From assembly GCF_003967355.1 (NCBI RefSeq), contig NZ_BIFH01000013.1, forward strand, positions 281,084 through 345,083: a DNA stretch of 64,000 bases, in the 5' to 3' direction. Below are positions 1 to 64,000 of the stretch, in pieces. Positions within the stretch are counted from its first letter, which is position 1. Every line of letters starts with the position of its first letter. Source of the stretch: Embleya hyalina. GTDB taxonomy: Bacteria > Actinomycetota > Actinomycetes > Streptomycetales > Streptomycetaceae. The notes under the pieces were generated by a model, which was not told the origin of the DNA, made no database searches, and saw nothing but the letters and a program-made list of their open reading frames with translations. The translations under genes were made by a program, and so were the position numbers.

Positions 1-184
1 AAAGCGGTCGTCTCGTCGAAGGCTTCGAGTCTCGGAGCTCCGCACGCCGGCGGCGGCCCACGCCACGCCCCGGACCAATCCCGCACCAGGCCCCCGCAAC
101 CACAAGCACACCGCCGCCGAAAACCACCCCCCACCCTCGGCCGGACTTCGCCGGGCCAAGTCGTCGGTGACCGGGGTTGGGTGG
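1..184. other. Window edge, no recognisable gene
   Basis: GC-rich edge sequence. I see no convincing reading frame, start site or hairpin here. It lies just downstream of the minus-strand peptidase gene that ends at 185. Confidence 0.4.
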
Positions 185-1642
185 TTACTTGGTGAAGGCT
201 TGGCGGAGGTTGGCCAGTTCGTGGGCCAGGATGTCCTGGTCGGTGAGGGGGCCTCCTGCGGCCAAAGTGTTGGCGTCGATGTGTTGGAACTCGGGCATTT
301 GCATCGTGCCGCAGCAGGTGGAACGGTCCTGGTCCGCGCGTAGGCTGGGGGAGTTCCGGTCCGCCGGTTCGACGTTGGTCACCTCGTGGGTGCCGTCGCC
401 TGTGTAGTCGGGGTCGGTCAGGTTCAGGCGGCCCTCCAGGACCGCGTCGAGTGGGGTCGGGGAGACGACGACCTCGCGGAGCGCGAATCTGTTGCGCAGG
501 AACGTGCGGTGGTTTGCCGGGTCGTTGCGTTCGGCGGACAGGCGCAACATCCCGTTGACCACGTCGGCGTACGTTGCGTCGGTTGCGGGGGCGGCCACGA
601 TCGCGTCGAACAGTAGTTTGCAGAGGTGGTCGGCGACCTCGATGAGGACGATCGTGGGGTCCTTCGTTCGGGCCTGGCGGATGCGCTCGAACGCGTAGAT
701 GTCGGCGAGCGTGTCGTAGATTCCGCCGGTGAACACCTGCGAGATCGCGTGTACTTCGTTGCCGACCTCGCTCAGCTTGAGGTCGTTGTCGGCGTTGCGC
801 AGTCCGAACGGGAGCCCGAGGGCCCGGCCGAACTGTTCGGCGAGGGCGGACAGGAACTGGCGGGCGTGCAGGTCGGCCTTGGCCAGGGCGACCAGTGCCT
901 CGGCCTGGTCCGGCTGGGACAGGGCCAGGAAGATCGCGGTGAGGTCGCCGAAGGACTCGTGCAACCCGCCGGTCTGCGGGGTGTTGCCGCTGCTCAGCCA
1001 GCCGGGTTTGAGGCCGTCGAGGATGGAGTGTCCGGTCTCGTGCGCGACGATGTCCAGGGACCGGCACGTGAAGACCGGCGAAGTGCCGCCCTGGGGTGTG
1101 AAGAACAGGAACTTCAGTGCCTTGGCCGCCCGGCTGTAGAAGGCGTTGGCCCCGGATCCGGCTCGGGGGAAGACGGTCAGCCGGTCGATGTTGCCACCGA
1201 CGTTCCAGGCGAACGGGATCGGCGCGCCGTCGTTGTGTCGTTCGTACATCGACACGGTCTCGCGCACCACCGCGAAGGTGTGCGCGCAGTCGAACTCGGC
1301 GGTGTCCGGCTCGAATTCGAAGTCGCCGGTGGTGTTCCTGGCGACCGGGGTCACCCCGGGAAGCTCGGTCGAGACGCGGGCGTCGGTGGGGCCGTTGAGC
1401 ACGACCGTGGGTACGAACACCGACCGCACGGCCGGGTCGGCGACCGTCGGGTCCTGCTTGAAGATCCGGAACCGGTGGCCGGGAACCGGCGGCACCGGCA
1501 CCGGAATCGGCCGCGGCGCGGGCCGCGGGACCGGCTGCGGGATCGGCGCCGGCGCGGGATCCCCGGCGCGCGGCGCGGGGATCGACGGGGCGGGGATCGA
1601 GTCGGTCACAACCGCGCCGTGAACGCTCCGGGGAATCGGCAT
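185..1642 (-). CDS. Thermolysin-like zinc metallopeptidase (gluzincin)
   Basis: Putative zinc peptidase of about 485 residues. The metal site is visible as HETGH at about residues 201-205, with the third ligand Glu at about 229 in HESFGDLTAIF, the layout of the M4/M36 gluzincins. The first 70 residues are a Pro-rich low-complexity segment (PQPVPRPAPRPIPVPVPP) and no clear signal peptide is seen, so export is uncertain. I chose the ATG at 1642 because AGGAAGG lies 8 bases upstream; the frame stays open to 1807, but that extension is Arg-rich and looks non-coding. The substrate is unknown. The zinc-peptidase class is well supported by the motifs; the exact family is inference. Confidence 0.8.
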   Translation of the reverse strand: MPIPRSVHGAVVTDSIPAPSIPAPRAGDPAPAPIPQPVPRPAPRPIPVPVPPVPGHRFRIFKQDPTVADPAVRSVFVPTVVLNGPTDARVSTELPGVTPVARNTTGDFEFEPDTAEFDCAHTFAVVRETVSMYERHNDGAPIPFAWNVGGNIDRLTVFPRAGSGANAFYSRAAKALKFLFFTPQGGTSPVFTCRSLDIVAHETGHSILDGLKPGWLSSGNTPQTGGLHESFGDLTAIFLALSQPDQAEALVALAKADLHARQFLSALAEQFGRALGLPFGLRNADNDLKLSEVGNEVHAISQVFTGGIYDTLADIYAFERIRQARTKDPTIVLIEVADHLCKLLFDAIVAAPATDATYADVVNGMLRLSAERNDPANHRTFLRNRFALREVVVSPTPLDAVLEGRLNLTDPDYTGDGTHEVTNVEPADRNSPSLRADQDRSTCCGTMQMPEFQHIDANTLAAGGPLTDQDILAHELANLRQAFTK

Positions 1643-1833
1643 GTATCCCGCCTTCCTGCAACGCGACACGGCGCGTTGCCGCCTGCCGGTAAGGGCGACC
1701 ACGAAGAGCGGCACGGTTCGCCGCCGCCGCGGCACACCCGGGTACCCAGCAGACTCCGCCGGGTTCGCCGAATGGTCAATACAATGATTTACGCCGATTC
1801 GGGACACCGCCGGCGCACCCGAATTCGCCCTGG

Positions 1834-2472
1834 TTACACCCCTGTTGCGCCGGTCGTGGTGCCGATCCGGGCGGCCAGGCCGTCGAGGATCAGGCGTACG
1901 CCGTAGCGGAAACGCGCCGCGGAGTCGGTGGCCGTCAGGGCGTCGAGCGCGGGGCCGACGTCGGGGTATTCGCGGGCGTCGATGTCGACGGTATGTTCCT
2001 CCCAGACGCCCCGGGCGACGAGTTCGTCGCGCGCCTGCTCCTCGATGGTGTGGCCGAACACGAAGTGCAGCAGGGCGAACGCGGCGAGGGCGGCCTCCTC
2101 GCGCGGAGCCCCGGCGGCGATCACCGCCCGGATGGCGACCTGGCCGACCCGCAGCGTGTTGGGTTCGCGCACGTAGGTGCCGGAGACGACCCGAGCGCCG
2201 TCGCGGTGGGACATCAGCGCGGCGCGCAGCCGCCAGGCCAACTCCGCCAGCCGATCCAGTCCCGGTCGGTCGGGATCGACGTCGCCGACGCCCTCCATCA
2301 GCCGCTCGGACATCGCGTCCAACAGTGCCTGCTTGTGCGCGAAGTGCCAGTAGAGGGCGCTCGGTTGCACGCCGAGCACACCGGCGAGCCGACGCATCGT
2401 CAGCTTGTCGAGGCCATCCGTCTCGAGCATGGCCATGGCCCCGGCGAGCACGTCCGAGCGGTGTAGGCGCAC
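1834..2472 (-). CDS. TetR-family transcriptional repressor
   Basis: Protein of 212 residues. The N-terminal TetR helix-turn-helix is clear: LDKLTMRRLAGVLGVQPSALYWHFAHK at about residues 20-46 contains the conserved SALYWHF turn. The C-terminal half resembles the TetR_C (tetracycline-repressor type) ligand domain. It starts at GTG 2472 with GAAGGGA upstream. It is divergent from an FAD monooxygenase gene across 114 bases that hold a 33-bp palindrome, so it most likely represses that gene and itself and is released by a substrate of the enzyme. The ligand is unknown. Confidence 0.9.
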   Translation of the reverse strand: MRLHRSDVLAGAMAMLETDGLDKLTMRRLAGVLGVQPSALYWHFAHKQALLDAMSERLMEGVGDVDPDRPGLDRLAELAWRLRAALMSHRDGARVVSGTYVREPNTLRVGQVAIRAVIAAGAPREEAALAAFALLHFVFGHTIEEQARDELVARGVWEEHTVDIDAREYPDVGPALDALTATDSAARFRYGVRLILDGLAARIGTTTGATGV

Positions 2473-2522
2473 CCTGTCGATCCCTTCGTCACCGTGTTGA
2501 CACGTACCGCCACCCTACCTAA

Positions 2523-2555
2523 CCTGAACACTGTTCTACATGAACACCGTTCAGG
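2523..2555. promoter_or_regulatory. Palindromic TetR operator between regulator and monooxygenase
   Basis: A 33-bp imperfect palindrome starts CCTGAAC and ends GTTCAGG. Inside it are two copies of a TGAACAC-type dyad: TGAACACTGTTCT at 2525-2537 and TGAACACCGTTCA at 2541-2553. The position between divergent TetR and monooxygenase genes, 32 bases before the ATG at 2587, is that of an autoregulatory operator. Binding by the adjacent TetR is inferred. Confidence 0.75.
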
Positions 2556-2586
2556 TCTATCGGACCTCGGAGAACGAGGAGAACCC

Positions 2587-3837
2587 ATGGAGAACCGCAA
2601 CGTGCTCGTCGTCGGTGCGAGCGTGGCCGGGCCCGCGCTCGCCTACTGGCTGCATCGATACGGCTTCGACGTCACCGTCGCCGAGCGCGCGCCCGCGCCG
2701 CGGCTGGGTGGGCAGGCCGTGGATATCCGGGGTGTCGCCCGCGAGGCCGTCGAGCGGATGGGCCTGGCCGCCGAGATCCGGCGCGCCCACACCGGTGCGC
2801 GTGGTCTGGCGTTCGTCGACGCCGCCGGGCGCAGTACCGCCACCGTGCCGGCCGACCTGCTCGGCCACTCCGGTGGTGCGGTCGCCGAGATCGAGATCAC
2901 GCGCGGCGACCTGGTTCGCATCCTGCACGAGGCCACCCGCGCGGACACCGAATACGTCTTCGGCGACGGCGTGATCGGCCTCGATCAGGACGACGACGGC
3001 GTCACGGCACACTTCGCCGGCGGCGCCGATCGCAGGTTCGACCTGGTTGTCGGTGCCGACGGGTTGCACTCCGCTGTGCGGGCCGCGGTCTTCGGGCCGG
3101 AATCGTCGTACGTGCGGCCGCTCGGCTCACACCTCGCGATCTTCGCCACGCGCAGCCCCGTGCCGCTCGACGGCTGGTGGAAGTTGTACAGCGACCCGGT
3201 GCGCGGCGGTGCGCGGACGGCGGGCCTGTACCCGATCGGCGTGGACGGCGAGGCTCGCGCGATGTTCTTCTTCGACGCGCCGCCCCCGGAGTTCGACCGG
3301 CACGACGCGGTGGCCGGGCGGGAGTTCGTCGCCGACCGGTTCCGGGGCGCGGGTTGGGTCGTGCCCGCGCTGTTGGATGCCATGTGGGACGCGCCGGACT
3401 TCCATCTCGACGCGGCGAGCCGGGTGTACATGCGGCGCTGGTCGAAGGGCCGCGTCGTGCTGGCCGGTGACGCGGCGCACTGTCCCGCGCCGCTGTCCGG
3501 CATGGGTACCAGCCTCGCCTTGGTCGGCGCGTACGTTCTCGCCGGCGAACTCGCGAGCGCGGGCGGCGAGTACCGCACGGCGTTCGCCCGCTACCGGCAC
3601 GAGATGGCCGACTACGTCGAGCGCGGCCAACGTCTCGCGCTCGACAACATCCCGGCGATCCTGCCCGGGAGCCGGACCGCGGTGTGGGTACGCGATCGCA
3701 CCACGCGCATGTTGCCGTGGACGCGGCATCTGCCGCGCCTGCCCTGGGCGGGCGGCGACGGGACGGACGAGGCCGCGAGCGCGCTCACGCTCCGGGACTA
3801 CGCGAAGCGGACGCGCCCGGTGGAGCGGACGGGCTGA
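2587..3837 (+). CDS. FAD-dependent monooxygenase (PHBH/TetX-like)
   Basis: Class A flavoprotein monooxygenase of 416 residues. The Rossmann dinucleotide motif is VVGASVAGPALAYWL near residues 7-21; DLVVGADGLHSAVR near 155 is the DG motif; VVLAGDAAHCPAPLSGMGTS near 293 is the GD motif that binds FAD ribityl and caps the active site. Such enzymes hydroxylate aromatic or polyketide substrates with NAD(P)H and O2, and some inactivate antibiotics (TetX type). The ATG at 2587 is preceded by GAGGAG. The divergent TetR gene and shared operator suggest induction by its substrate, possibly as a resistance or detoxification unit (inference). Confidence 0.9.
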   Translation: MENRNVLVVGASVAGPALAYWLHRYGFDVTVAERAPAPRLGGQAVDIRGVAREAVERMGLAAEIRRAHTGARGLAFVDAAGRSTATVPADLLGHSGGAVAEIEITRGDLVRILHEATRADTEYVFGDGVIGLDQDDDGVTAHFAGGADRRFDLVVGADGLHSAVRAAVFGPESSYVRPLGSHLAIFATRSPVPLDGWWKLYSDPVRGGARTAGLYPIGVDGEARAMFFFDAPPPEFDRHDAVAGREFVADRFRGAGWVVPALLDAMWDAPDFHLDAASRVYMRRWSKGRVVLAGDAAHCPAPLSGMGTSLALVGAYVLAGELASAGGEYRTAFARYRHEMADYVERGQRLALDNIPAILPGSRTAVWVRDRTTRMLPWTRHLPRLPWAGGDGTDEAASALTLRDYAKRTRPVERTG

Positions 3838-3879
3838 ACCGCGCAGGGTGGGAGGCCCTGTTCCGGCCCGGCGCGGTCA
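3835..3879. terminator. Convergent-gene terminator hairpin
   Basis: TGAACCGCGC at 3835-3844 pairs with GCGCGGTCA at 3871-3879 with one bulged base. The arms contain the stop codons of the two convergent genes, so it probably ends transcription from both sides. Confidence 0.5.
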
Positions 3880-4545
3880 GGGAGTCGCGGGGCGTGCGTG
3901 GCGATCGAGGAAGGCTTCGACGAGGGCGTCGGTGTAGGCGTCGTCGATCGGCTCGTCGGTGACCAGGACGCGGTAGTAGAGCGGGCCCACCAGTCGGTCC
4001 GTCTCGCCGGCGATGTCGAGGTCGGCGGGCAACCGGCCGTCGGCGATGGCGCGTTCCAGGGCGAGGCGGTCGCGTCGGCGTTGCGCGTCGAGCCACTTGG
4101 CACGGAAGTCGCGGCCGAACGCCGGATCGTGCTGGGCCTGGGCGATCAGCGCGCGAAAGACCGCGCCGGAGTCGGACTTCGCGAGGAAGTACGCGAGCCG
4201 GCGCAGGTATTCGCGCAGGTCGCGGGCGAGGTCTCCGGTGTCGGGCATCGTCAGGTCCTCGGCGGCGTCCTCGAGGAAGGCGTCCATCAGCACGTCGGTC
4301 TTGGTGCTCCACCACCGGTAGATGGTCTGCTTGGCCACCCCGGCGCGGGCGGCGATGCCCTCCATCGTGACGCCGGCGAAGCCCTTCTCGACGAGCAGGT
4401 CGTCGGCCGCCTCGATCACCGCCAGGCGGGCTCGTTCGCTGCGTCCGTGTCGGTTGCCGTGGTGCTGTCGAGCCGATCCGCCGGGGGCATCCGATCCGCC
4501 GACGGTGGTGGTGCGGGCGTCGGCACCCGGTGTCCTCGATGTCAT
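3877..4545 (-). CDS. TetR-family transcriptional regulator
   Basis: Protein of 222 residues with a 40-residue flexible His/Arg-rich N-terminal extension, then a canonical TetR HTH (FAGVTMEGIAARAGVAKQTIYRWW, about residues 55-78). The C-terminal part fits the TetR_C domains of actinobacterial regulators. The ATG at 4545 follows GAGGAGG. It is divergent from an O-methyltransferase-like gene with a perfect 11-base-arm palindrome between them, so it is most likely the repressor of that gene. The ligand is not predictable. Confidence 0.88.
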   Translation of the reverse strand: MTSRTPGADARTTTVGGSDAPGGSARQHHGNRHGRSERARLAVIEAADDLLVEKGFAGVTMEGIAARAGVAKQTIYRWWSTKTDVLMDAFLEDAAEDLTMPDTGDLARDLREYLRRLAYFLAKSDSGAVFRALIAQAQHDPAFGRDFRAKWLDAQRRRDRLALERAIADGRLPADLDIAGETDRLVGPLYYRVLVTDEPIDDAYTDALVEAFLDRHARPATP

Positions 4546-4589
4546 CTCGCCTCCTCGGGTCGAGGGTATTGCATCCGGGAAAGGCCGCT

Positions 4590-4617
4590 AGCGTAGACGC
4601 TACGTTGCGTCTACGCT
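4590..4617. promoter_or_regulatory. Perfect inverted-repeat TetR operator
   Basis: AGCGTAGACGC at 4590-4600 and GCGTCTACGCT at 4607-4617 are exact reverse complements separated by TACGTT. The site ends 7 bases before the methyltransferase ATG at 4625 and lies 44 bases upstream of the TetR start, so a bound dimer would block both promoters or the initiation region of the enzyme gene. Confidence 0.8.
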
Positions 4618-4624
4618 GAGTGGC

Positions 4625-5275
4625 ATGACATTCACTCACACGCTCGCCGACCCCCGCATCCGTACCGCCCTCGACCGGATGTTCGGACTGGCCGAGCGCG
4701 ACGACGCCATCGCCGCGACACTGCCCGCCGGCTACGCCTCGATGTCGGCCCACGAGAAGGCCGACGCCGCCGCGGGGATCCACATGCCGATCTCCGCCGC
4801 GGGCGGTGTGCTGCTCTACAACCTGCTCCGGGCCACCCGCCCGACCACGGTGGTCGAGTTCGGCATGTCGTTCGGGATCTCCACGCTGCACCTGGCCGCG
4901 GCCCTGCGGGACAACGGCGCGGGACGCGTGTTCACCACGGAACTCAGCAAGGAGAAGATCGCCGCGGCCCGCGGCACCTTCGCCGAGACCGGCGTGGACG
5001 ACCTGATCACCGTGCTGGAGGGGGATGCCCTGGACACGCTCGCCGCACTGGAGGCGCCCGCCGACTTCGTGCTGCTCGACGGCTGGAAGGACCTGTGCCT
5101 GCCGGTGCTGCGCCTGCTGGAGCCGCGCCTGCGGCCGGGCACGCTCGTGGTGGCCGACGACATCGACCAGAGCTCGATGCGGCCGTACCTGGACTACGTA
5201 CGTGACTCGGGCAACGGCTACGAGAGTGTGAGCTTCCCGGTCGAGGACGGGATGGAGATCAGCTGTCGCCTGTGA
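4625..5275 (+). CDS. SAM-dependent O-methyltransferase family protein
   Basis: Methyltransferase of 216 residues resembling the O-methyltransferase family 3 / CmcI-like group. VVEFGMSFGISTLHLAAAL at about residues 77-95 is the SAM-binding Gly-rich loop, and VLLDGWKDLCLPVLRLLEPRLRPG near 147-170 corresponds to motif II with the acidic residue that often binds metal and catechol. No clear ribosome binding site precedes ATG 4625, and the operator abuts the start, so the transcript may be nearly leaderless. The substrate is unknown. Regulation by the divergent TetR is inferred from the palindrome. Confidence 0.85.
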   Translation: MTFTHTLADPRIRTALDRMFGLAERDDAIAATLPAGYASMSAHEKADAAAGIHMPISAAGGVLLYNLLRATRPTTVVEFGMSFGISTLHLAAALRDNGAGRVFTTELSKEKIAAARGTFAETGVDDLITVLEGDALDTLAALEAPADFVLLDGWKDLCLPVLRLLEPRLRPGTLVVADDIDQSSMRPYLDYVRDSGNGYESVSFPVEDGMEISCRL

Positions 5276-5522
5276 CGGGGCGGAGCCGGGTGCGGCGATA
5301 GGGGGCGCGGCGGCCGGGGCCGAGGGCCCGAGGGTCAGCCGAATCGCGTGCGAGGGGTGGGTTGTCGCGCGCGATTCGGCCTATCGGTCGCGCCGGGCGG
5401 TTTCTAGACTCCCCATGGGTTCCACCGGGATCGTGGGGCGGCAGGCCGATTTCCGGCCGCGGCCCCGGGCGTCGACGCGGGTGTTCGACCCGTTCATTCG
5501 CCATGCCATCCAGGGGGACACC

Positions 5523-6221
5523 GTGCGCGTCCGGAGGTCGGATCGCACGTCCCGACGGGCGCTCGTGCCGCCGCCGATCCCGCTCGCACCGGGAACGCGG
5601 CCGGAGGAGTACCAGCCCTTCGGGTACGGCGGACCCGTGGCTCCCGATGAATGGGGCCGCCACGGCGGAGACTTCGTCGATCGGGAGCGGGGGTCTCGGG
5701 GGAGGCTCGTGCTCGCGGCGTTGCTCCTGATCGCCGGCGCCGTCGTCGCCACCGTCCTGTTGACCGGTGGTGACGACTCCGCCGACGCGGCGGCGCCACC
5801 CGGACCGGGCACCTCGGGGGCGCCCGGCCCGGGGGCGTCCGGCGGCGTGAGTCCGGTGACCGGCGAACTGCTTGCCGCCTATCAGCCGCAGCAGGTGACC
5901 AGACAGGCCGTCGAGGGCGGGATCCGGGTGACCTGGCGAGCACCCGCGCGCACCGACGGGATCGCGGGATACCTGGCCATCGCGCAGAGTCCGTCCGGCA
6001 CCTACCAAAAGACCGCGTTCCCGGCGACGAACACGCTGGACGCCATGCTCTCGGGGGACCCGGTGACCGCCGATTCGTGCGTGATCGTGGTGACGGTGAT
6101 CGACGGAACACCCGGGATGAAGGTGGCACCGGGCGGGCTGGTGTGCGCGACCGGCGGGCCGGGGGCGCCCGGATCGGTGCCGCCGTCCGCCGCGACGAGG
6201 AAACCGGAATCCAAGCCCTGA
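5523..6221 (+). CDS. Single-pass membrane protein with an FnIII-like extracellular domain
   Basis: No family recognised. About 232 residues: a cytoplasmic Arg/Pro-rich tail of about 60 residues, one transmembrane helix (LVLAALLLIAGAVVATVLL, about 66-84), a Gly/Pro linker, then about 95 residues that look like a fibronectin-III-type beta sandwich (IRVTWRAPARTDGIAGYLA, two Cys late in the domain). I chose GTG 5523 because AGGGGGA lies just upstream; the same frame is open to ATG 5415, which has no ribosome binding site. It is followed 145 bases later by an unassigned two-domain protein and a kinase, perhaps one operon. Function is unknown. Confidence 0.65.
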   Translation: MRVRRSDRTSRRALVPPPIPLAPGTRPEEYQPFGYGGPVAPDEWGRHGGDFVDRERGSRGRLVLAALLLIAGAVVATVLLTGGDDSADAAAPPGPGTSGAPGPGASGGVSPVTGELLAAYQPQQVTRQAVEGGIRVTWRAPARTDGIAGYLAIAQSPSGTYQKTAFPATNTLDAMLSGDPVTADSCVIVVTVIDGTPGMKVAPGGLVCATGGPGAPGSVPPSAATRKPESKP

Positions 6222-6366
6222 CCGAAATCGCGACCGAACCCGATGTCGACGCCGCGACGCCGTCGCCGACGCCCGGATCGGCACCGCCGGACCGTGCCGC
6301 CCGAGCCGTCCGCCCACACCGCGCCTCGTGCCCGTGCATGCGCTTCGCCTGACCGAAGGAGCCCTC

Positions 6367-8226
6367 GTGACCGGTCGTTCCACTCCTTCCGTGGTGCCCG
6401 CGTGGCCCGTCGTCCGCATCGAACTGTCGACGGACGGCAGGGTCCGGGTGGACGGGACCGAGGTCGCGGTGCCGCCGGGCGTCGACCCCCGCGCGACCGC
6501 GCTGGAGGCCGCCGCGGCGACCGCACGTCTCCTGCGCCGTCCGGTGCGGGTCGCCGCCGTCGAGCCGGACGGCACCCTGTTCCCGCTCATCGTCACCGGG
6601 AGCGGCGAGGCGACCGCGGCGAACGACCCGGTCGCCTCGCCACACAAGCGGCGCTCGCGCCCCGGCCGACGCAGGCGCGACCCAGAGGCCCCCACCTCAC
6701 CGGTCCGGGGGTTCGGCGAACCGAGCGGGCCGACGGCCGTGTTCGGCGCTCCCGAAGCCCCGACGCGGGGCACCTCGGCCGAGTGGGGAGCCGAACCGAC
6801 ACCCACACCGATGGCCCCGGAGGACCTCGCACCACCGACGACGGACCTCCCACCGCCGAAGGCGGAAACCCCACCGACGCCGACGGCCACGCCCTCGCCT
6901 GCGACGGCGATGCCCACGCCCGCACCGACGCCCGCGTCCGCGTCCGCGACGTCCACGCCCCTGCCTGCGACGGGGATGCCCATGCCCGGACCGACGCCCG
7001 CGTCCGCGACGGCGACGCCCACGTCCGTGCCCGCGACGGGGTTGTCCGCGTCGATGTCCGCGCCCGTGACAGGGGAGTCCGCACCGACGCCCGCGTCAGC
7101 GTCAGCGATGGCGACGCCCACGCCTGCGATGTCGACGCCTGCGCCCACGCCTGCGATGTCGACGCCTGCGCCCACGCTTGCGATGGCGATGCCCATGCCC
7201 GGACCGACGCCCGCGTCCGCGACGGCGACGCCCACGTCCGTGCCCGCGACGGGGATGCCCGCGCCGATGCCCGCGCCTGTGACAGGGGAGTCCGCGCCGG
7301 TGGTGGCGCCTGGACCCGCGTCGACGGCGGCGCCCATGCCCCCGTCTGCGACGGGGATGCCGACGCCCGCGTCCGCGACGGGGTTGTCCGCGCCGATGTC
7401 CGCGCCCGTGACTGGGATGTCCGCGCCGGTGGTGGCGCCTGGGCCCGCGCCGACGGCGGCGACGCCTGCGCCCGTGTCGATGTCCGCGTCCGGGACGGGG
7501 ATGTCCGCGCCCGTGTCGGCCGTGGGTCGGCAGGCAGGGTCGGTGGTCGGTTCGGGTGCGGGGGCGGCCGCCGGTTCGGCTGCGCCTGAGGCGTCCGCGT
7601 CCGCCTCGGCTTCGGTGGCCGCTTCGGGGTTGCCCGAGGTGGCCCCGTCCGCGTTCCCGGAGGATTCGGCGCGCGCCGCCTCCGCCGAGGGAACCTCGAC
7701 CGGTTCGGAGGTGCCCTCCTGGCAGCCGCCGGGTCGGCGTACCGCGCCTGTGGCCGAGCCGGCCGTATTGCGACCGCCCGCTCCCGGGCCAGCCGATGCG
7801 CCGAAGCCGACCGTCGAACAGGCCCGGACCGTGGCCGAGATCGCGCGGTCGCTGCGCGCCGGCGATGGTGAGCGGGCGATGACGCTGGCCGCCGCCCTCG
7901 ATGCGACCGTCGAGGCGGGCACCGACCAGCGGGCCGTGCCCGCCGCGCGTGAGGTGCACGCGTATGTGGCGCTGATGACCGATCGGCCGGGACTCGCGGT
8001 GGAGTTGTACGCCGATGCCGCGCCGGCCTGGGTCGGCCGGCCCGAGGAGACCGCCCGGATGGCCAGGAACGCGCACTACTCGTGGTTGCGCGTCGCCGAG
8101 CCGCGGTCCGCGTACGATCTCGGCGAGGTCGTACTGCGCGCGTACGCGACCCTGCCCGACGACCCCGGGCGTGAGGCGGTCCGCGACCGGATGCGCGCGT
8201 TGCGCTCGCGGCTGTCCGACGGGTAG
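6367..8226 (+). CDS. Unassigned two-domain protein, paralogue A (long Pro/Ala linker)
   Basis: No named family recognised. About 619 residues in three parts: an N-terminal 80-residue domain (VVRIELSTDGRVRVDG ... PVRVAAVEPDGTLFPLIV), about 390 residues of low-complexity Pro/Ala/Thr/Ser/Met repeats, and a helical C-terminal domain of about 130 residues (AAREVHAYVALMTDRPGLAV ... ARMARNAHYSWLRV). The two end domains recur in genes at 14332-15243 and 19741-20595 with much shorter linkers. GTG 6367 follows GAAGGAG at 6355-6361. It lies directly upstream of a membrane Ser/Thr kinase, so a role as kinase substrate or partner is possible (inference). Confidence 0.75.
   Translation: MTGRSTPSVVPAWPVVRIELSTDGRVRVDGTEVAVPPGVDPRATALEAAAATARLLRRPVRVAAVEPDGTLFPLIVTGSGEATAANDPVASPHKRRSRPGRRRRDPEAPTSPVRGFGEPSGPTAVFGAPEAPTRGTSAEWGAEPTPTPMAPEDLAPPTTDLPPPKAETPPTPTATPSPATAMPTPAPTPASASATSTPLPATGMPMPGPTPASATATPTSVPATGLSASMSAPVTGESAPTPASASAMATPTPAMSTPAPTPAMSTPAPTLAMAMPMPGPTPASATATPTSVPATGMPAPMPAPVTGESAPVVAPGPASTAAPMPPSATGMPTPASATGLSAPMSAPVTGMSAPVVAPGPAPTAATPAPVSMSASGTGMSAPVSAVGRQAGSVVGSGAGAAAGSAAPEASASASASVAASGLPEVAPSAFPEDSARAASAEGTSTGSEVPSWQPPGRRTAPVAEPAVLRPPAPGPADAPKPTVEQARTVAEIARSLRAGDGERAMTLAAALDATVEAGTDQRAVPAAREVHAYVALMTDRPGLAVELYADAAPAWVGRPEETARMARNAHYSWLRVAEPRSAYDLGEVVLRAYATLPDDPGREAVRDRMRALRSRLSDG
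6900..7530 (+). repeat. In-frame low-complexity repeat tract coding a Pro/Ala/Thr linker
   Basis: The tract holds degenerate 9-base-type units of the form GCGACGGGGATGCCC. Two exact 66-bp copies lie at 6976-7041 and 7189-7254, offset by 213 bases (71 codons), and an exact 27-bp tandem pair lies at 7123-7149 and 7150-7176. All offsets are multiples of three, so expansion or contraction keeps the frame. Confidence 0.85.
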
Positions 8227-8403
8227 CCCGAAGGCGCCCCCCGACGTGCCCCCGGAACCTCTGCGGAACGCCCCGGCGCGGCCCCGGAACCCGCGTCGTC
8301 CCGATCGCGTGAGGGCGACGATCCGGATTGCGTTCGCAAACCCGGGGCTACCCACGGGTAATGGGGTGGGGAGGAGCCGTGACCCCTGCGCTAGGGTGAC
8401 GCC

Positions 8404-9900
8404 GTGCCTTCACCGCTCGCCGGCCGTTTCACCCTCGTCGACCCGGTCGGGACCGGAATGTCCGGCTCGGTATGGCGGGCGTTCGACCATCGGTTGGGCG
8501 GCTACTGTGCCGCCAAGCTGGTGCGTCCGGCCGACGCGGGCCTACTGCTGCGTGTGGTTCGCGAACAGGGCTTCCGGCTGGAGCACCGGCACGTCGCGTC
8601 GCCCTACACGTGGGTGGCCGACGGCGACGTACTGATCGCGATGGAGCTGTTCGCGGGCGGATCGCTCGCGTCGTTGATCCGCGACTACGGCGCGCTGCCG
8701 CAGTCGTACGCGGCGGCGATTCTCGGCCAACTCCTCGACGCCCTGGACCACGTGCACACGGTCGGCCTCCTGCATCGCGACGTCAAACCGGCGAACGTGC
8801 TGCTCGACGTGACCGGTCACGACCTGCCCCGCTGTCTGCTGGGCGACTTCGGCCTGGCGCTGCCGCAGGAGGGACCGAGGCTGACCGAGTCCGGTCATGT
8901 GGTGGGTACTCCGGGCTACCTGCCGCCGGAGGCGTCGCTCGGCGCGGCGCCGGACGTGCGGCGCGACCTGTTCGCGCTGGGCGTGCTGGCGTGGCAACTG
9001 CTCACCGGACACGAGGATCCGCCCGACGAGCCGCCGACCGTGCCGGTGGGAGCCGGTCCGTTGTGGGACCTCGTGGGTGCGATGACCTCCGCCGACCCGT
9101 ACGGGCGGCCCGAGAGCGCCGCGCGGGCGCTGGCCCGGCTGCGGGAGATCGGGCGGAGCGCCGGGGAACGCGAGCCGGCGGTACCCGCGTTCACCGCCGA
9201 CGGAGAGCCGATCGAGGTCTTCGACGTGCTCGGCCCGCTCCCCGAGCACGCTCCGGCGGGGCCGGTCCTGCGGGGCGTGCCGCGCGACCCGGAGATCCGG
9301 ATGGACGGCGGGCCGGGGGCCCGGGGGAGCGCCGCGCTGCGTTTCGTGCCGATACCCGAGCCGATGCCCGGACCCATGCCGAGACCCACCGCCGAACCCG
9401 GGCCCGGGTCCACGGCCGTACCCATCCCCGGGTCCGCGACCGCACCCACGCCCGTACCGGCAACCCATGCGCCGCCGGGCCGCGAGCCCGGCTCTCCGGA
9501 AGGTACCTGGGCCACGTTCGAGCCGGTCGCGCGGCCGGCCGGAAACCCACGTCCGCCGACACGTGTCGTGGGGCGGCGCGGTCTGCTGCTCCTGGGCGGA
9601 CTGGCCGCCATGGGGGCGACCACGGCGTGGCTGACCATCGGCGGGGACCCGGCCGACCCGCCGACCCCGACGTCGCCCCCGAGGCTGACGGGCTCCACGG
9701 TGACGGGCGCGGTGTCCCCCGGCACCGCCCCACCACCCACGCCCTCCGCCACCACCCGGCCCCCGGCGCCCGTCGCGGGCGACACCCCCTGCCAGTGGTA
9801 CGAGGTGATGACCGAGGCGCGGACCGCGTCGGGCACGCGGGTGCGCTGCACCTATCGCGACGACGGCTCGTATCGCTGGACCCCGCTCGGGACGGGGTGA
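8404..9900 (+). CDS. Membrane-anchored serine/threonine protein kinase
   Basis: Hanks-type kinase of 498 residues. Visible catalytic elements: Gly loop GTGMSGSV (16-23), Lys38 in CAAKLV, HRDVKPAN at 124-131 with catalytic Asp126, DFG at 148-150, and GTPGYLPPE in the activation segment. After the kinase domain (to about 250) comes a Pro-rich juxtamembrane region, one transmembrane helix (about 399-417: GLLLLGGLAAMGATTAWLT) and a short exterior tail with two Cys (CQWYEV ... VRCTYRDDGSYRW) rather than PASTA repeats. GTG 8404 has only a weak ribosome binding site. The neighbouring paralogue A and FnIII-like protein may be partners. Confidence 0.9.
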   Translation: MPSPLAGRFTLVDPVGTGMSGSVWRAFDHRLGGYCAAKLVRPADAGLLLRVVREQGFRLEHRHVASPYTWVADGDVLIAMELFAGGSLASLIRDYGALPQSYAAAILGQLLDALDHVHTVGLLHRDVKPANVLLDVTGHDLPRCLLGDFGLALPQEGPRLTESGHVVGTPGYLPPEASLGAAPDVRRDLFALGVLAWQLLTGHEDPPDEPPTVPVGAGPLWDLVGAMTSADPYGRPESAARALARLREIGRSAGEREPAVPAFTADGEPIEVFDVLGPLPEHAPAGPVLRGVPRDPEIRMDGGPGARGSAALRFVPIPEPMPGPMPRPTAEPGPGSTAVPIPGSATAPTPVPATHAPPGREPGSPEGTWATFEPVARPAGNPRPPTRVVGRRGLLLLGGLAAMGATTAWLTIGGDPADPPTPTSPPRLTGSTVTGAVSPGTAPPPTPSATTRPPAPVAGDTPCQWYEVMTEARTASGTRVRCTYRDDGSYRWTPLGTG

Positions 9901-9972
9901 GACGAGCCGGGGCCGGCGCGATTCCGGACGCTGTGCCGAAGGCCACGCGACAACCCGTCGGCGGACCCGAAA

Positions 9973-9984
9973 TTGCAATTGCAA
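9973..9984. promoter_or_regulatory. AT-rich perfect palindrome upstream of HTH gene
   Basis: TTGCAATTGCAA is a 12-bp perfect palindrome standing out in GC-rich DNA, 29 bases before the HTH gene start at 10014. It could be the autoregulatory operator of that gene or part of its promoter; binding is inferred. Confidence 0.45.
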
Positions 9985-10013
9985 ACGCGTCGTTCGAGGG
10001 GCATCATGCGACG

Positions 10014-10577
10014 ATGACGAAGGCACCGGGGGACCAGGAAGCCATCGCGCGCAACCGCGCGCGGCAAACCCAGTGGTACGGCGAGCCGTTGCAGGATCGC
10101 TTCCGCCGGCTCCTGGGACGCCTGGGCGCGTCGCAGTTGGAACTCGCCGCCCTGCTGGGCCTGTCCGCGCCGATGCTCTCCCAACTGATGTCCGGGCAGC
10201 GGGCCAAGATCGGCAACCCGGCCGTGTTGTCCCGACTCCAGGAGGTCGAGGCGCTGGTCGCCTCCGCCGACTTCGAGCGTCTGCCGGACGCCGACCGGGT
10301 CGTCGCGTTGGAGCGGATCAGGTCGCATCAGCCCAGTACCCGTACCGCGTTGCGACTGAACGGGCCGGAGGTGCTGACCGGGCCGGCCGCCGATCCGGCC
10401 GTCTCGGTGCAGGCCGTGTTGCGGGCGGCGGCCTCGGCCGCCGAGATCGAAGCCGCGGCCGAACTGCTCGCGGCGGAGCACCCGGGCCTGGCCGAGGTGT
10501 TGCGCGTGTACGGCAACGGGCGCACCGCCGATGCCCGCGAGCACTTCCGGGCCGTGGTGCCGCTTTCGTCGTGGTGA
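10014..10577 (+). CDS. Helix-turn-helix DNA-binding protein
   Basis: Protein of 187 residues. An XRE/Cro-type HTH is visible at about residues 33-60 (LGASQLELAALLGLSAPMLSQLMSGQR). The remainder is mostly alpha-helical (AVLRAAASAAEIEAAAELLAAEH) with no recognised ligand domain. ATG 10014 was chosen by the start of homology-like sequence; the frame is open far upstream inside the kinase gene. A perfect AT-rich palindrome sits 29 bases before the start. It is convergent with the following AraC gene. The target genes are unknown. Confidence 0.75.
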   Translation: MTKAPGDQEAIARNRARQTQWYGEPLQDRFRRLLGRLGASQLELAALLGLSAPMLSQLMSGQRAKIGNPAVLSRLQEVEALVASADFERLPDADRVVALERIRSHQPSTRTALRLNGPEVLTGPAADPAVSVQAVLRAAASAAEIEAAAELLAAEHPGLAEVLRVYGNGRTADAREHFRAVVPLSSW

Positions 10578-10614
10578 GCCGGCGGCCGCCGCCGACCGCC
10601 GGCTCGCGCCCGGC

Positions 10615-11706
10615 TCATCCCGCGGCGCGCGACACCTTGTCCTCGGCGGCCCCGTGCCGCAGGGTGTACGACGGCAACTGCCCATAGGTTTCGCGGTACA
10701 TCGACCCGAAGCGCCCGAGATGGCCGAAGCCCCAGCGCAGGGCGATGTCGGTCACCGTGTCCCGGGACCTGCCCTCGGCCACGTTGACCAGGTCGGCGTG
10801 CGCGCCCGCCAGGCGCACCCGGCGCAGGTGGCCGACGGGGGTCACGCCCAGGTGTACGCGGAACTTCTCCTGGAGGGTGCGCACACTCATCCCGGCCGCC
10901 GCGGCCACGGCGCCGACCGAGATCGGCTCCCCGGCGTGTTCGGCGCAGTACGCCAACGCCCGGCGCAGCCCGTTCGGTTCGTCGGCCCCCGCGCCGGTCC
11001 GCAGCGGCCCGGCGCCGTGGGCGGGCGCGCAGGAGAGCAGGCCGTGTACGAGGACCTGCTCGAAGTGCCGGGTGGCCGTGCGCGAACCGACCAGGTGCCC
11101 GCCGCCGGAGTCGACCATCGTGGCGAAGTCGCGGGCCAGGGAGAGCCACTGCCGCACCCCGAGGTCGCCGGCGTCCAGGTAGGGCCCCAACTCGCGGGGG
11201 CTCCAGGGCGAGCGGACCACGCCGTTGCCCATCGCGCGCCGCATCACCTCGCCGGGGATGCGCAGGAGCACCACGGAGGTGTCGGGCTCCCAGGACAGGC
11301 GCGACGGGCGATCGGGGCCCAGGACACAGGGGGAGAGCGTGTTCTCCGTGCCGTCGATCAGCACCCGGCCCCAACCGCGGTGGCGGATCGGGATCAGGTA
11401 GTCCGGCGAGCTGCCGTCGAGGTACACGTCGGCCCGAGCGCCGTAGGCGAGTTCGTGGATCGTGACGATGCCCTCGTGCAGGGCCCGGAAGGTGGCGTTG
11501 ATCCGGCCGCCGGGCACGCGCAGGCGGTGCGGGCCCAGGCGGGACGCGACCGCCGCGTGCACGGCGGCCGGGTCGGTACCGCGGTAGAGCGCACGTCGGT
11601 GGGGGCCGGCATCGGTCGGCCGGGGGCGCGGTATCGCGGGCGCGGACCCGGGGCCGCCCTGCTTCCGCTCGACCAGGACGGGTCGGAAGTCTGTCGATGC
11701 GGACAT
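10615..11706 (-). CDS. AraC-family transcriptional regulator
   Basis: Regulator of 363 residues. The last 110 residues carry the double HTH of AraC/XylS proteins (ISVGAVAAAAGMSVRTLQEKF and a second helix pair around DIALRWGFGHLGRFGSMYRETYGQ, the usual family signature). The N-terminal 200 residues resemble the AraC-binding-like domain found in actinobacterial members. ATG 11706 follows AGGAGA. The 386-base divergent region to the next gene holds one copy of the 33-bp GGTTACC element whose orientation fits this gene's strand. The inducer is unknown. Confidence 0.9.
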   Translation of the reverse strand: MSASTDFRPVLVERKQGGPGSAPAIPRPRPTDAGPHRRALYRGTDPAAVHAAVASRLGPHRLRVPGGRINATFRALHEGIVTIHELAYGARADVYLDGSSPDYLIPIRHRGWGRVLIDGTENTLSPCVLGPDRPSRLSWEPDTSVVLLRIPGEVMRRAMGNGVVRSPWSPRELGPYLDAGDLGVRQWLSLARDFATMVDSGGGHLVGSRTATRHFEQVLVHGLLSCAPAHGAGPLRTGAGADEPNGLRRALAYCAEHAGEPISVGAVAAAAGMSVRTLQEKFRVHLGVTPVGHLRRVRLAGAHADLVNVAEGRSRDTVTDIALRWGFGHLGRFGSMYRETYGQLPSYTLRHGAAEDKVSRAAG

Positions 11707-12092
11707 GATCTCCTGGCTCTTCACGTCGCGGGGACGGTTCACGGGGGATACGGTGCGCCCGTCGTCGCGGCGCGGCGGGCGCACCGACGCGACGGACGGG
11801 TCCCGGATCGGCGACCCGGCGACCGGGCCGCGGGCGGCGTCGCGGCCGCCCGCGGGCGGGAGAATCGGGCGCCGGTGATACGTACCCGTCGGCCCCATTT
11901 GCCCGTCCCGCATTGAGTCCGCCGATCGTTTGGGACATTCGAATGTCACGGACCGCGTTCGATTGAACGCCGGTTTGTAGATTGTGTATCGGAGCGGGAA
12001 TCGACATAAGGTCGAGGACGTTACCTAGGACTGGTAAATTCACCGGTAACTACGTGGGCCGCGTAGGGTCGGCTCAGTCACGGGGGCTCAGA
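11707..12092. other. Divergent intergenic region with a tripartite operator
   Basis: This 386-base non-coding stretch separates the AraC gene from the HTH gene. Its right half is AT-richer than the surroundings (around 11935-12025) and contains the 33-bp element at 12019-12051. I see no small gene in it. Confidence 0.5.
12019..12051. promoter_or_regulatory. 33-bp tripartite element, copy 1
   Basis: It reads CGTTACC-N7-GGTAAAT-N5-GGTAACT on the plus strand. It ends 41 bases before the HTH gene start at 12093 and is also upstream of the divergent AraC gene. The arrangement (an inverted outer pair with a direct GGTAA repeat at 12-base pitch) is repeated at four more places to 24.7 kb. A shared regulator is inferred. 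Confidence 0.65.
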
Positions 12093-13109
12093 ATGTCGAA
12101 AATTGAAGACCGAAACCCGCTGCCTACCGCGTTGTTGGCCACCCCGGCCATGATCAGGGCCTGCGCCGACCGCGATCTGGGGGCCATATTCCGGCTCGCC
12201 CAGGACGACCTCGGATTTACTCTGAGCAAATTGGCGCGGCTGTGCGAGATGACGCCGAGTCGTGTCGCCGATTACGTCAAGGGAAGGGCCCAGGTCCGCC
12301 AACAGCACGTGGTCGAGCGTGTTTCCCAGGGCCTGCGCATTCCCGGCGAGATGCTGGGTCTGGCCCCGCAGCCGTGGGAGGAGGACGCGCCCGCGCAGAC
12401 GCCCGACCCGGTCGCGCCCGGGGCCCGGACCCCGGCGCCGCGCGGCGCGGGCGCCGACCGGCGCGAGCCCGGGCAGCGCGGCGTGGCCGACTACTGGGAG
12501 CCGACCCCTCGGGACCCTTCCCCGCACGCGCCGCACCCGTTCGGCGACGCGGTCGAACTCTCGCTCGACGTGGACATCGTGGTGGACCGGGACGGGCACG
12601 TGCGCCTGACCTACCGCCAGGTGGTGCTCAACCTGACCGGCCGCCCGCTCACCCGGATGGTCCGGGAGTTGTGGTTCGAGCGCACCCGCGGCCGGCTCAC
12701 CATCACCCCGACCGACGCCTGCGACCGACAGATCGCGATCCAGCGACTGTACGACACCACCGGGCTGACCAAGTTCGCCTGCCAGATCTCGCCCCCGGTG
12801 CCGCCCGGGGAGACTACCGTCATCGAATACGTGTGCGAGGGAGGGTTGTTCGTGGATTCGACGTACTGGCACCAGGCCATCGCGCGGCCCACACGACAGT
12901 TCTCCCTGAGCGTGACCCATCACGGTGTCGCCGAGTTCCGCGGATGCGGCGCGGTCGAGGAACATCCGGACGGCTCGGAGAACTCGATCACCCAGCACAC
13001 CCGCTGGAGCCTCGACGAGGACCGACTGCACGTGACGCTCTCCAGGCAGGATCTGGTCGCCAACGAATACGTGACGCTGCGTTGGGATGTGGTTCATGAC
13101 AGTGCGTAA
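12093..13109 (+). CDS. HTH regulator with C-terminal beta-rich domain
   Basis: Protein of 338 residues. An XRE-like HTH lies at about residues 36-65 (FTLSKLARLCEMTPSRVADYVKGR), followed by a Pro/Arg linker and a 190-residue beta-rich C-terminal domain (VELSLDVDIVVDRDGHVRLT) that I do not recognise. ATG 12093 is 41 bases after the first 33-bp element, so autoregulation is plausible. The stop overlaps the next gene's start by 14 bases, coupling it to an HExxH protein. The layout recalls ImmR/ImmA regulator-peptidase pairs, but the domains differ, so that comparison is inference. Confidence 0.75.
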   Translation: MSKIEDRNPLPTALLATPAMIRACADRDLGAIFRLAQDDLGFTLSKLARLCEMTPSRVADYVKGRAQVRQQHVVERVSQGLRIPGEMLGLAPQPWEEDAPAQTPDPVAPGARTPAPRGAGADRREPGQRGVADYWEPTPRDPSPHAPHPFGDAVELSLDVDIVVDRDGHVRLTYRQVVLNLTGRPLTRMVRELWFERTRGRLTITPTDACDRQIAIQRLYDTTGLTKFACQISPPVPPGETTVIEYVCEGGLFVDSTYWHQAIARPTRQFSLSVTHHGVAEFRGCGAVEEHPDGSENSITQHTRWSLDEDRLHVTLSRQDLVANEYVTLRWDVVHDSA

Positions 13110-14289
13110 CGAGGTCGAGGCGGCGATCCGCGCCTGGCACCGCTTCGAGACCGAGCGGGGCGGTGCCGCGATCATCGACTTCGACTTCTTTCCGCGGGCC
13201 GATCCGGTGCCGGCCGCCGGCAGCCGGCTGGAGGTGCACGCGCGGCTGACCGAGCTGGCGCGGGCGCCGGAGGTGGCCGACGTGCCCGGTCTGGCCGGCC
13301 GGCTGGCCGCCGATCTCGCCTACCTGGGAACGCAGTTGGGCGAGTGGCCGGCGCTCGGTCCGTACGTGCGGGCCACCCAGGGATGCGCGGTCGCCGGCTG
13401 GTCGGCCGACTACGTCGGCGAACGCGGCCTGCTGGCCCAGCGGCTCCTGGACAAGCTGGGGGTCGGCTGGCACGGGGCCACCGATCGGGACCTGTGCGTC
13501 CTGGAGGAGCCGGTGGCCGCCGAGCACGTGGCCGCCGAGATCCGGGCGGCCGCCGCCGCGTACGAGCCGGCCGTCCGAGCGCTCGCCGGCGCGTACGCGG
13601 CGTACGAGCTGAGCATCGAATGTGTCGACGTCGACGCCTACTGGGCCTACTGGCTCGACGGCGCCGGGCTGAACGTGCGGCTGCGGCTCAATCCGCGCAA
13701 CGCCCGGTTCACCCGGGCCGGCACCCGGCAGTTCGCCCTGCACGAGGTGCTCGGCCACGGCCTTCAGGCGGCGAGCTTCGCGGACCGCTGCGGCAGCGAG
13801 GACGTGCCGTGGGTGCGGGTGTTGTCCGTACACGGGCCCACCCAGGTGGTTCTGGAGGGTCTGGCCCAGGCGATGCCGCTGCTCGTGGCACCCGACGACG
13901 ACGTGCTGATCGCCCGCGTACGTCTCGACCACTATCTCCAACTGGTGCGCAGCGAACTGCACCTGGCGATCAATCGGGGCGTCGGCGCCGGGGCGTGTGC
14001 GGCGCACGCCCGCGCGCGAGTGCCGTTCTGGGGCGACCAGGAGATCGCCGACCTGATCGGCGACCGGGGAGCCAACCCGCTCCTGCGCTCCTACCTGTGG
14101 GCGTATCCCGCCGGATTCGACTGGTTCGTCCGGCTGATCGAGGAGGGCGGCCCGGTGGCCGACGAGGTGGTGCGCGAGGCATACCGCAGCCCGCTGACCC
14201 CCGACGACCTGCACCGACTCTGGGCCGAGGGACCGCGCGTCGGCGGCAGCGGGAACCCGCCGCCGCCGCGCCCGCTCGCCCACCCGTGA
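13096..14289 (+). CDS. HExxH putative zinc metallopeptidase
   Basis: Protein of 397 residues without signal peptide or membrane helix, so probably cytoplasmic. The zinc motif HEVLGHGLQ lies at about residue 216, and a downstream Glu in VVLEGLAQAM about 35 residues later is a plausible third ligand, as in gluzincins of the DUF885 type. The rest is helical. It overlaps the preceding HTH gene by 14 bases (start ATG 13096), implying translational coupling and joint function. It may cleave or sense via its HTH partner; this is inferred from the gene pair only. A 19-bp hairpin closes the operon. Confidence 0.7.
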   Translation: MTVRNEVEAAIRAWHRFETERGGAAIIDFDFFPRADPVPAAGSRLEVHARLTELARAPEVADVPGLAGRLAADLAYLGTQLGEWPALGPYVRATQGCAVAGWSADYVGERGLLAQRLLDKLGVGWHGATDRDLCVLEEPVAAEHVAAEIRAAAAAYEPAVRALAGAYAAYELSIECVDVDAYWAYWLDGAGLNVRLRLNPRNARFTRAGTRQFALHEVLGHGLQAASFADRCGSEDVPWVRVLSVHGPTQVVLEGLAQAMPLLVAPDDDVLIARVRLDHYLQLVRSELHLAINRGVGAGACAAHARARVPFWGDQEIADLIGDRGANPLLRSYLWAYPAGFDWFVRLIEEGGPVADEVVREAYRSPLTPDDLHRLWAEGPRVGGSGNPPPPRPLAHP

Positions 14290-14334
14290 CCCCGCCGCAC
14301 CGGGCTCGCGATCGGGCCCGGTGCGGCGGGGTCA
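14287..14334. terminator. Bidirectional terminator containing both stop codons
   Basis: Perfect 19-bp stem: TGACCCCGCCGCACCGGGC at 14287-14305 and its exact complement at 14316-14334, with a 10-base loop. The outermost three pairs are the TGA stop of the upstream gene and the TGA stop of the convergent minus-strand gene. Confidence 0.85.
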
Positions 14335-15243
14335 GGAACCGGCCCGCGCCGTCGTCAACCGCCGCCGGGCCGCGCGCGCCCCCGGCGAATCCGCGACCCC
14401 GCCGACCGCGTACGCGTGCAGCACCAACGCGCCGGCCGTGTCCGCCGCGACCGGGTCGGTCACGCGCAGCCAGCAAAAGTGCGCGTTGGCGGCCATCCGG
14501 GCCGGCGCCTCCCCGGCCCCGCCGTCACCCAGCGTGGCCGCCTCGGCATACAACCGCACCGCCACCTCGGGGTGCCCGGTGGCCAGCGCCACGTACCCGT
14601 AGACCTCGCGCGCGGCCAACCGCTCCGCCGGATGGGCCGCGGTCGCCCCCGTGCGGGAGTCCAACTCGGCGGCCAGCGTCATCGCGCCGGCATGGTCCCC
14701 CGCGCCCATCGCCGACCGGATCAGGTCGAGCAGTCGGCGCTGTTCGGCGCCGGGCGTCGGCACGCCGGCACCGAAGGTGTGCGCCGCGGGGGCCGGCGGA
14801 TGTGCGCTCGCGGCCGGCTGCGGCGGGGTCCACGACGGCGTCGCCACGTCGGCCTCGGCCAGGGCAGGCGGCGCCACGACACCCGGAGTCGGTGCCGGCG
14901 CCGGCGCGCCCTCGGCCGGGGTCGGCCCGGCGGCCGAGGAGGACCCGGGTCGACGCAGGCCGAATATGCCGCGTCGGCGCTCGGCCGGGATCGGCGCCCC
15001 CGCCTCGGCGATCGAGCGATCCGCGTACACGTCCAACGGGAAGATCGTGCCGTCCGCCTCCCGTGCGTGCACCCGCACCGGCTGCCCGAGCAGCCGCGCC
15101 CGCTCGGCGACCACCGCGAGCGCGGCCCCGCGCGGATCGTCCCCCGGGGACACGACGACCACCTCGCCGGCCACGCGCACGGAGTGATCGGCCGAGATCT
15201 CGACGAGGACGACGGGTCGGTCGGCTGCGACGTCAATTGCCAC
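14332..15243 (-). CDS. Unassigned two-domain protein, paralogue B
   Basis: About 303 residues of the same unnamed family as the gene at 6367: an N-terminal domain (VVLVEISADHSVRVAG ... PVRVHAREADGTIFPLDV), a Pro/Ala linker of about 85 residues, and the helical C-terminal domain (AAREVYGYVALATGHPEVAV ... ARMAANAHFCWLRV). I chose GTG 15243 since GAGGAG lies 6 bases upstream; a GTG at 15273 without such a site would add 10 residues. Its stop is built into the terminator shared with the convergent metallopeptidase gene. No catalytic motif is visible, so an adaptor or scaffolding role is a guess. Confidence 0.7.
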   Translation of the reverse strand: MAIDVAADRPVVLVEISADHSVRVAGEVVVVSPGDDPRGAALAVVAERARLLGQPVRVHAREADGTIFPLDVYADRSIAEAGAPIPAERRRGIFGLRRPGSSSAAGPTPAEGAPAPAPTPGVVAPPALAEADVATPSWTPPQPAASAHPPAPAAHTFGAGVPTPGAEQRRLLDLIRSAMGAGDHAGAMTLAAELDSRTGATAAHPAERLAAREVYGYVALATGHPEVAVRLYAEAATLGDGGAGEAPARMAANAHFCWLRVTDPVAADTAGALVLHAYAVGGVADSPGARAARRRLTTARAGS

Positions 15244-15734
15244 GAGGGGCTCCTCGATATCAGGAATCGGCACTTACGCGACATGGGGGTGACGCGCAGT
15301 GGAAATCCGGTCACGGCGCGATCGACGGGGGGTCGCGATCGAATGCCCCGGCGCCGCGTCGATGCGCGGACCGGCCGGAATGAAACGGGACGGAACTGAG
15401 CGGAACTGAATCGGAGCATACATAGGAGAGCGTTCGACGAACAGCGGCGGGACCTCGAACGGCGCAACAGTTCGACGTCGAACTCTTGGGTTCCGATATT
15501 TCCCGGCGGCCGATTCACGGCATCGATGTTTCCGGCGTATTACCATCCGTCGGCAGCGCCGGACCGCCGCCCGCCGGGGCGATCGGGCGGCCCGGGTCCG
15601 CAATGTCCCGCATTCCATGCGGTTACCTTTCAGTTTACCGAGAACGGGTAACCGTGGCGACCTTTGCGCACCCGCTCCGCGCCGGGATCCTGGCAACCGC
15701 CAGGCACGATCTCGCATCGGCGGAGAGACGACGC
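15244..15734. other. Divergent intergenic region
   Basis: 491 bases between paralogue B and the TPR gene. It holds the second 33-bp element at 15621-15653. Apart from this inverted repeat and moderately AT-rich stretches around 15380-15540, I see no gene or RNA signature. Confidence 0.5.
15621..15653. promoter_or_regulatory. 33-bp tripartite element, copy 2
   Basis: On the plus strand it reads GGTTACC-N5-GTTTACC-N7-GGTAACC, the reverse complement of the arrangement at 12019. The outer halves are perfect complements. It ends 81 bases before the TPR gene start at 15735. Confidence 0.7.
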
Positions 15735-16730
15735 ATGAAACTCACGAACAAGGTCGACGTTCTCGGCGGGCCCAGGGACACGATCGAGTTCCCGTCCCCG
15801 GCCCGGACGGCCGCGGCGATCCGGCGCCTCGCGGCGGTGTACCCGCACACCGCCCTGCCGAGCATCCACGAGGAACTGGTCGCCGTCCGGCGACACGCCA
15901 CCACCCTGCGGGCACCGGGCGACCCCGACGACTCGCGCGTCGACCCGCTGACCAAGGCCCTGGCGCGCGGTGTGTCCGCGTGGGCCCTGCACGACCTCGG
16001 CGACACGCGCGAGGCGCTGGCGATGGCCCAGGCCGGACTGCTCGACGCGGTCGTGGAGGCGCGCGACCCCAGCGCCGAGGTCTGGCTGCGCGGCGTACAG
16101 TCGCTGATCGCCTACCGCGCCGGCTGGGTCCACGAGGCTCTGCGCTACGCCCGACTGGGCGCCTCCGTACGCGACATGGGGGTGGGCACCGCATCGGTCT
16201 GGCTGCACTCCCTGGTCGCCCTCACCCAGGCCACCCTCGGCGACGCCCTCGCCGCCTCGGCGGCACTGCGCGCCGCGGCCGACGCGCGCAAGTTGGCCCG
16301 CCGCGACGAACTGGACGAGATCGGCGGCCTGCTCGTCTTCGACCCGGCCGAACAAAGCGCCTACGAGGCACTGACCCGGGTCTTCATCCCCGGCGCCGAA
16401 CGCCGCGCGATCGAATGCGGCGAAACCGCGCTCGGCACGTACGCCGCGATCACGCCCGAACGTTATTCGAGCACCGACGAGATGATCGCCCGGGTCTCCA
16501 TCGCACTCGCCTACGCGAATCTGGACGAGATCGAGGCGACCACCGAGGCGCTACGCCCCGTGCTGCGCATCGAACCCTCCTGGCGCGTCGACGGATTGCG
16601 CTCCCTCGTCATGCTGGTGCACGAGCGCCTTCGTCGGCCGATGCGCGTGCGCGAGACGCGGGTGCGCGAACTCCAGGAGGAAATCGAGACCTTCTGCCAG
16701 ATGCCGCTGTCCCTGGACACCCACACCTGA
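15735..16730 (+). CDS. TPR-type helical protein lacking an HTH
   Basis: About 331 residues of alpha-helical repeats (ALARGVSAWALHDLGDTREA, AEVWLRGVQSLIAYRAGWVH) resembling the C-terminal TPR half of actinobacterial XRE regulators, but with no DNA-binding domain at the N-terminus. The ATG at 15735 follows GGAGAGA; the frame is open 83 codons further upstream, but that part has no HTH and crosses the 33-bp element. It may bind peptides or partner proteins. It lies in the cluster with paralogue B and shares its upstream region. Function is unknown. Confidence 0.7.
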   Translation: MKLTNKVDVLGGPRDTIEFPSPARTAAAIRRLAAVYPHTALPSIHEELVAVRRHATTLRAPGDPDDSRVDPLTKALARGVSAWALHDLGDTREALAMAQAGLLDAVVEARDPSAEVWLRGVQSLIAYRAGWVHEALRYARLGASVRDMGVGTASVWLHSLVALTQATLGDALAASAALRAAADARKLARRDELDEIGGLLVFDPAEQSAYEALTRVFIPGAERRAIECGETALGTYAAITPERYSSTDEMIARVSIALAYANLDEIEATTEALRPVLRIEPSWRVDGLRSLVMLVHERLRRPMRVRETRVRELQEEIETFCQMPLSLDTHT

Positions 16731-16831
16731 GCCCGATGAATTCCCGGGAACCACGTCGCCGGCACCGCGCGGGCCCGCCGCGCATGCCGACGGGTGGACC
16801 CGGAGCCGGAGTTCGCGCCGCGCCGCGACGG

Positions 16832-17977
16832 TCAGGAGGCCACCCGTCCCTTCAGCCGCATCGCCGCCAGGACCCGCTCCTGCGCCAACGCGCGGGCGGC
16901 CTCGTGCGACGTGACCCCGCGCCGCGCGCTCTCCTCGTGCACCCGCACCGCGTTCTCCCGCAACTTCGTGGACACGCTCGCCCGGATCACCTCCGCGTCG
17001 GGCCGGAACGCGGAATACCGCGCGTCCATCGCGAACCCGGCGGCCACCACGCCACCCGCGTTCGCGATGAAGTCGGGTACCACCACGACCCCGCGCTCCG
17101 CGAGGACGCGCTGCGCGGCCGGCGAGGTGGGCAGATTGGCACCCTCCACCACCAACCGGGCGGTGATCCGACCGGCCACCCCCTCGTCGATCACGTCCTG
17201 CAGCGCGGCCGGGACCAACACCTCTGCGGGCACCACCAGTTCGGAACCCAATGCCTGCACCACCCCGCCGGCGTACTCCTTGACCGCGAGATCGCCGACC
17301 TCCGCGTGCAGGCGCGTAAGGCGCTCGACGTCCAGACCGGCCGGGTCGTACAACGCCCCGTGCACGGAGGAGACCGCGACCACCGTCGCACCCAACTCGG
17401 CGAACCGGCGCACCGCCGCCGACCCGACCGCGCCCAGCCCCTGGACCGCCACCCGCGCTCCGACCAGGGGCAGGTCGATGCGCGCGGCCAGCGCGTCGGC
17501 CACCTCCGCGACCCCGTACCCGGTCACCCCGAGTCGGTCGTAGGGCACCCCGCCCAGCACGGAGTCGGTGCCCACCGCGGCCCCGCGGTCGCCCAGTTCG
17601 TCCTGGATGATCGCGGCGTCGTCCTCGGTCAACCCCATGTCCAGGCCGAACACGTACTCGGCGGGCACCTCGTTCGACAACGCCCGCGCGAAGGCCCGCA
17701 GTACGGCCTCCTTGTCCCGACCGGTGGGATCGCCGACGATCCCGGCCTTGGCGCCGCCGTAGAAGAGGTCGACCGCGGCCCACTTCCACGTCATCACCCG
17801 GGCCAACCGGGCCACTTCGCCGGTGGTCACCGTCGGGGACATCCGGGTACCGCCCTTGCCCATCCCACGGGCGGTGTTGTCGATGACCAACACGCCCTTC
17901 ATACCGGTTCGGGTGTGTGACACGGAGACGACCTTCTCCGGCCCCCACTGATCCATCAGCGACAGGACATCCGACAT
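16832..17977 (-). CDS. Glu/Leu/Phe/Val dehydrogenase family protein
   Basis: NAD(P)-dependent amino-acid dehydrogenase of 381 residues that would oxidatively deaminate an amino acid to a 2-oxo acid and ammonia. GMGKGGTRMSP and the Lys-containing FYGGAKAGIVGDP near residues 38-80 form the substrate/catalytic lobe; VAVQGLGAVGSAAVRRFAE near 178-196 is the Rossmann Gly motif; VVEGANLPTSPAA and PDFIANAGGV follow as in glutamate dehydrogenases. ATG 17977 follows GAGGAG. It is divergent from a LysR gene, which is its likely regulator. The exact substrate (Glu or a branched/aromatic amino acid) is not decided by sequence. Confidence 0.88.
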   Translation of the reverse strand: MSDVLSLMDQWGPEKVVSVSHTRTGMKGVLVIDNTARGMGKGGTRMSPTVTTGEVARLARVMTWKWAAVDLFYGGAKAGIVGDPTGRDKEAVLRAFARALSNEVPAEYVFGLDMGLTEDDAAIIQDELGDRGAAVGTDSVLGGVPYDRLGVTGYGVAEVADALAARIDLPLVGARVAVQGLGAVGSAAVRRFAELGATVVAVSSVHGALYDPAGLDVERLTRLHAEVGDLAVKEYAGGVVQALGSELVVPAEVLVPAALQDVIDEGVAGRITARLVVEGANLPTSPAAQRVLAERGVVVVPDFIANAGGVVAAGFAMDARYSAFRPDAEVIRASVSTKLRENAVRVHEESARRGVTSHEAARALAQERVLAAMRLKGRVAS

Positions 17978-18079
17978 GGCGAAGCACTCCTCGAGACCCA
18001 ACGATCGATTCGGTCGACGTGCTCCAACAGCGTCGTGGCCGGCACCACGGGTGCCAAGGTCCGCCAGACCGCGACCTCT

Positions 18080-18155
18080 TTCGAGCCAGGGCAAGGAACT
18101 CTGATGCTCAACCCCCGTTCGAGCCAGGCCAAGGACATCTGATGCTCAACCCCCT
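18080..18155 (+). repeat. 38-bp tandem duplication over the LysR start region
   Basis: Copies at 18080-18117 and 18118-18155 share TTCGAGCCAGG, the spacer and TGATGCTCAACCCC with four mismatches. Each copy carries an ATG preceded by the same AAGGA. The 38-base length puts the two starts in different frames. Confidence 0.85.
18104..18142 (+). CDS. 12-codon upstream ORF coupled to LysR gene
   Basis: The first copy of the duplicated start region opens a 12-codon frame, MLNPRSSQAKDI, beginning like the LysR protein itself. Its TGA overlaps the LysR ATG as TGATG, so ribosomes finishing it could restart on the regulator. Whether it is translated is unknown; no function beyond attenuating or coupling LysR translation is suggested. 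Confidence 0.4.
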   Translation: MLNPRSSQAKDI

Positions 18156-19128
18156 GCATCTGCGCACGCTCGTCGAGGTGGTGGTCACCGGATCGTTCGC
18201 CCGCGCCGCACGCCGCACCGGATACACGGCCTCCGCCGTGTCCCAACAGATCGCCGCACTGGAACGGGCGGTGGGCACACCGCTGTTCGAGCGCGAGGCA
18301 CACGGGATCCGACCGACCGGGATGGCCTTCACGATCGCCGAGCGGGCCCGCGAGTCGATCGCCGTACTGGACAGCCTGGAGCGCGACATCCGCGACGTGG
18401 TCCAGGGCCGCAGCGGGCGCCTGCGCCTGGGCACCTTCCCGACCGCCGGGGAACGTCTGGTCCCCTCCGCGGTGGCGGAGTTGACCCGTTCGCACCCCGG
18501 CGCGGAGATCCTGCTCGACGAGGCCGAGCCCGACGATCTGCTGCCGCAGGTACAAAAGGGCGACCTGGACCTGACCCTGGTCTTCGCCTACGACCTGGTG
18601 CCCCGGGTGTGGCCCGTCGAACTCACCGTGTTCCCGCTGATCGAGGAGACGCTGGTCGTGCTGGTGCCGGCCGGGCATCACGCGCTGCGCCGCTCCGACG
18701 GGATCGACCTCGCCGACCTGGCCGACGAGCGGTGGGTGGCCAGCAGGCCGGGAACCGCGGGCGCCACCAGCCTGTTCCGGATCTGCGCGGTGCACATGTT
18801 CGCCCCCAGGGTGGCCTTCCGGAGCAACGACTACGACGTGGTCCAGGGTCTGGTCGCGGCCGGCGCGGGGGTGGCCATCGTGCCCGGTCTGGCCTACCAA
18901 CCCCGGGAGGGCATGGTCGCCGTACCGCTGGCGCAGACCCCGTCGCACCGGCGGGTGTTCGCGCTGTATCGCACCGCCAACCACAACCCGCTCCTGAAGG
19001 CCGCCCTGGACGCGTTCGTGCTCGCCGGGCGCGGCCTGCAGGGCCGTTTCGTGCGCGCCGACGAGTCGATCCGGTCGACGTCCGAGGAGGACGAGACGCC
19101 GACGACCGAACTCGACGAGGCGGTCTGA
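18142..19128 (+). CDS. LysR-family transcriptional regulator
   Basis: Protein of 328 residues with an N-terminal winged HTH (LRTLVEVVVTGSFARAARRTGYTASAVSQQIAALE, residues 7-40) and a periplasmic-binding-like effector domain (RLGTFPTAGERLVPSAVAEL ... DYDVVQGLVAAGAGVAIVPGL). The start is ATG 18142, which overlaps the stop of a 12-codon upstream frame made by a 38-bp duplication. It is divergent from the glutamate-dehydrogenase-family gene, the usual arrangement for a LysR activator and its target, so it probably responds to that enzyme's substrate or product. Confidence 0.9.
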   Translation: MLNPLHLRTLVEVVVTGSFARAARRTGYTASAVSQQIAALERAVGTPLFEREAHGIRPTGMAFTIAERARESIAVLDSLERDIRDVVQGRSGRLRLGTFPTAGERLVPSAVAELTRSHPGAEILLDEAEPDDLLPQVQKGDLDLTLVFAYDLVPRVWPVELTVFPLIEETLVVLVPAGHHALRRSDGIDLADLADERWVASRPGTAGATSLFRICAVHMFAPRVAFRSNDYDVVQGLVAAGAGVAIVPGLAYQPREGMVAVPLAQTPSHRRVFALYRTANHNPLLKAALDAFVLAGRGLQGRFVRADESIRSTSEEDETPTTELDEAV

Positions 19129-19740
19129 TCGGCGTGATCGGCGTGTGACAGGTGACCGAAAGCGGGTTTCCGATTTCCGCTGCACGGTCGGGATTTCGAT
19201 ATTCGAGGCGGCGGTCCGGCATCTGCCGTGATCGCCGATTCGAAATATTTCGGAAAACGGGGAGCGGCTCCCCGGTGGATGGCCCCCGGGGATCGTGGGA
19301 GGTGTGTGCCGGCGTCACAACGGATGGAGAACGGGTAGAAATCGGGAGTAAATCGGACTGATCGACCCGACGATGCGACCCCGCGCGCCCGTTCGTGGGC
19401 GGCGCTCCACCGTGGGCACGGGCCGTCGCGAGCCGGCTCCTCCGGTGTCCGGGCCCGGGGGAGAGGGGCGGTTCCACATTACCGATCCATTCGCCCGCCT
19501 CAGTGAAGCAAAGCGCGGATCCCGACGTCAAGGACGCCGGGCGAATATCCATTGTGCGCGACCGGCGGCTACCGGCGGCATTCCGAATTCGGCACGGAAA
19601 TACGCGTCCGTCGGCGCGGATGGCCCTATGGTGTCCCCGATGCGCGTGCGCCGACTCGCGCCGTCGGACGCGCGGGGAGGTCTCGATCGAGACCGGACGA
19701 CGCGGGCGCGGCGCGCGTCGAGGATCCAGGGGAGGCGCAC
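19129..19740. other. Intergenic region, AT-richer, no gene recognised
   Basis: 612 bases between the LysR gene and paralogue C. The part around 19150-19260 is clearly less GC-rich, with inverted TTCGATATTCGA and TTCGAAATATTTCG type runs typical of promoter DNA. I see no convincing small gene. Confidence 0.4.
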
Positions 19741-20595
19741 ATGATCGACCCGGCTTCGGTACCGGCCCTGCCGGTGATCGTGATCGAGATGACCGCGCGG
19801 GGCGAGACGGTGGTGGACGGTGTACTCGTGCCCGCGCCGGCGGAGTTCGCCCGCACGGAGGCGATTCGTCGGGTCTCGGTCAAGGCGCTGGGCCTGGGCC
19901 GGGCGGTGCGGACCGTGGCCGTGGAGGCGGACGGCACCCGATGGCCGCTGATCGTCGACGTGGACGGCGAGGTGACGGCCGTGGACGAGCACCCGGCCCC
20001 GGACCCCCCGCCCCCGCCACCGCGACCGGTGCTCGTCGAAGAACCGCCCGCTCGGCCGACCGCCGGGCGACCCGCCGCCGCGCCGGCGCGGTTCGAGACG
20101 GTCGAGGCCACGCGTGCGACCTCGGTCGAGCCCGTCGACGCGCCCGTCCCCGAACCCGTCCCCGAACCGGCCCTCGATGCCTCCGCCGCCGAGGGCCGAC
20201 ACGCCCTGCTCGTGCGGATCCGTGCCGCCGTGGCGGCCGAGGACTGGACCGAGGCGCGCACCCGTGCCGTGCAGCTCACCGCGGACGATCCCCATCCCCC
20301 GCGGGGCGCCCGGGAGGTGCGCGCCTACGTCGCCGCCCTGACCGGGGAACCGGAACTGGCCGCGCGGATCTACGCGGACCTGGTCCTCGAACCCGAGGCG
20401 GACGCCGAGTCGGACCTGGTGCTGCGGCAGCTCGCGGACAACGCGTACACCAGTTGGCGGCGCGTGGCGCGGCTGCGGGCCAGGCTCGACGTCGGCCCCT
20501 CGGTGCTCCGGGCCCAGGTACGGGCACGCGGCGCCGACGACCCGGCGACGGAGGCCGCTCGGCGTTGGTTGGAAGAGCTGCGTCTGTTGGACTGA
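19741..20595 (+). CDS. Unassigned two-domain protein, paralogue C
   Basis: 284 residues, third member of the family seen at 6367 and 14332. The N-terminal domain VIVIEMTARGETVVDG ... VRTVAVEADGTRWPLIV is followed by a Pro/Glu-rich linker of about 90 residues and the helical domain GAREVRAYVAALTGEPELAA ... RQLADNAYTSWRRV. It is the most diverged of the three (the GxDPR loop of A and B is absent). The ATG at 19741 has GGGGAGG 5 bases upstream. No partner gene is adjacent. Function is unknown. Confidence 0.7.
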   Translation: MIDPASVPALPVIVIEMTARGETVVDGVLVPAPAEFARTEAIRRVSVKALGLGRAVRTVAVEADGTRWPLIVDVDGEVTAVDEHPAPDPPPPPPRPVLVEEPPARPTAGRPAAAPARFETVEATRATSVEPVDAPVPEPVPEPALDASAAEGRHALLVRIRAAVAAEDWTEARTRAVQLTADDPHPPRGAREVRAYVAALTGEPELAARIYADLVLEPEADAESDLVLRQLADNAYTSWRRVARLRARLDVGPSVLRAQVRARGADDPATEAARRWLEELRLLD

Positions 20596-20614
20596 CGGGT
20601 CGGGCGCCGACCCG
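20596..20614 (+). terminator. Short terminator hairpin after paralogue C
   Basis: CGGGTCGG at 20596-20603 and CCGACCCG at 20607-20614 form an 8-bp stem with a 3-base loop starting right after the stop codon. Confidence 0.5.
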
Positions 20615-21147
20615 CGCCGGTACCGGTCGGCAAGCGCCAGAGCCGCTTGTCCTTCACGCCATATTCCTTCAGCCTGTGGGCACTTGGCCGGATGCGCGAG
20701 ATGGCGCAGGCTGGTCGCATCGAAGGGCTCGACCCCGACTGCAGCGGATGCTCGCCTTCGATGCGAACCCGACGGTTCTCTCGAACCAACCCTCGCCATC
20801 CTTCGGGAACGGAAGGAAATCCGACATGATTTGCTCTGCTTCGTCGATGGGTGGAGGTCGCGGAGGCCGCGGTGGCGGCACCCGAGGCGGTACTCGCACC
20901 GGCGGTACGAAGCCTCCGCAGAGCGTGCACCGGTCGGTCGAGTTCTGCGACCGGTCGACCGACCACCCGACGTCCGCCGAGGCGGCTTCAGGGACCTGAG
21001 CGGCGCGGGCTCGGGCGACAGCCGGGCGTTCCCCCTCAATGGCGCGGGGGAGACGTACCCTCCCGGCACTCGCCGCCCGAGCCCGCACCGCCCGTACCCG
21101 TACGGCATCCGGAGTCCCACCCCCACCCGATCCCGTACGCGTCCGCG

Positions 21148-21187
21148 ACGGCCCGGGTGCGCGACCCCCATCGCGCACCCGGGCCGT
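21148..21187. terminator. Strong 17-bp hairpin
   Basis: Perfect stem ACGGCCCGGGTGCGCGA (21148-21164) and its complement (21171-21187) around a CCCCCA loop, followed by CGTGTTTGTG. It probably ends transcription into the region from the minus-strand surface-protein gene or from the plus strand. Confidence 0.7.
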
Positions 21188-21263
21188 CGTGTTTGTGCGT
21201 CGTGGACCGGGCCCGGGTTTGAGGCCGCACGGTACGAGGTTTTCGACGACGTCCCGAACAGGC

Positions 21264-21297
21264 GGCGGGGCCGGGCCCGTTCGGACCCGGCCCCGCC
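21264..21297. terminator. 12-bp hairpin near surface-protein gene end
   Basis: GGCGGGGCCGGG (21264-21275) pairs exactly with CCCGGCCCCGCC (21286-21297). It lies about 115 bases beyond the stop of the minus-strand surface-protein gene. Confidence 0.5.
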
Positions 21298-21413
21298 GGT
21301 CGTACTCCCCGCCGTGACCCGTCGGCCGGGCCGCGCACCGGGACCGGGGTGGGAGGAGTGTCGGGCGATCCGCGTATTCGGGATGTCGGGCCCGGAGGTT
21401 CGGGGGCGGGTGA

Positions 21414-22331
21414 TCAGCCTGCGGTGCCCGGCCGGCGGGGGTCGCGGCGGTGGGGGCGACGGCCGATCAGCAGGAGTGCGCCGATCCCGGAGACGAGTAC
21501 GGCCGCGGACGCGCCGGCGATCCGCAGCACGCCGTCACTCGCGCCGGTGCGGGCCAGTTGGCCCGGCGCGTCGCCCGAGACGGGTGGGGTTCGCTGGTCG
21601 TCGGGAGGTGTCGACGCCGAGGTCGACGTCGAGGGCGAGGCGGAGGGGGGCTTCGACGCAGTGCCGGAGGCCGAGGGGCTGGGCTTCGAGGTGGACGCGC
21701 CGGTACTGGGCACGGCAGTCGTCGGCGGGGCCGTGCCGGTCGGCGGCGCCGTGGTCGGCTTGGTCGACGGCTTCGGCGACGACGGCGCGCATTCCTTGCC
21801 GCCGTTCCAACCCGCGATCAGGTCGGTCGGGAATTTCGCGTCGGGATAACGCGGCAGCGGGTTGGCCTTCCCGTCGAAGACCTTGTCGTTGCCGTACAGG
21901 TCGATCTGGCCGAAGCACGGCGGCGCGTAGCGGGTGATGTCCAGGGCGGCGCCGCGGTGCGCACCGGTGAGGGACACCGTGCGGGAGCCGAGATAGCGCT
22001 GCACCCCCGAGGTCTTCCAGGTGGGGCCCTCCGCGCTGTACGCGGCGAGGGTGACCTTGTACGTGCAGGACTTCGGCACGTTGCCGGCGATCCGCACGCT
22101 CACCTTGGTGGCGAGGGAACCCAACAGGCCCGCCTTGGACCAGGTCTTGCCGTTGTCGACGGACCATTCGACGGCGACCGTCCCGCATGCCTTGGCGTCG
22201 TCTTCGGTCGCGTGGGCGGGACCGGCGCCGGCCACGGACGCGACCAGCGCCACGGCGCCGGCGCCCAGGCCCGTGGCGAACCTGCCGGGCACGCTTCGTC
22301 GGGCCGTCGTGTCGGTGTGACTTCGTTGCAC
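21414..22331 (-). CDS. LAxTG sortase-anchored secreted surface protein
   Basis: 305 residues. A signal peptide (TGLGAGAVALVASVAGAGPAHA, residues about 20-41) leads to a 150-residue beta-rich domain with four Cys (ACGTVAVEWSVDNGKTW, KSCTYKV, PPCFGQIDLYG, KECAPS), then a Ser/Thr/Pro stalk, the sorting signal LARTG, a transmembrane helix (about 271-290) and an Arg-rich tail. This is the layout of actinobacterial class E sortase substrates. GTG 22331 is preceded by GGGGAG. A 33-bp element lies 104-136 bases upstream. The domain's ligand is unknown; display on aerial hyphae or wall is inferred. Confidence 0.85.
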   Translation of the reverse strand: MQRSHTDTTARRSVPGRFATGLGAGAVALVASVAGAGPAHATEDDAKACGTVAVEWSVDNGKTWSKAGLLGSLATKVSVRIAGNVPKSCTYKVTLAAYSAEGPTWKTSGVQRYLGSRTVSLTGAHRGAALDITRYAPPCFGQIDLYGNDKVFDGKANPLPRYPDAKFPTDLIAGWNGGKECAPSSPKPSTKPTTAPPTGTAPPTTAVPSTGASTSKPSPSASGTASKPPSASPSTSTSASTPPDDQRTPPVSGDAPGQLARTGASDGVLRIAGASAAVLVSGIGALLLIGRRPHRRDPRRPGTAG

Positions 22332-22434
22332 TGTGCTGCTCCCCGGGCTGGGTGAGGGGTGACGACTCGATCCACGGTCGGAGGGAGTCCGGGGGCAGAT
22401 TCGCGCCGTACGTGTGGCCGAGGAAGGGCGAGTC

Positions 22435-22467
22435 GGTCACCCGGGACGGGTATACGCGCGGGTAGCC
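22435..22467. promoter_or_regulatory. 33-bp tripartite element, copy 3
   Basis: It reads GGTCACC-N7-GGTATAC-N5-GGTAGCC on the plus strand. It is 104 bases upstream of the minus-strand surface-protein start and has the same orientation relative to that gene as copies 2, 4 and 5 have to theirs. Confidence 0.6.
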
Positions 22468-22494
22468 GTCGTCCGCCGTCCCCGTCGTCCGCCG

Positions 22495-23226
22495 TCAGGC
22501 CGACCGGGCGCCGACGCCTTCCGGCAACACCCGACCCACCCAATCCCGTACCGCCGCCTCGGTGGACGCGGCGTCGGTCGACTCGCGTCGGTCGAAGACC
22601 CGGAACCGAGCCGCGTCGTCGGCCGCGAGCCGCTCGAACAGGACCGCCTTCTGGTGGAGTTGCCCCGGGTCCAGCAGTTTCTCGTGGTCCTGCGCGCGCA
22701 ACCGCTCGACGACGGCTTCCGGTTCGTCCACGTTGATCAGGACGACACCGGGGAGCGGTCGCCATTCGGCGACGGTCGCCAGGAACCGGCGCGCGCTGCG
22801 GTGTGCCCGGTCGACGTCGCCGGGATGGCGGGTGACCGCGTCCTCGACGGCCGCCGTGTAGATGCCGCGCTGCTCGACGACGGTGCGCCCGGCGGCCAGG
22901 AACAGCCGGGCGGATTCGTAGCGGTGGGCCTGCATCGCGATCAGGGTCAGCGTCTCCGAGGCGGACCGTCCGCCCCTGATGTACGGGTCGCCCCCGACCG
23001 CCTCGGCCAGCGCCATCAAGGTGGCGAAGTCCGGCCGGGCGTTCGGTTCGCGGGTGGATCCGACGAAGATGCGCGGGGGCGAGATGATCGACCGCAGCAG
23101 CGCCGAGCTCACCTCGTACGCCTCCAGTCCCTCCACCCCCACGAGCAGGCCGGGGCGTCTGACGCGCCCACCCGCGGTGACCTTGGATTCGCGTTCTCGG
23201 GTGGGGTCCTGCGTTTTCTGAGGCAT
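22495..23226 (-). CDS. Thymidylate-kinase-like protein with degenerate P-loop
   Basis: About 243 residues. The fold markers of dTMP kinase can be followed: GLLVGVEGLEAYEVSSALL replaces the usual FEGIDGSGKST nucleotide loop, and VVLINVDEPEAVVERLRAQ ... FERLAADDAARFRVFDRR matches the C-terminal half of the family. The Gly-Lys-Ser/Thr of the P-loop is missing, so ATP binding is doubtful. ATG 23226 has no clear ribosome binding site; TTG 23259 is an alternative. A partial 33-bp element lies 45 bases upstream. It sits next to another motif-poor enzyme homologue. A non-catalytic or regulatory role is inferred. Confidence 0.65.
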   Translation of the reverse strand: MPQKTQDPTRERESKVTAGGRVRRPGLLVGVEGLEAYEVSSALLRSIISPPRIFVGSTREPNARPDFATLMALAEAVGGDPYIRGGRSASETLTLIAMQAHRYESARLFLAAGRTVVEQRGIYTAAVEDAVTRHPGDVDRAHRSARRFLATVAEWRPLPGVVLINVDEPEAVVERLRAQDHEKLLDPGQLHQKAVLFERLAADDAARFRVFDRRESTDAASTEAAVRDWVGRVLPEGVGARSA

Positions 23227-23270
23227 GGTCGAATGTTGCGCCGGGGCGACCGGCGACAACAGGTCGCGAC

Positions 23271-23303
23271 GGGCATCAGCGACAGGTAAACCCCGTGGTA
23301 ATA
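23271..23303. promoter_or_regulatory. 33-bp tripartite element, copy 4 (weak first half)
   Basis: It reads GGGCATC-N7-GGTAAAC-N5-GGTAATA. Two of the three half-sites are well kept and the spacings are identical to the other copies. It is 45 bases upstream of ATG 23226 of the thymidylate-kinase-like gene. Confidence 0.5.
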
Positions 23304-23355
23304 AGGAGAGTTCGCCGAACCCGGACCGAGCACCGGGAGCTCGATCGCCGATCGC

Positions 23356-24456
23356 TCACCGGACGGCGGTGCCGAGCGTCGAGGCGGCGTCGAGCGCCGG
23401 AGCGGTGTCGGTGACGACCACGCAGGCCATGGTACGGGCCAACTCCCGGTCCACGACGGCGGTCAGCCCGCCCCGGCGCGCGGCGTCCCGCTGTCGCGAG
23501 GCACCGGAACCCTCCGCGAGCACCCGCTCGATCGCGGTCTCGACCCGGTCGAGGTCGTCGGTCTCACGCAGGTACGGGGCCATTTCGGCCAGCAGGGCAC
23601 GGACCACCGTGGCCGCAGGACGCGTCACTGCGGCCACGGGGTCGATCAGGTCGTGCGCGAGCCCGGAGCGCGCCGCGTGGCGGATCGCGTCGTGGGCGAC
23701 CGTCGGCGAGGCCGCGGGGGGCGTACGGTGCGCAACGACGGCACGGGAGGCGTACCGGTAGAGCGCGCGGAACAGGGCCGCGATCGCGACGGTCGCCTCG
23801 ACGTCGGCGATGGCGTCACAGACGCGGAGTTCGAGCATGGGCGCGTGCGCCGACAGGCGGAGCGGCGGCCGCGGCGTTTCGCGGGGCGAAGCCGCGGCGC
23901 CGACACCGCGTACGGCCTTCGTCGGGGCCGAGACCTCCGGGCGGTTCCAGCGCCAGCTGGCGTGGCCCGTGTCGCGGCCGGCCCAGTACGGCGAACTCGA
24001 CGACAGGGCCAACAGCGTGGGGACATGCGGCATGATCCACGCGATCGCCCGGCTCGCCACCTCGCCGTCCTCGGCCTCGACGCGGACGAACATGCCGCAG
24101 GTGACCGGGCCGGCGGCGGGCTCCGGGGCGCGGTGCGGATGGTCGTGCTCCGGGAACTCCCGGTCCGGGTTCGAGCTCGGGCCCGGGTTCGGCAGGGGTG
24201 CGGTTCCGCTTGCCAGCGCACCCAGGTGCAGGCCCGCGGCGCGTTGCACCAGGATTCCGCGCAGCGCTACCAACTCCCCCCGCAAGTCCCCGAGTTCGTG
24301 GTGCGCGGAACCGACGAGCCGGATCGTCGAAGCGGTGCCCCCGCCGACGAAGGCGCCGATCGGAAGTCGGTCCAGGAGCCCGCGAGCCGACGGGACCACC
24401 CGTTTGGTGGCCAAGTCGACGACGTGGAACTCCTCTTCGATACCCAGCTTGAGCAC
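23356..24456 (-). CDS. Glutamate-cysteine ligase (GCS2/YbdK)-like, probable pseudoenzyme
   Basis: About 366 residues aligned along their length with the intact YbdK-type protein at 27549. Kept: LGIEEEFHVVD at the start, ASGTAPL, TLLALSSSSPYW and LELRVCDAIADVEATVA. Lost: GMHVHVG of the active form reads GMFVRVE, IETNSQPHRELADLR reads IRLVGSAHHELGDLR, and about 20 residues before the LRLS segment are missing. These positions normally hold ATP/metal and substrate ligands, so catalysis is unlikely. GTG 24456 follows AAGGGG. The fifth 33-bp element lies 162 bases upstream. A sensor or partner role is inferred. Confidence 0.7.
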   Translation of the reverse strand: MLKLGIEEEFHVVDLATKRVVPSARGLLDRLPIGAFVGGGTASTIRLVGSAHHELGDLRGELVALRGILVQRAAGLHLGALASGTAPLPNPGPSSNPDREFPEHDHPHRAPEPAAGPVTCGMFVRVEAEDGEVASRAIAWIMPHVPTLLALSSSSPYWAGRDTGHASWRWNRPEVSAPTKAVRGVGAAASPRETPRPPLRLSAHAPMLELRVCDAIADVEATVAIAALFRALYRYASRAVVAHRTPPAASPTVAHDAIRHAARSGLAHDLIDPVAAVTRPAATVVRALLAEMAPYLRETDDLDRVETAIERVLAEGSGASRQRDAARRGGLTAVVDRELARTMACVVVTDTAPALDAASTLGTAVR

Positions 24457-24617
24457 AGTGACCCCTTCATCGGCCTCGGCAGGACGCCGACGAGGTCCGG
24501 GCACCCGTGTCCGTGGGCACCCCGTCTCGTCGCCTGCCGCCTCGGACCCATCCGATCGGCGTCCGGAACAACGGAGCCCATCGTCGCCACGGGCCGGGCG
24601 GGGCAAAAGGACGGGAT

Positions 24618-24650
24618 GGTTACCACGTATGGGTAAATCCCCCGGTAGCC
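24618..24650. promoter_or_regulatory. 33-bp tripartite element, copy 5
   Basis: It reads GGTTACC-N7-GGTAAAT-N5-GGTAGCC on the plus strand and is nearly identical in half-sites and spacing to copy 1. It lies in the 211-base gap between the ligase-like gene (start 24456) and the end of the secreted VWA operon at 24668. Confidence 0.7.
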
Positions 24651-24667
24651 CGGGTGTCCGGTGCGGC

Positions 24668-25597
24668 TCAGTCCGCCGGGGGTGGGCTGCCGGGCGGCCG
24701 CGCCGGTGGGTGTTGCGGAGGTGCGGGCGGCCGCGTGTGCGCGCTCCACGGCGAGACGGGTACCGGGGCGGGTGCGGCGGACCTGCGGCGCAGTGCGTAG
24801 CCCGCGGCCGTCGCGACCAGGAACGCGGCGAGCGTTCCGCCGACCGGGATGCCCCAGTCGGAGGCCGTGGACGACGTGTCGCCGTCGCCGGTCCGGGCCG
24901 CTCCGTGGGTGGGCGAGTCGGCGACGGGGCGGCTTTGGGCGCCGGCCGGCGTTCGGGTCCGTGTCGCGGCGTCGGGGTCGATCGGCTCGTCCGGGTGTCG
25001 GACGGGCACACCCTCGACGGATACCTCCAGCGTGATCGGGACGACGACGCCGCGTTGCGGTCCCTGGGCGCCCGAGATCGAGACCTGGATGTAGTACGGC
25101 CCGCGCAGTGCGTAGTGGTCGTCCTTGAACTCCTTGAAGGAGCCCTTCGTCCCGTCGAAGTTCTCGTACTTCTTGCCGTCGCCCACGGTCCACGCACCCG
25201 AGGACACCTCCAGATGCGGGGTGCCGGGCGCGAGTTGGTTCGGCGGGGCGGCGGTGTTCGGGATGGCCTCGCGCAGCGGGTTGTAGAGGTTGACGACGAA
25301 GCGGGGGCCCTGCTTGTGCGGGAAGTCGGTCGGGATGTCGACGGAACCCTTGACCGACAACTTCTGGCCCGCCTGCACGTTCACGCGCCAGAACAGGAAG
25401 TCGCCCACGACCAGGCTCTCCCGATGCACGCCGGAGACGAGCGTGCCCGCGCCGTTGAACGAATAGCCGCCGGCGGCATCGTCCGCGGTCGGGGGTTCGG
25501 CCCCGGCCGCCGTGCCGGTGAGGGCGATCGGGGCGGTCAGCGCGGTGACGGCGGTCAGGACGACCGCTGCCCGACGGATGCCCGGTATGCGGCTCAT
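24668..25597 (-). CDS. Secreted, membrane-anchored protein of VWA pair
   Basis: 309 residues: signal peptide (VVLTAVTALTAPIALTGTAAGA, about 11-32), an exterior domain of about 190 residues rich in beta strands (FLFWRVNVQAGQKLSVKG ... GPYYIQVSISGAQ), a linker, and one C-terminal transmembrane helix (about 253-271) followed by a Pro-rich tail. No named family recognised. Its ATG overlaps the stop of the upstream VWA gene as ATGA, so the two are translated together and probably form an exterior complex. The role is unknown. Confidence 0.75.
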   Translation of the reverse strand: MSRIPGIRRAAVVLTAVTALTAPIALTGTAAGAEPPTADDAAGGYSFNGAGTLVSGVHRESLVVGDFLFWRVNVQAGQKLSVKGSVDIPTDFPHKQGPRFVVNLYNPLREAIPNTAAPPNQLAPGTPHLEVSSGAWTVGDGKKYENFDGTKGSFKEFKDDHYALRGPYYIQVSISGAQGPQRGVVVPITLEVSVEGVPVRHPDEPIDPDAATRTRTPAGAQSRPVADSPTHGAARTGDGDTSSTASDWGIPVGGTLAAFLVATAAGYALRRRSAAPAPVPVSPWSAHTRPPAPPQHPPARPPGSPPPAD

Positions 25598-27024
25598 GTT
25601 CGGCTCCGGCGGCGGCGCGAGGTGGTGGCCACGAAGGAGCCCAGGGCGCCGCCGAGGAGGATCGCGGTGGCGACGAGGGCGACGGTGGTCGTGGTGCCGG
25701 GACCGTTGTCGTCGTCGGCCGCGCGGGCGGAGACCGAGGCGCGGGAGTCGTCGGCGGAGCCCCCGGAGGGCTTCTCGGCGTTCGCGTCGGCGTTCGCGTC
25801 GGCGGTGGCGGTCGCGGTGGGAGCGAGGGCCGGGTCGCCGTCGGGCTGCGTGGCGCCCGCCCGCTTCGGATGGCTGATCAGGAGTTCGAGCAGGATCCGA
25901 CGCTGGGGGTCGACCTCGGCGTTGTGCGAGATCCGCAGGCATCCGATGCCGTCGGGCGCCTTGGCCGTGTTGTGCTTTCCGCCGGTCGCGCCGGTGGTGA
26001 CGATGTTGTTCGCCTCCAGGGCCACGCCCTCGCTCAGGAGCCAGCTCTGCGGCAGGTCCGGCGGACCGGAGCGGATGAACAGGTGGGTCAGGAACGCCGA
26101 GTTCTCCCGACTGTCCTCGTGGCGCATGCGCTCCGAGAAGATGGCGGTGGCGCCGATGGCCAGGTCCTCGTCCGGGTTCTTGCGGATGCGATACCAGAGG
26201 TCGCGGCTGGTGGTGAACGCGTCGAGATACTGGCCGTCCTCGACCATCGGCGCGTTCGGGCAACCGGTCGTGGCCCCCTGGACGGGGCGTCCGGAGGCCG
26301 TGTACGGGGTCGCGGCCCGCCGGAAGAGGCTGGTCATGCCGGCCACCAGGGAGTCGGCGTCCTTCGCGTCGGCGTAGGCCCCGCCACCGGCGGTGGTGAT
26401 GCACTTGAGCTGGTCGCGGGCCGCCCCCGAGACGTTGAAGCCGACCGCGTCCACCGTCAACCTGGTGCCGCCCGCGTTCAACTCCTTGGCGACCTCGCAC
26501 GGTTGCGGGGGCGCGCAGGTGTCCTCGCCGTCCGACACGAGGATCACGTGCCGCTCGCCCTGCGTACCGAGGTCGTTCGAGGCGGCCCGCAAGGCGTTGC
26601 CGATCGGGGTGAATCCGATCGCGGTCAACCCGGCGACCTTCTGTCGGGCCGTGCTCTTGGCCTCCGCCGTCGGCGTCGCGACCGGCATCAGGAGTCGGGT
26701 GTCGGCGCAACCCTGGACCTTGTCCGTTCCCGGGTAGGTCGAGCCGTAGACGCGGATGCCGACCTGTGCGGTGGCCGGAGCCGCGTCGATGATGCGGTTC
26801 ACCGCCTGCTTGGCGGCTTCCAGGCGCGTCTGTCCGCCGCCGGCGTCGTTCTGCTTCATCGAGCCGGACAGGTCGAGCACCAACTCCACCCTGGCCGGCT
26901 CCGGCGCGCTCTGCGGTGCCGGATCGGCGGCCGCGACGGAGGCGGGCCCGCACAGCGCGAGGAACAGCGCGGCCGGCGTCACGGCCGAGCATGCGCGTAG
27001 GTATCGGATCACAGAGTCGATCAT
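25594..27024 (-). CDS. Secreted VWA-domain protein with C-terminal membrane anchor
   Basis: 476 residues. After a signal peptide ending near AAADPAP comes a von Willebrand A domain with a complete MIDAS metal site: DLSGSMKQ (Asp-x-Ser-x-Ser), the Thr in FTPIGNAL, and SDGEDTC. A second beta-rich domain follows (about 240-400), then a low-complexity stretch and a transmembrane helix (TTVALVATAILLGGALGSFV) with an Arg tail. ATG 27024 has GGAGG 10 bases upstream. It is the first gene of a two-gene operon with the exterior protein at 24668. It likely binds protein partners or divalent metal outside the membrane. Confidence 0.85.
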   Translation of the reverse strand: MIDSVIRYLRACSAVTPAALFLALCGPASVAAADPAPQSAPEPARVELVLDLSGSMKQNDAGGGQTRLEAAKQAVNRIIDAAPATAQVGIRVYGSTYPGTDKVQGCADTRLLMPVATPTAEAKSTARQKVAGLTAIGFTPIGNALRAASNDLGTQGERHVILVSDGEDTCAPPQPCEVAKELNAGGTRLTVDAVGFNVSGAARDQLKCITTAGGGAYADAKDADSLVAGMTSLFRRAATPYTASGRPVQGATTGCPNAPMVEDGQYLDAFTTSRDLWYRIRKNPDEDLAIGATAIFSERMRHEDSRENSAFLTHLFIRSGPPDLPQSWLLSEGVALEANNIVTTGATGGKHNTAKAPDGIGCLRISHNAEVDPQRRILLELLISHPKRAGATQPDGDPALAPTATATADANADANAEKPSGGSADDSRASVSARAADDDNGPGTTTTVALVATAILLGGALGSFVATTSRRRRSRT

Positions 27025-27548
27025 GGGAGCCGGAACCTCCGATGCCAAGAGGGAAGGCCCGTCGGACTCGCCGCACCGATCGTGGTCCGGCTCATCCTGA
27101 ACGCCGAAGAACGAGGCGGATAGCCGGATTGCGCGAGCGGCGAGCCGGCCGGACGGCCTGCCGCCCGACCGGCGACGGGCGGCGCGGGGGTGGCGCCGAG
27201 GGCGGGCCTGGTGTTGGGTTGGGCTTTGCGTCGAGTCGGCCCCGGTGCCCGCGTCCGGTTCCCGAGCACAGGCCCAGAAGCGCCGTTGCTCAGCGTAAGA
27301 CTTCTTGGACCCAGCGGGTCTTGGCAGCACGGTCACCAAGTCGCAGTCTTGTCCAACGGCCTTGCAAGCCAACGGATTTCGGCTGTTTCGACGACCCGCC
27401 CGAGGGCGCGCCGACTTCGCTCGACCTCGAGGACGGCCCGACCGTCGAGGGCACGGGACGGTACCGACGCCATGGCTGTCCGGCCGAGGGAACACGCGCG
27501 GGCGGCGGAACACGTGCAGCCGACACTGGACACATCTCAAGGGGACGC
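27025..27548. other. Divergent intergenic region with a lower-GC stretch
   Basis: 524 bases between the VWA operon and the YbdK-type ligase. The part around 27270-27400 is lower in GC. No gene, tRNA fold or inverted-repeat end was recognised, though a relic of a lost gene is possible. Confidence 0.4.
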
Positions 27549-28766
27549 ATGTCGATTCGGACTGTGGGTGTCGAAGAAGAGTTTCACATCGTCGACCGTC
27601 GGACGGGGAGGTTGAGCCCGGCGGGTACGGAACTGCTCGCCGAGCTCCCGGCGGCCGGCTTCACCGGTGAGGCCAAGGAAGCGTCGATCGAGACCAACAG
27701 CCAACCACACCGCGAACTGGCCGACCTGCGCGCCGACCTGATCGCCTCGCGAAGTCTGCTGGCCCGTGCGGCCGAGAAGATCGGCGTGGCGGTGATCGCC
27801 TCGGGCACCGCGCCGTTGATGGACCTGGCGGACTCGCCCCAGGCCCCGGGCGACCGCTACGCCTCGATCAAACGCGACTACGCCCTGGTGGCGGACGAGC
27901 AGGTGATCTGCGGGATGCACGTCCACGTCGGGATCGAGGACCGCGACGTGGCCGCTCGGGCGATGGCCTGGATCTCGCCGCATCTGCCCACCCTCCTCGC
28001 GCTGTCGGCCAGTTCCCCCTACTGGCTCGGTACCGACACCGGATACGCGAGTTGGCGCAACATGCTCTGGCAACGCTGGCCGTCGGCGGGCCCGGCCGAC
28101 GGTTTCGCCTCGGCCCGGGAGTACGACGCCATGTTGGAGGGCCTGGTGCGCTCGGGGGTGATCCTCGACATCGGCATGCACTACCAGGACCTGCGGCTGT
28201 CCTCGCACGTGCCGACGATCGAGATGCGCATCTGCGACGCCTGCCCGGACGTGGACACGTCCGTGCTCATCGCCGTGCTCTTCCGCGCCCTCGTGCACCG
28301 CGCGATCCGGGCCGTCGAGGCGGGGGAGCGACCCCCGCAGCACTCGCCGGCGTGGCTGCGCGCCGCGACCTGGCGGGCCGCGCGCTCGGGTCTGGAAGGG
28401 CAGTTGATCGATCCGACGACGATGGCCGGCGACTCGGCGCGCACGGTGATCTGGACGCTGATCGAGAACCTGATGCCGGATCTGGTCGCGGCGGGGGACT
28501 TCGCCTTCGTACGCGCGGTGACCAAGCGGATGTTGGATGCCGGGAGCAGCGCCGCGCAGCAGCTTCGGGTGGACGATCCGTCGCCGCGGGCGGCGGCGCA
28601 ATTGTTGCGGGCGCAGACGGTGGCGTTCGGTGAGATGCCGGGTGCGAGCGTGGGTGCGGGTGCGAACGGGGTTGCGCGCAAGAAGCGTTCCGACGCGGTG
28701 GGCGAGGGAGAGGGTGCGGATCCGAGTGTGGAGAGGGTGACCGATACGCCCACTTTGGTTGCCTGA
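27549..28766 (+). CDS. YbdK-type carboxylate-amine ligase (GCS2 family)
   Basis: 405 residues. The GCS2 signature is intact: GVEEEFHIVD at residues 7-16, SIETNSQPHRELADLRADL near 50, ASGTAPL, GMHVHVGIEDRDVAARAMAW with the paired His, IGMHYQDLRLSSHVPTIEMRICDACPD. Family members join glutamate (or a similar acid) to an amine such as cysteine in an ATP-dependent way, but the YbdK branch usually has weak glutamate-cysteine ligase activity and its true substrate is open. ATG 27549 follows AAGGGGA. A 15-bp hairpin closes the transcript. A degenerate relative lies 3 kb away. Confidence 0.88.
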   Translation: MSIRTVGVEEEFHIVDRRTGRLSPAGTELLAELPAAGFTGEAKEASIETNSQPHRELADLRADLIASRSLLARAAEKIGVAVIASGTAPLMDLADSPQAPGDRYASIKRDYALVADEQVICGMHVHVGIEDRDVAARAMAWISPHLPTLLALSASSPYWLGTDTGYASWRNMLWQRWPSAGPADGFASAREYDAMLEGLVRSGVILDIGMHYQDLRLSSHVPTIEMRICDACPDVDTSVLIAVLFRALVHRAIRAVEAGERPPQHSPAWLRAATWRAARSGLEGQLIDPTTMAGDSARTVIWTLIENLMPDLVAAGDFAFVRAVTKRMLDAGSSAAQQLRVDDPSPRAAAQLLRAQTVAFGEMPGASVGAGANGVARKKRSDAVGEGEGADPSVERVTDTPTLVA

Positions 28767-28803
28767 TGTCGATGGTTTCGCGGTGGTGATTGAGCGCTTG
28801 TCG

Positions 28804-28835
28804 GAACGGGTGCACGGATTTCCGTGCACCCGTTC
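28804..28835 (+). terminator. Rho-independent-like terminator after ligase gene
   Basis: GAACGGGTGCACGGA (28804-28818) and its exact complement (28821-28835) form a 15-bp stem, followed by TGCTTTG. It is 38 bases after the stop of the ligase gene. Confidence 0.8.
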
Positions 28836-28949
28836 TGCTTTGCCGCGAAGCATGTCTGTCCACATCTTGATACGTGAATCTCATCATTCGACATGACGGC
28901 GTACGGTGAGGCGCATCGGCGAATCGGGATCGCGAGAGGCGAGGGCGTC

Positions 28950-29765
28950 ATGTCGAAGGAATCCGCGGTATACACGCACGGACATCACGAATCCGTGCTG
29001 CGTTCGCACACCTGGCGGACCGCCGCCAACTCGGCGGCCTATCTGCTCGACCGGATCGAGCCGCACATGAGGATCCTGGACATCGGGTGCGGGCCGGGCA
29101 CCATCACGGCCGATCTGGCGGCACTGGTCCCCGACGGCGGGGTCACCGGTGTCGACCACGCGCCGGACATCCTGGACCGGGCGCGCGCCACGGCCGCCGA
29201 ACGCGGGCTGGACAACGTGGAGTTCGCGGTCGCCGACGTGCACGCCCTGGACTGCCCGGACGACACGTTCCACGTCGTGCACGCGCACCAGGTGCTGCAA
29301 CACGTGGGCGACCCGGTGCGGGCCCTGCGGGAGATGTACCGGGTGACCAAGCCGGGCGGCTTCATCGCCGCCCGGGACGCGGACTATCCGGCGATGGTCT
29401 GGTTCCCGCCGGTGCCCGGCATGGACGAATGGCTGGACCTGTACCTGCGGGTGGCCCGCGCCAACGGTGGGGCGCCGGACGCGGGGCGGCGGCTCAAGTC
29501 CTGGGCACTGCAGGCCGGTTGCCCCGACATCACCGCCTCGTCGAGCACGTGGTGCTTCGCCGACCCGGCGGAACGCGCCTGGTGGAGCGGCCTGTGGGCG
29601 GATCGCACCCTGGCCTCGGCCTACGCGGACCGCGCCGTCGCCGGCGGCCACGCGACCCCCGAGGAACTGCACGCGGTGTCGAACGCCTGGCGACGGTGGG
29701 GCGGTCACGAGGACGGCTGGTTCTCGGTGCAACACGGAGAAATCCTCTGCCGCAAGCCGGCCTGA
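28950..29765 (+). CDS. SAM-dependent class I methyltransferase
   Basis: 271 residues resembling the UbiE/Methyltransf_11 group. ILDIGCGPGTITADLA near residues 44-59 is SAM motif I, GVDHAPDILDRAR contains the acidic ribose-binding residue, and FHVVHAHQVLQHVGDP with YRVTKPGGFIAARD are motifs II and III. ATG 28950 follows GAGAGGCGAGGG; an ATG at 28893 in the same frame is less well placed. No pathway genes are adjacent, so the substrate is unknown. Confidence 0.88.
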   Translation: MSKESAVYTHGHHESVLRSHTWRTAANSAAYLLDRIEPHMRILDIGCGPGTITADLAALVPDGGVTGVDHAPDILDRARATAAERGLDNVEFAVADVHALDCPDDTFHVVHAHQVLQHVGDPVRALREMYRVTKPGGFIAARDADYPAMVWFPPVPGMDEWLDLYLRVARANGGAPDAGRRLKSWALQAGCPDITASSSTWCFADPAERAWWSGLWADRTLASAYADRAVAGGHATPEELHAVSNAWRRWGGHEDGWFSVQHGEILCRKPA

Positions 29766-29835
29766 CCACCGCAAGACACCGCCCGCACGGGTGGCCGACC
29801 CGGACGTGTCCTTCGATATCGATAACAGGCTCTTT

Positions 29836-29854
29836 GAAGGCTGATCGAGCCTTC
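29836..29854 (+). terminator. Small hairpin after methyltransferase gene
   Basis: GAAGGCT (29836-29842) and AGCCTTC (29848-29854) make a 7-bp stem with a 5-base loop, upstream of the ArsR operator. Weak evidence for termination. Confidence 0.35.
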
Positions 29855-29857
29855 CCG

Positions 29858-29897
29858 AAGTATTCGTTGACACGAATATTCGTGAGGGTGAATACTT
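29858..29897. promoter_or_regulatory. Nested palindromic ArsR operator
   Basis: The 14-bp perfect palindrome CACGAATATTCGTG (29871-29884) sits at the centre of a second inverted pair, AAGTATTC at 29858 and GAATACTT ending at 29897, with the same centre of symmetry. It ends 5 bases before the ArsR-type start at 29903, so binding would block initiation (inferred). Confidence 0.75.
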
Positions 29898-29902
29898 GAG
29901 GC

Positions 29903-30754
29903 ATGGACGAACTCCTTGTCGCGCTGGGCGATCCGGCGCGTTGGCGGCTTGTCGGGTTGTTGGCGGAGCGGCCTCGGGCGGTCGGGGTGCTGGCCCGGTT
30001 GGCCGGGGCGCGGCAGCCGCAGACGACCAAGCATCTGCAGACGTTGGAGCGGGCCGGGATCGTTGCGTCGCAGCGCAGCGGGCAGCGTCGGATCTACGCG
30101 CTGCGACCCGGTCCGCTGCGGGAACTCGCGGACGTGCTCGGGCGGATCGCCGACACGGCCGAGCGGGCCGGCGGGCCGGGGGAGACCCACGACCGCTACG
30201 GGCGCAGGTTGGAGGTGGAGCGCCGCGCGGCCGGGGAGGCGGGGTGGGCCGACGGCCGCGTGTTCGGGTTCGCCCGGTCGTTGCCGGCGCGGCCGGACGC
30301 GGTCTGGCCGTATCTGACCGAGGCGGCCCTGCTCGGTCGATGGTGGGTGCCCGACGATCTCCGGGTCGCCGAACTGGGCTTCGAGGCCCGACCGGGTGGG
30401 CGGGTCGTGCTGGAGTATCGCGACGCGGAGGACGTCGACGACACCGGCCCGGTCGTGGGCCGGGCGGAGGGCGTCGTCGACGAGGTACGCCCCGGCGAGC
30501 ACCTCGCGTACCGGCTCTCGCCGCTGCTGCCCGACGGCGGGCTCGCCTTCACCTCCCACGTCGAGCTGGACCTGCGCCCCGACGGCGCCGGCACCGGGCT
30601 CGACGTGCGTTGGCGGATCACCGACAGCACCGTCGAGTCGGCCGACTTCGTCGCCGGCATCGAGATCGGCTTCGGCCGGAGCCTCGACAAGCTCGTGGCG
30701 ACCCTCGCCGCGGGCGCGCACACCTTTGACACCGACACCGGGAGCACGAGATGA
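29903..30754 (+). CDS. ArsR-type HTH fused to SRPBCC (AHSA1-like) domain
   Basis: 283 residues in two domains. Residues 1-90 are an ArsR winged helix (VLARLAGARQPQTTKHLQTLERAGIVASQRSGQRRIYAL). Residues about 115-275 are an AHSA1/SRPBCC hydrophobic-pocket domain (RSLPARPDAVWPYLTEAALLGRWW ... LDVRWRITDSTVESADFVAGI). No metal-binding Cys pair is present, so the ligand is probably a hydrophobic small molecule held by the SRPBCC part. ATG 29903 follows the operator directly. The stop overlaps the next start as ATGA, giving a two-gene operon that the protein likely represses itself. Confidence 0.88.
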   Translation: MDELLVALGDPARWRLVGLLAERPRAVGVLARLAGARQPQTTKHLQTLERAGIVASQRSGQRRIYALRPGPLRELADVLGRIADTAERAGGPGETHDRYGRRLEVERRAAGEAGWADGRVFGFARSLPARPDAVWPYLTEAALLGRWWVPDDLRVAELGFEARPGGRVVLEYRDAEDVDDTGPVVGRAEGVVDEVRPGEHLAYRLSPLLPDGGLAFTSHVELDLRPDGAGTGLDVRWRITDSTVESADFVAGIEIGFGRSLDKLVATLAAGAHTFDTDTGSTR

Positions 30755-31374
30755 CCACGCGGACCACCGGTCGCAGGATCGTCACCAACATCGCCCTGTC
30801 CCTCGACGGCCGCTATGCCCGCCCCGACGCCCCCGAGGACATGAGCTGGGTGATGCCGTACGCGCTCACCGATGTGGCCCGCGACCACCTCGCCGGCCTG
30901 TGGGAGCCGGCCACGACGGCACTGCTCGGACGGGTCAACGCCGAGGGATTCCTGGGCTTTTGGCCCACGATCATCGGTGCGGAGGGCGTCGATCCGCGCG
31001 ACGAGGGCTTCGCGAAGTGGCTCGTCGGGACCGAGAAGGTCGTGCTCTCCTCCACTCTCGGCGAGGTGCCCGCGCCCTGGGAGCGGACGACGATCGTGAA
31101 CAAGCCGACCGCCGAGGTGGCCGCCGACCTCAAGGCGACCGAGGGCGGCGACGTTCTCGTGCTCGCCAGTGCCGGTGTGATCAAGGCGCTGTTGGCCGCG
31201 GACGCGGTCGACCGTTTGGCGCTCACCGTGTTTCCGGTCTTCCTCGGCGGCGGCCCGCGCCTGTTCGAGGACGGTCTGCCGGCGGCCGAGTGGACGCTCA
31301 CGGCGCAGTCCGCGGGTGAACACGGCGCGCTGTGCCTCGTCTACGACCGCGTCCGAGCGGGGTTCGCGGGGTGA
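30751..31374 (+). CDS. Dihydrofolate-reductase-like (RibD C-terminal) protein
   Basis: 207 residues of the DHFR/RibD_C fold: RIVTNIALSLDGRYARPDA at the start, TALLGRVNAEGFLGFWP, KVVLSSTLGEVPAPWERTTIV, GGDVLVLASAGVIKALL as the nucleotide-binding Gly-containing strand, and LTVFPVFLGGGPRLF. Members are NADPH-dependent reductases of mostly unknown substrates. It overlaps the ArsR-SRPBCC regulator gene by 4 bases and is co-transcribed from the palindromic operator, so its substrate may be the inducer. Confidence 0.88.
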   Translation: MTTRTTGRRIVTNIALSLDGRYARPDAPEDMSWVMPYALTDVARDHLAGLWEPATTALLGRVNAEGFLGFWPTIIGAEGVDPRDEGFAKWLVGTEKVVLSSTLGEVPAPWERTTIVNKPTAEVAADLKATEGGDVLVLASAGVIKALLAADAVDRLALTVFPVFLGGGPRLFEDGLPAAEWTLTAQSAGEHGALCLVYDRVRAGFAG

Positions 31375-31395
31375 CTGCGGAGCGACCGGGCGCGG

Positions 31396-32718
31396 TCAGG
31401 ACGCCGGCGGTGGCGGGGCGGGGTGGTGCGGGTCGCCGGTGAACCAGGCCTCGGCCAGGTCGGCGACGGCGGCGAGGGTGCCGGGTTCGGCGAAGAGGTG
31501 GCCGGCGTGGGGGACGACGGCAAGGTCGTTCTCGCAGCGCAGGTGGGCGCGGGCCTGTTCGTTGAGGGCCAGCACGCTCGCGTCGTCGCCGCCGACGATG
31601 AGCAGGGTGCGGGCGGTGACCTCGGGCAGGCGGGGTGTGGCGAGGTCGGGCCGGCCGCCGCGGCTGACGACGGCGCTCACCCGGTCGCCGAGGTCGGCCG
31701 CGGCCCACAGCGCCGCGGCGGCGCCGGTACTGGCGCCGAAGTAGGCGACGCTCGCCGTCCGCGTCTCGGGTCGTTCGCGGAGTCCGCGGGTGACGGCGAC
31801 GAGGCGTGCGGCCAGGAGTTCGATGTCGAAGACGTTGCCTCGGGCCTGTTCCTCGGTTTCGGTGAGCAGGTCGAAGAGCAGGGTGCCCAGGCCGGCCCGG
31901 TCGAGCACATCGGCCACGAAACGGTTGCGGGGGCTGTGTCGGCTGCTGCCGCTGCCGTGGGCGAACACGACGATGCGGTCGGCTCCGGTGGGGACGGTGA
32001 GTCGGCCGCGCAGTCGCACGGCGCCGACGGGTAGGTCCACGTCCTCGTCCGTGCGGCCGGCCCCGCCGGACGGCCCGGCTTGCGGGATCCGGGCGGCGGC
32101 TCGGGCCAGGCAGTCGACGACCTCCTCGTCGGTGGTCTGGGAGAAGTCCGAGTAGAACTGCCCGACCGCCATGAAGCCGAGGGGGTTGTGCAGGCAGACC
32201 AGTTCGTCGGCGTCGGCTCCCGCCGACCAGCCGGACGGCGCGACGGGGACGGCGAGGACCACGCGGGCGGCGCCGCGGGCCCGGACGGTGCGGCAGGCCG
32301 CGAGGGCGGTGGATCCGGTCGCGATGCCGTCGTCGACGATCAGGACGGTGCGATCGGCGAGTTCCGGGGGTGGCCGGCGGCCCCGGTAGCGGTGCGCGCG
32401 TTCGGCCAGCAGGGCCCGCTCGCGCTGTTCGATGTCCCGCAACGTGGTCGCGGAGACGCCCGAGGTGCGCACGACGCGCTCGTTGAGCACGCGCGTTCCG
32501 TCCTCGGCGATGGCGCCCATGCCCAGTTCGGGTTGGGACGGCACGCCGAGTTTGCGCACCAGGCATACGTCGAGGGGCGCGTGCAGGGCGTCGGCCACCT
32601 GCGCCGCGACCGGTACCCCGCCCCGGGGCAGGCCCAGGACGATCACGTCCTCGCCGGCGAGGTGATCGAGCCCGGCGGCGAGTTGTCGACCCGCGTCGAC
32701 ACGATCGGTGAAGAGCAT
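31396..32718 (-). CDS. Phosphoribosyltransferase fused to alpha/beta hydrolase
   Basis: 440 residues. The first half is a type I phosphoribosyltransferase with the PRPP loop VLIVDDGIATGSTALAACR near 122-140 and VIVLGLPRGGVPVAAQVADAL near 25. The second half, from about 220, is a dienelactone-hydrolase-like domain with nucleophile Ser in YFGASTGAAAAL, late Asp in VGGDDASVLAL and His in VPHAGHLF. The family is common in actinobacterial dormancy/stress loci, but its reaction is not established. ATG 32718 follows GAGGAA. It is divergent from a universal stress protein, with a 26-bp perfect palindrome between them. Confidence 0.88.
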   Translation of the reverse strand: MLFTDRVDAGRQLAAGLDHLAGEDVIVLGLPRGGVPVAAQVADALHAPLDVCLVRKLGVPSQPELGMGAIAEDGTRVLNERVVRTSGVSATTLRDIEQRERALLAERAHRYRGRRPPPELADRTVLIVDDGIATGSTALAACRTVRARGAARVVLAVPVAPSGWSAGADADELVCLHNPLGFMAVGQFYSDFSQTTDEEVVDCLARAAARIPQAGPSGGAGRTDEDVDLPVGAVRLRGRLTVPTGADRIVVFAHGSGSSRHSPRNRFVADVLDRAGLGTLLFDLLTETEEQARGNVFDIELLAARLVAVTRGLRERPETRTASVAYFGASTGAAAALWAAADLGDRVSAVVSRGGRPDLATPRLPEVTARTLLIVGGDDASVLALNEQARAHLRCENDLAVVPHAGHLFAEPGTLAAVADLAEAWFTGDPHHPAPPPPAS

Positions 32719-32765
32719 GGTTCCTCGTCTCGTCCTCCTTCGATTCTGCGACGACCGCCGGTCGA

Positions 32766-32791
32766 GTGCGCGTCGTCGCGACGACGCGCAC
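32766..32791. promoter_or_regulatory. 26-bp perfect palindrome between divergent stress genes
   Basis: GTGCGCGTCGTCG at 32766-32778 is followed immediately by its exact complement CGACGACGCGCAC at 32779-32791. It lies midway between the starts at 32718 and 32880, the place of a shared operator. The binding protein is unknown. Confidence 0.65.
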
Positions 32792-32879
32792 GTACGCGAG
32801 ACAGACACCGGACGGACGAGGGACAGTGGAAGGACAGCATCGCCATCGAGGGGGGTTCCCAGGGTTACCGGGAGCTGTC

Positions 32880-33848
32880 ATGACAACGGGACGTCGGCCC
32901 GTGGTGGTCGGAGTCGAGAACTCGGCGGCGGGCATGCTCGCCGTCTCCTGGGCCGCCGAGGAGGCCGCCCGACACGCGCTGCCGCTGCGCCTGGTCCACG
33001 CGTCGGAGTGGCCGGCCGATCCGGCGGGCGCGGAGGCCGCGGCGGAGCAGGGCCGGCACGACGGCCGGCTGCATCGGGCGCACGTCTACGACTGGTCGGT
33101 CGAGACGTATCCCGAGGCCGAGACCCCGGTGCTGCGCCGCAGCTGGGCCGAACGTCGGCGCGCGGCCGACGAGGCGCTGTTGGACAAGGCCCGGGTGGTG
33201 GCGGTCAAGCGCAGACCGGACGTGGCGGTGAGTATGGCGGCGATCGACGGGCGCACGGTGGACGTGTTGCGGGCGGAGGCGCGTGCGGCGAGCGTGCTGG
33301 TGCTCGGGTCGCGGCGGTTGTCCGCGTTCACCGAGTTGATGACGACGGGCGGCATCGCGGTTCCGGTGAGTGCGCACGCGCCGTGTCCGGTGGCGGTGGT
33401 GCGTGGGCCCGAGCCGATCACCGGCGAGCCGCCGACGGTGGTGGTGGGCGTCGACGGGTCGGCCGGTTGCGAGCGGGCGGTCGGGTACGCGTTCGAGGCC
33501 GCCTCGTTGCGTGGTGCGGGCCTGCGGGCGGTGCACGTGCGTCCGCCGACGGCGAGCATGGTCGCCGCGTTCGGCAGCGAGGCGGAGGTGGAGGAGGCGC
33601 TGATCCGGCTGGGCGAGACCCTGGCGGGGTGGAGCGAGAAGTATCCGGACGTGCCGGTGGAGCGGGTGACGATCCTGGGCCATCGGGTGCGCGCGCTGGC
33701 GGATGTGGCGGCGGAGGCGTTGTGTCTGGTGGTGGGCAGCCGGGGCATGGGCGGTTTCCGCGGCATGCTCCTGGGCTCGGTCACCAACGGCCTGATCCAC
33801 CACGCTCCCGGGCCGCTGGTGATCGTGCCGCAGGGCGACGTCGGGTGA
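32880..33848 (+). CDS. Universal stress protein (tandem UspA domains)
   Basis: 322 residues with two UspA domains. Domain 1 starts PVVVGVENSAAGMLAVSWAAEEA, domain 2 starts PTVVVGVDGSAGCERAVGYAFEAA. Domain 2 has the ATP-binding end motif GSRGMGGFRGMLLGSVTNGLI (Gly-x2-Gly-x9-Gly-Ser/Thr); in domain 1 the matching part, GSRRLSAFTELMTTGGIAVPVS, is degenerate. So only the second domain probably binds ATP. ATG 32880 follows GGGAG. It shares its promoter region with the phosphoribosyltransferase-hydrolase fusion and is likely induced by oxygen limitation or stress. Confidence 0.9.
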   Translation: MTTGRRPVVVGVENSAAGMLAVSWAAEEAARHALPLRLVHASEWPADPAGAEAAAEQGRHDGRLHRAHVYDWSVETYPEAETPVLRRSWAERRRAADEALLDKARVVAVKRRPDVAVSMAAIDGRTVDVLRAEARAASVLVLGSRRLSAFTELMTTGGIAVPVSAHAPCPVAVVRGPEPITGEPPTVVVGVDGSAGCERAVGYAFEAASLRGAGLRAVHVRPPTASMVAAFGSEAEVEEALIRLGETLAGWSEKYPDVPVERVTILGHRVRALADVAAEALCLVVGSRGMGGFRGMLLGSVTNGLIHHAPGPLVIVPQGDVG

Positions 33849-34120
33849 GTGTGCGGCGGGCCGGCGTACGGGTGCGGAAACCGGCGCCGGGAGCCGGTGC
33901 GGGGTGTCCGGCGGCGCGGCGCGGGTGGAGGACGGGCGGGTGGTGGACGCGTCGCGGCGCGGGATCCGGGTAGGCGGCCGGTCGAGTGCCCCGAGCGCGC
34001 GAGTCGTCAGGGACGTGTCGGGGGGCGATCCGAGCGGGAGACGGACGGGAGGTCGCGGGTACAGACGCCGCCGAGCGGCCCCGGGGCGATCCCGGGGAGC
34101 GATCCGAGGGAGACAGTGCG

Positions 34121-34285
34121 ATGACCATTCCCATGCCGGTGGACCCGGATACCCGGCCGCCGCAGCCGACGCCCTGGCCGGGCCCGGACCCGGACCCGGT
34201 ACCGGTGCCCGTGCCGGAGCCGCCGCGACCGGAGCCCACGCCCGAACCGGAGCCCGGTCCGGAGCCCGAGCCGCAACCCGTCTGA
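34121..34285 (+). CDS. Small Pro/Glu-rich protein
   Basis: 54 residues, almost entirely Pro, Asp and Glu repeats (PEPTPEPEPGPEPEPQPV at the end), so disordered and acidic. The ATG at 34121 follows GAGGGAGA at good spacing, which supports real translation, but low-complexity composition makes homology useless. It lies between a universal stress protein and a small membrane protein. No function can be assigned. Confidence 0.5.
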   Translation: MTIPMPVDPDTRPPQPTPWPGPDPDPVPVPVPEPPRPEPTPEPEPGPEPEPQPV

Positions 34286-34418
34286 CCTCGGCGATCGTGT
34301 CGGCGCGTGTCCGGCCGGGGACGCGGTGCGAGCGTGTCCGGTACGGGTTGGGCCGGCCCGTGGACGGGCGTAGCGTGGTCGGGTGGGGGTGCCGCGCGCG
34401 ATCCCGAGCGGAACGGAT

Positions 34419-34826
34419 GTGAGCTTCGTGATCATCATCGGACTCTTCATCGCGGCGGCGAGCGTCGCGTTCGCGGCCCTGCTCGTCGCGTACAACACCT
34501 CCGGGGGTCCCGAGTACACGGTGAGCATGTTCGACACCGACATGGTCACCCTCGACACGACGGCGGCGTTCCTGGCCGGTCTGGCGCTGGCGTTGTTGTT
34601 CTGTGCGGCGTTGGCGATGGTGGCGACGGGGATGCGGATGCGCACGCGGCGGCGCAACTCGGCGGCGCGCGTGGGGGATTACGACCGGAGTGGTCGGGCG
34701 GCCCGCTACCGGGCCGCGCACGAGTGGCAGGCGGATCCGGCCCGTACCGAGCGTGCGGACGTGCGTCGGGAGCCGATGGGGCCCGCGCCGCAGCGGCCGC
34801 CGGAGCCGCCGGAGGGCCGTGTGTGA
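34419..34826 (+). CDS. Small two-helix membrane protein (LapA-like)
   Basis: About 135 residues. Two transmembrane helices (VIIIGLFIAAASVAFAALLV near 4-23 and AAFLAGLALALLFCAALAMV near 48-67) flank a short exterior loop with YTVSMFDTDMVTL; the cytoplasmic tail is Arg- and Pro-rich. The layout is like LapA/DUF1049 proteins. I took GTG 34419, with GAGCGGA upstream; GTG 34383 would add 12 residues. It lies in the stress island and may report or buffer envelope stress (inference). Confidence 0.65.
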   Translation: MSFVIIIGLFIAAASVAFAALLVAYNTSGGPEYTVSMFDTDMVTLDTTAAFLAGLALALLFCAALAMVATGMRMRTRRRNSAARVGDYDRSGRAARYRAAHEWQADPARTERADVRREPMGPAPQRPPEPPEGRV

Positions 34827-34898
34827 GGGGTGGTCGTACGAGGTGCGGGGCCGGTTCGGCGGATGGCCGAGCCGGCCTCGTCGTGTGGTGGTGCGGGG

Positions 34899-35363
34899 TC
34901 AGCCCGGGGGGATGCGGCCGCGTTCGGTGGGGCCCGGGGTGTCGCGCATCTCGGCGAGTGCCCGTGTCTCGACGAGTTCCTTGAAGCGCAGCAGGTCCGG
35001 CCGGACCCGGGTCGCGGTGAAGGGCGGGGTGGTCTCGGTGAGGCCTTCGGGTTCGACCTCGGTGACGACGTCGATCGTGGTGTGGTCGGCGTCGACCGCG
35101 CGGAAGGTCACGAGTGCGTGGTGGCGGGGTTCGTCCGACACGGTGCGCCAGGAGACGTGTTCGTCGGGGAGTTCCTCGGTTTCGGTGCCGAATTCGCGGG
35201 TCACGCCCGCGGTGTAGGTCTTCCAGTAGTGGTGGTGGGCGTCGAGCCGGACCACCTCCTCGACCCCGTCCATGAACCGCGGGTACTCCTCGAAGCGGGT
35301 CCACTGGAGATACGCCGTGTGCAGCGGGACGTCCACGTCGACGGACTCGGTCACGGCGGCCAT
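34899..35363 (-). CDS. SRPBCC family (cyclase/dehydrase-like) protein
   Basis: 154 residues of the polyketide cyclase/START-like fold: VTESVDVDVPLHTAYLQWTRFEEYPRFMDGVEEV, typical of the cyclase/dehydrase branch, then WKTYTAGVTREFGTETEELPDEHVSWRT. This branch is often found beside stress genes with no polyketide cluster, and its ligand is unknown. ATG 35363 follows GGGAGG. It is the last gene of the stress island and is divergent from the toxin-antitoxin pair. Confidence 0.85.
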   Translation of the reverse strand: MAAVTESVDVDVPLHTAYLQWTRFEEYPRFMDGVEEVVRLDAHHHYWKTYTAGVTREFGTETEELPDEHVSWRTVSDEPRHHALVTFRAVDADHTTIDVVTEVEPEGLTETTPPFTATRVRPDLLRFKELVETRALAEMRDTPGPTERGRIPPG

Positions 35364-35567
35364 ACAGGTCACCTCCCACGGTGGGGCGAACCGGATATGT
35401 CTGCGGCCTGCCCTGGGGTCGCGAGCCCAAACGACGTCGGTTCGGGGTCGCGGGCGCGGGTGGGGTGGGGGGATGCGCGCGGGGTGGGAGGGGAGGATCG
35501 AGGTCCGGTCGGGCGAAATCGCCGCCACCGGAGGACGCCACCGGGATGTGGTTGCTACGTTGGTGGC

Positions 35568-35759
35568 ATGACGGTGATGACGTTGCGGATTCCCGACGAC
35601 CTCGACGCCTCGATCCGGGCGGGTGCGGCGGCGGCGGGGCTGTCCCTGAACGCCTATATCGTGCGGGCCGCGCGCCGGCAGGCGGTGCTGGACGCCGCTC
35701 GGCAGTTGGCCGCGCTGGGTCTGGGCGAGGAGTTGTGCGACGAGGGCGACGCGTTGTGA
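35568..35759 (+). CDS. Ribbon-helix-helix antitoxin
   Basis: 63 residues. MTLRIPDDLDASIRAGAAAA is the RHH beta strand and first helix, LSLNAYIVRAARRQA the second helix, the CopG/ParD-type DNA-binding fold; the C-terminal 20 residues would bind the toxin. Its stop overlaps the start of the next gene (GTGA), the usual antitoxin-toxin coupling. It should bind its own promoter and repress the pair. Confidence 0.85.
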   Translation: MTVMTLRIPDDLDASIRAGAAAAGLSLNAYIVRAARRQAVLDAARQLAALGLGEELCDEGDAL

Positions 35760-36052
35760 GGCGTGGCGAGATCTGGACGCTGGGCGACGGTCGCGATGTC
35801 CTGGTCGTCTCGCTGGACGGTCTCGAACAGGCCTTTGCGGCGGTGCTCGCGATCGTGCTGCATCCGGCGGGTCGCTTTCCGGACACGGCGATGTCCGTGG
35901 TGATCGAGCAGCCGCTGCCCTCGACGGCGGTGGCGGTCGATCTCCAGCGGTTGCGCACGGCCCGGTTCGACGGCGCGAAGCTCGTCGGCACGGTGGCCCG
36001 TGAGGTGATGGAGCGGGTCGATCAGGCCTTGCGCGCGGTGCTGGACCTGTAG
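35756..36052 (+). CDS. MazF/PemK-like toxin
   Basis: 98 residues. RRGEIWTLGDGRDVLVVSLDGL at the N-terminus is the MazF/PemK SH3-like barrel start, and the end (AKLVGTVAREVMERVDQALRAVLDL) fits the family's last helix. Members are mRNA interferases. The strand VLVVSLDG carries Ser in the usual place, but the conserved Arg and Thr ligands are harder to assign, so activity is uncertain. GTG 35756 overlaps the RHH antitoxin stop. Its 3' end overlaps the convergent FtsX-like pseudogene by about 30 bases. Confidence 0.82.
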   Translation: MRRGEIWTLGDGRDVLVVSLDGLEQAFAAVLAIVLHPAGRFPDTAMSVVIEQPLPSTAVAVDLQRLRTARFDGAKLVGTVAREVMERVDQALRAVLDL

Positions 36053-36503
36053 CTTCCGGCCGGGGCGGCCGGGGTGTGTCGCGTCGTCGACGCGACGCCG
36101 GGGTGTGTGGTGATCGCGGAGATCACGGTCGGGGCGGTGGCGGGGTCGCGGACGCGGAACGAGTCCGGCAGGTGTTCGGGGCCGATCGCCGGGGCCGGGG
36201 TGGTGTGCCTCCACCGCAGGCGCAGCCGTTCCCACGCCTGCTCGTGATCCTCGTAGTACACCTGGCGCACCTGCGGCATGGCTTCGAGCGCGGTGGAGAT
36301 GTCGGCGCGCTGGGCGGTGGTGACGGGGCCGGTGGCGCAGCCGCCGGTGCGGGGGTCGCCGGCGTGGCACAGGAATACGGAGAGGTCGGCCTTGCCGGCC
36401 CAGTAGTCGGCGCCGGGGGGCAGGTTGTCCTCGGCCCAGGCAACAGCGCGGCCGCGCAGCCCGCGGCGATGGTGCCGGTGCGTAATGTGAGGTGGGTGGT
36501 CAT
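36022..36503 (-). pseudogene. Frameshifted FtsX-ectodomain-like secreted protein
   Basis: The ATG at 36503 opens a signal-peptide-like start (MTTHLTLRTGTIAAGCAAALL), but the domain that follows is in another frame: AEDNLPPGADYWAGKADLSV, FLCHAGDPRTGGCATGPVTT and MPQVRQVYYEDHEQAWERL, which matches the exterior domain of cell-division protein FtsX (Cys pair, VxYExxEQA). The switch of frame occurs near 36440. The domain frame has no start codon of its own. The gene is therefore broken unless there is a sequencing error or programmed shift. It follows a MarR gene on the same strand. Confidence 0.7.
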
Positions 36504-36568
36504 CCTTGTCCCCGAGTGGTGAACATCCGAAGGTGCTCGGCGTGGTTGGTCCGTCGCGCGGTGTCGGG

Positions 36569-37024
36569 TCATCCGTCGTGGGGGCGGCGGGTGCGTCTGG
36601 TGTCGACGTTGGTGGTCAGTGTGGCGAGGAGGTGGGGGAGTTCGGCGACGGTCCGTTCGGGCAGTCCGGTCACGGTCTCCTCGGCCAGGGTGCACCACGC
36701 GTGTTTGATTTGCTCGACCAAGTCGGTGCCGTTGTCGGTGAGTTCGACGACGGCGGCGCGTTTGTCGGTGGGTGCCGGGGTGCGGCGGATGTGGCCGGCG
36801 GCCTCGAGTTTTCGGGTCATCAGGGTGACGCTGGGCGGTTCGCAGCCGAGTGCGTCGCTGAGTCGGCCCTGGATCATCGGGCCGTTGCGGGCGAGTTCGA
36901 GCAGCAGTGCCTCCTGGCCGGGGTGCAGGCCGAGTGGGGCGAGCAGGGTGGTGATCCTGGCCCGGTGGCGCAGGCTCAGCAGGCGGATGGCCTGGTTGAG
37001 GGCGTCGGCCCGGTCGAAGTCCAT
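36569..37024 (-). CDS. MarR-family transcriptional regulator
   Basis: 151 residues with a MarR winged helix: MIQGRLSDALGCEPPSVTLMTRKLEAAGHIRRTPAPTDKRA (DxR wing, here DKR). ATG 37024. A TATGCGCATA palindrome lies 29 bases upstream at 37053. Downstream on the same strand is the broken FtsX-ectodomain-like gene, its possible former target. The ligand is unknown. Confidence 0.88.
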   Translation of the reverse strand: MDFDRADALNQAIRLLSLRHRARITTLLAPLGLHPGQEALLLELARNGPMIQGRLSDALGCEPPSVTLMTRKLEAAGHIRRTPAPTDKRAAVVELTDNGTDLVEQIKHAWCTLAEETVTGLPERTVAELPHLLATLTTNVDTRRTRRPHDG

Positions 37025-37052
37025 GGTTCTTCTCGGCTCTCCTCGGATTACT

Positions 37053-37062
37053 TATGCGCATA
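37053..37062. promoter_or_regulatory. MarR operator palindrome
   Basis: TATGCGCATA is a 10-bp perfect palindrome in an AT-richer gap, 29 bases upstream of the MarR start and just after the convergently placed end of the LysR gene at 37077. Autoregulation is inferred. Confidence 0.5.
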
Positions 37063-37076
37063 CCATTATCAAGGTG

Positions 37077-39418
<2,342 letters not shown>

Positions 39419-39519
39419 GCGGGTCCGCGCGCCGGCTTTCGGAATGTCGTTCAGGTTCGTGATAGCCTCTAACTGGAATGCGGGGATGCGGCCGGGCACG
39501 TGCGAAAAGGTGGCAGGGC

Positions 39520-40167
39520 ATGGCGGAAACCGAGACGAACACCCCGCGCGAGCGCTACCGGACGCAGGTGCGGACGGAGATCAAGCAACACGCGTGGGAG
39601 CAGATCGCCACGGCGGGCGCGTCCGCGCTCTCGCTCAACGCGATCGCCAAGCGGATGGGCATGAGCGGGCCGGCGCTCTACCGCTACTTCGCCGGCCGTG
39701 ACGAGCTGATCACCGAGCTGATCCGGGACGCGTACCGCAGCATGGCCGACGCGGTCCGGGTCGCCTTCGAGGGCGGCGCGGACGTGGCCGAGACGGCGCG
39801 CGCCATGCGCCGATGGGCGCTGGCGGATCCGCACCGCTACCTGCTGATCTACGGCACACCCGTCCCCGGCTATCACGCCCCCGACGACATCACCGCGATC
39901 TCCGGCGAGATCATGGCCACGCTGCTCGACGTGTGGAGCGCGCAGCCGCCGGCGGAGCACGCGACGACCGCGCTCGAGGCGGACCTGGCGCGGCATCGGC
40001 ACTGGGCGGGCGAGCACCCCGCGCCGCCGGCCGTGCTGCACCGGGCCCTGATCTTCTGGACCCGGCTGCACGGCCTGCTGTCCCTGGAGCTGGCCGGTCA
40101 CTTCGTCGGCATGGAGTTCGACCCCGAGCTGCTGTTCGAGGCGGAAGTCGCCGACCTGCGGGCGTAG
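39520..40167 (+). CDS. TetR-family transcriptional regulator
   Basis: 215 residues. HTH: ATAGASALSLNAIAKRMGMSGPALYRYFAGRDELI near 24-58. The C-terminal domain is of the TetR_C_13/WHG type (FWTRLHGLLSLELAGHFVGM). ATG 39520 follows AAGG with long spacing. It is convergent with the SGNH hydrolase gene (4 bases apart) and 100 bases after the decarboxylase gene. The target is not clear. Confidence 0.88.
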   Translation: MAETETNTPRERYRTQVRTEIKQHAWEQIATAGASALSLNAIAKRMGMSGPALYRYFAGRDELITELIRDAYRSMADAVRVAFEGGADVAETARAMRRWALADPHRYLLIYGTPVPGYHAPDDITAISGEIMATLLDVWSAQPPAEHATTALEADLARHRHWAGEHPAPPAVLHRALIFWTRLHGLLSLELAGHFVGMEFDPELLFEAEVADLRA

Positions 40168-40171
40168 CGCG

Positions 40172-41356
40172 TCAGCCGGTCCCGGCGGACAGCGGGCCGG
40201 CGGGGCCGAGGGCGAGGCGGGCGAAACGCTCGCCGATGCGGCGGTGGGCGGCCGGATCCGGGTGCAGCTCGTCGGGCAGCGGGAGTTCGGCCTGGTCCGC
40301 CGCGCCGTACAGGTCGAGGCCGTCGAGGTGGTGCAGGTTCGGGTCGTCGGCGGCGCGCTGTGCGACGATCCGGGCCAGCTCGTCCCGGATCACGGTCAGG
40401 GTCGGCCTTCCGGCGGCGACCTGCGCAGGGTCGCCCGTGGCCACGAACCGCAGGCGCCCCTCGCCGAACGCGGCCGGGTCCACGGCGGACGGCCCCGGGG
40501 TGTGCTCGTGGATGGCGCAGTGGATCGGCGAGACCACCAGCAGCGGGGTGTCGGGGTGTCCGTCGCGGATGGTGTCGAGGAATCCGTGCACCGCCGGGCC
40601 GAACGCCCGCAGCCGCATCAGGTCCGTGTTGACGATGTTGATGCCGATCTTGAGGCTGATCAGGTCCGCGGGGGTGTCGCGCATGGCGCGGGCGGTGAAC
40701 GGGTCGAGCAGGGCGCCGCCGCCGAAGCCGAGGTTGATCAGCTCCACGCCGCCCAGGGCCGCGGCCAGGGCCGGCCAGGTCCCCGTCGGCGTGGCCGCGT
40801 TGGAACCGTGGCTGATCGAACTGCCGTGGTGCAGCCACACCTTGCGCCCGTGCGCCGGTGCCGCGTGGATGGGGGCGTCGCCGCGCAGCGCGACCAGCCG
40901 GGTGCTCTCGTCGTGCGGCAGCCAGATCTCGACGTGCTTGTCGTGGGTGGGCAGGTCGGTGAAGCGCAGGGTGCGCGTCGGGCCGGGCCGGGTGTGCGCG
41001 GTCCCGGTGGCGAGGTCGATGGTGAGCGTGTCGCCGTCGGGCACGCTCGCCCGGGCGGTCGGGCTTTTGTCGACGAGGAGTTCGTACACGCCGTCGGGGC
41101 GCGGCGGGGCTCCGGGGTAGACGCGTTTGGTGGCCACGACGTCCAGTTCGAGGGTGGCGGCCCGGGTGCGCAGGGCCAGTCGTACGCCGGAGGGTTGCGA
41201 CTCGGCCGTCGCCAGTTGCTCGTCCGGGATCTGCCGGCGGGCACGGGCCGGCAACCGGTGGGGCAGTGCGCCGCGTTCGGTCTGCTCCAGGTCGAGGGCG
41301 CCGCGCAGCAGGTCGGCGGTGATGGGGGTGATGGTGTGGGTGTACGGGGTGTCCAT
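40172..41356 (-). CDS. SGNH/GDSL-type hydrolase
   Basis: 394 residues. An N-terminal beta-rich domain of about 170 residues (VRLALRTRAATLELDVVA) precedes an SGNH esterase domain with nucleophile Ser in VWLHHGSSISHGSNA, the Gly block LINLGFGGGALLD, the Asn block SLKIGINIVN, and the Asp/His pair PDELHPDPAAH. No signal peptide is seen. It likely deacylates a sugar or small ester. The TetR gene at 41398 lies just upstream on the same strand, possibly its operon partner. Confidence 0.88.
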   Translation of the reverse strand: MDTPYTHTITPITADLLRGALDLEQTERGALPHRLPARARRQIPDEQLATAESQPSGVRLALRTRAATLELDVVATKRVYPGAPPRPDGVYELLVDKSPTARASVPDGDTLTIDLATGTAHTRPGPTRTLRFTDLPTHDKHVEIWLPHDESTRLVALRGDAPIHAAPAHGRKVWLHHGSSISHGSNAATPTGTWPALAAALGGVELINLGFGGGALLDPFTARAMRDTPADLISLKIGINIVNTDLMRLRAFGPAVHGFLDTIRDGHPDTPLLVVSPIHCAIHEHTPGPSAVDPAAFGEGRLRFVATGDPAQVAAGRPTLTVIRDELARIVAQRAADDPNLHHLDGLDLYGAADQAELPLPDELHPDPAAHRRIGERFARLALGPAGPLSAGTG

Positions 41357-41397
41357 GGTCTCGGTCTCTTCGCTGTACGGGGATGGCGGGGGAGGGG

Positions 41398-41970
41398 TCA
41401 GGAGGTGGTGGGCCAGGTGCGCAGCAGGCTGTCGAGCGCGTCGAGGATCGCGGTCCAGCTCTGTGCCGAGTCGGGGGAGCTGTGCTCGAAGCCGCCGGCG
41501 GACTCCAGGTCGACGAAGCCGGCGAAGACGCTGCCCAGCAGCCGCACGGCGTGCGTTCGGTGCGGCTCGGCCAGGTCGTATCCGCGCAGCAGCGCGCGCA
41601 TCATCCGCGCGTGCCGGACGCCGGCGCCGGTCGCGGCCGTCGCCGGGTCGAGCCGGTATCGCGCGGCGGCGAAGCGGCCCGGGTGGGCGAGGGCGTAGTC
41701 GCGGTAGACGTTCGCGAAGGCGGTCAGCGCGTCCCTGCCCGCGCGTCCGGCGATCGCGGCGGAGACCCGGTCGGCGAGTTCCTCCAGGGCGAGCAGGGCG
41801 ATCCGGGTCTTGAGGTCGTGGGCGTTGGCGACATGCGAGTACAGGCTCGCGGTCCGAACGCCCAGTCGCCGGGCCAACTCCGCGGGCGTCGCCTGCTCGA
41901 ACCCGACCTCGTCGGCCAGCTCGGCCCCGGCCCGCACCACGTTCTCGGTGGTCAACCCCACGCGCCCCAT
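41398..41970 (-). CDS. TetR-family transcriptional regulator (WHG-type C-domain)
   Basis: 190 residues. HTH: FEQATPAELARRLGVRTASLYSHVANAHDLKTRI near 21-54; the C-terminal region (AVRLLGSVFAGFVDLESAGGF) is the TetR_C_33/WHG type. ATG 41970 was chosen because GAGGAGG lies 6 bases upstream. The promoter region holds a TGCCTAA-N5-TTAGGCA operator. It is 41 bases upstream of the SGNH hydrolase start and may control it. Confidence 0.88.
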   Translation of the reverse strand: MGRVGLTTENVVRAGAELADEVGFEQATPAELARRLGVRTASLYSHVANAHDLKTRIALLALEELADRVSAAIAGRAGRDALTAFANVYRDYALAHPGRFAAARYRLDPATAATGAGVRHARMMRALLRGYDLAEPHRTHAVRLLGSVFAGFVDLESAGGFEHSSPDSAQSWTAILDALDSLLRTWPTTS

Positions 41971-42016
41971 GTCCATCCTCCTCATCCACTCTCGGGTTCG
42001 CCTGAATGAATTATGC

Positions 42017-42041
42017 ATCTGCCTAATTCGTTTAGGCAAAT
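42017..42041. promoter_or_regulatory. Inverted-repeat TetR operator
   Basis: TGCCTAA at 42020-42026 and TTAGGCA at 42032-42038, separated by 5 bases; the symmetry extends outward as ATxTGCCTAA. It is 50 bases upstream of the TetR start in an AT-rich pocket, the expected place of an autoregulatory operator. Confidence 0.7.
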
Positions 42042-42302
42042 AGCATGCCTCGTCAGGCCGGGGAAGGGGGCTTTCGCCGCGGCGCGAGGGGGTCCATGCG
42101 GCCGCGCGGCGCCCGGTCGGCCGCGCGGAGGGTGCGCGGCGGACGTGGTGAGGACTGCACGGCGCCACGCCGCCTGCCGTTGGCGATTCGGACGGATTCG
42201 ATGATCGCTCTTCGTCCCCGGCGACGATACGAGGTGTCCGGGCGCTGCCTACCCTGAGCGTCCTCTGCGGCAGTCGCGCCGTTCTCCGAGGAGGTATCCA
42301 GC

Positions 42303-43910
42303 ATGGGACGATCCGATGCGGTCGGGTCCGGTGTCCGGACCGTGAGAGGCGCCGCGCGGGCGGCGGCCGGCGCGGTGGCCCTGGGGGTGCTCGCCACCGG
42401 GTGCGGCGGCACCGGCGCCTCGAGCGCGGGCGGGAGCGACACGATCACGATCGGGATCTCCGAGGACCCCGCCAATCTGTCGCCGCTCACCTCGCTGTCC
42501 AAGATCACCTCGCTGCTGACCCGCTTCTCCTACGACGCGCTGGTCAATACCGGGCCCGACGGGCGGATCGTCTCCGGGGTCGCCGAGAAGTGGGAGTCCT
42601 CCGACGCCCTCTCGGCCACGTTCACCCTGCGGCGCGACGTGCGGTGCGGCGACGGCCGGGTGTTGACCGCGTCCGCCGTCGCGGCCCAGTACAACTACAT
42701 CGCCGACCCGAAGAACACCTCGCCGCTGTACGGCCTGGCCGTGACGCCGGGAACCGTCGCCACCGCGGACGACGCCACCAACACGCTCGTCCTGCGCACG
42801 CCCGAACCCACCCCGTTCCTGCTGCGCGGCGCCTCCCAACTACCGCTGGTGTGCCCCTCGGCACTCGCGGCGCCCGGCACGCTCGACCACGCCACCGACG
42901 GCACCGGGCCGTACCGGCTCGTCGAGGCCGCGGCGGGTGACCACTTCACCTACGCCAAGCGGCCCGACTACGTCTGGGGACCGGGCGGCACGAGCTCCGC
43001 CGAGCTGCCCGAGCGATTGGTGTTCAAGGTCGTCACCAACCCCTCGACCAGGGCCAACCTGCTGCTGGGCAAACAGCTCGACATCGCCTCCGTGACCGGC
43101 GCCGACCGGGTCCGGCTGACCGCGGCGGGGCTGAAGTACCAGGTCCAGCGCGACCCGTACGGCATGTTCCTGTACAACGAGGCGCCCGATCACGTCACCG
43201 CCGATCCCGCGGTGCGCTGGGCGCTGACCGCCGCGCTCGACCTCAAGCAGCTGGGGGCGGTGGCCACCGGCGGCAAGGGCTCGGCGCCGACCCGGGTCGC
43301 CGTCACCATGCTGCCGACCTGCCCGGCGGACGCGGTGAGCGCGAACATCCCGCCGCACGACCCGGCACGCGCGGCGGCCGCGCTGCGCGGGGCCGGGTGG
43401 ACGAAGTCCGGCGGGCACTGGACCAAGGACGGCAGGCAACTGTCCATCGTGCTGCCCTACTCCGGGGCGGCCGGCTCGGAACTGATGTCCGCGGTGGAAC
43501 TGGCGGTCGAGCAGTGGCGCTCGTTCGGGGTCAAGGTCAACCGCCGGCCGCTCACCGCCGGGACCACCGGGGAGGTGCTGGCCTCCGGGCAGTGGGACAT
43601 CTCCTGGACGCCGGTCACGCTGACCCAGCACGACCAACTCGTGCCCTTCTTCAGCGGCCCCAAGTCGCCCGACGGGCTCAACTTCGGCGCCGTCGACAAC
43701 CCCGAGTACAAGCGCCTGGTGGGCCTGGCCATGGGCAAGCCGGACATCGCCGGCTGTGACGAATGGACCGCGGCCGAGGCCGAGTTGGTCAAGCGGGTCG
43801 ACGTGATGACCTTCGCGGACATGCTGACCCCGTACTTCGCCACGCACGGCACCACGTTCGCCATCGACGCCGGCGGACTCGACCCGATGTCGCTGCGCCG
43901 GACCGGCTGA
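42303..43910 (+). CDS. Peptide-binding lipoprotein (SBP family 5)
   Basis: 535 residues. A lipobox LATGC at about residue 30-34 follows an Ala-rich signal peptide. The mature part is a family 5 extracellular solute-binding protein (ITIGISEDPANLSPL, FSYDALVNTGPDGRIVSGVAEKWESSDALSATFTLRRDV, GTGPYRLVEAA), which delivers oligopeptides, nickel or sugars to ABC importers. ATG 42303 follows GAGGAGG. No permease or ATPase genes are adjacent, so it is an orphan that must work with a transporter elsewhere or as a sensor. Confidence 0.88.
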   Translation: MGRSDAVGSGVRTVRGAARAAAGAVALGVLATGCGGTGASSAGGSDTITIGISEDPANLSPLTSLSKITSLLTRFSYDALVNTGPDGRIVSGVAEKWESSDALSATFTLRRDVRCGDGRVLTASAVAAQYNYIADPKNTSPLYGLAVTPGTVATADDATNTLVLRTPEPTPFLLRGASQLPLVCPSALAAPGTLDHATDGTGPYRLVEAAAGDHFTYAKRPDYVWGPGGTSSAELPERLVFKVVTNPSTRANLLLGKQLDIASVTGADRVRLTAAGLKYQVQRDPYGMFLYNEAPDHVTADPAVRWALTAALDLKQLGAVATGGKGSAPTRVAVTMLPTCPADAVSANIPPHDPARAAAALRGAGWTKSGGHWTKDGRQLSIVLPYSGAAGSELMSAVELAVEQWRSFGVKVNRRPLTAGTTGEVLASGQWDISWTPVTLTQHDQLVPFFSGPKSPDGLNFGAVDNPEYKRLVGLAMGKPDIAGCDEWTAAEAELVKRVDVMTFADMLTPYFATHGTTFAIDAGGLDPMSLRRTG

Positions 43911-44539
43911 CCCCTACGGGCGCGCGTGCCCACCTCGGCCCTGCGCCGATCGACGACGAGGTAGAGCGGGATGCCGCTCGCGGCGTACTGACGTGGTTTG
44001 GCCGCCGGATCGTCACGGTCGAGGTCCTCGCGTCTCGTGGAATTCGACGTCACCTCGACCAGCATCAGGATCCCGGCGGGGGACATGGCCTTGCCGGCTC
44101 GGACCAGGACGCGGCGGGACGGGTCGAACACGACCAGGTCGGGCGTGCGCTCGGACGCGCCGAATTCCACCGAGGTGTTCTCCCGCATCGCTCGCTCGGC
44201 CGCGCCGTCGTTCGGCAGGGAGGCGAGGAAGGAGCGCAGGTTGTCGAGGATGTCCCCGTGCGCCGCGTCGGGAGGGGTCCGCATCACGATGCCGTGCGGT
44301 GTGGCCTCGAACCTCACGGGCTCGGACAGCGCGGCGAGTTCGGGCACCTCTCGTACGTGGTCGAGAATGCGGCGCGCGACGAAGGCGATGTAGTCGGGGT
44401 CCCGGGGGCCGGGGCGCGTGTTCGGGCTTTCGTGGGGGTGTTCGGGTGGGGGTGGGGGGCTTGGTGCGTGGTTGTCGGGTCGGGTGGTGGGGTGAACCCG
44501 GGTGACGTGGGGGTTGTCGGCGTATGAGGATGGGGTCAT
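43457..44539 (-). pseudogene. Uma2-family (DUF820) endonuclease-fold gene, 3' truncated
   Basis: The part from 44539 to about 43915 encodes the Uma2 fold: PDYIAFVARRILDHVREVPELAAL, FEATPHGIVMRTPPDAAHG, ERTPDLVVFDP and VEVTSNSTRREDLDRD with the PD/ExK-like acidic residues, then YAASGIPLYLVVDRR. Normal members go on for about 50 more residues; here the frame instead runs into antisense of the lipoprotein gene until 43457. The true C-terminus is lost, probably by a rearrangement. The ATG at 44539 overlaps the start of the plus-strand gene at 44538. Confidence 0.65.
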
Positions 44540-46238
44540 GTCAGTCAACAGTGTTCCGCTTCCGCGTCAGGTCGCCGACTCCTATGTCGACGAACTCGTT
44601 GTGCTCGATCCGGTGATGGGGACGTTTCTCGGTGTTGCGGAGTGTTCCGGGCGGTTGCCCGATCTGTCTCCCGACGGGCAGGAGGCGCGGGCCGCGTTGG
44701 CGCGGGTCACGCTTGCCGCGCTCGCCGAGGCCGAGCGGCGGGACGGGGCGGAGGTGGAGGTCGAGCGGCGGTGTGCCCGGCTGTTGCGCGAGCGGTTGAC
44801 GGCCGAGCTGGCCGTGCACGAGACCGGGGAGGGGCTGCGGACCGTCGGGAACATGGGCACGCCGATGCACTTCGTGCGTGAGGTGTTCACCGTGACGCCC
44901 GCGGAGACCGACCAGGACTGGGCCGCGATCGTCGAGCGGTTGCGGGCGGTCTCGCACGCGCTTTCGGGGTATCGGCAGTCGCTGGAGCTGGGCCTGGAGC
45001 GCAAGTTGTACGCGGCGCCGCGCCCGACCGGGGCGTGTGTCGCCCAACTCGGCGAGTGGGCCGACACCGACGGCGACGGACGCGGCTGGTTCGAGGACTT
45101 CGCCGCCGCCGGCCCGGAGGCCCTGCGCGCCGACCTCGACGAGGCCGCGCGCGCCGCGACCGCCGCGGTGGTGGAACTGCGCGACTGGATGCGCGACGTG
45201 TACGCCCCCGCCGTCGCCGACGCCCCCGAGGTGGTCGGGCGCGAGCGGTACGCCGTGTGGTCGCGGTACTTCAACGGCGCCGACCTCGACCTGGACGAGG
45301 CCTACGCCTACGGCTGGTCGGAGTACCACCGCCTCCTCGGCGAGATGCGCCACGAGGCGGAGAAGGTCCTGCCCGGCGCCGCCACGCCGTGGGTGGCGCT
45401 CGCGCACCTCGACGAGCACGGCACGCACATCGAGGGCGTCGACGAGGTGCGGGCCTGGCTCCAGGCCCTGATGGACGAGGCGATCGACCACCTCGACGGC
45501 ACCCACTTCGACCTCGCCGAGCGGGTCCGCCGCGTCGAGTCGTGCATCGCCCCGCCGGGGAGCGCCGCCGCGCCCTACTACACGCAGCCGTCCGAGGACT
45601 TCAGCCGCCCCGGCCGGACCTGGCTGCCGACGATGGGCCGCGACCGGTTCCCGGTGTACAACCTCGTGTCCACCTGGTACCACGAGGGTGTCCCCGGCCA
45701 CCACCTCCAGCTCGCCCAGTGGGCGCACATCGCCGGCGACCTGTCCCGCTACCAGGCCACCGTCGGGGTGGTCAGCGCCAACGCCGAGGGCTGGGCGCTG
45801 TACGCGGAACGCCTCATGGACGAACTGGGCTTCCTCACCGACGCCGAGCGACGCCTGGGCTACCTCGACGCGCAGATGATGCGCGCCGCGCGGGTGATCG
45901 TCGACATCGGCATGCACCTGGAACTGGAGATCCCGGCCGACGCGCCGTTCCACCCCGGCGAGCGCTGGACCCCGGACCTTGCGCAGGAGTTCTTCGGCGC
46001 GAACAGCAGCCTCCCCGCCGCCTTCGTGGACAGCGAACTGACCCGCTACCTGACCATGCCCGGCCAGGCGATCGGCTACAAGCTCGGCGAACGCGCCTGG
46101 CTGCGGGGCCGGGAGAACGCCCGACAGGCGCAGGGCGCGGCGTTCGACCTGAAGGCGTGGCACATGAGCGCGCTGTCGCAGGGGTCGTTGGGCCTCGACG
46201 ACCTGACCGACGAACTCTCCGCGATTCCCGCGCCGTAG
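44538..46238 (+). CDS. DUF885 family metallopeptidase-like protein
   Basis: 566 residues of the DUF885 family, often annotated as prolyl or carboxypeptidase-like. The zinc site is YHEGVPGHHLQ at about residue 376-386, and the downstream Glu is in ANAEGWALYAERLMDELG about 35 residues later. No signal peptide, so cytoplasmic. ATG 44538 shares bases with the start codon of the opposite-strand Uma2 relic. A 17-bp terminator follows. It probably cleaves short peptides; the specificity is unknown. Confidence 0.9.
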   Translation: MSVNSVPLPRQVADSYVDELVVLDPVMGTFLGVAECSGRLPDLSPDGQEARAALARVTLAALAEAERRDGAEVEVERRCARLLRERLTAELAVHETGEGLRTVGNMGTPMHFVREVFTVTPAETDQDWAAIVERLRAVSHALSGYRQSLELGLERKLYAAPRPTGACVAQLGEWADTDGDGRGWFEDFAAAGPEALRADLDEAARAATAAVVELRDWMRDVYAPAVADAPEVVGRERYAVWSRYFNGADLDLDEAYAYGWSEYHRLLGEMRHEAEKVLPGAATPWVALAHLDEHGTHIEGVDEVRAWLQALMDEAIDHLDGTHFDLAERVRRVESCIAPPGSAAAPYYTQPSEDFSRPGRTWLPTMGRDRFPVYNLVSTWYHEGVPGHHLQLAQWAHIAGDLSRYQATVGVVSANAEGWALYAERLMDELGFLTDAERRLGYLDAQMMRAARVIVDIGMHLELEIPADAPFHPGERWTPDLAQEFFGANSSLPAAFVDSELTRYLTMPGQAIGYKLGERAWLRGRENARQAQGAAFDLKAWHMSALSQGSLGLDDLTDELSAIPAP

Positions 46239-46249
46239 CCCCGGACCGC

Positions 46250-46293
46250 CCGCGGATTCCGACCGGATCGGCCGCACCGGTCGGAATCCGCGG
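46250..46293. terminator. 17-bp terminator between convergent genes
   Basis: CCGCGGATTCCGACCGG (46250-46266) pairs perfectly with 46277-46293 around a 10-base loop. It separates the DUF885 gene from the convergent P450 gene ending at 46310. Confidence 0.85.
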
Positions 46294-46309
46294 TGGGCGG
46301 TGCGGCGGG

Positions 46310-47491
46310 CTACGCGGCGACGAGCGGGAGGGTGTGCAGGCCGCGCAGGATGTTGTGGACCCGCCGCGTGGGCGCCCGGTCGGGCGCGGCGGCGAGGGTG
46401 TGGAAGCGGTGGCCCAGGGCGGTGAGCACCGCGTCGAGTTCGAGGACGGCGAGGTGGTTGCCGGCGCACTGGTGCACGCCGAGCCCGAGCGCGAGATGGT
46501 CGCGGCCGTCGGGGCGGGTGACGTCGAACGTGTCGGCGGTCGGGCCCCACTTGCCGCGGTCGCGGCCCGCCGAGCCGTAGAGCAGGAGGAGTTGTTCGCC
46601 GGCGGGGACGACGGTCTCGCCGATCCGGGTGTCGCGGGTGGTACGGCGGCCGAACCACTGGATCGGGGCCTCCATCCGCAGCGCCTCGGCGAAGACCGCG
46701 TCGCCCGGGACGGCGCGCTCGCGGACCAGGCGCCACTGCGCGGGGTGCCCGGCCAACAGGTGCAGGGCGGTGGTGACGGCGTGGATGGTGGTGTCCATGC
46801 CGGCGACGGTGTAGGAGAGCATCAGCGGGACGGCCTGGGATTCGTCGATGTCGCCCCGGTCGGCCGCGGCGTGGATGGCGCCGAGCCAACTCTGCGGCGC
46901 CACCCGGCCCCGTGCGGCGAACCGTTCGAGGTAGGCGAACATCTCCTCGGCGCGCGGGAACGCGGCCCGGGTACGCGCGGTGTCGGGGCCGAAGGTGTCG
47001 AACGTCGCGTCGGCGAGGTCGAGCAGCCGCGCGCGGTCGCGGTCGGGTAAGCCCATCAGGCGCATGACCGTGCCGGAGACGAACGGCGCGGCCAGGTCGG
47101 CCACGCCGTCGAAGACCTCGCCCCGCGGGAGCGCGTCGACCAGCACGCGGGCGTGTGCGTACATGCCGGCGCTGAGGGATTTCAGCGCCCTGGGCGCGAG
47201 TTGGCGCGAGAGCACCCGGCGCAGGCGGGCATGGGCGGCCCCGTCGGTGCCCACCACGGTGTCGGTCAGGACGCGCTCGTTGACCTGGTCGGTCAGCGCC
47301 AGGGCACGTTCGCTGGAGTAGGTGATCGGGTCGCGGAGCGCGTCGGCGACGGCCGCGTGGCGGGGCAGGGCCCAGACGGCGTGCGCGTCGAGCCGTACGA
47401 CGGCGCCGAGTTCGCGCAGCCGGGCGTAGGTCGGGTAGGGGTCGGCGAGGACGGCGTCGTCGAAGAGATCGATCCCGGAGGAGACGTGCAC
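46310..47491 (-). CDS. Cytochrome P450 (class I bacterial type)
   Basis: 393 residues with all canonical P450 elements: AGMDTT in the I helix (acid-alcohol pair), EALRMEAP with ExxR, and the heme loop LGLGVHQCAGNHLA with the Cys ligand. It would hydroxylate or epoxidise a small molecule using electrons from a ferredoxin, but no ferredoxin gene is adjacent. GTG 47491 is preceded by AAAGGGCC. It stands alone between terminators; the substrate is unknown. Confidence 0.92.
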   Translation of the reverse strand: MHVSSGIDLFDDAVLADPYPTYARLRELGAVVRLDAHAVWALPRHAAVADALRDPITYSSERALALTDQVNERVLTDTVVGTDGAAHARLRRVLSRQLAPRALKSLSAGMYAHARVLVDALPRGEVFDGVADLAAPFVSGTVMRLMGLPDRDRARLLDLADATFDTFGPDTARTRAAFPRAEEMFAYLERFAARGRVAPQSWLGAIHAAADRGDIDESQAVPLMLSYTVAGMDTTIHAVTTALHLLAGHPAQWRLVRERAVPGDAVFAEALRMEAPIQWFGRRTTRDTRIGETVVPAGEQLLLLYGSAGRDRGKWGPTADTFDVTRPDGRDHLALGLGVHQCAGNHLAVLELDAVLTALGHRFHTLAAAPDRAPTRRVHNILRGLHTLPLVAA

Positions 47492-47799
47492 GTTGGCCCT
47501 TTCGTCGCGAGGCCGGCGCCCGCGTGTGGTGCGACCGCCGCCGACGGTGATCGGAAGGCAGGGCGGCCATGATCGGCCGAGCCCCGACCCCGGTCAAGAG
47601 CGCACGGGCGCACGGACGGCGCGGACGGGCGCCCCATGCGGACCCGGCCCCTCCGGGGGTGTCCGGGGACCGCGGGGCGCCCGTTCGCTTCGGTGCCGCC
47701 GGTCGGCACGACGCCGCCTTCGAGCGGCGGGAGTTCGGGGGGAGCGAGCCGACGGGCCCGGCCGCGGGGCGGAGGTTCGGGCGGGCCCGTCGGCGGGGG
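47492..47799. other. Intergenic region, no gene recognised
   Basis: 308 bases upstream of the P450 gene and downstream of the amidase gene, both on the minus strand. It is uniformly GC-rich. It must hold the P450 promoter, but I see no clear operator or hairpin. Confidence 0.35.
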
Positions 47800-49389
47800 T
47801 CAGGAGCCGACGGTCGGGAGGTAGCGCGGGGCGCGCCAGGCGTGGAGGTGGTGTTCGATCGAGGCGCCCAGGGACAGGAGTTCGCCGTCGCGCAGGTTGC
47901 CGGTCATCAAGAGCAGGCCGACCGGGAGTTCGCCGACGAAGCCGGCCGGGACCGACATCGACGGGTATCCGGACACGGCGGCGGGGGTCGAGGACGGGAT
48001 CACGTCGTTGTCACCGCGCGCACAATCGGTGGTCCAGGCGGGCGGGTTGGTCGGCGAGGCGATGGCGTCGAGCCGTTCGGCGGCCAGTGTCTCGTCGATC
48101 GAGCGGCGGGACAGGTCCTTCAACTCGGCGCGCGTCTGACGGTATCGCGGGTCGGTGGTGGGCGGCGCGACCAGGGCCTGTTCGAACAGTTCCTGGCCGG
48201 CGAAGCAGGTCTGCTCGGCCGGGTGGGTGCGGTTGAACTCGATCAGCTCGGCGAGATCGCGCGGGCCCTGGCGGGTGGCCAGGTAGGCGTCGATGTCGCG
48301 GTGGAACTCGCTGAGCAGGGCCGGGAATTCCAGTTCGGCGATGCGCTCCTGGTAGGGGAGCTTCACCTCGATCACCTCGGCGCCCGCCGCGCGCAGGCGT
48401 GCCGCGGTGCGGGTCATCAGGGCGTCCACGTCCGGGCCGAGCGTGGGCAGGCGCCACAGGCCGACGCGTTTGCCGCGCAGCCCGCCGGGGCGGGCGGAGG
48501 CGGCGGCGAGGTCGAGCGGGTCGCCCGCGTGCGGTGCGCGGCCCTCGGCGAGCACCGCGAGGGTCAGCGCGGCGTCGGTGACGTTGCGGGCCATGGGTCC
48601 CGCGGTGTCCTGCTCGGCGGAGATCGGCACCACGCCGGACTGGCTGACCACGCCCAGGCTGGGTTTGACGCCGACCACGCCGTTCGCCCCGGAGGGGCAC
48701 ACGATCGAGCCGTCGGTCTCGGTGCCGATCGCCACCTGCGACAACGACGCGGCGAGCGCGGCGCCCGAACCGGCGGACGAGCCGCAGGGGTTGCGGTCCA
48801 GGACGAACGGATTGCGGGTCTGGCCGCCCACCGCCGACCACCCCGAAGTGGGCTTGGCGCCACGGAAGTTGGCCCATTCGGACAGGTTGGTCTTGCCGAG
48901 GATCACCGCCCCCGCCGCGCGCAGTCGGGTCACCAGTACCGCGTCGGCGTCGGGCGGGCTGCCGGCCAGCGCCGTGGAGCCGGCCGTGGTCGGCAGGTCG
49001 CGGGTGTTCACGTTGTCCTTGAGCAGGACGGGAATGCCGTCGAGCGGGCCCCGGCTCTGCCCGCGCCGATGCCGGGCGTCACTGGCGGCGGCCTGGCGCA
49101 GCGCGGTCGGGTCGGTGCGCAACACCGCCTTGATCGTGGGATCGACGGTCCTGATCCGCCACAGGTAGGCGCCGGTGAGCGCGGTCGAGGTCAACGATCC
49201 GCGCGCCATGCGGGTTTGTAATTCCGGGATGGTCACGGTGTCGAGATCGACGCCCAACCTCGGCGCGCCCGCGGCCGACGGTGTGCCGTCCGCGCCGGCG
49301 GCGGTGTCCGCGTGGGCACCCGGCGCGCCGGCGAACAGGCAGCCGGCGACCAGGGCGGTGACCAGTGGGGTGACTCGTCTCTTCGTCAT
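47800..49389 (-). CDS. Secreted amidase-signature hydrolase
   Basis: 529 residues. A signal peptide (VTPLVTALVAGCLFAGAPGAHA, near 5-26) leads to an amidase-signature enzyme with the Ser-cisSer-Lys triad: Lys in PVLLKDNVNT, Ser in NPCGSSAGSGAALAASL and the nucleophile in GTETDGSIVCPS. It would hydrolyse amides or peptides outside the cell. The start at ATG 49389 lacks a good ribosome binding site; ATG 49401 in frame is an alternative. It is divergent from an aldo/keto reductase. Confidence 0.9.
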   Translation of the reverse strand: MTKRRVTPLVTALVAGCLFAGAPGAHADTAAGADGTPSAAGAPRLGVDLDTVTIPELQTRMARGSLTSTALTGAYLWRIRTVDPTIKAVLRTDPTALRQAAASDARHRRGQSRGPLDGIPVLLKDNVNTRDLPTTAGSTALAGSPPDADAVLVTRLRAAGAVILGKTNLSEWANFRGAKPTSGWSAVGGQTRNPFVLDRNPCGSSAGSGAALAASLSQVAIGTETDGSIVCPSGANGVVGVKPSLGVVSQSGVVPISAEQDTAGPMARNVTDAALTLAVLAEGRAPHAGDPLDLAAASARPGGLRGKRVGLWRLPTLGPDVDALMTRTAARLRAAGAEVIEVKLPYQERIAELEFPALLSEFHRDIDAYLATRQGPRDLAELIEFNRTHPAEQTCFAGQELFEQALVAPPTTDPRYRQTRAELKDLSRRSIDETLAAERLDAIASPTNPPAWTTDCARGDNDVIPSSTPAAVSGYPSMSVPAGFVGELPVGLLLMTGNLRDGELLSLGASIEHHLHAWRAPRYLPTVGS

Positions 49390-49600
49390 GGGAAAGACCA
49401 TGGGAGCCATCGCACTACACGGCCGATGTCCGACACAAGCACCGTCGGTGTCGACAAGATGAGGTCGACGGAGGGGCATAGGAGGGATTTGGTACTATTT
49501 CGAGAGGGTTGGTTCCCGGGGTCGGCGGGACGAATAGGGCGGATGCGAGCCCTGTGGCAAACATCGGCAAGTGGTTTCGGGGGCCGTTAGGGTGTCGCGC

Positions 49601-50458
49601 GTGAGCACAGAGCGATGGACATTCGGCGGCGATACGAGCGTCGCCAGGATCGGCTACGGGGCGATGCGGTTGACCGGTTGGCCGAAGGGCGAACCACCGG
49701 CCAGGGACACGGCGTTGGGCATCCTGCGGCGGGCCGTGGAGTTGGGCGTGAACCACATCGACACCTCGAATTACTACGCGCGCGACGGCATCGCGGCCAA
49801 CGAGCTGATCCGGGAGGCGCTGCACCCCTACCCCGACGACCTGGTGATCGTGACCAAGGTGGGCGCACTGGTCGAAGGCGCGGACGTCGCCCGGCCGGCG
49901 GCGGACAAGACCGGACTCACGCCCGACAACCTGCGCCGCGGCGTCGAGGCGAACCTGCGTTCGCTCGGCCTGGACCGACTGGACGTGGTGAACCTGCGGA
50001 TGGGCGACCTCGACCGGAGCCTGACCCCCCTGGCCGAGCCCCTGGAAACCCTGCTCGCGCTGCGCGACGAAGGTCTGATTCGGCACCTGGGCGTCTCCAA
50101 CGTCACCGCCGCCGAGTTCGCCGAGGCCCGAAGGATCGCGCCGATCGTGTGTGTCCAGAACCTCTACAACCTGTCCCGTCGCGAGGACGACGCACTGGTC
50201 GACGCCTGCGCGGCGGCCGGCGTCGCCTACGTTCCGTACTTCCCCGTCGGCGGCTTCCAACCCCTGGCCGCCGCCCGCCTGGACACGGTGGCCGCGCGCC
50301 ATGGAGCGACCGTGTCGCAGGTGGCGCTCGCATGGCTGTTGGCCCGCTCGCCCAACATCCTGCTCATCCCCGGGACCGGCTCGCCGGCCCATCTGGAGGA
50401 GAACATCGCCGCCGGCGCGCTGCGGCTGACCGGGCGGGACCTGGCCGAACTGGGCTGA
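49601..50458 (+). CDS. Aldo/keto reductase
   Basis: 285 residues of the AKR TIM barrel: ARIGYGAMRLTGWP, HIDTSNYYA with catalytic Asp/Tyr, VIVTKVGA with Lys, the SNVTAAEF strand and the NADPH-binding end IPGTGSPAHLEENIAA. The catalytic His position is taken by Asn/Leu (VVNLRMGD), as in some AKR branches. GTG 49601 has a weak ribosome binding site. Oxidoreduction of an unknown aldehyde or ketone is expected. Confidence 0.88.
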   Translation: MSTERWTFGGDTSVARIGYGAMRLTGWPKGEPPARDTALGILRRAVELGVNHIDTSNYYARDGIAANELIREALHPYPDDLVIVTKVGALVEGADVARPAADKTGLTPDNLRRGVEANLRSLGLDRLDVVNLRMGDLDRSLTPLAEPLETLLALRDEGLIRHLGVSNVTAAEFAEARRIAPIVCVQNLYNLSRREDDALVDACAAAGVAYVPYFPVGGFQPLAAARLDTVAARHGATVSQVALAWLLARSPNILLIPGTGSPAHLEENIAAGALRLTGRDLAELG

Positions 50459-50494
50459 CCCGGCCCGGGGAGCGGACGGCGCGGCAGCGCCGCC

Positions 50495-51046
50495 CTACGG
50501 ATCGGACCGGGTCAGCGCGTACAGCACGACGTCGACCCGCCCGCCGTGCAGGCGACCGGCGTTGCGCAGGATGCCCTCCCGGTGCAGGCCCGCGTTGACG
50601 GCCGACTTGCGCGCGGGGATGTTCCCGACGGCGGCCCGCAGTTCGAGGCGTTCGAAGCCCTGCTCGATCAGCAGCCAGTGCCCGAGCGCGCGGGTGGCCC
50701 GGGCGGCGATCCCGCGGCCGCGGGCCCACGGCGCGACCCAATAGCGCACCTCGCTGACCAGGTCGTCCCAGTCGGTGCGGCGCAGCCCGATCGCGCCGAG
50801 CAGTCGGCCGTCGGCCGGGTCCCCGATCACGAAGTGGATGCCGTCGCCCGACTCGCGCCGGGTGTGCGCGGTCTTGGTGCACCAGTCGACGGCCGCATCC
50901 GGCGAGTACGGGCGCGGCAGCGGTATCCAGCGTTGGATCACCTCGTCGGCACAGGCGGTTCGGGTGTCCCGGACATCGTCGGCGGTGAACGGTCGCAGGG
51001 TGATCGGGCCCGCGGGCAGGACCGGTTCGGGAAAGACGTCGCTCAC
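50495..51046 (-). CDS. GNAT-family N-acetyltransferase (RimJ/RimL type)
   Basis: 183 residues. The acetyl-CoA loop is VAPWARGRGIAARATRALGHW (Arg/Gln-x-x-Gly-x-Gly/Ala), preceded by ITLRPFTADDVRDT and followed by FERLELRAAVGNIPARKSAVNAG with the conserved Asn-x-x-Ser. It is closest to the acetyltransferase-3 group that acetylates ribosomal-protein N-termini or small amines. GTG 51046 was chosen by domain length; the upstream reading frame is Arg-rich and untranslated-looking. Confidence 0.85.
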   Translation of the reverse strand: MSDVFPEPVLPAGPITLRPFTADDVRDTRTACADEVIQRWIPLPRPYSPDAAVDWCTKTAHTRRESGDGIHFVIGDPADGRLLGAIGLRRTDWDDLVSEVRYWVAPWARGRGIAARATRALGHWLLIEQGFERLELRAAVGNIPARKSAVNAGLHREGILRNAGRLHGGRVDVVLYALTRSDP

Positions 51047-51305
51047 GGACAGGATTCGCCCCCTCGTCTGAAGTCGCACGATTCTGTCGTCCCGAGCGGC
51101 CGGCGCGTAAGTATCCCGCGCGGAATTCACCCGCTGCGCCCAATTCCCGACGTCCGTCCCGGCAGGGTGGGGCGGTGCGGTGCGGACGACGGGGTTGCTC
51201 CGTGCGGGTGATGCCCGGCGTCCGGGAACGCCGGACGCGCGTTCGCGGTTTGCCGAGACGTCGAACGGCGGATCCTCCCCATGGCCCGAGCAAGGAGAAG
51301 GCGGC

Positions 51306-52127
51306 ATGCCACACCTGCGGTCGACCGGCGCGGATCTGTACTACGAGGTCACGGGCGAGGGCGACCCGCTCGTCCTGGTCCACGGCTCGTGGACCGACCA
51401 CACCGGGTGGCGGTCGGTCGTCCCGGCGCTCGCCGCCTCCCACCGCGTGGTCGTGTACGACCGACGGGGGCACAGCCGCAGCACCGGCGGGACCGGCCCG
51501 GGCAGCCGTACCCGGGACGAGGACGACCTCGCGGCGCTGCCGGAGCGGCTCGACCTGGCACCGGCGCACGTCGTCGGCAACTCCTACGGCGCGTCCACGG
51601 CCCTCGGACTGGGCGCGCGCCGGCCGGAGTTGTTCCGCGGCCTGGTCGCGCACGAGCCGCCGCTGCTCGCGACCGTGGCGAACGATCCGGAACTGCGGCC
51701 GCTGATGCGCGTGGCCCGGGACCGGATCGACGCGGTGGTCGAACTGCTGCGCGCGGGCGACGACCGGGGCGGGGCGCACCTGTTCGTCGAGGAGGTCGCG
51801 CTCGGGCCGGGGATGTGGGAGCGGCTGCCCGACCGGGCCCGCGAGACCTTCGTCGCCAACGCGGCCACGTTCCTCGACGAGCAGAACGATCCGCACTGGG
51901 ACGAACTCGACGTCACCCGCCTGTCCGCGCTCACCGCCCCCGTGCTGCCGAGCTACGGCACGACGAGCCCGCCGTGGTTCGCGAGGATCGTCGGCGGGCT
52001 CGCCGACGCGATCGCACACGCGCGGATCCGCACACTGGAAGGTGCCGGACACGTCCCGCACACGACCCACCCGGAGCTGTACGTCGCGACCGTGACGGGT
52101 TTCCCGGCCGACCCGACGGCGGGGTGA
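51306..52127 (+). CDS. Alpha/beta hydrolase
   Basis: 273 residues. The oxyanion region is LVLVHGSWTDHTGW, the nucleophile elbow is VVGNSYGAST (Gly-x-Ser-x-Gly), and the late His is in GAGHVPHTTHPELY. The fold is that of small-molecule esterases and haloalkane-type hydrolases. ATG 51306 follows AAGGAGAAGG. It is convergent with the short-peptide/P450 operon across a strong terminator, so it is probably not part of that operon. Confidence 0.88.
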   Translation: MPHLRSTGADLYYEVTGEGDPLVLVHGSWTDHTGWRSVVPALAASHRVVVYDRRGHSRSTGGTGPGSRTRDEDDLAALPERLDLAPAHVVGNSYGASTALGLGARRPELFRGLVAHEPPLLATVANDPELRPLMRVARDRIDAVVELLRAGDDRGGAHLFVEEVALGPGMWERLPDRARETFVANAATFLDEQNDPHWDELDVTRLSALTAPVLPSYGTTSPPWFARIVGGLADAIAHARIRTLEGAGHVPHTTHPELYVATVTGFPADPTAG

Positions 52128-52139
52128 CCCGGCAGGGCG

Positions 52140-52181
52140 AACGGCCCGCACGGCGTGGGTACGTGCGCCGTGCGGGCCGTT
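52140..52181. terminator. 16-bp bidirectional terminator
   Basis: AACGGCCCGCACGGCG (52140-52155) and its exact complement (52166-52181) enclose a 10-base loop. It lies between the hydrolase gene end and the end of the short-peptide gene at 52197, so it would end both transcripts. Confidence 0.88.
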
Positions 52182-52196
52182 CGGGTGGGGCTCGGG

Positions 52197-52268
52197 TCAC
52201 CAGGGATCCTTCGGATTCCAGATCAGTGGCGGCGTGTTGGTGAGAATGCGCCGGATGACGGCCATCAT
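52197..52268 (-). CDS. 23-residue Trp-terminated peptide, candidate RiPP precursor
   Basis: A 23-codon gene beginning ATG ATG and preceded by GAGGAGG, one of the best ribosome binding sites in the window. It starts 5 bases after the stop of the P450 gene and its transcript ends at a strong terminator. The peptide has a basic N-terminal part (MMAVIRRIL) and ends TNTPPLIWNPKDPW, with two Trp four residues and one residue from the end region. Short aromatic-ending precursors next to a P450 are known for biarylitides and atropopeptides, whose P450 cross-links the core. That role here is inference; no leader-peptidase or exporter gene is adjacent. Confidence 0.6.
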   Translation of the reverse strand: MMAVIRRILTNTPPLIWNPKDPW

Positions 52269-52273
52269 GGTGG

Positions 52274-53437
52274 TCACCTCCTCTTCGAAGCGGGCGATCG
52301 GGTCGCGGACCTGGTGGTGCGGCTCAGGGTGAACGGTCGCGGCGCGGCGGCGTTGGTCACGACCGGCCGCGCCTCGGCGCCGGCGACGCTCAGGCGGGCG
52401 TCGTCGGCCAGCGCCGCCACCGCGTCGGTGGCCATGGTCTGGGCGACGACGGCGCCGCCGCAGACGAACGGGCCCGTGCTGAACGGCAGATACGGGCCGC
52501 ACGCCTGCGGTAGGGCCCAGCGTTCGGGCCGGAAGAGATCGGGTCGACTCCAGCGCCGTTCGTCGTGATGCAGGAGGTAGGGGCTGACCGACAGGATCGC
52601 GCCGGGCGGCAGCGCCACACCACCGAACTCGACCGCACGCGGCGTCGGACGGCCCACCATCCAGACGAACGGACGATGCCGCGCGGCCTCGCGCACGATC
52701 CACTCGGCGGGCCACGGCCACGGCTCGCCCGGCGCGCCGTGCAGACCGGCCAGCAGCACGCTCCAGGCCACGGTGTAGCCGACGTTTCCCACGATCGAGC
52801 GGTACAGCAGCAGGTACAGCTCGGCCACGACAGGATCCCGCGTCTCCTCGGGACAGCCGCCGATGACGGCGTCGAGCAGATCGCGCGGCTCCCCGGCATC
52901 GCCGCCACGTGCCCGGCGTCGCGCGATCTCGCGGGTCAGCGCCGCCATGAGCCTGGGGCGCAGCAGTTCCGTGCGCAGCCGGCCGCGGATCGTCGGTGAC
53001 CGGATCAGCACACCGGCGCCGACGGATCGCGCCAGCAGGAGCCGCAGTTCGGGGGTCGACGTCGGGTGCAGCAGCAGGTCCGCCAGAGATCGACGCACCA
53101 GCGCGGGGCCGGTCTCGGGCCACCGTGCGGCCGCGGGGAGTTGGGCCACCGCCTCGGCCAAGTTGGCGCGATACTCGGGTAATCGCGGTCGGATGGTGTT
53201 GCGTATCGTGTGACCGAGCGCGATCTGGGCCGATCGCGAGGGCAACAGGTCGCCATAGAAGGTGGACAACCCTCCGTTGAATTCCGGATCGCGCAGCACC
53301 ACCAGTGCCAGGTCCGAATCGCCCACGCACCAACCGCCCCAGGGCAGTCGGAAGACATCCGTGGTGCGAGCGCGGGACAGGCCGTCGAGAAACCCCAACG
53401 GATCCCGGTGGAACCGACGCAGATCTCCCCTACCCAT
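52274..53437 (-). CDS. Atypical cytochrome P450 in operon with short peptide
   Basis: 387 residues. P450 marks: ExxR as EAARHRPFVWMVGR (Glu250, Arg253), SPYLLHHDERRW, PERW at 304-307, and the heme loop FSTGPFVCGG with Cys326. The I helix reads VGNVGYTVAW (216-225), so the usual acid-Thr pair for O2 activation is missing, as in P450s that work by radical coupling or on unusual substrates. ATG 53437 follows GGAGGGGGAG. The stop is 5 bases before a 23-codon Trp-rich gene. Cross-linking of that peptide is the leading hypothesis; a terpene-type oxidase is the alternative. Confidence 0.88.
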   Translation of the reverse strand: MGRGDLRRFHRDPLGFLDGLSRARTTDVFRLPWGGWCVGDSDLALVVLRDPEFNGGLSTFYGDLLPSRSAQIALGHTIRNTIRPRLPEYRANLAEAVAQLPAAARWPETGPALVRRSLADLLLHPTSTPELRLLLARSVGAGVLIRSPTIRGRLRTELLRPRLMAALTREIARRRARGGDAGEPRDLLDAVIGGCPEETRDPVVAELYLLLYRSIVGNVGYTVAWSVLLAGLHGAPGEPWPWPAEWIVREAARHRPFVWMVGRPTPRAVEFGGVALPPGAILSVSPYLLHHDERRWSRPDLFRPERWALPQACGPYLPFSTGPFVCGGAVVAQTMATDAVAALADDARLSVAGAEARPVVTNAAAPRPFTLSRTTRSATRSPASKRR

Positions 53438-53701
53438 CGAGCGGTCTCCCCCTCCGGCAGGCGGCTGTCGGGTACGGCGGACGCACACGCCCGCCCGCCC
53501 CCGCGACAGGGCCGGCGACCTCAGGTCAGTATCGGCGGCCGCCGGCCGCCGAACAAGGCGGCAATCCAGCCGAATCGCCCCACCCGCGACAGCGGCGGCG
53601 TGGGGGTGATCGGTCGCGAAAACCGGGTACCGGCGGGTCGCGTTGTGATGAGGTGGTCGGTGTCCGCGTCCACGTCCACGTCCACGTTCGAGGAGGTTGT
53701 G

Positions 53702-54118
53702 GTGTCCGCAACGCCGCAGGAGATCTTCGGTAGGTACATCCACGCGGGAACCGTGACCCGCAACGCCGATGCCCTCGCCGAGTGTTTCACCGAGGACGGC
53801 GTCTTCGAGGCCCCGCTCGTCCCCGCCGACGCCACCTTTCCCAGGCGACTGGTGGGCCGAGCGCAGATCCGCAGCGCGATGGCGGCCCACTACGAACGGC
53901 AGGCGAAGACCGACGGTCCCGCGCCCGACTTCGCGAAGTCCGGCTACGTCCTGCACATCACCTCCGACCCCGACGTCTTCATCGCCGAGATCGACGCGGT
54001 GTTCGACGGCGAGGGCGGCGAGGTGGACACGGCGGTGTCCCTGGTGCAGATCTTCCGCGTCCGAGACGGCAGGATCGCCCGACTGCGCGACTACTTCGCC
54101 CCGATCCTGGTGCAGTGA
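53702..54118 (+). CDS. SnoaL-like/NTF2-fold protein
   Basis: 138 residues of the nuclear-transport-factor-2 fold (IFGRYIHAGTVTRNADALAECFTEDGVFEAPL ... IFRVRDGRIARLRDYFAPILV). Members include polyketide cyclases, isomerases and many binding proteins of unknown ligand. GTG 53702 has GGAGG 5 bases upstream; an ATG at 53648 is poorer. It is divergent from the P450/peptide operon across 264 bases and could act in the same pathway, but no sequence evidence proves that. Confidence 0.82.
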   Translation: MSATPQEIFGRYIHAGTVTRNADALAECFTEDGVFEAPLVPADATFPRRLVGRAQIRSAMAAHYERQAKTDGPAPDFAKSGYVLHITSDPDVFIAEIDAVFDGEGGEVDTAVSLVQIFRVRDGRIARLRDYFAPILVQ

Positions 54119-54194
54119 GCCCCACCACCGCGACCGCGACGGCGACCGCGGCCGCCGGTTCGACCGAGGGCCGGTCGAGTGTCGATGTCCGACG

Positions 54195-54593
54195 TCAGGG
54201 GGTGAATTTCGCGATGGCGGTCGGGGTCACGGGGGTGAAGAAGTTGACGAGGTTGCCGTCGGGGTCGCGGAACAGGAGTGCGCGGTTGCCCCACGGCATC
54301 GTGGTGGGCTCGTTGACGAAGTCGGTCACGACGCCGGTCAGGTTTCGGTGGACGGCGTCCACGTCGTCGACGAGGAATTCGACGATGACGCTGTGGTTGT
54401 CGGCCGCGTGGGCGGAGCCGGGGGCGAACAGGGGGACGGTGCGGGTGCCGCCGATCGCGAGGGTGGTCGAGCCGATGCCGAGTTCGGCGAAGTCCTCGGT
54501 GAACCGGGTGGCCGGCACGCCGGTGACCCGCTCGTAGAAGTCGACGAGGCGGTCGACGTCGTCGGTGATGATGCGGATCGAGACGAGGTTCAC
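54195..54593 (-). CDS. Glyoxalase/VOC-superfamily protein
   Basis: 132 residues. VSIRIITDDVDRLVDFYERVTG is the first beta-alpha-beta unit and VIVEFLVDDVDAVHRNLTG the second, ending NRALLFRDPDGNLVNFF with the metal-binding Glu position replaced. Members bind metal or antibiotics (bleomycin-type) or act as dioxygenases; the ligand here is unknown. GTG 54593 follows AGGAGA. It is divergent from a WYL regulator with a 25-bp palindrome between. Confidence 0.85.
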   Translation of the reverse strand: MNLVSIRIITDDVDRLVDFYERVTGVPATRFTEDFAELGIGSTTLAIGGTRTVPLFAPGSAHAADNHSVIVEFLVDDVDAVHRNLTGVVTDFVNEPTTMPWGNRALLFRDPDGNLVNFFTPVTPTAIAKFTP

Positions 54594-54662
54594 GGGTTTC
54601 TCCTGAGGGGTCGATGCCGCCGCCGGGGGTCGGTCGGCGCCTTCGGTGACACGCTAGGGGTG

Positions 54663-54687
54663 ATACCGGACGGAATCCGCCCGGTAT
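54663..54687. promoter_or_regulatory. 25-bp palindromic operator, VOC/WYL intergenic region
   Basis: ATACCGG at 54663-54669 and CCGGTAT at 54681-54687 enclose CGGAATCCG; one mismatch pair breaks an otherwise full 25-bp palindrome. It is 20 bases before the WYL regulator ATG and 70 bases before the VOC start. Confidence 0.7.
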
Positions 54688-54706
54688 TCGCGAGAGACTT
54701 GCGCTC

Positions 54707-55711
54707 ATGGCCCGACCCACCACCCGCGTGCTCGCCCTCCTGGAACTGCTGCAGGCCGGCGGTACCCGCACCGTCGCCGAGCTCGCCGATCGTCTGGAGG
54801 TCGACGAGCGCACCGTGCGGCGCTACGTCCGGCATCTGGTCGACCTGGACATCCCCGTCGAGTCGGTGCGCGGGCGCTACGGCGGATACCGGCTGTCGGC
54901 CGGCTACCGCGTGCCGCCGCTGATGCTGACCGACGACGAGGCGCTGGCCGTGCTGCTCGGCCTGATCGCGGGTCGGCGGACCGGTCTGACCACGGCCGCG
55001 GGGACGGCGGGGGACACGGCGGCGGCCAAGATCCGGCGGGTGTTGCCGCGACCGCTCGCCGGGCGGCTCGACGCCGTGCTCGACTCGCTCGCCTTCACCA
55101 CCGCGCCGGACGAGCCGACCGCTCCGGAGACGGCGGTGCTGCTCGCGATCGCCGACGCCGTGCGTCATCACCGGCCGATCTCGCTCCGGTACACCGCCGC
55201 CGACGGCCGGCGCGGCGAGCGCACGCTGCACCCGTACGGGCTCGTGGCCCACTCGGGCCGGTGGTACGTGACGGGTGCGGACGTCGGCGCCGGCGAGGAT
55301 CGTACGTTCCGCCTGGATCGCATCGCCGACGCCCGGGCCCTGCCCGGCACGTTCGAGCCGCCCGCCGACCTCGACCCGGCGCGGCGCGTGCTGACCGGAT
55401 TCGCCCGCGCCCCCTACCGCCACGAGGTGAGCGTGCTGGTGCGGGAGACGGCCGAGCGGATCCGGGCCCGGCTCCCCGCGGCGCTCGCGATCGTCGCGGA
55501 GGCGTCCCCTCCGGGCGGCGCCGATCCGGACGCCGAACCCTGGTGTCGGGTGGAGGTTCACGCGGAACGACTCGACTGGGTGCCGGCCCTGCTGGCCTCC
55601 CTGGACCGGCCGTTCGTCGTCGAGCGGCCGGACGAACTCCGGGACTCGGTACTGGCGTTCGCCGAGCGGTTGCGCGATTCGGCGCGGCGCGGCAGGCCGG
55701 ACGGCGGATGA
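54707..55711 (+). CDS. YafY-type HTH/WYL-domain transcriptional regulator
   Basis: 334 residues. N-terminal HTH_11 (TRTVAELADRLEVDERTVRRYVRHLVDLDIPVESVRGRYGGYRL) then a WYL domain (ISLRYTAADGRRGERTLHPYGLVAHSGRWYVTGAD with the Arg/Tyr ligand positions) and a WCX-like end. These proteins sense nucleotides or DNA-derived ligands and act as repressors or activators. ATG 54707 lies just after a 25-bp palindrome. The divergent VOC gene is the likely target. Confidence 0.92.
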   Translation: MARPTTRVLALLELLQAGGTRTVAELADRLEVDERTVRRYVRHLVDLDIPVESVRGRYGGYRLSAGYRVPPLMLTDDEALAVLLGLIAGRRTGLTTAAGTAGDTAAAKIRRVLPRPLAGRLDAVLDSLAFTTAPDEPTAPETAVLLAIADAVRHHRPISLRYTAADGRRGERTLHPYGLVAHSGRWYVTGADVGAGEDRTFRLDRIADARALPGTFEPPADLDPARRVLTGFARAPYRHEVSVLVRETAERIRARLPAALAIVAEASPPGGADPDAEPWCRVEVHAERLDWVPALLASLDRPFVVERPDELRDSVLAFAERLRDSARRGRPDGG

Positions 55712-55781
55712 TGGGCACGTAGGACAGGGGTCGGGACCGAGCCCCGCCTCCGCAGCGCACCGCAGAGCAGAGGAGCCCGCC

Positions 55782-56033
55782 ATGACCGACACCACCGACA
55801 CCACCGAGACCGACGGCACCGCCGAACCCCCGCCCCCCGAGCCCGACTTCACCCCCGCCGACATCGCCCGGCTCGCCGCCCGGGCCGGGCTGCCGGTGGA
55901 CGCGTCGCGGCTGCCCGTGATCGCCGCCACCGTCAACCACCTCCACGGCCTCGTCGCCGCGCTGAACGACATCCCGTTCGGCGAGACCGCGCCCGCCTTC
56001 GTCTTCGACGCCCGGCGGGACGACGCCTCGTGA
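55782..56033 (+). CDS. AtzG-like small amidase partner
   Basis: 83 residues. After a Thr/Asp-rich head, DFTPADIARLAARAGLPVDASRLPVIAATVNHLHGLVAALN matches the AtzG/GatC-like helices that stabilise the amidase AtzE in 1-carboxybiuret hydrolysis. ATG 55782 follows AGAGGAG. It overlaps the amidase start as GTGA, so the two are made together. Confidence 0.78.
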   Translation: MTDTTDTTETDGTAEPPPPEPDFTPADIARLAARAGLPVDASRLPVIAATVNHLHGLVAALNDIPFGETAPAFVFDARRDDAS

Positions 56034-57472
56034 CACACACCGAGCCGTACGCCCTCACCCTCGACGAGGCCGCCCGCGCGCTGGCCGACCGCTCCCTGTC
56101 CCCGGTCGAACTCACCGCGTCCGTCCTCGACCGCATCGCGCACACCGAACCGGCGATCACCGCCTACGCGACCGTCACCGCCGAGTCCGCCTCGGCGGCG
56201 GCCCGCGAGGCGGAACGGGAGATCGCCGCCGGTCGCCGGCGCGGCCCGCTGCACGGCGTGCCGATGGCGCTCAAGGACCTCGTCGACACGGCCGGCGTCC
56301 CCACCACCGCCGGCTCCCTGGTCCGCGCCGGCCGGGTGCCCGCCGAGGACGCCGAGGTCACCACCCGGCTGCGGGCGGCCGGCGCCGTTTTGGTCGGCAA
56401 GACGCACACGCACGAGTTCGCGTACGGCACCACCACCCCGCAGACCCGAAACCCCTGGGCGACCGACCGGGTGCCCGGCGGCTCCAGCGGCGGATCGGCC
56501 GCCGCCGTCGCCGCCGGCGCGGCCACCTTCACGTTGGGCACCGACACCGGCGGGTCGATCCGGATACCCGCCGCGCTCACCGGCGTGGTCGGCCTCAAAC
56601 CCACCTACGGCCTGGTCTCCCGGCACGGCGTCGCCTCGCTGTCCTGGTCCCTCGACCACGTCGGCCCGATCACCCGCACCGTGCGCGACGCGGCCCTGGT
56701 GCTGGACACGATCGCCGGACACGACCCGCGCGACGAGGCGAGCCTGGACGTCGTGCGCGGCACGTACGTCCCGCGACGCGACGGCGACATCGCGGGCCTG
56801 CGCGTCGGCGTGCCCACCAACTTCTACTTCGACCGGGTGCACCCCGAGATCGAGGGCGCGGTGCGCGCGGCCGTCGACGACCTGGTCGCGCTCGGCGCCA
56901 CCGCCGTCCCGGTCGAGATCCCGATGGCGAGGTACGTCCAGGCCGCGGAATCCGCCCTGATGGTCCCCGAGGCCACCGCCTACCACCGGGAAACCCTGCG
57001 CACCGTCCCCGAGTTGTACTCGGACGAGGTGCGGATCCTGCTGGAGGCGGGCGAGTTCGTCCCGGCCACCGACTACATCCGGGCCCAGCGCGCCAGGACG
57101 TTGATGCGCCGCGCCTGGTGCGACCTCTTCCACGACGTCGACCTCGTCGCCGCGCCCACCGTCGCCTCGCCGGCGGCGCGCGTGGGCGAGACATCCCTGG
57201 AGTGGCCCGACGGGAGCGTGGAGTCGGTGTCCGACGCCTATGTACGCCTGTCGGCGCCCGCGAACCTGACCGGACTGCCGGCGTTGTCGCTGCCGGTGGG
57301 CTTCGACGGGCACGGCCTGCCGATCGGCATGCAGCTCATCGGCAGGCCGCTCGGCGAGGCGCTGCTGCTGCGGGCCGGCGACGTGTACGAGAGCGCGCAC
57401 CGCCCGACGGCGCGGCTCGCGCCGCTGCGGGTGGGCACACCCGCAGGAGGTCCGCCGGGTACGGCGGGGTGA
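56030..57472 (+). CDS. Amidase-signature enzyme (AtzE-like)
   Basis: 480 residues with the full triad: Lys in PMALKDLVDT, cis-Ser in PGGSSGGSAAAVAAG and nucleophile in GTDTGGSIRIPAALTG. Together with the small AtzG-like partner it resembles AtzE, which deaminates 1-carboxybiuret in the cyanuric-acid pathway, but the ring-cleaving AtzD and AtzH genes are not adjacent. A different amide substrate, such as a purine or allophanate-type product, is possible. GTG 56030 overlaps the partner gene. Confidence 0.88.
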   Translation: MTHTEPYALTLDEAARALADRSLSPVELTASVLDRIAHTEPAITAYATVTAESASAAAREAEREIAAGRRRGPLHGVPMALKDLVDTAGVPTTAGSLVRAGRVPAEDAEVTTRLRAAGAVLVGKTHTHEFAYGTTTPQTRNPWATDRVPGGSSGGSAAAVAAGAATFTLGTDTGGSIRIPAALTGVVGLKPTYGLVSRHGVASLSWSLDHVGPITRTVRDAALVLDTIAGHDPRDEASLDVVRGTYVPRRDGDIAGLRVGVPTNFYFDRVHPEIEGAVRAAVDDLVALGATAVPVEIPMARYVQAAESALMVPEATAYHRETLRTVPELYSDEVRILLEAGEFVPATDYIRAQRARTLMRRAWCDLFHDVDLVAAPTVASPAARVGETSLEWPDGSVESVSDAYVRLSAPANLTGLPALSLPVGFDGHGLPIGMQLIGRPLGEALLLRAGDVYESAHRPTARLAPLRVGTPAGGPPGTAG

Positions 57473-57652
57473 TCCGCCGCTCTTCCCGAACGGCGGGGAG
57501 GCCCGACGTCCGCCCGGCGCGGCGTCGACCATGGCGTCCGAGTGAACCGGTGGGGCGTGTCCGGGGATTCGGCGGGACGTGGAGACGTATCGCGCGGAGA
57601 CTGGGAGCGGCCGGGCGCACGCGCGGCATGCCGGACAGCAGGAGGTGACCCC

Positions 57653-58603
57653 ATGCGGGTGACGTTGGCGACGTGGAACCTCGAGAACCTGTTCCTGCCG
57701 GGGGAGCAGGACGGCCCGAAGACGCAAGCCGAGTTCGACGCGAAGCTGGATTCGCTCGCGGCCACGATCGATCGGCTGAAGCCGGACCTGCTCGGGGTGC
57801 AGGAGGTCGGCAACCCGGACGCGCTGCAGGACCTGGTCGCCCGCCTGGACGGGACGTGGCACACCGAGTTGTCCGCGCACCCGGACGGCCGGCGCATCCG
57901 GGTGGGGTTCCTCAGCCGCCACCCGCTCACGGTGACCGCCGATGTCACCGCCTTCCCGAGCCAGTTCGCCCCGCTGCAGACCGCCGACACCGGGGCGCCG
58001 CTGAACGCGATGGGTCGCGGCGGGCTCGCGGTATCCCTGGAACCGGTGCCCGGCCGGACCCTGCACGCGGCGGTGTGCCACCTGAAGTCGAAGCTGCTGA
58101 CCTATCCGGGAAATCGGCACAACCCGAAGAACGAGGGCGAACGCGCCCGCTACGCCGCGTACGCGCTGTGGCGGCGCGGCGCCGAGGCGACCACGATGCG
58201 CGCCCTCGCGGACGAACTCCTGGGCGGCGACGGTCGCACCCGCGACGTGATCGTGATGGGCGACCTCAACGACACCCCGCTGGCCGCGACCACGCAGATC
58301 CTGTACGGCCCGCCCGGATCGCAGATCGGCACCGGCGGATTCCACACGCCGGACAAGGGGGACGCGGCGCGGTTGTGGAACCTCGGCCTGAAGATCCCCG
58401 TGGAGCACCGGGTCTCCCGCGTCTTCGAGGGCCAGGGCGAACTGATCGACCATCTCCTGGTCAGCCACCAACTGCTGCAACGCCTCGAGGAGGTGTTCAC
58501 CGGCGCCGACGGCCCCCTGCCGTCGATCAACGCGCAACCCGTCGAACGCCAGGGCGCGGCCGGCTCCGACCACGCCCCGGTGGCCGCGCGTCTGACCTTC
58601 TGA
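57653..58603 (+). CDS. Endonuclease/exonuclease/phosphatase family protein
   Basis: 316 residues of the EEP fold. LATWNLENLF (Asn metal site), LLGVQEVGNPDALQDL (catalytic Glu), CHLKSKLLTYP (His/Lys), VIVMGDLNDTPL (Asp-x-Asn) and GSDHAPVAARL (Asp-His pair) are all present. It is probably a metal-dependent phosphodiesterase acting on nucleic acid or phospholipid. No signal peptide is seen. ATG 57653 has AGGAGG well placed. Confidence 0.9.
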   Translation: MRVTLATWNLENLFLPGEQDGPKTQAEFDAKLDSLAATIDRLKPDLLGVQEVGNPDALQDLVARLDGTWHTELSAHPDGRRIRVGFLSRHPLTVTADVTAFPSQFAPLQTADTGAPLNAMGRGGLAVSLEPVPGRTLHAAVCHLKSKLLTYPGNRHNPKNEGERARYAAYALWRRGAEATTMRALADELLGGDGRTRDVIVMGDLNDTPLAATTQILYGPPGSQIGTGGFHTPDKGDAARLWNLGLKIPVEHRVSRVFEGQGELIDHLLVSHQLLQRLEEVFTGADGPLPSINAQPVERQGAAGSDHAPVAARLTF

Positions 58604-58708
58604 ACCCCGCCCGCGCGGCGCCGCGATCGACCCGTCGACGGCCGGGCGGCATCGAAAGCCGGCCTCGGGGCAGGCGCGAGGAGACCGACACGAAAGGGTC
58701 TCTTCGCG

Positions 58709-59569
58709 ATGAGGACAACGACGACCGGACTACGAAACACCGCCGTGGGGCGTTCCGCGGTGGGCGGTACCGCGGTGGCCGCCGCGGGGCGCGCGGGGTT
58801 CGTGGCGCGCGGCGTGGTGTACCTCCTGGTCGGCGTCCTGGCCCTGCGCATCGCCGTCGGCGATGGCGGCCGGCAGGCCGACCGGGGCGGTGCGGTCCAG
58901 GAGTTGGCCGGGCGGCCGTTCGGCGGCTTCCTGGTCTGGGCACTGGGGATCGGCCTGGCCGGCATGGCGCTGTGGCGGCTGTCCGAGGCGGTGTTCGGCG
59001 CGGCCGGGCCCGGCGGGCGCGACGCCTCCACACGGCTCGCGTCGCTGGCCCGATTCGGGTTCTACGCGTTCGTCGCCGCCTCGGTGATCGCGCTGGCCGC
59101 CGGGCGCAAGGACGGCTCCGGCGGCTCGGGCGGCTCCGAGGAGGGAGCGTCCGACGCGCAGTCCAAGGGCGCCACCGCCGAGGCGCTGGATCTGCCCGCC
59201 GGCCGCTGGCTGGTGGCCGGGGCCGGGCTCGTGGTGGTCGTCGTCGGGGTCTGCGTCGGGGTCCGGGCGCTGCTGCGCAAGTATCGCGACCACCTCGAAC
59301 TCGGGCGCATGTCGGCCCGCACCGAGCGGCTGGTCGACACGCTCGGCGTCGCCGGCGGGGCCAGCCGGGGCGCCGTGTTCACCGCGGCCGGGGTGTTCGT
59401 CCTGGTCGCGGCGGCCAGGTACGACCCGGACAGGGCCAAGGGCCTCGACGACACGCTGCGCACGTTCGCCGACACGCCGGTGGGTCCGCCGCTGCTCGGG
59501 GTGATCGCGGTCGGGCTGATGTTGTTCGGAGCGTTCTCGTTCGCCATGGCACGGTGGCGAAAGGTGTGA
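58709..59569 (+). CDS. DUF1206 membrane protein
   Basis: 286 residues with six predicted transmembrane helices in three pairs: around 30-50, 71-90, 107-126, 165-185, 213-235 and 255-277. The triplicated Arg-x-Gly-(Phe/Ala) starts, as in GRAGFVARGVVYLLVGVLAL, are the DUF1206 mark. Its function is unknown. ATG 58709; a weak AAAGGG lies upstream. Confidence 0.82.
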   Translation: MRTTTTGLRNTAVGRSAVGGTAVAAAGRAGFVARGVVYLLVGVLALRIAVGDGGRQADRGGAVQELAGRPFGGFLVWALGIGLAGMALWRLSEAVFGAAGPGGRDASTRLASLARFGFYAFVAASVIALAAGRKDGSGGSGGSEEGASDAQSKGATAEALDLPAGRWLVAGAGLVVVVVGVCVGVRALLRKYRDHLELGRMSARTERLVDTLGVAGGASRGAVFTAAGVFVLVAAARYDPDRAKGLDDTLRTFADTPVGPPLLGVIAVGLMLFGAFSFAMARWRKV

Positions 59570-59740
59570 CGCCGCCCCCGGCCCGGCGGGCGGGGTCGGC
59601 TCCCGCGGATGCGCTTTTGTAGGAGTCTACGGAAAGCCGCCCCCGGCCCCCGGGCGATTTCGGGTCTTCGACCGCTGACCGGGGCCACCGGACCTGCTGT
59701 GTACTCCTCGCACAGGTATCCGGACAGTGGAGGCTCCCCG

Positions 59741-62065
59741 ATGGTCGTTCCGACCTCACCCGCGCGCAGCCCGCAGGACCTCGACGAGGTGATCACCGGC
59801 GGGATCGGCGACAGCCCGCCGCGGCCGGACGGCACGCTCAAGGTGCGCGGGGAGTTCGCCTACTCCTCCGACCTGTGGGCGCGGGACATGTTGTGGGGCG
59901 CGACGCTGCGCAGCCCGCACCCCTACGCGCGGATCGTCTCGATCGACATCGGCCCGGCGCTCGCGCATCCGGGCGTGTACGCGGTGCTGACCCACGAGGA
60001 CGTGCCCGGCGAGAACGTCTACGGCCTCAAGGTCGCCGACACGCCGGCGCTCGCCGAGGACGTCGTGCGCTACGAGGGCGAGCCGATCGCGCTGGTGGCC
60101 GCCGACCACCCGGAGACGGCGCGGCGCGCGCTGCGGGCGATCGTGGTCGACTACGAGGTGTTCGAGCCGATCACCGACCCGGAACGGGCCGCGCACGACG
60201 ACACGTTGCCCCACCTGCATCCCGGTGGCAACGTGGTGCGCCACCAGCCGATCACCCGGGGCGACCCGAACGCCCGAGCCGACGTCGTGGTGTCGGACGT
60301 GTACACCGTGGGCATGCAGGACCAGGCGTTCCTCGGGCCCGAATCCGGCCTCGCCGTCCCGGACGAGGACGGCGGCGTCGACCTGTTCCTGGCCACGCAG
60401 TGGCTGCACGTGGACCAGCGGCAGACCGCGCGGGCGCTCGGACTCCCGTTGGAGAAGGTGCGCTTCACCATGTCCGGGGTCGGCGGCGCCTTCGGGGGCC
60501 GCGAGGACCTGTCCATGCAGATCCACTGCTGCATGTTGGCACTGCGCACCGGCCGCCCGGTGAAGATGGTCTACAACCGCGAGGAGTCCTTCTTCGGCCA
60601 CGTGCACCGGCACCCGGCGAAGATGTACTACGAGCACGGCGCGACCAGGGACGGCAGACTCGTCTACGTCAAGGCCCGGATGTACTTCGACGGCGGCGCG
60701 TACGCCTCCAAGACCCCGGTCGTGGTCGGCAACGCCACCTCGCTCGGCGTGGGACCGTACGAGGTGCCCAACGTCGCGATCGAGGCGTGGGGCCTGTACA
60801 CCAACAACCCGCCGTGCGGCGCGATGCGCGGACTGGGCGCGGTACAGCCCGCCTTCGCCTACGAGTCGCAGATGGACAGGCTCGCGGACGCGTTGGGCAT
60901 GGACCCGGTGCGGCTGCGCCGGATCAACGCCGTCGCCGAGGGCTCGACCACGCACACCGGGCAGGTGCTGGACTACCCGGCGCCGGTCGCCGAGTTGTTG
61001 GAACGCCTGGAACGCCTCCCCCTGCCGCCGGAGCACCGGGCCGGGCCGGTGGACGTGCGGGAGTTGCCGGGCGGCGGATCCAACACCACGCACGGCGAGG
61101 GCGTCGTGCGCGGCGTCGGCTACGGCGTGATCATCAAGAACATCTCCTACGCGGAGGGCGCCGACGACTACTCCACGGCGCGGGTGCGGTTGGAGGTCGT
61201 CGGCGGCGCCCCGATCGCGATGGTGCACACCGCGGCGGCCGAGGTCGGCCAGGGCCTGGTCACCGTGCAGCAGCAGATCGCACGCAGCGAACTCGGGGTG
61301 GAGCGGGTGAACATCCACCCGAACGACACCGACGTCGGTGACGCGGGCTCGAGTTCGGCGTCCCGGCAGACCTACCTCACCGGCGGCGCGGTCCGTGACG
61401 CGTGTCGGGCGGTGCGCGAGACGCTCTTCGCGCGCGTCGCCCGGCGGTTCGGCGAGGACCCCGCCGACCTGTCGCTGAGCGGCGGCAAGGTCGTCTCCGC
61501 GACGGCCGGTGTGCTCGCCGATCTCGTCGACGTGCTCGGCGACGACGCGATCGAGGAGACCCGGGAGTACCACCATCGGCCGACCTGGGCGATGGACCCG
61601 GTGAGCGGGCAGAGTCCACGCGTGCATGTGCAACACGCCTTCTCCGCACACCGGGCGGTGGTGGACGTGGACACCGAACTGGGCCTGGTCAAGGTCGTGC
61701 GACTGGACTGCGCGCAGGACGTCGGCAGGGCGGTCAACCCGGACGCCGTCGTCGGGCAGATCCACGGCGGCTCCGCGCAGGGCCTGGGTCTCGCGGTGAT
61801 GGAGGAGATCCGGGTGCGGGACGGCCGGGTGCGCAATCCCTCGTTCACCGACTATCTGATCCCGACCATCGTGGACATGCCGCCGATGACGGTGGACGTG
61901 ATCGAGCGGGCCGACCCGCACGCGCCCTATGGGGTGCGCGGTGTCGGTGAGCCGCCGACGATCTCCGCCACCCCGGCGATCGTGAACGCCATCCGCGACG
62001 CGACGGGACTGAATCTCACGCACATCCCGGTCGGCCCGGAGCACATCTGCCGCATCGAGCCGTGA
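59741..62065 (+). CDS. Xanthine-dehydrogenase-family molybdenum-binding subunit
   Basis: 774 residues, the large Mo subunit (PucD/CoxL/XdhA type). GVGGAFGGREDLSMQIHCC, NPPCGAMRGLGAVQPAFAYE, the GGSAQGLGLAVMEE loop and the C-terminal GVRGVGEPPTISATPAI with the active-site Glu are present. It would hydroxylate a purine or other N-heterocycle. The FAD and iron-sulfur subunit genes that normally accompany it are absent nearby. GTGGAGG precedes ATG 59741. The guanine-deaminase-like gene follows 75 bases later, which supports purine catabolism. Confidence 0.9.
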   Translation: MVVPTSPARSPQDLDEVITGGIGDSPPRPDGTLKVRGEFAYSSDLWARDMLWGATLRSPHPYARIVSIDIGPALAHPGVYAVLTHEDVPGENVYGLKVADTPALAEDVVRYEGEPIALVAADHPETARRALRAIVVDYEVFEPITDPERAAHDDTLPHLHPGGNVVRHQPITRGDPNARADVVVSDVYTVGMQDQAFLGPESGLAVPDEDGGVDLFLATQWLHVDQRQTARALGLPLEKVRFTMSGVGGAFGGREDLSMQIHCCMLALRTGRPVKMVYNREESFFGHVHRHPAKMYYEHGATRDGRLVYVKARMYFDGGAYASKTPVVVGNATSLGVGPYEVPNVAIEAWGLYTNNPPCGAMRGLGAVQPAFAYESQMDRLADALGMDPVRLRRINAVAEGSTTHTGQVLDYPAPVAELLERLERLPLPPEHRAGPVDVRELPGGGSNTTHGEGVVRGVGYGVIIKNISYAEGADDYSTARVRLEVVGGAPIAMVHTAAAEVGQGLVTVQQQIARSELGVERVNIHPNDTDVGDAGSSSASRQTYLTGGAVRDACRAVRETLFARVARRFGEDPADLSLSGGKVVSATAGVLADLVDVLGDDAIEETREYHHRPTWAMDPVSGQSPRVHVQHAFSAHRAVVDVDTELGLVKVVRLDCAQDVGRAVNPDAVVGQIHGGSAQGLGLAVMEEIRVRDGRVRNPSFTDYLIPTIVDMPPMTVDVIERADPHAPYGVRGVGEPPTISATPAIVNAIRDATGLNLTHIPVGPEHICRIEP

Positions 62066-62139
62066 CGACCGCGCCGAGACGGCGCGTCCCCGCGCCCTCG
62101 ACGCACCCTCGATTCCCCGAACCCACGAATGGAGTCACC

Positions 62140-62643
62140 GTGACCGCGCATGCCCGGGAAACACCCGTCCGAGAGCTCGAACGCGCCTGGATGGACGAGG
62201 CGATCAGGGTCGCCACCACCAGCGTGAGCGATGGCGGCGGTCCGTTCGGCGCGCTCGTCGCCAAGGCCGACAAGGTGATCGCGATCGGACACAACCGGGT
62301 CACCGCGACGCTGGACCCGACCGCCCACGCCGAGGTGAGCGCGATGCGGGCCGCCTGCCGGGAGTTGCGCACCTTCTCGCTGGAGGGCTGTGTCCTGGTC
62401 ACCTCGTGCGAGCCGTGTCCGATGTGCCTGTCCTCCGCGCTGTGGGCGCGTGTCGACCGGATCGTCTACTCCGCCGACCGGCACGACGCCGCGGTGGCCG
62501 GTTTCGACGACCGCAAGTTCCACGACCTGTTCGAGAAGAAGCCGAGGTCGATGTGGCCGACGCGGGTCGAGCGGTTGGAACTGCCCGACCGCACCGCGCC
62601 GTTCGACGCGTGGCTGGCCAAACCCGACCGCGTCGACTACTGA
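62140..62643 (+). CDS. Nucleoside/guanine deaminase family protein
   Basis: 167 residues of the cytidine-deaminase fold with zinc site TAHAEVSAM (His-Ala-Glu) and CEPCPMCLSSALWA (Cys-x2-Cys). The length and DGGGPFGALVAK start match guanine deaminase GuaD, which makes xanthine for the molybdenum hydroxylase encoded just upstream. GTG 62140 is preceded by GGAG. Confidence 0.88.
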   Translation: MTAHARETPVRELERAWMDEAIRVATTSVSDGGGPFGALVAKADKVIAIGHNRVTATLDPTAHAEVSAMRAACRELRTFSLEGCVLVTSCEPCPMCLSSALWARVDRIVYSADRHDAAVAGFDDRKFHDLFEKKPRSMWPTRVERLELPDRTAPFDAWLAKPDRVDY

Positions 62644-62683
62644 CCCGGCGGCCGCCGCGGCTCGGAGCGGCGATACCCGGGGT

Positions 62684-62719
62684 CGCGTCGGCACCCCGCC
62701 GTGGCGGGGTGCCGACGCG
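62684..62719. terminator. 17-bp terminator between convergent genes
   Basis: CGCGTCGGCACCCCGCC (62684-62700) pairs exactly with 62703-62719 across a 2-base gap. It lies between the deaminase gene and the convergent lectin gene. Confidence 0.85.
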
Positions 62720-62735
62720 GACGGGGATCCGGGGG

Positions 62736-63728
62736 TCAACGTGTCCAGGCCTGGTTCCAGGTGCCGTGGCAGGCGTAGAGGCGGATCGCCGCGCCGTCGC
62801 CGGAGTTGTTGTTCCAGATGTCGGCGCACATGTTGGCGGTCTTCGTGTAGAGCGTGTTGTTGCGCAGCGCGAACTGCTGGGCGGGATTGCCGCTGCAGTA
62901 GGCGAGTTGCACGACGGTGCCGGACGCGGTGCCGCCCCAGGCCGCGTCCATGCACAGGCCCTTGGTGCGGATCGTGCCGTCGGAGCGGATGTCCCACTTC
63001 TGGTTCACGTCGCCGTTGCACGACCACAGGATCAGTGGCGTGCCGTCGGAACCCGCCGAGCCGCTCAGGCACTTCCCTGAGGCCGGGTTGCGCAGGGGGC
63101 TGCCGGGGGCGTCGTTCTTCGGCGGCGGCATTAGCGGCCCCGGGCCGCCGACCATGGGTTTGGGCGCCTCGCTCCGCGGTTCCTGCCTGGCCGGCGTCTG
63201 CTTGGGCGCGGGCGGCGCGGCGGGGCGCTGCGTCGTGGGCGGCGGATCGGCGGCGGGCGGGGTCGTCGCCGCGGCGCCGGCCTGGCCGGGCGCGCCCGGT
63301 GCGCCCGGCGATCCGTCGGCTCCGGGCAGACCGTTCGCCCCGGGCAGTCCGTCCGCCCCGGGGGCTCCCGGTGCCCCGGGCGCTCCGGGTGATCCCGGCA
63401 GGCCGTTCGCCCCGTTCGCCCCGGGTGTGCCGCCCTTGCCGGGCGCGCCGGTCTTGGCGCCGACGGCCGAGACCGTGCGGTTGTGGGTCGCCGTGTCGCC
63501 GCTCGCGCTGCTCTGGGCCAGGGTCACCGCCAGCGTGCTGACGGTGACGATGCCGGCGGCGGAGGCGAGGGAGATCCACACCCGCCGCCCGGGCAGGAGG
63601 CCGCGCGCGGGACGGGGCGGCCGGCGGGCGTACGCCTGCGCGAACGACGGCGCGGCCCCGGCCGCCGCCGAGGGCGCCGACGAACTGCCCGGCGGGGCAG
63701 GGGTGTTGGGTTCATTGGGTTCGGACAC
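62736..63728 (-). CDS. Membrane-anchored collagen-like protein with ricin lectin domain
   Basis: 330 residues: a Pro/Ala cytoplasmic head, one transmembrane helix (WISLASAAGIVTVSTLAVTLA, about 50-70), a Gly-x-y collagen-like tract of about 20 triplets (GAPGAPGAPGADGLPGANGL), a Pro-rich stalk, and a C-terminal ricin B trefoil (CLSGSAGSDGTPLILWSCNGDVNQKW, CMDAAWGGTASGTVVQLAYC). GTG 63728 follows GAGGAG. It would bind sugars outside the membrane on a rigid triple-helical stalk. The AAA ATPase gene upstream on the same strand may be linked in operon. Confidence 0.88.
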   Translation of the reverse strand: MSEPNEPNTPAPPGSSSAPSAAAGAAPSFAQAYARRPPRPARGLLPGRRVWISLASAAGIVTVSTLAVTLAQSSASGDTATHNRTVSAVGAKTGAPGKGGTPGANGANGLPGSPGAPGAPGAPGADGLPGANGLPGADGSPGAPGAPGQAGAAATTPPAADPPPTTQRPAAPPAPKQTPARQEPRSEAPKPMVGGPGPLMPPPKNDAPGSPLRNPASGKCLSGSAGSDGTPLILWSCNGDVNQKWDIRSDGTIRTKGLCMDAAWGGTASGTVVQLAYCSGNPAQQFALRNNTLYTKTANMCADIWNNNSGDGAAIRLYACHGTWNQAWTR

Positions 63729-63803
63729 GAAGTACTCCTCTATCAGCCACGGCCATCGGCCACAAGCCATGCGTCGGCACCGGGATCGGCCGACGGAACC
63801 CGG

Positions 63804-64000
63804 TCAATCGGAGCCCACCAACCGCGGCAGATCCATGTCGTCCAGGACCATCAACTGCCGCGCGTCCGGAGCGTCGAGATCGGCCATCCGCATTGCCTGA
63901 CGTTCCGTCATCTGCTGGAACACCTGCCGCGCGGTCCGGCCGTTGCCGAACTGCGCGCCACGCGGCATCGCGGTGAACAGCTCGCCGAGCGCCTTGCGCG
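63804..64000 (-). CDS. AAA ATPase (CbxX/SpoVK/EccA-like), C-terminal part only
   Basis: The gene runs off the window edge, leaving 65 codons. The end RGAQFGNGRTARQVFQQMTERQ contains the sensor-2 Phe-Gly-Asn-x-Arg motif of the CbxX/SpoVK/EccA group of AAA proteins. The stop is at 63804-63806, 76 bases before the lectin gene start on the same strand, so the two could share a transcript. The rest of the protein is not in the window. Confidence 0.75.
   Translation of the reverse strand, partial: RKALGELFTAMPRGAQFGNGRTARQVFQQMTERQAMRMADLDAPDARQLMVLDDMDLPRLVGSD

Follow-up and report, generated by a model that had tools for sequence, protein, structure and literature searches.

The closest described relatives of the locus reported here are the axy-type P450 RiPPs. 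The P450s of Amycolatopsis xylanica (WP_218134608.1), Streptoalloteichus hindustanus (SHF91911.1) and Streptomyces spectabilis (WMW29964.1) bond C2 of a tryptophan to its own backbone nitrogen, and C3 of that tryptophan to N1 of the tryptophan at i+2 (PMC11002830). The hyalucidin A family (NF053510) represents a sister P450 lineage that likewise places a short precursor gene directly 3′ of the P450. A benzofuranoindoline is named for this family in the title of Yin et al. 2026, as cited in PMC13417212; going by that title, hyalucidin carries a modification of indole C2=C3, like the axy-type chemistry. Two further groups share the minimal logic of a P450 gene beside a very short gene. Atropopeptides, including tryptorubin, are defined by a KSLK-type leader motif and a tryptophan at core position 2 (PMC11450843), and biarylitides by precursors of five residues (searches covered 5–8), the third and fifth of which are aromatic (PMC13417212). 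More broadly, Ge and co-workers described 1057 clusters in 11 categories (PMC12299652), which may already contain the branch discussed below.

Layout of the Embleya hyalina cassette

The window, a 64,000-nucleotide stretch of the 12.05-Mb Embleya hyalina genome, carries a P450 gene followed by a putative precursor gene. The relevant features are as follows.

52274..53437, minus strand: P450 gene, proposed peptide cross-linking enzyme (387 aa; PF00067, E=2.5e-16)
52277..52283, minus strand: Shine-Dalgarno sequence GAGGAGG of the short gene, read directly; layout shared with most homologues
52197..52268, minus strand: candidate precursor peptide gene, MMAVIRRILTNTPPLIWNPKDPW plus stop; conserved at codon level, its pattern missing from control sequence
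52230..52232, minus strand: codon of Pro13 in the P-x3-W ruler (ruler in 54/55 family precursors)
52218..52220, minus strand: codon of Trp17, proposed dearomatization and cross-link site (conserved place in 55/55 precursors)
52200..52202, minus strand: codon of Trp23, putative distal aromatic partner at i+6 (W/Y at i+2, i+5, i+6 or i+7 in 54/55 precursors)
52138..52183, no strand: inverted repeat with an 18-bp stem where the precursor and hydrolase genes converge (folding energy −57.7 kcal/mol, z −8.5)

The P450 stop codon TGA (52276–52274, minus strand) lies immediately 3′ of the Shine-Dalgarno sequence and is separated by CCACC (5 nt) from the ATG ATG start of a 23-codon gene that stops at 52199–52197 (minus strand), in agreement with the coordinates and sequence of the initial annotation. 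Given that the Shine-Dalgarno sequence adjoins the P450 stop, the short gene is likely translationally coupled to the P450. The initial annotation had also called the enzyme atypical, rightly so: PF00067 covers only residues 245–336, and the I-helix (SIVGNVGY) lacks the acid-alcohol pair, which alignments show to be missing throughout the family. Its haem loop reads FSTGPFVCGG. The enzyme scores 60 bits against the model of the aminopyruvatide P450 ApyO (NF050147; cut-off 525), and no relatives were found in the viral contigs searched. The sole full-length PDB sequence match to the family is 9ulw_A (E 3.4e-40, low identity), which carries just the label 'Cytochrome P450' and is possibly a peptide-modifying P450. 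An AlphaFold model of the window P450 built with 11 sequences reached a pLDDT of 38 and was unusable.

The hairpin between the convergent genes (52183–52138) was previously described as a 16-bp terminator. The hairpin itself holds, but it has a perfect 18-bp stem and a 10-nt loop, and the missing U-run leads us to reject a canonical intrinsic terminator; it is probably the transcription end for both the precursor and the hydrolase genes. The neighbors in the window encode the convergent alpha/beta hydrolase, one SnoaL-like and one glyoxalase-like protein, and a WYL regulator, none of which shows any sign of a role in the cassette. An all-against-all comparison of ORFs in the roughly 8-kb flanks of 30 loci likewise found no third conserved gene, such as a peptidase or methyltransferase, at a constant place across groups.

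Co-occurrence and conservation of the short gene

P450 homologues were collected from genome contigs and whole genomes by a profile search (profile A1). Matches occur in 19/395 genomes of the window's family, 3/395 of its class, 11/393 of one further genus of its family, 19/297 of the A. xylanica family and 19/150 of the Nocardia jinanensis genus, counts that include the hyalucidin-type outgroup where the cut-off was 1e-60. Removal of duplicates and outgroup left 56 family loci, the window counted, with homologues of 50–92% identity in Embleya, Streptomyces, Nocardia and Pseudonocardiaceae. A Trp-bearing short gene lies beside or just after the P450 in 55 of these 56 loci, a count partly built in because precursor candidates were chosen by Shine-Dalgarno strength and the presence of Trp. 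The spacing of P-x3-W and the second aromatic residue were outside these selection criteria. The 55 loci encode 46 distinct precursors of 16–25 aa, with P-x3-W in 54/55 (L113 has T-x3-W) and a second Trp or Tyr 2–7 residues past the core Trp, again in 54/55. The exception to the latter is the Streptomyces-type L137, whose precursor MAMISTLRRIFRSSPSNSWFRAS (...SPSNSWFRAS) keeps P-x3-W and has no second Trp or Tyr. The signature of the family is thus P-x3-W-x(1-6)-[WY].

The initial annotation had proposed to check whether homologues of this P450 are each followed by a short gene ending in W-x-P-x-x-x-W or PW, and named the lack of a conserved, codon-constrained short ORF as what would speak against it. 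The short gene was borne out; the motif proved too narrow and gives way to the signature above. The one remaining locus, from Nocardia transvalensis (L023, 9090–9280, also recorded as L127), has a long-core-group P450 followed by a Shine-Dalgarno-led ORF, MIKTRTCHRPDGRQFALRPNMPGRQRTTMPITCSHC, that contains no Trp. As a control, the pattern of a Shine-Dalgarno sequence, 14–30 aa and P-x3-W-x1-6-[WY] near the C-terminus was sought around 66 other P450 loci and did not occur in 474 kb on both strands. Within the 64-kb window, the precursor gene is the pattern's sole occurrence, and the 1.13 Mb flanking the homologues hold it at the P450-linked site and nowhere else.

Codon-level conservation was also upheld. 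pN/pS is 0.41 among four Embleya-type precursors, 0.30 among 14 from Nocardia and 0.57 among five of Streptomyces type, figures that are descriptive because the precursor pairs are not independent. Ungapped nucleotide identity within the gene is 0.83, 0.92 and 0.87 in these three groups, and falls to 0.61, 0.45 and 0.35 in the 60 nt 3′ of it. Differences between the window precursor and the two nearest Embleya-type loci are mostly at third codon positions. The precursor codons are under purifying selection.

Among the close relatives, Embleya sp. NBC_00888 has a P450 77.5% identical to that of the window and encodes MMAIIRRILTNTPPLIWNPKDPW as its precursor; the pair sits on a linear 5.7-Mb record that is labelled as a plasmid and is the only one of the plasmid collection with a close locus. 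Separately, one Embleya-type P450 frame (L009, 8001–9115; also L026 and L128; 334 aa) is broken just 5′ of the haem Cys beside an intact precursor, MIATIRRIFTNRPAHIWNPRAPW; the assembly is a draft, and the break may be a sequencing error or mark a pseudogene.

P450 phylogeny, core spacing and relation to described families

In an IQ-TREE phylogeny of 63 P450s, the 26 W-x-W members form one clade (support 95/83), and all members with i+5, i+6 or i+7 spacing, hereafter the long-core branch, fall in its sister group (87/86). The window P450 groups with the other Embleya-type i+6 loci (100/100), which next join Streptomyces-type i+5 and i+7 loci (97/92). By the AU test, a tree with the Embleya branch inside the W-x-W clade is not rejected (p=0.08). 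Core type changes seven times on the tree, compared with 31.8 times in shuffles. The i+5 and i+6 spacings each require two changes; spacing has therefore shifted repeatedly within the long-core group, the i+6 core reading, for example, WNPKDPW in the Embleya loci and, in Nocardia L151–L153, WNINHTW. Other cores of the group include WNPAEYG in Nocardia, with Tyr at i+5, and WDPPVWL and WEPDVWL in Streptomyces, with Trp at i+5. The branches also differ in the haem loop, which is FSxG in long-core and FGxG in W-x-W members: residue 320, a column that was within the tree data, is Ser in 17/17 long-core rows tested, and Gly in 26/26 W-x-W and 8/8 hyalucidin rows.

Within the W-x-W clade, L020 from A. 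xylanica (core RWNW) and L021 from S. hindustanus (core RRWDW) are very likely the characterized WP_218134608.1 and SHF91911.1 P450s; the identification goes by organism and motif instead of accession and falls short of proof. L021 (also numbered L039) is the only locus with a Shine-Dalgarno-led W-x-W gene among 30 P450 loci from 31 matches in S. hindustanus, and the corresponding check in A. xylanica covered 30 loci of 68 matches. These two P450s are 50–52% identical to the window P450, and their loci share with it the two-gene layout and the leader ruler R-R-[IV]-[FL]-x-x-[KT]-P-x3-W. They differ from it in that the characterized members carry W-x-W (i, i+2) at the C-terminus, whereas the window peptide carries W-N-P-K-D-P-W (i, i+6) and its P450 belongs to the sister clade.

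The hyalucidin-type P450s are more distant (33–38% identical), and their precursors end in WY[LVY]YHHI and lack the P-x3-W ruler. Model NF053510 matches outgroup precursors at 74 and 39.5 bits and finds no match in the window peptide (cut-off 35). The window peptide also lies outside the motifs of atropopeptides and biarylitides, as first proposed. KSLK, RSLK, ESLK, KSRK, KPLK and PSLK are all missing from MMAVIRRILTNTPPLIWNPKDPW, which excludes an atropopeptide by the published definition (PMC11450843), although two genes and Trp cross-links (proposed for the window) are common to both; a length of 23 aa, against 5–8 aa, excludes a biarylitide (PMC13417212). In gene content the locus matches the broad description of cyptides, or P450-cross-linked RiPPs, in that a P450 gene neighbors that of a short precursor whose core aromatics are conserved.

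The original proposal of a candidate new RiPP type therefore survives in part. Its P450-RiPP reading is strengthened by the conserved partner gene; the novelty of the type is not, as the W-x-W relatives are characterized. Judged by sequence, the window cassette is a long-core branch of the characterized W-x-W P450-RiPP kind and no new RiPP type, because its P450 family contains loci of two organisms with characterized W-x-W P450-RiPPs. A literature search with precursor strings returned no match, the primary axy-type papers (reportedly Hu 2023 JACS and Liu 2024 Angew) being beyond its reach. The search likewise found no description of the branch, which may have been listed before in axy-type similarity networks. 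Long-core precursors, that of the window included, match no Pfam or NCBIfam model and are therefore missed by annotation from those libraries.

Proposed cross-linking chemistry and its alternatives

The comparison establishes a P450 co-conserved with a codon-constrained 23-aa peptide that has a fixed Pro13-x3-Trp17 ruler and a second aromatic residue at its C-terminus. These features are best explained by a minimal P450-RiPP cassette of two genes that belongs to the axy (W-x-W) kind, on a long-core sister branch, and by analogy the window P450 probably cross-links Trp17 to Trp23 (probability roughly 0.7). The N-terminal stretch MMAVIRRILTNTPP would act as leader and dock on the P450, which would oxidize Trp17 by one-electron or N-H abstraction and couple it to Trp23 with a net loss of 2 H. 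A P450 whose I-helix lacks the acid-alcohol pair fits coupling without oxygen insertion, and for this reason coupling rather than oxygen insertion is proposed. By homology to the W-x-W relatives, C2 of Trp17 would bond to its own backbone nitrogen, giving a pyrroloindoline, and C3 to N1 of Trp23, closing a ring that spans W-N-P-K-D-P-W. The leader would then be cut off by an unlinked host protease encoded outside the locus. In Nocardia, the partner would be the Tyr at i+5 or the Trp at i+6, and in Streptomyces the Trp at i+5. We know of no product of a long-core member, and bond type and partner are for this reason extrapolated for the window; taken alone, this exact bond set is tentative, its chances somewhat short of even. 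A single axy-type cross-link should shift the mass by −2.016 Da, not −4, because a C-N bond at each end of the indole C2=C3 costs each nitrogen one H. For the full peptide the calculated mass would fall from 2761.492 to 2759.477, and the C-terminal fragment LIWNPKDPW would have [M+H]+ 1166.599; a biaryl link would also cost 2 H and give an equal mass.

A plain biaryl or C-N link that leaves the indoles intact, without a pyrroloindoline (such as a bond from Trp C6/C7 to Trp N1, of the sort seen in cihunamide and certain atropopeptides), is the most serious alternative, if an unlikely one. P450-RiPP enzymes form many link types, the varsorubin P450 produces two bond patterns on one core (PMC11450843), and the partner distance in the window differs from that of the characterized relatives. 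Against this, the nearest characterized relatives and, as far as its title indicates, the hyalucidin outgroup modify indole C2=C3, and the KSLK leader motif is missing. Less probable still is a modification of Trp17 only, by hydroxylation or as a partnerless pyrroloindoline, with the distal aromatic as a recognition or release feature. This would suit the near-invariance of Trp17 and P-x3-W, the variable place and identity of the distal residue, and L137, which has no distal Trp or Tyr; yet that residue is retained in 54/55 precursors across four spacings, and the characterized relatives cross-link.

That the short ORF is no substrate at all is very improbable, whether it is taken for a peptide with a regulatory or attenuator role or for a spurious frame 3′ of a metabolite-modifying P450. 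Its shortness, its Trp residues and the nearby hairpin are what such a reading would draw on. The ORF nevertheless lies 3′ of the P450 and is not itself followed by a conserved gene, its pN/pS values (0.3–0.6) indicate codon-level conservation, the P-x3-W ruler is fixed in Streptomycetaceae, Nocardia and Pseudonocardiaceae, and its W-x-W homologues are characterized RiPPs.

Extending the preferred Trp17–Trp23 cross-link to the whole branch, the long-core P450s may constitute a distinct indole-dearomatizing cyclase branch, in which the Trp placed by P-x3-W bonds with a partner, Trp or Tyr, 5–7 residues away, so that one scaffold yields a ring-size series of i+2, i+5, i+6 and i+7; this is conceivable, with the balance tilting slightly against it. 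If true, four spacings on one P450 scaffold would bear on what sets ring size and the choice of Trp or Tyr as partner in peptide stapling, larger rings than those of axy-type peptides would be possible, and an uncharacterized peptide product would be predicted for genomes of Embleya, Nocardia and Streptomyces.

Hyalucidin A-type P450/precursor pairs (L097–L103, L119–L124) also occur in the families of the window and of A. xylanica, and in A. xylanica itself. One genome of the A. xylanica family (G875) encodes two different P450/precursor pairs, with WNWA and WYWY (L109 and L123).
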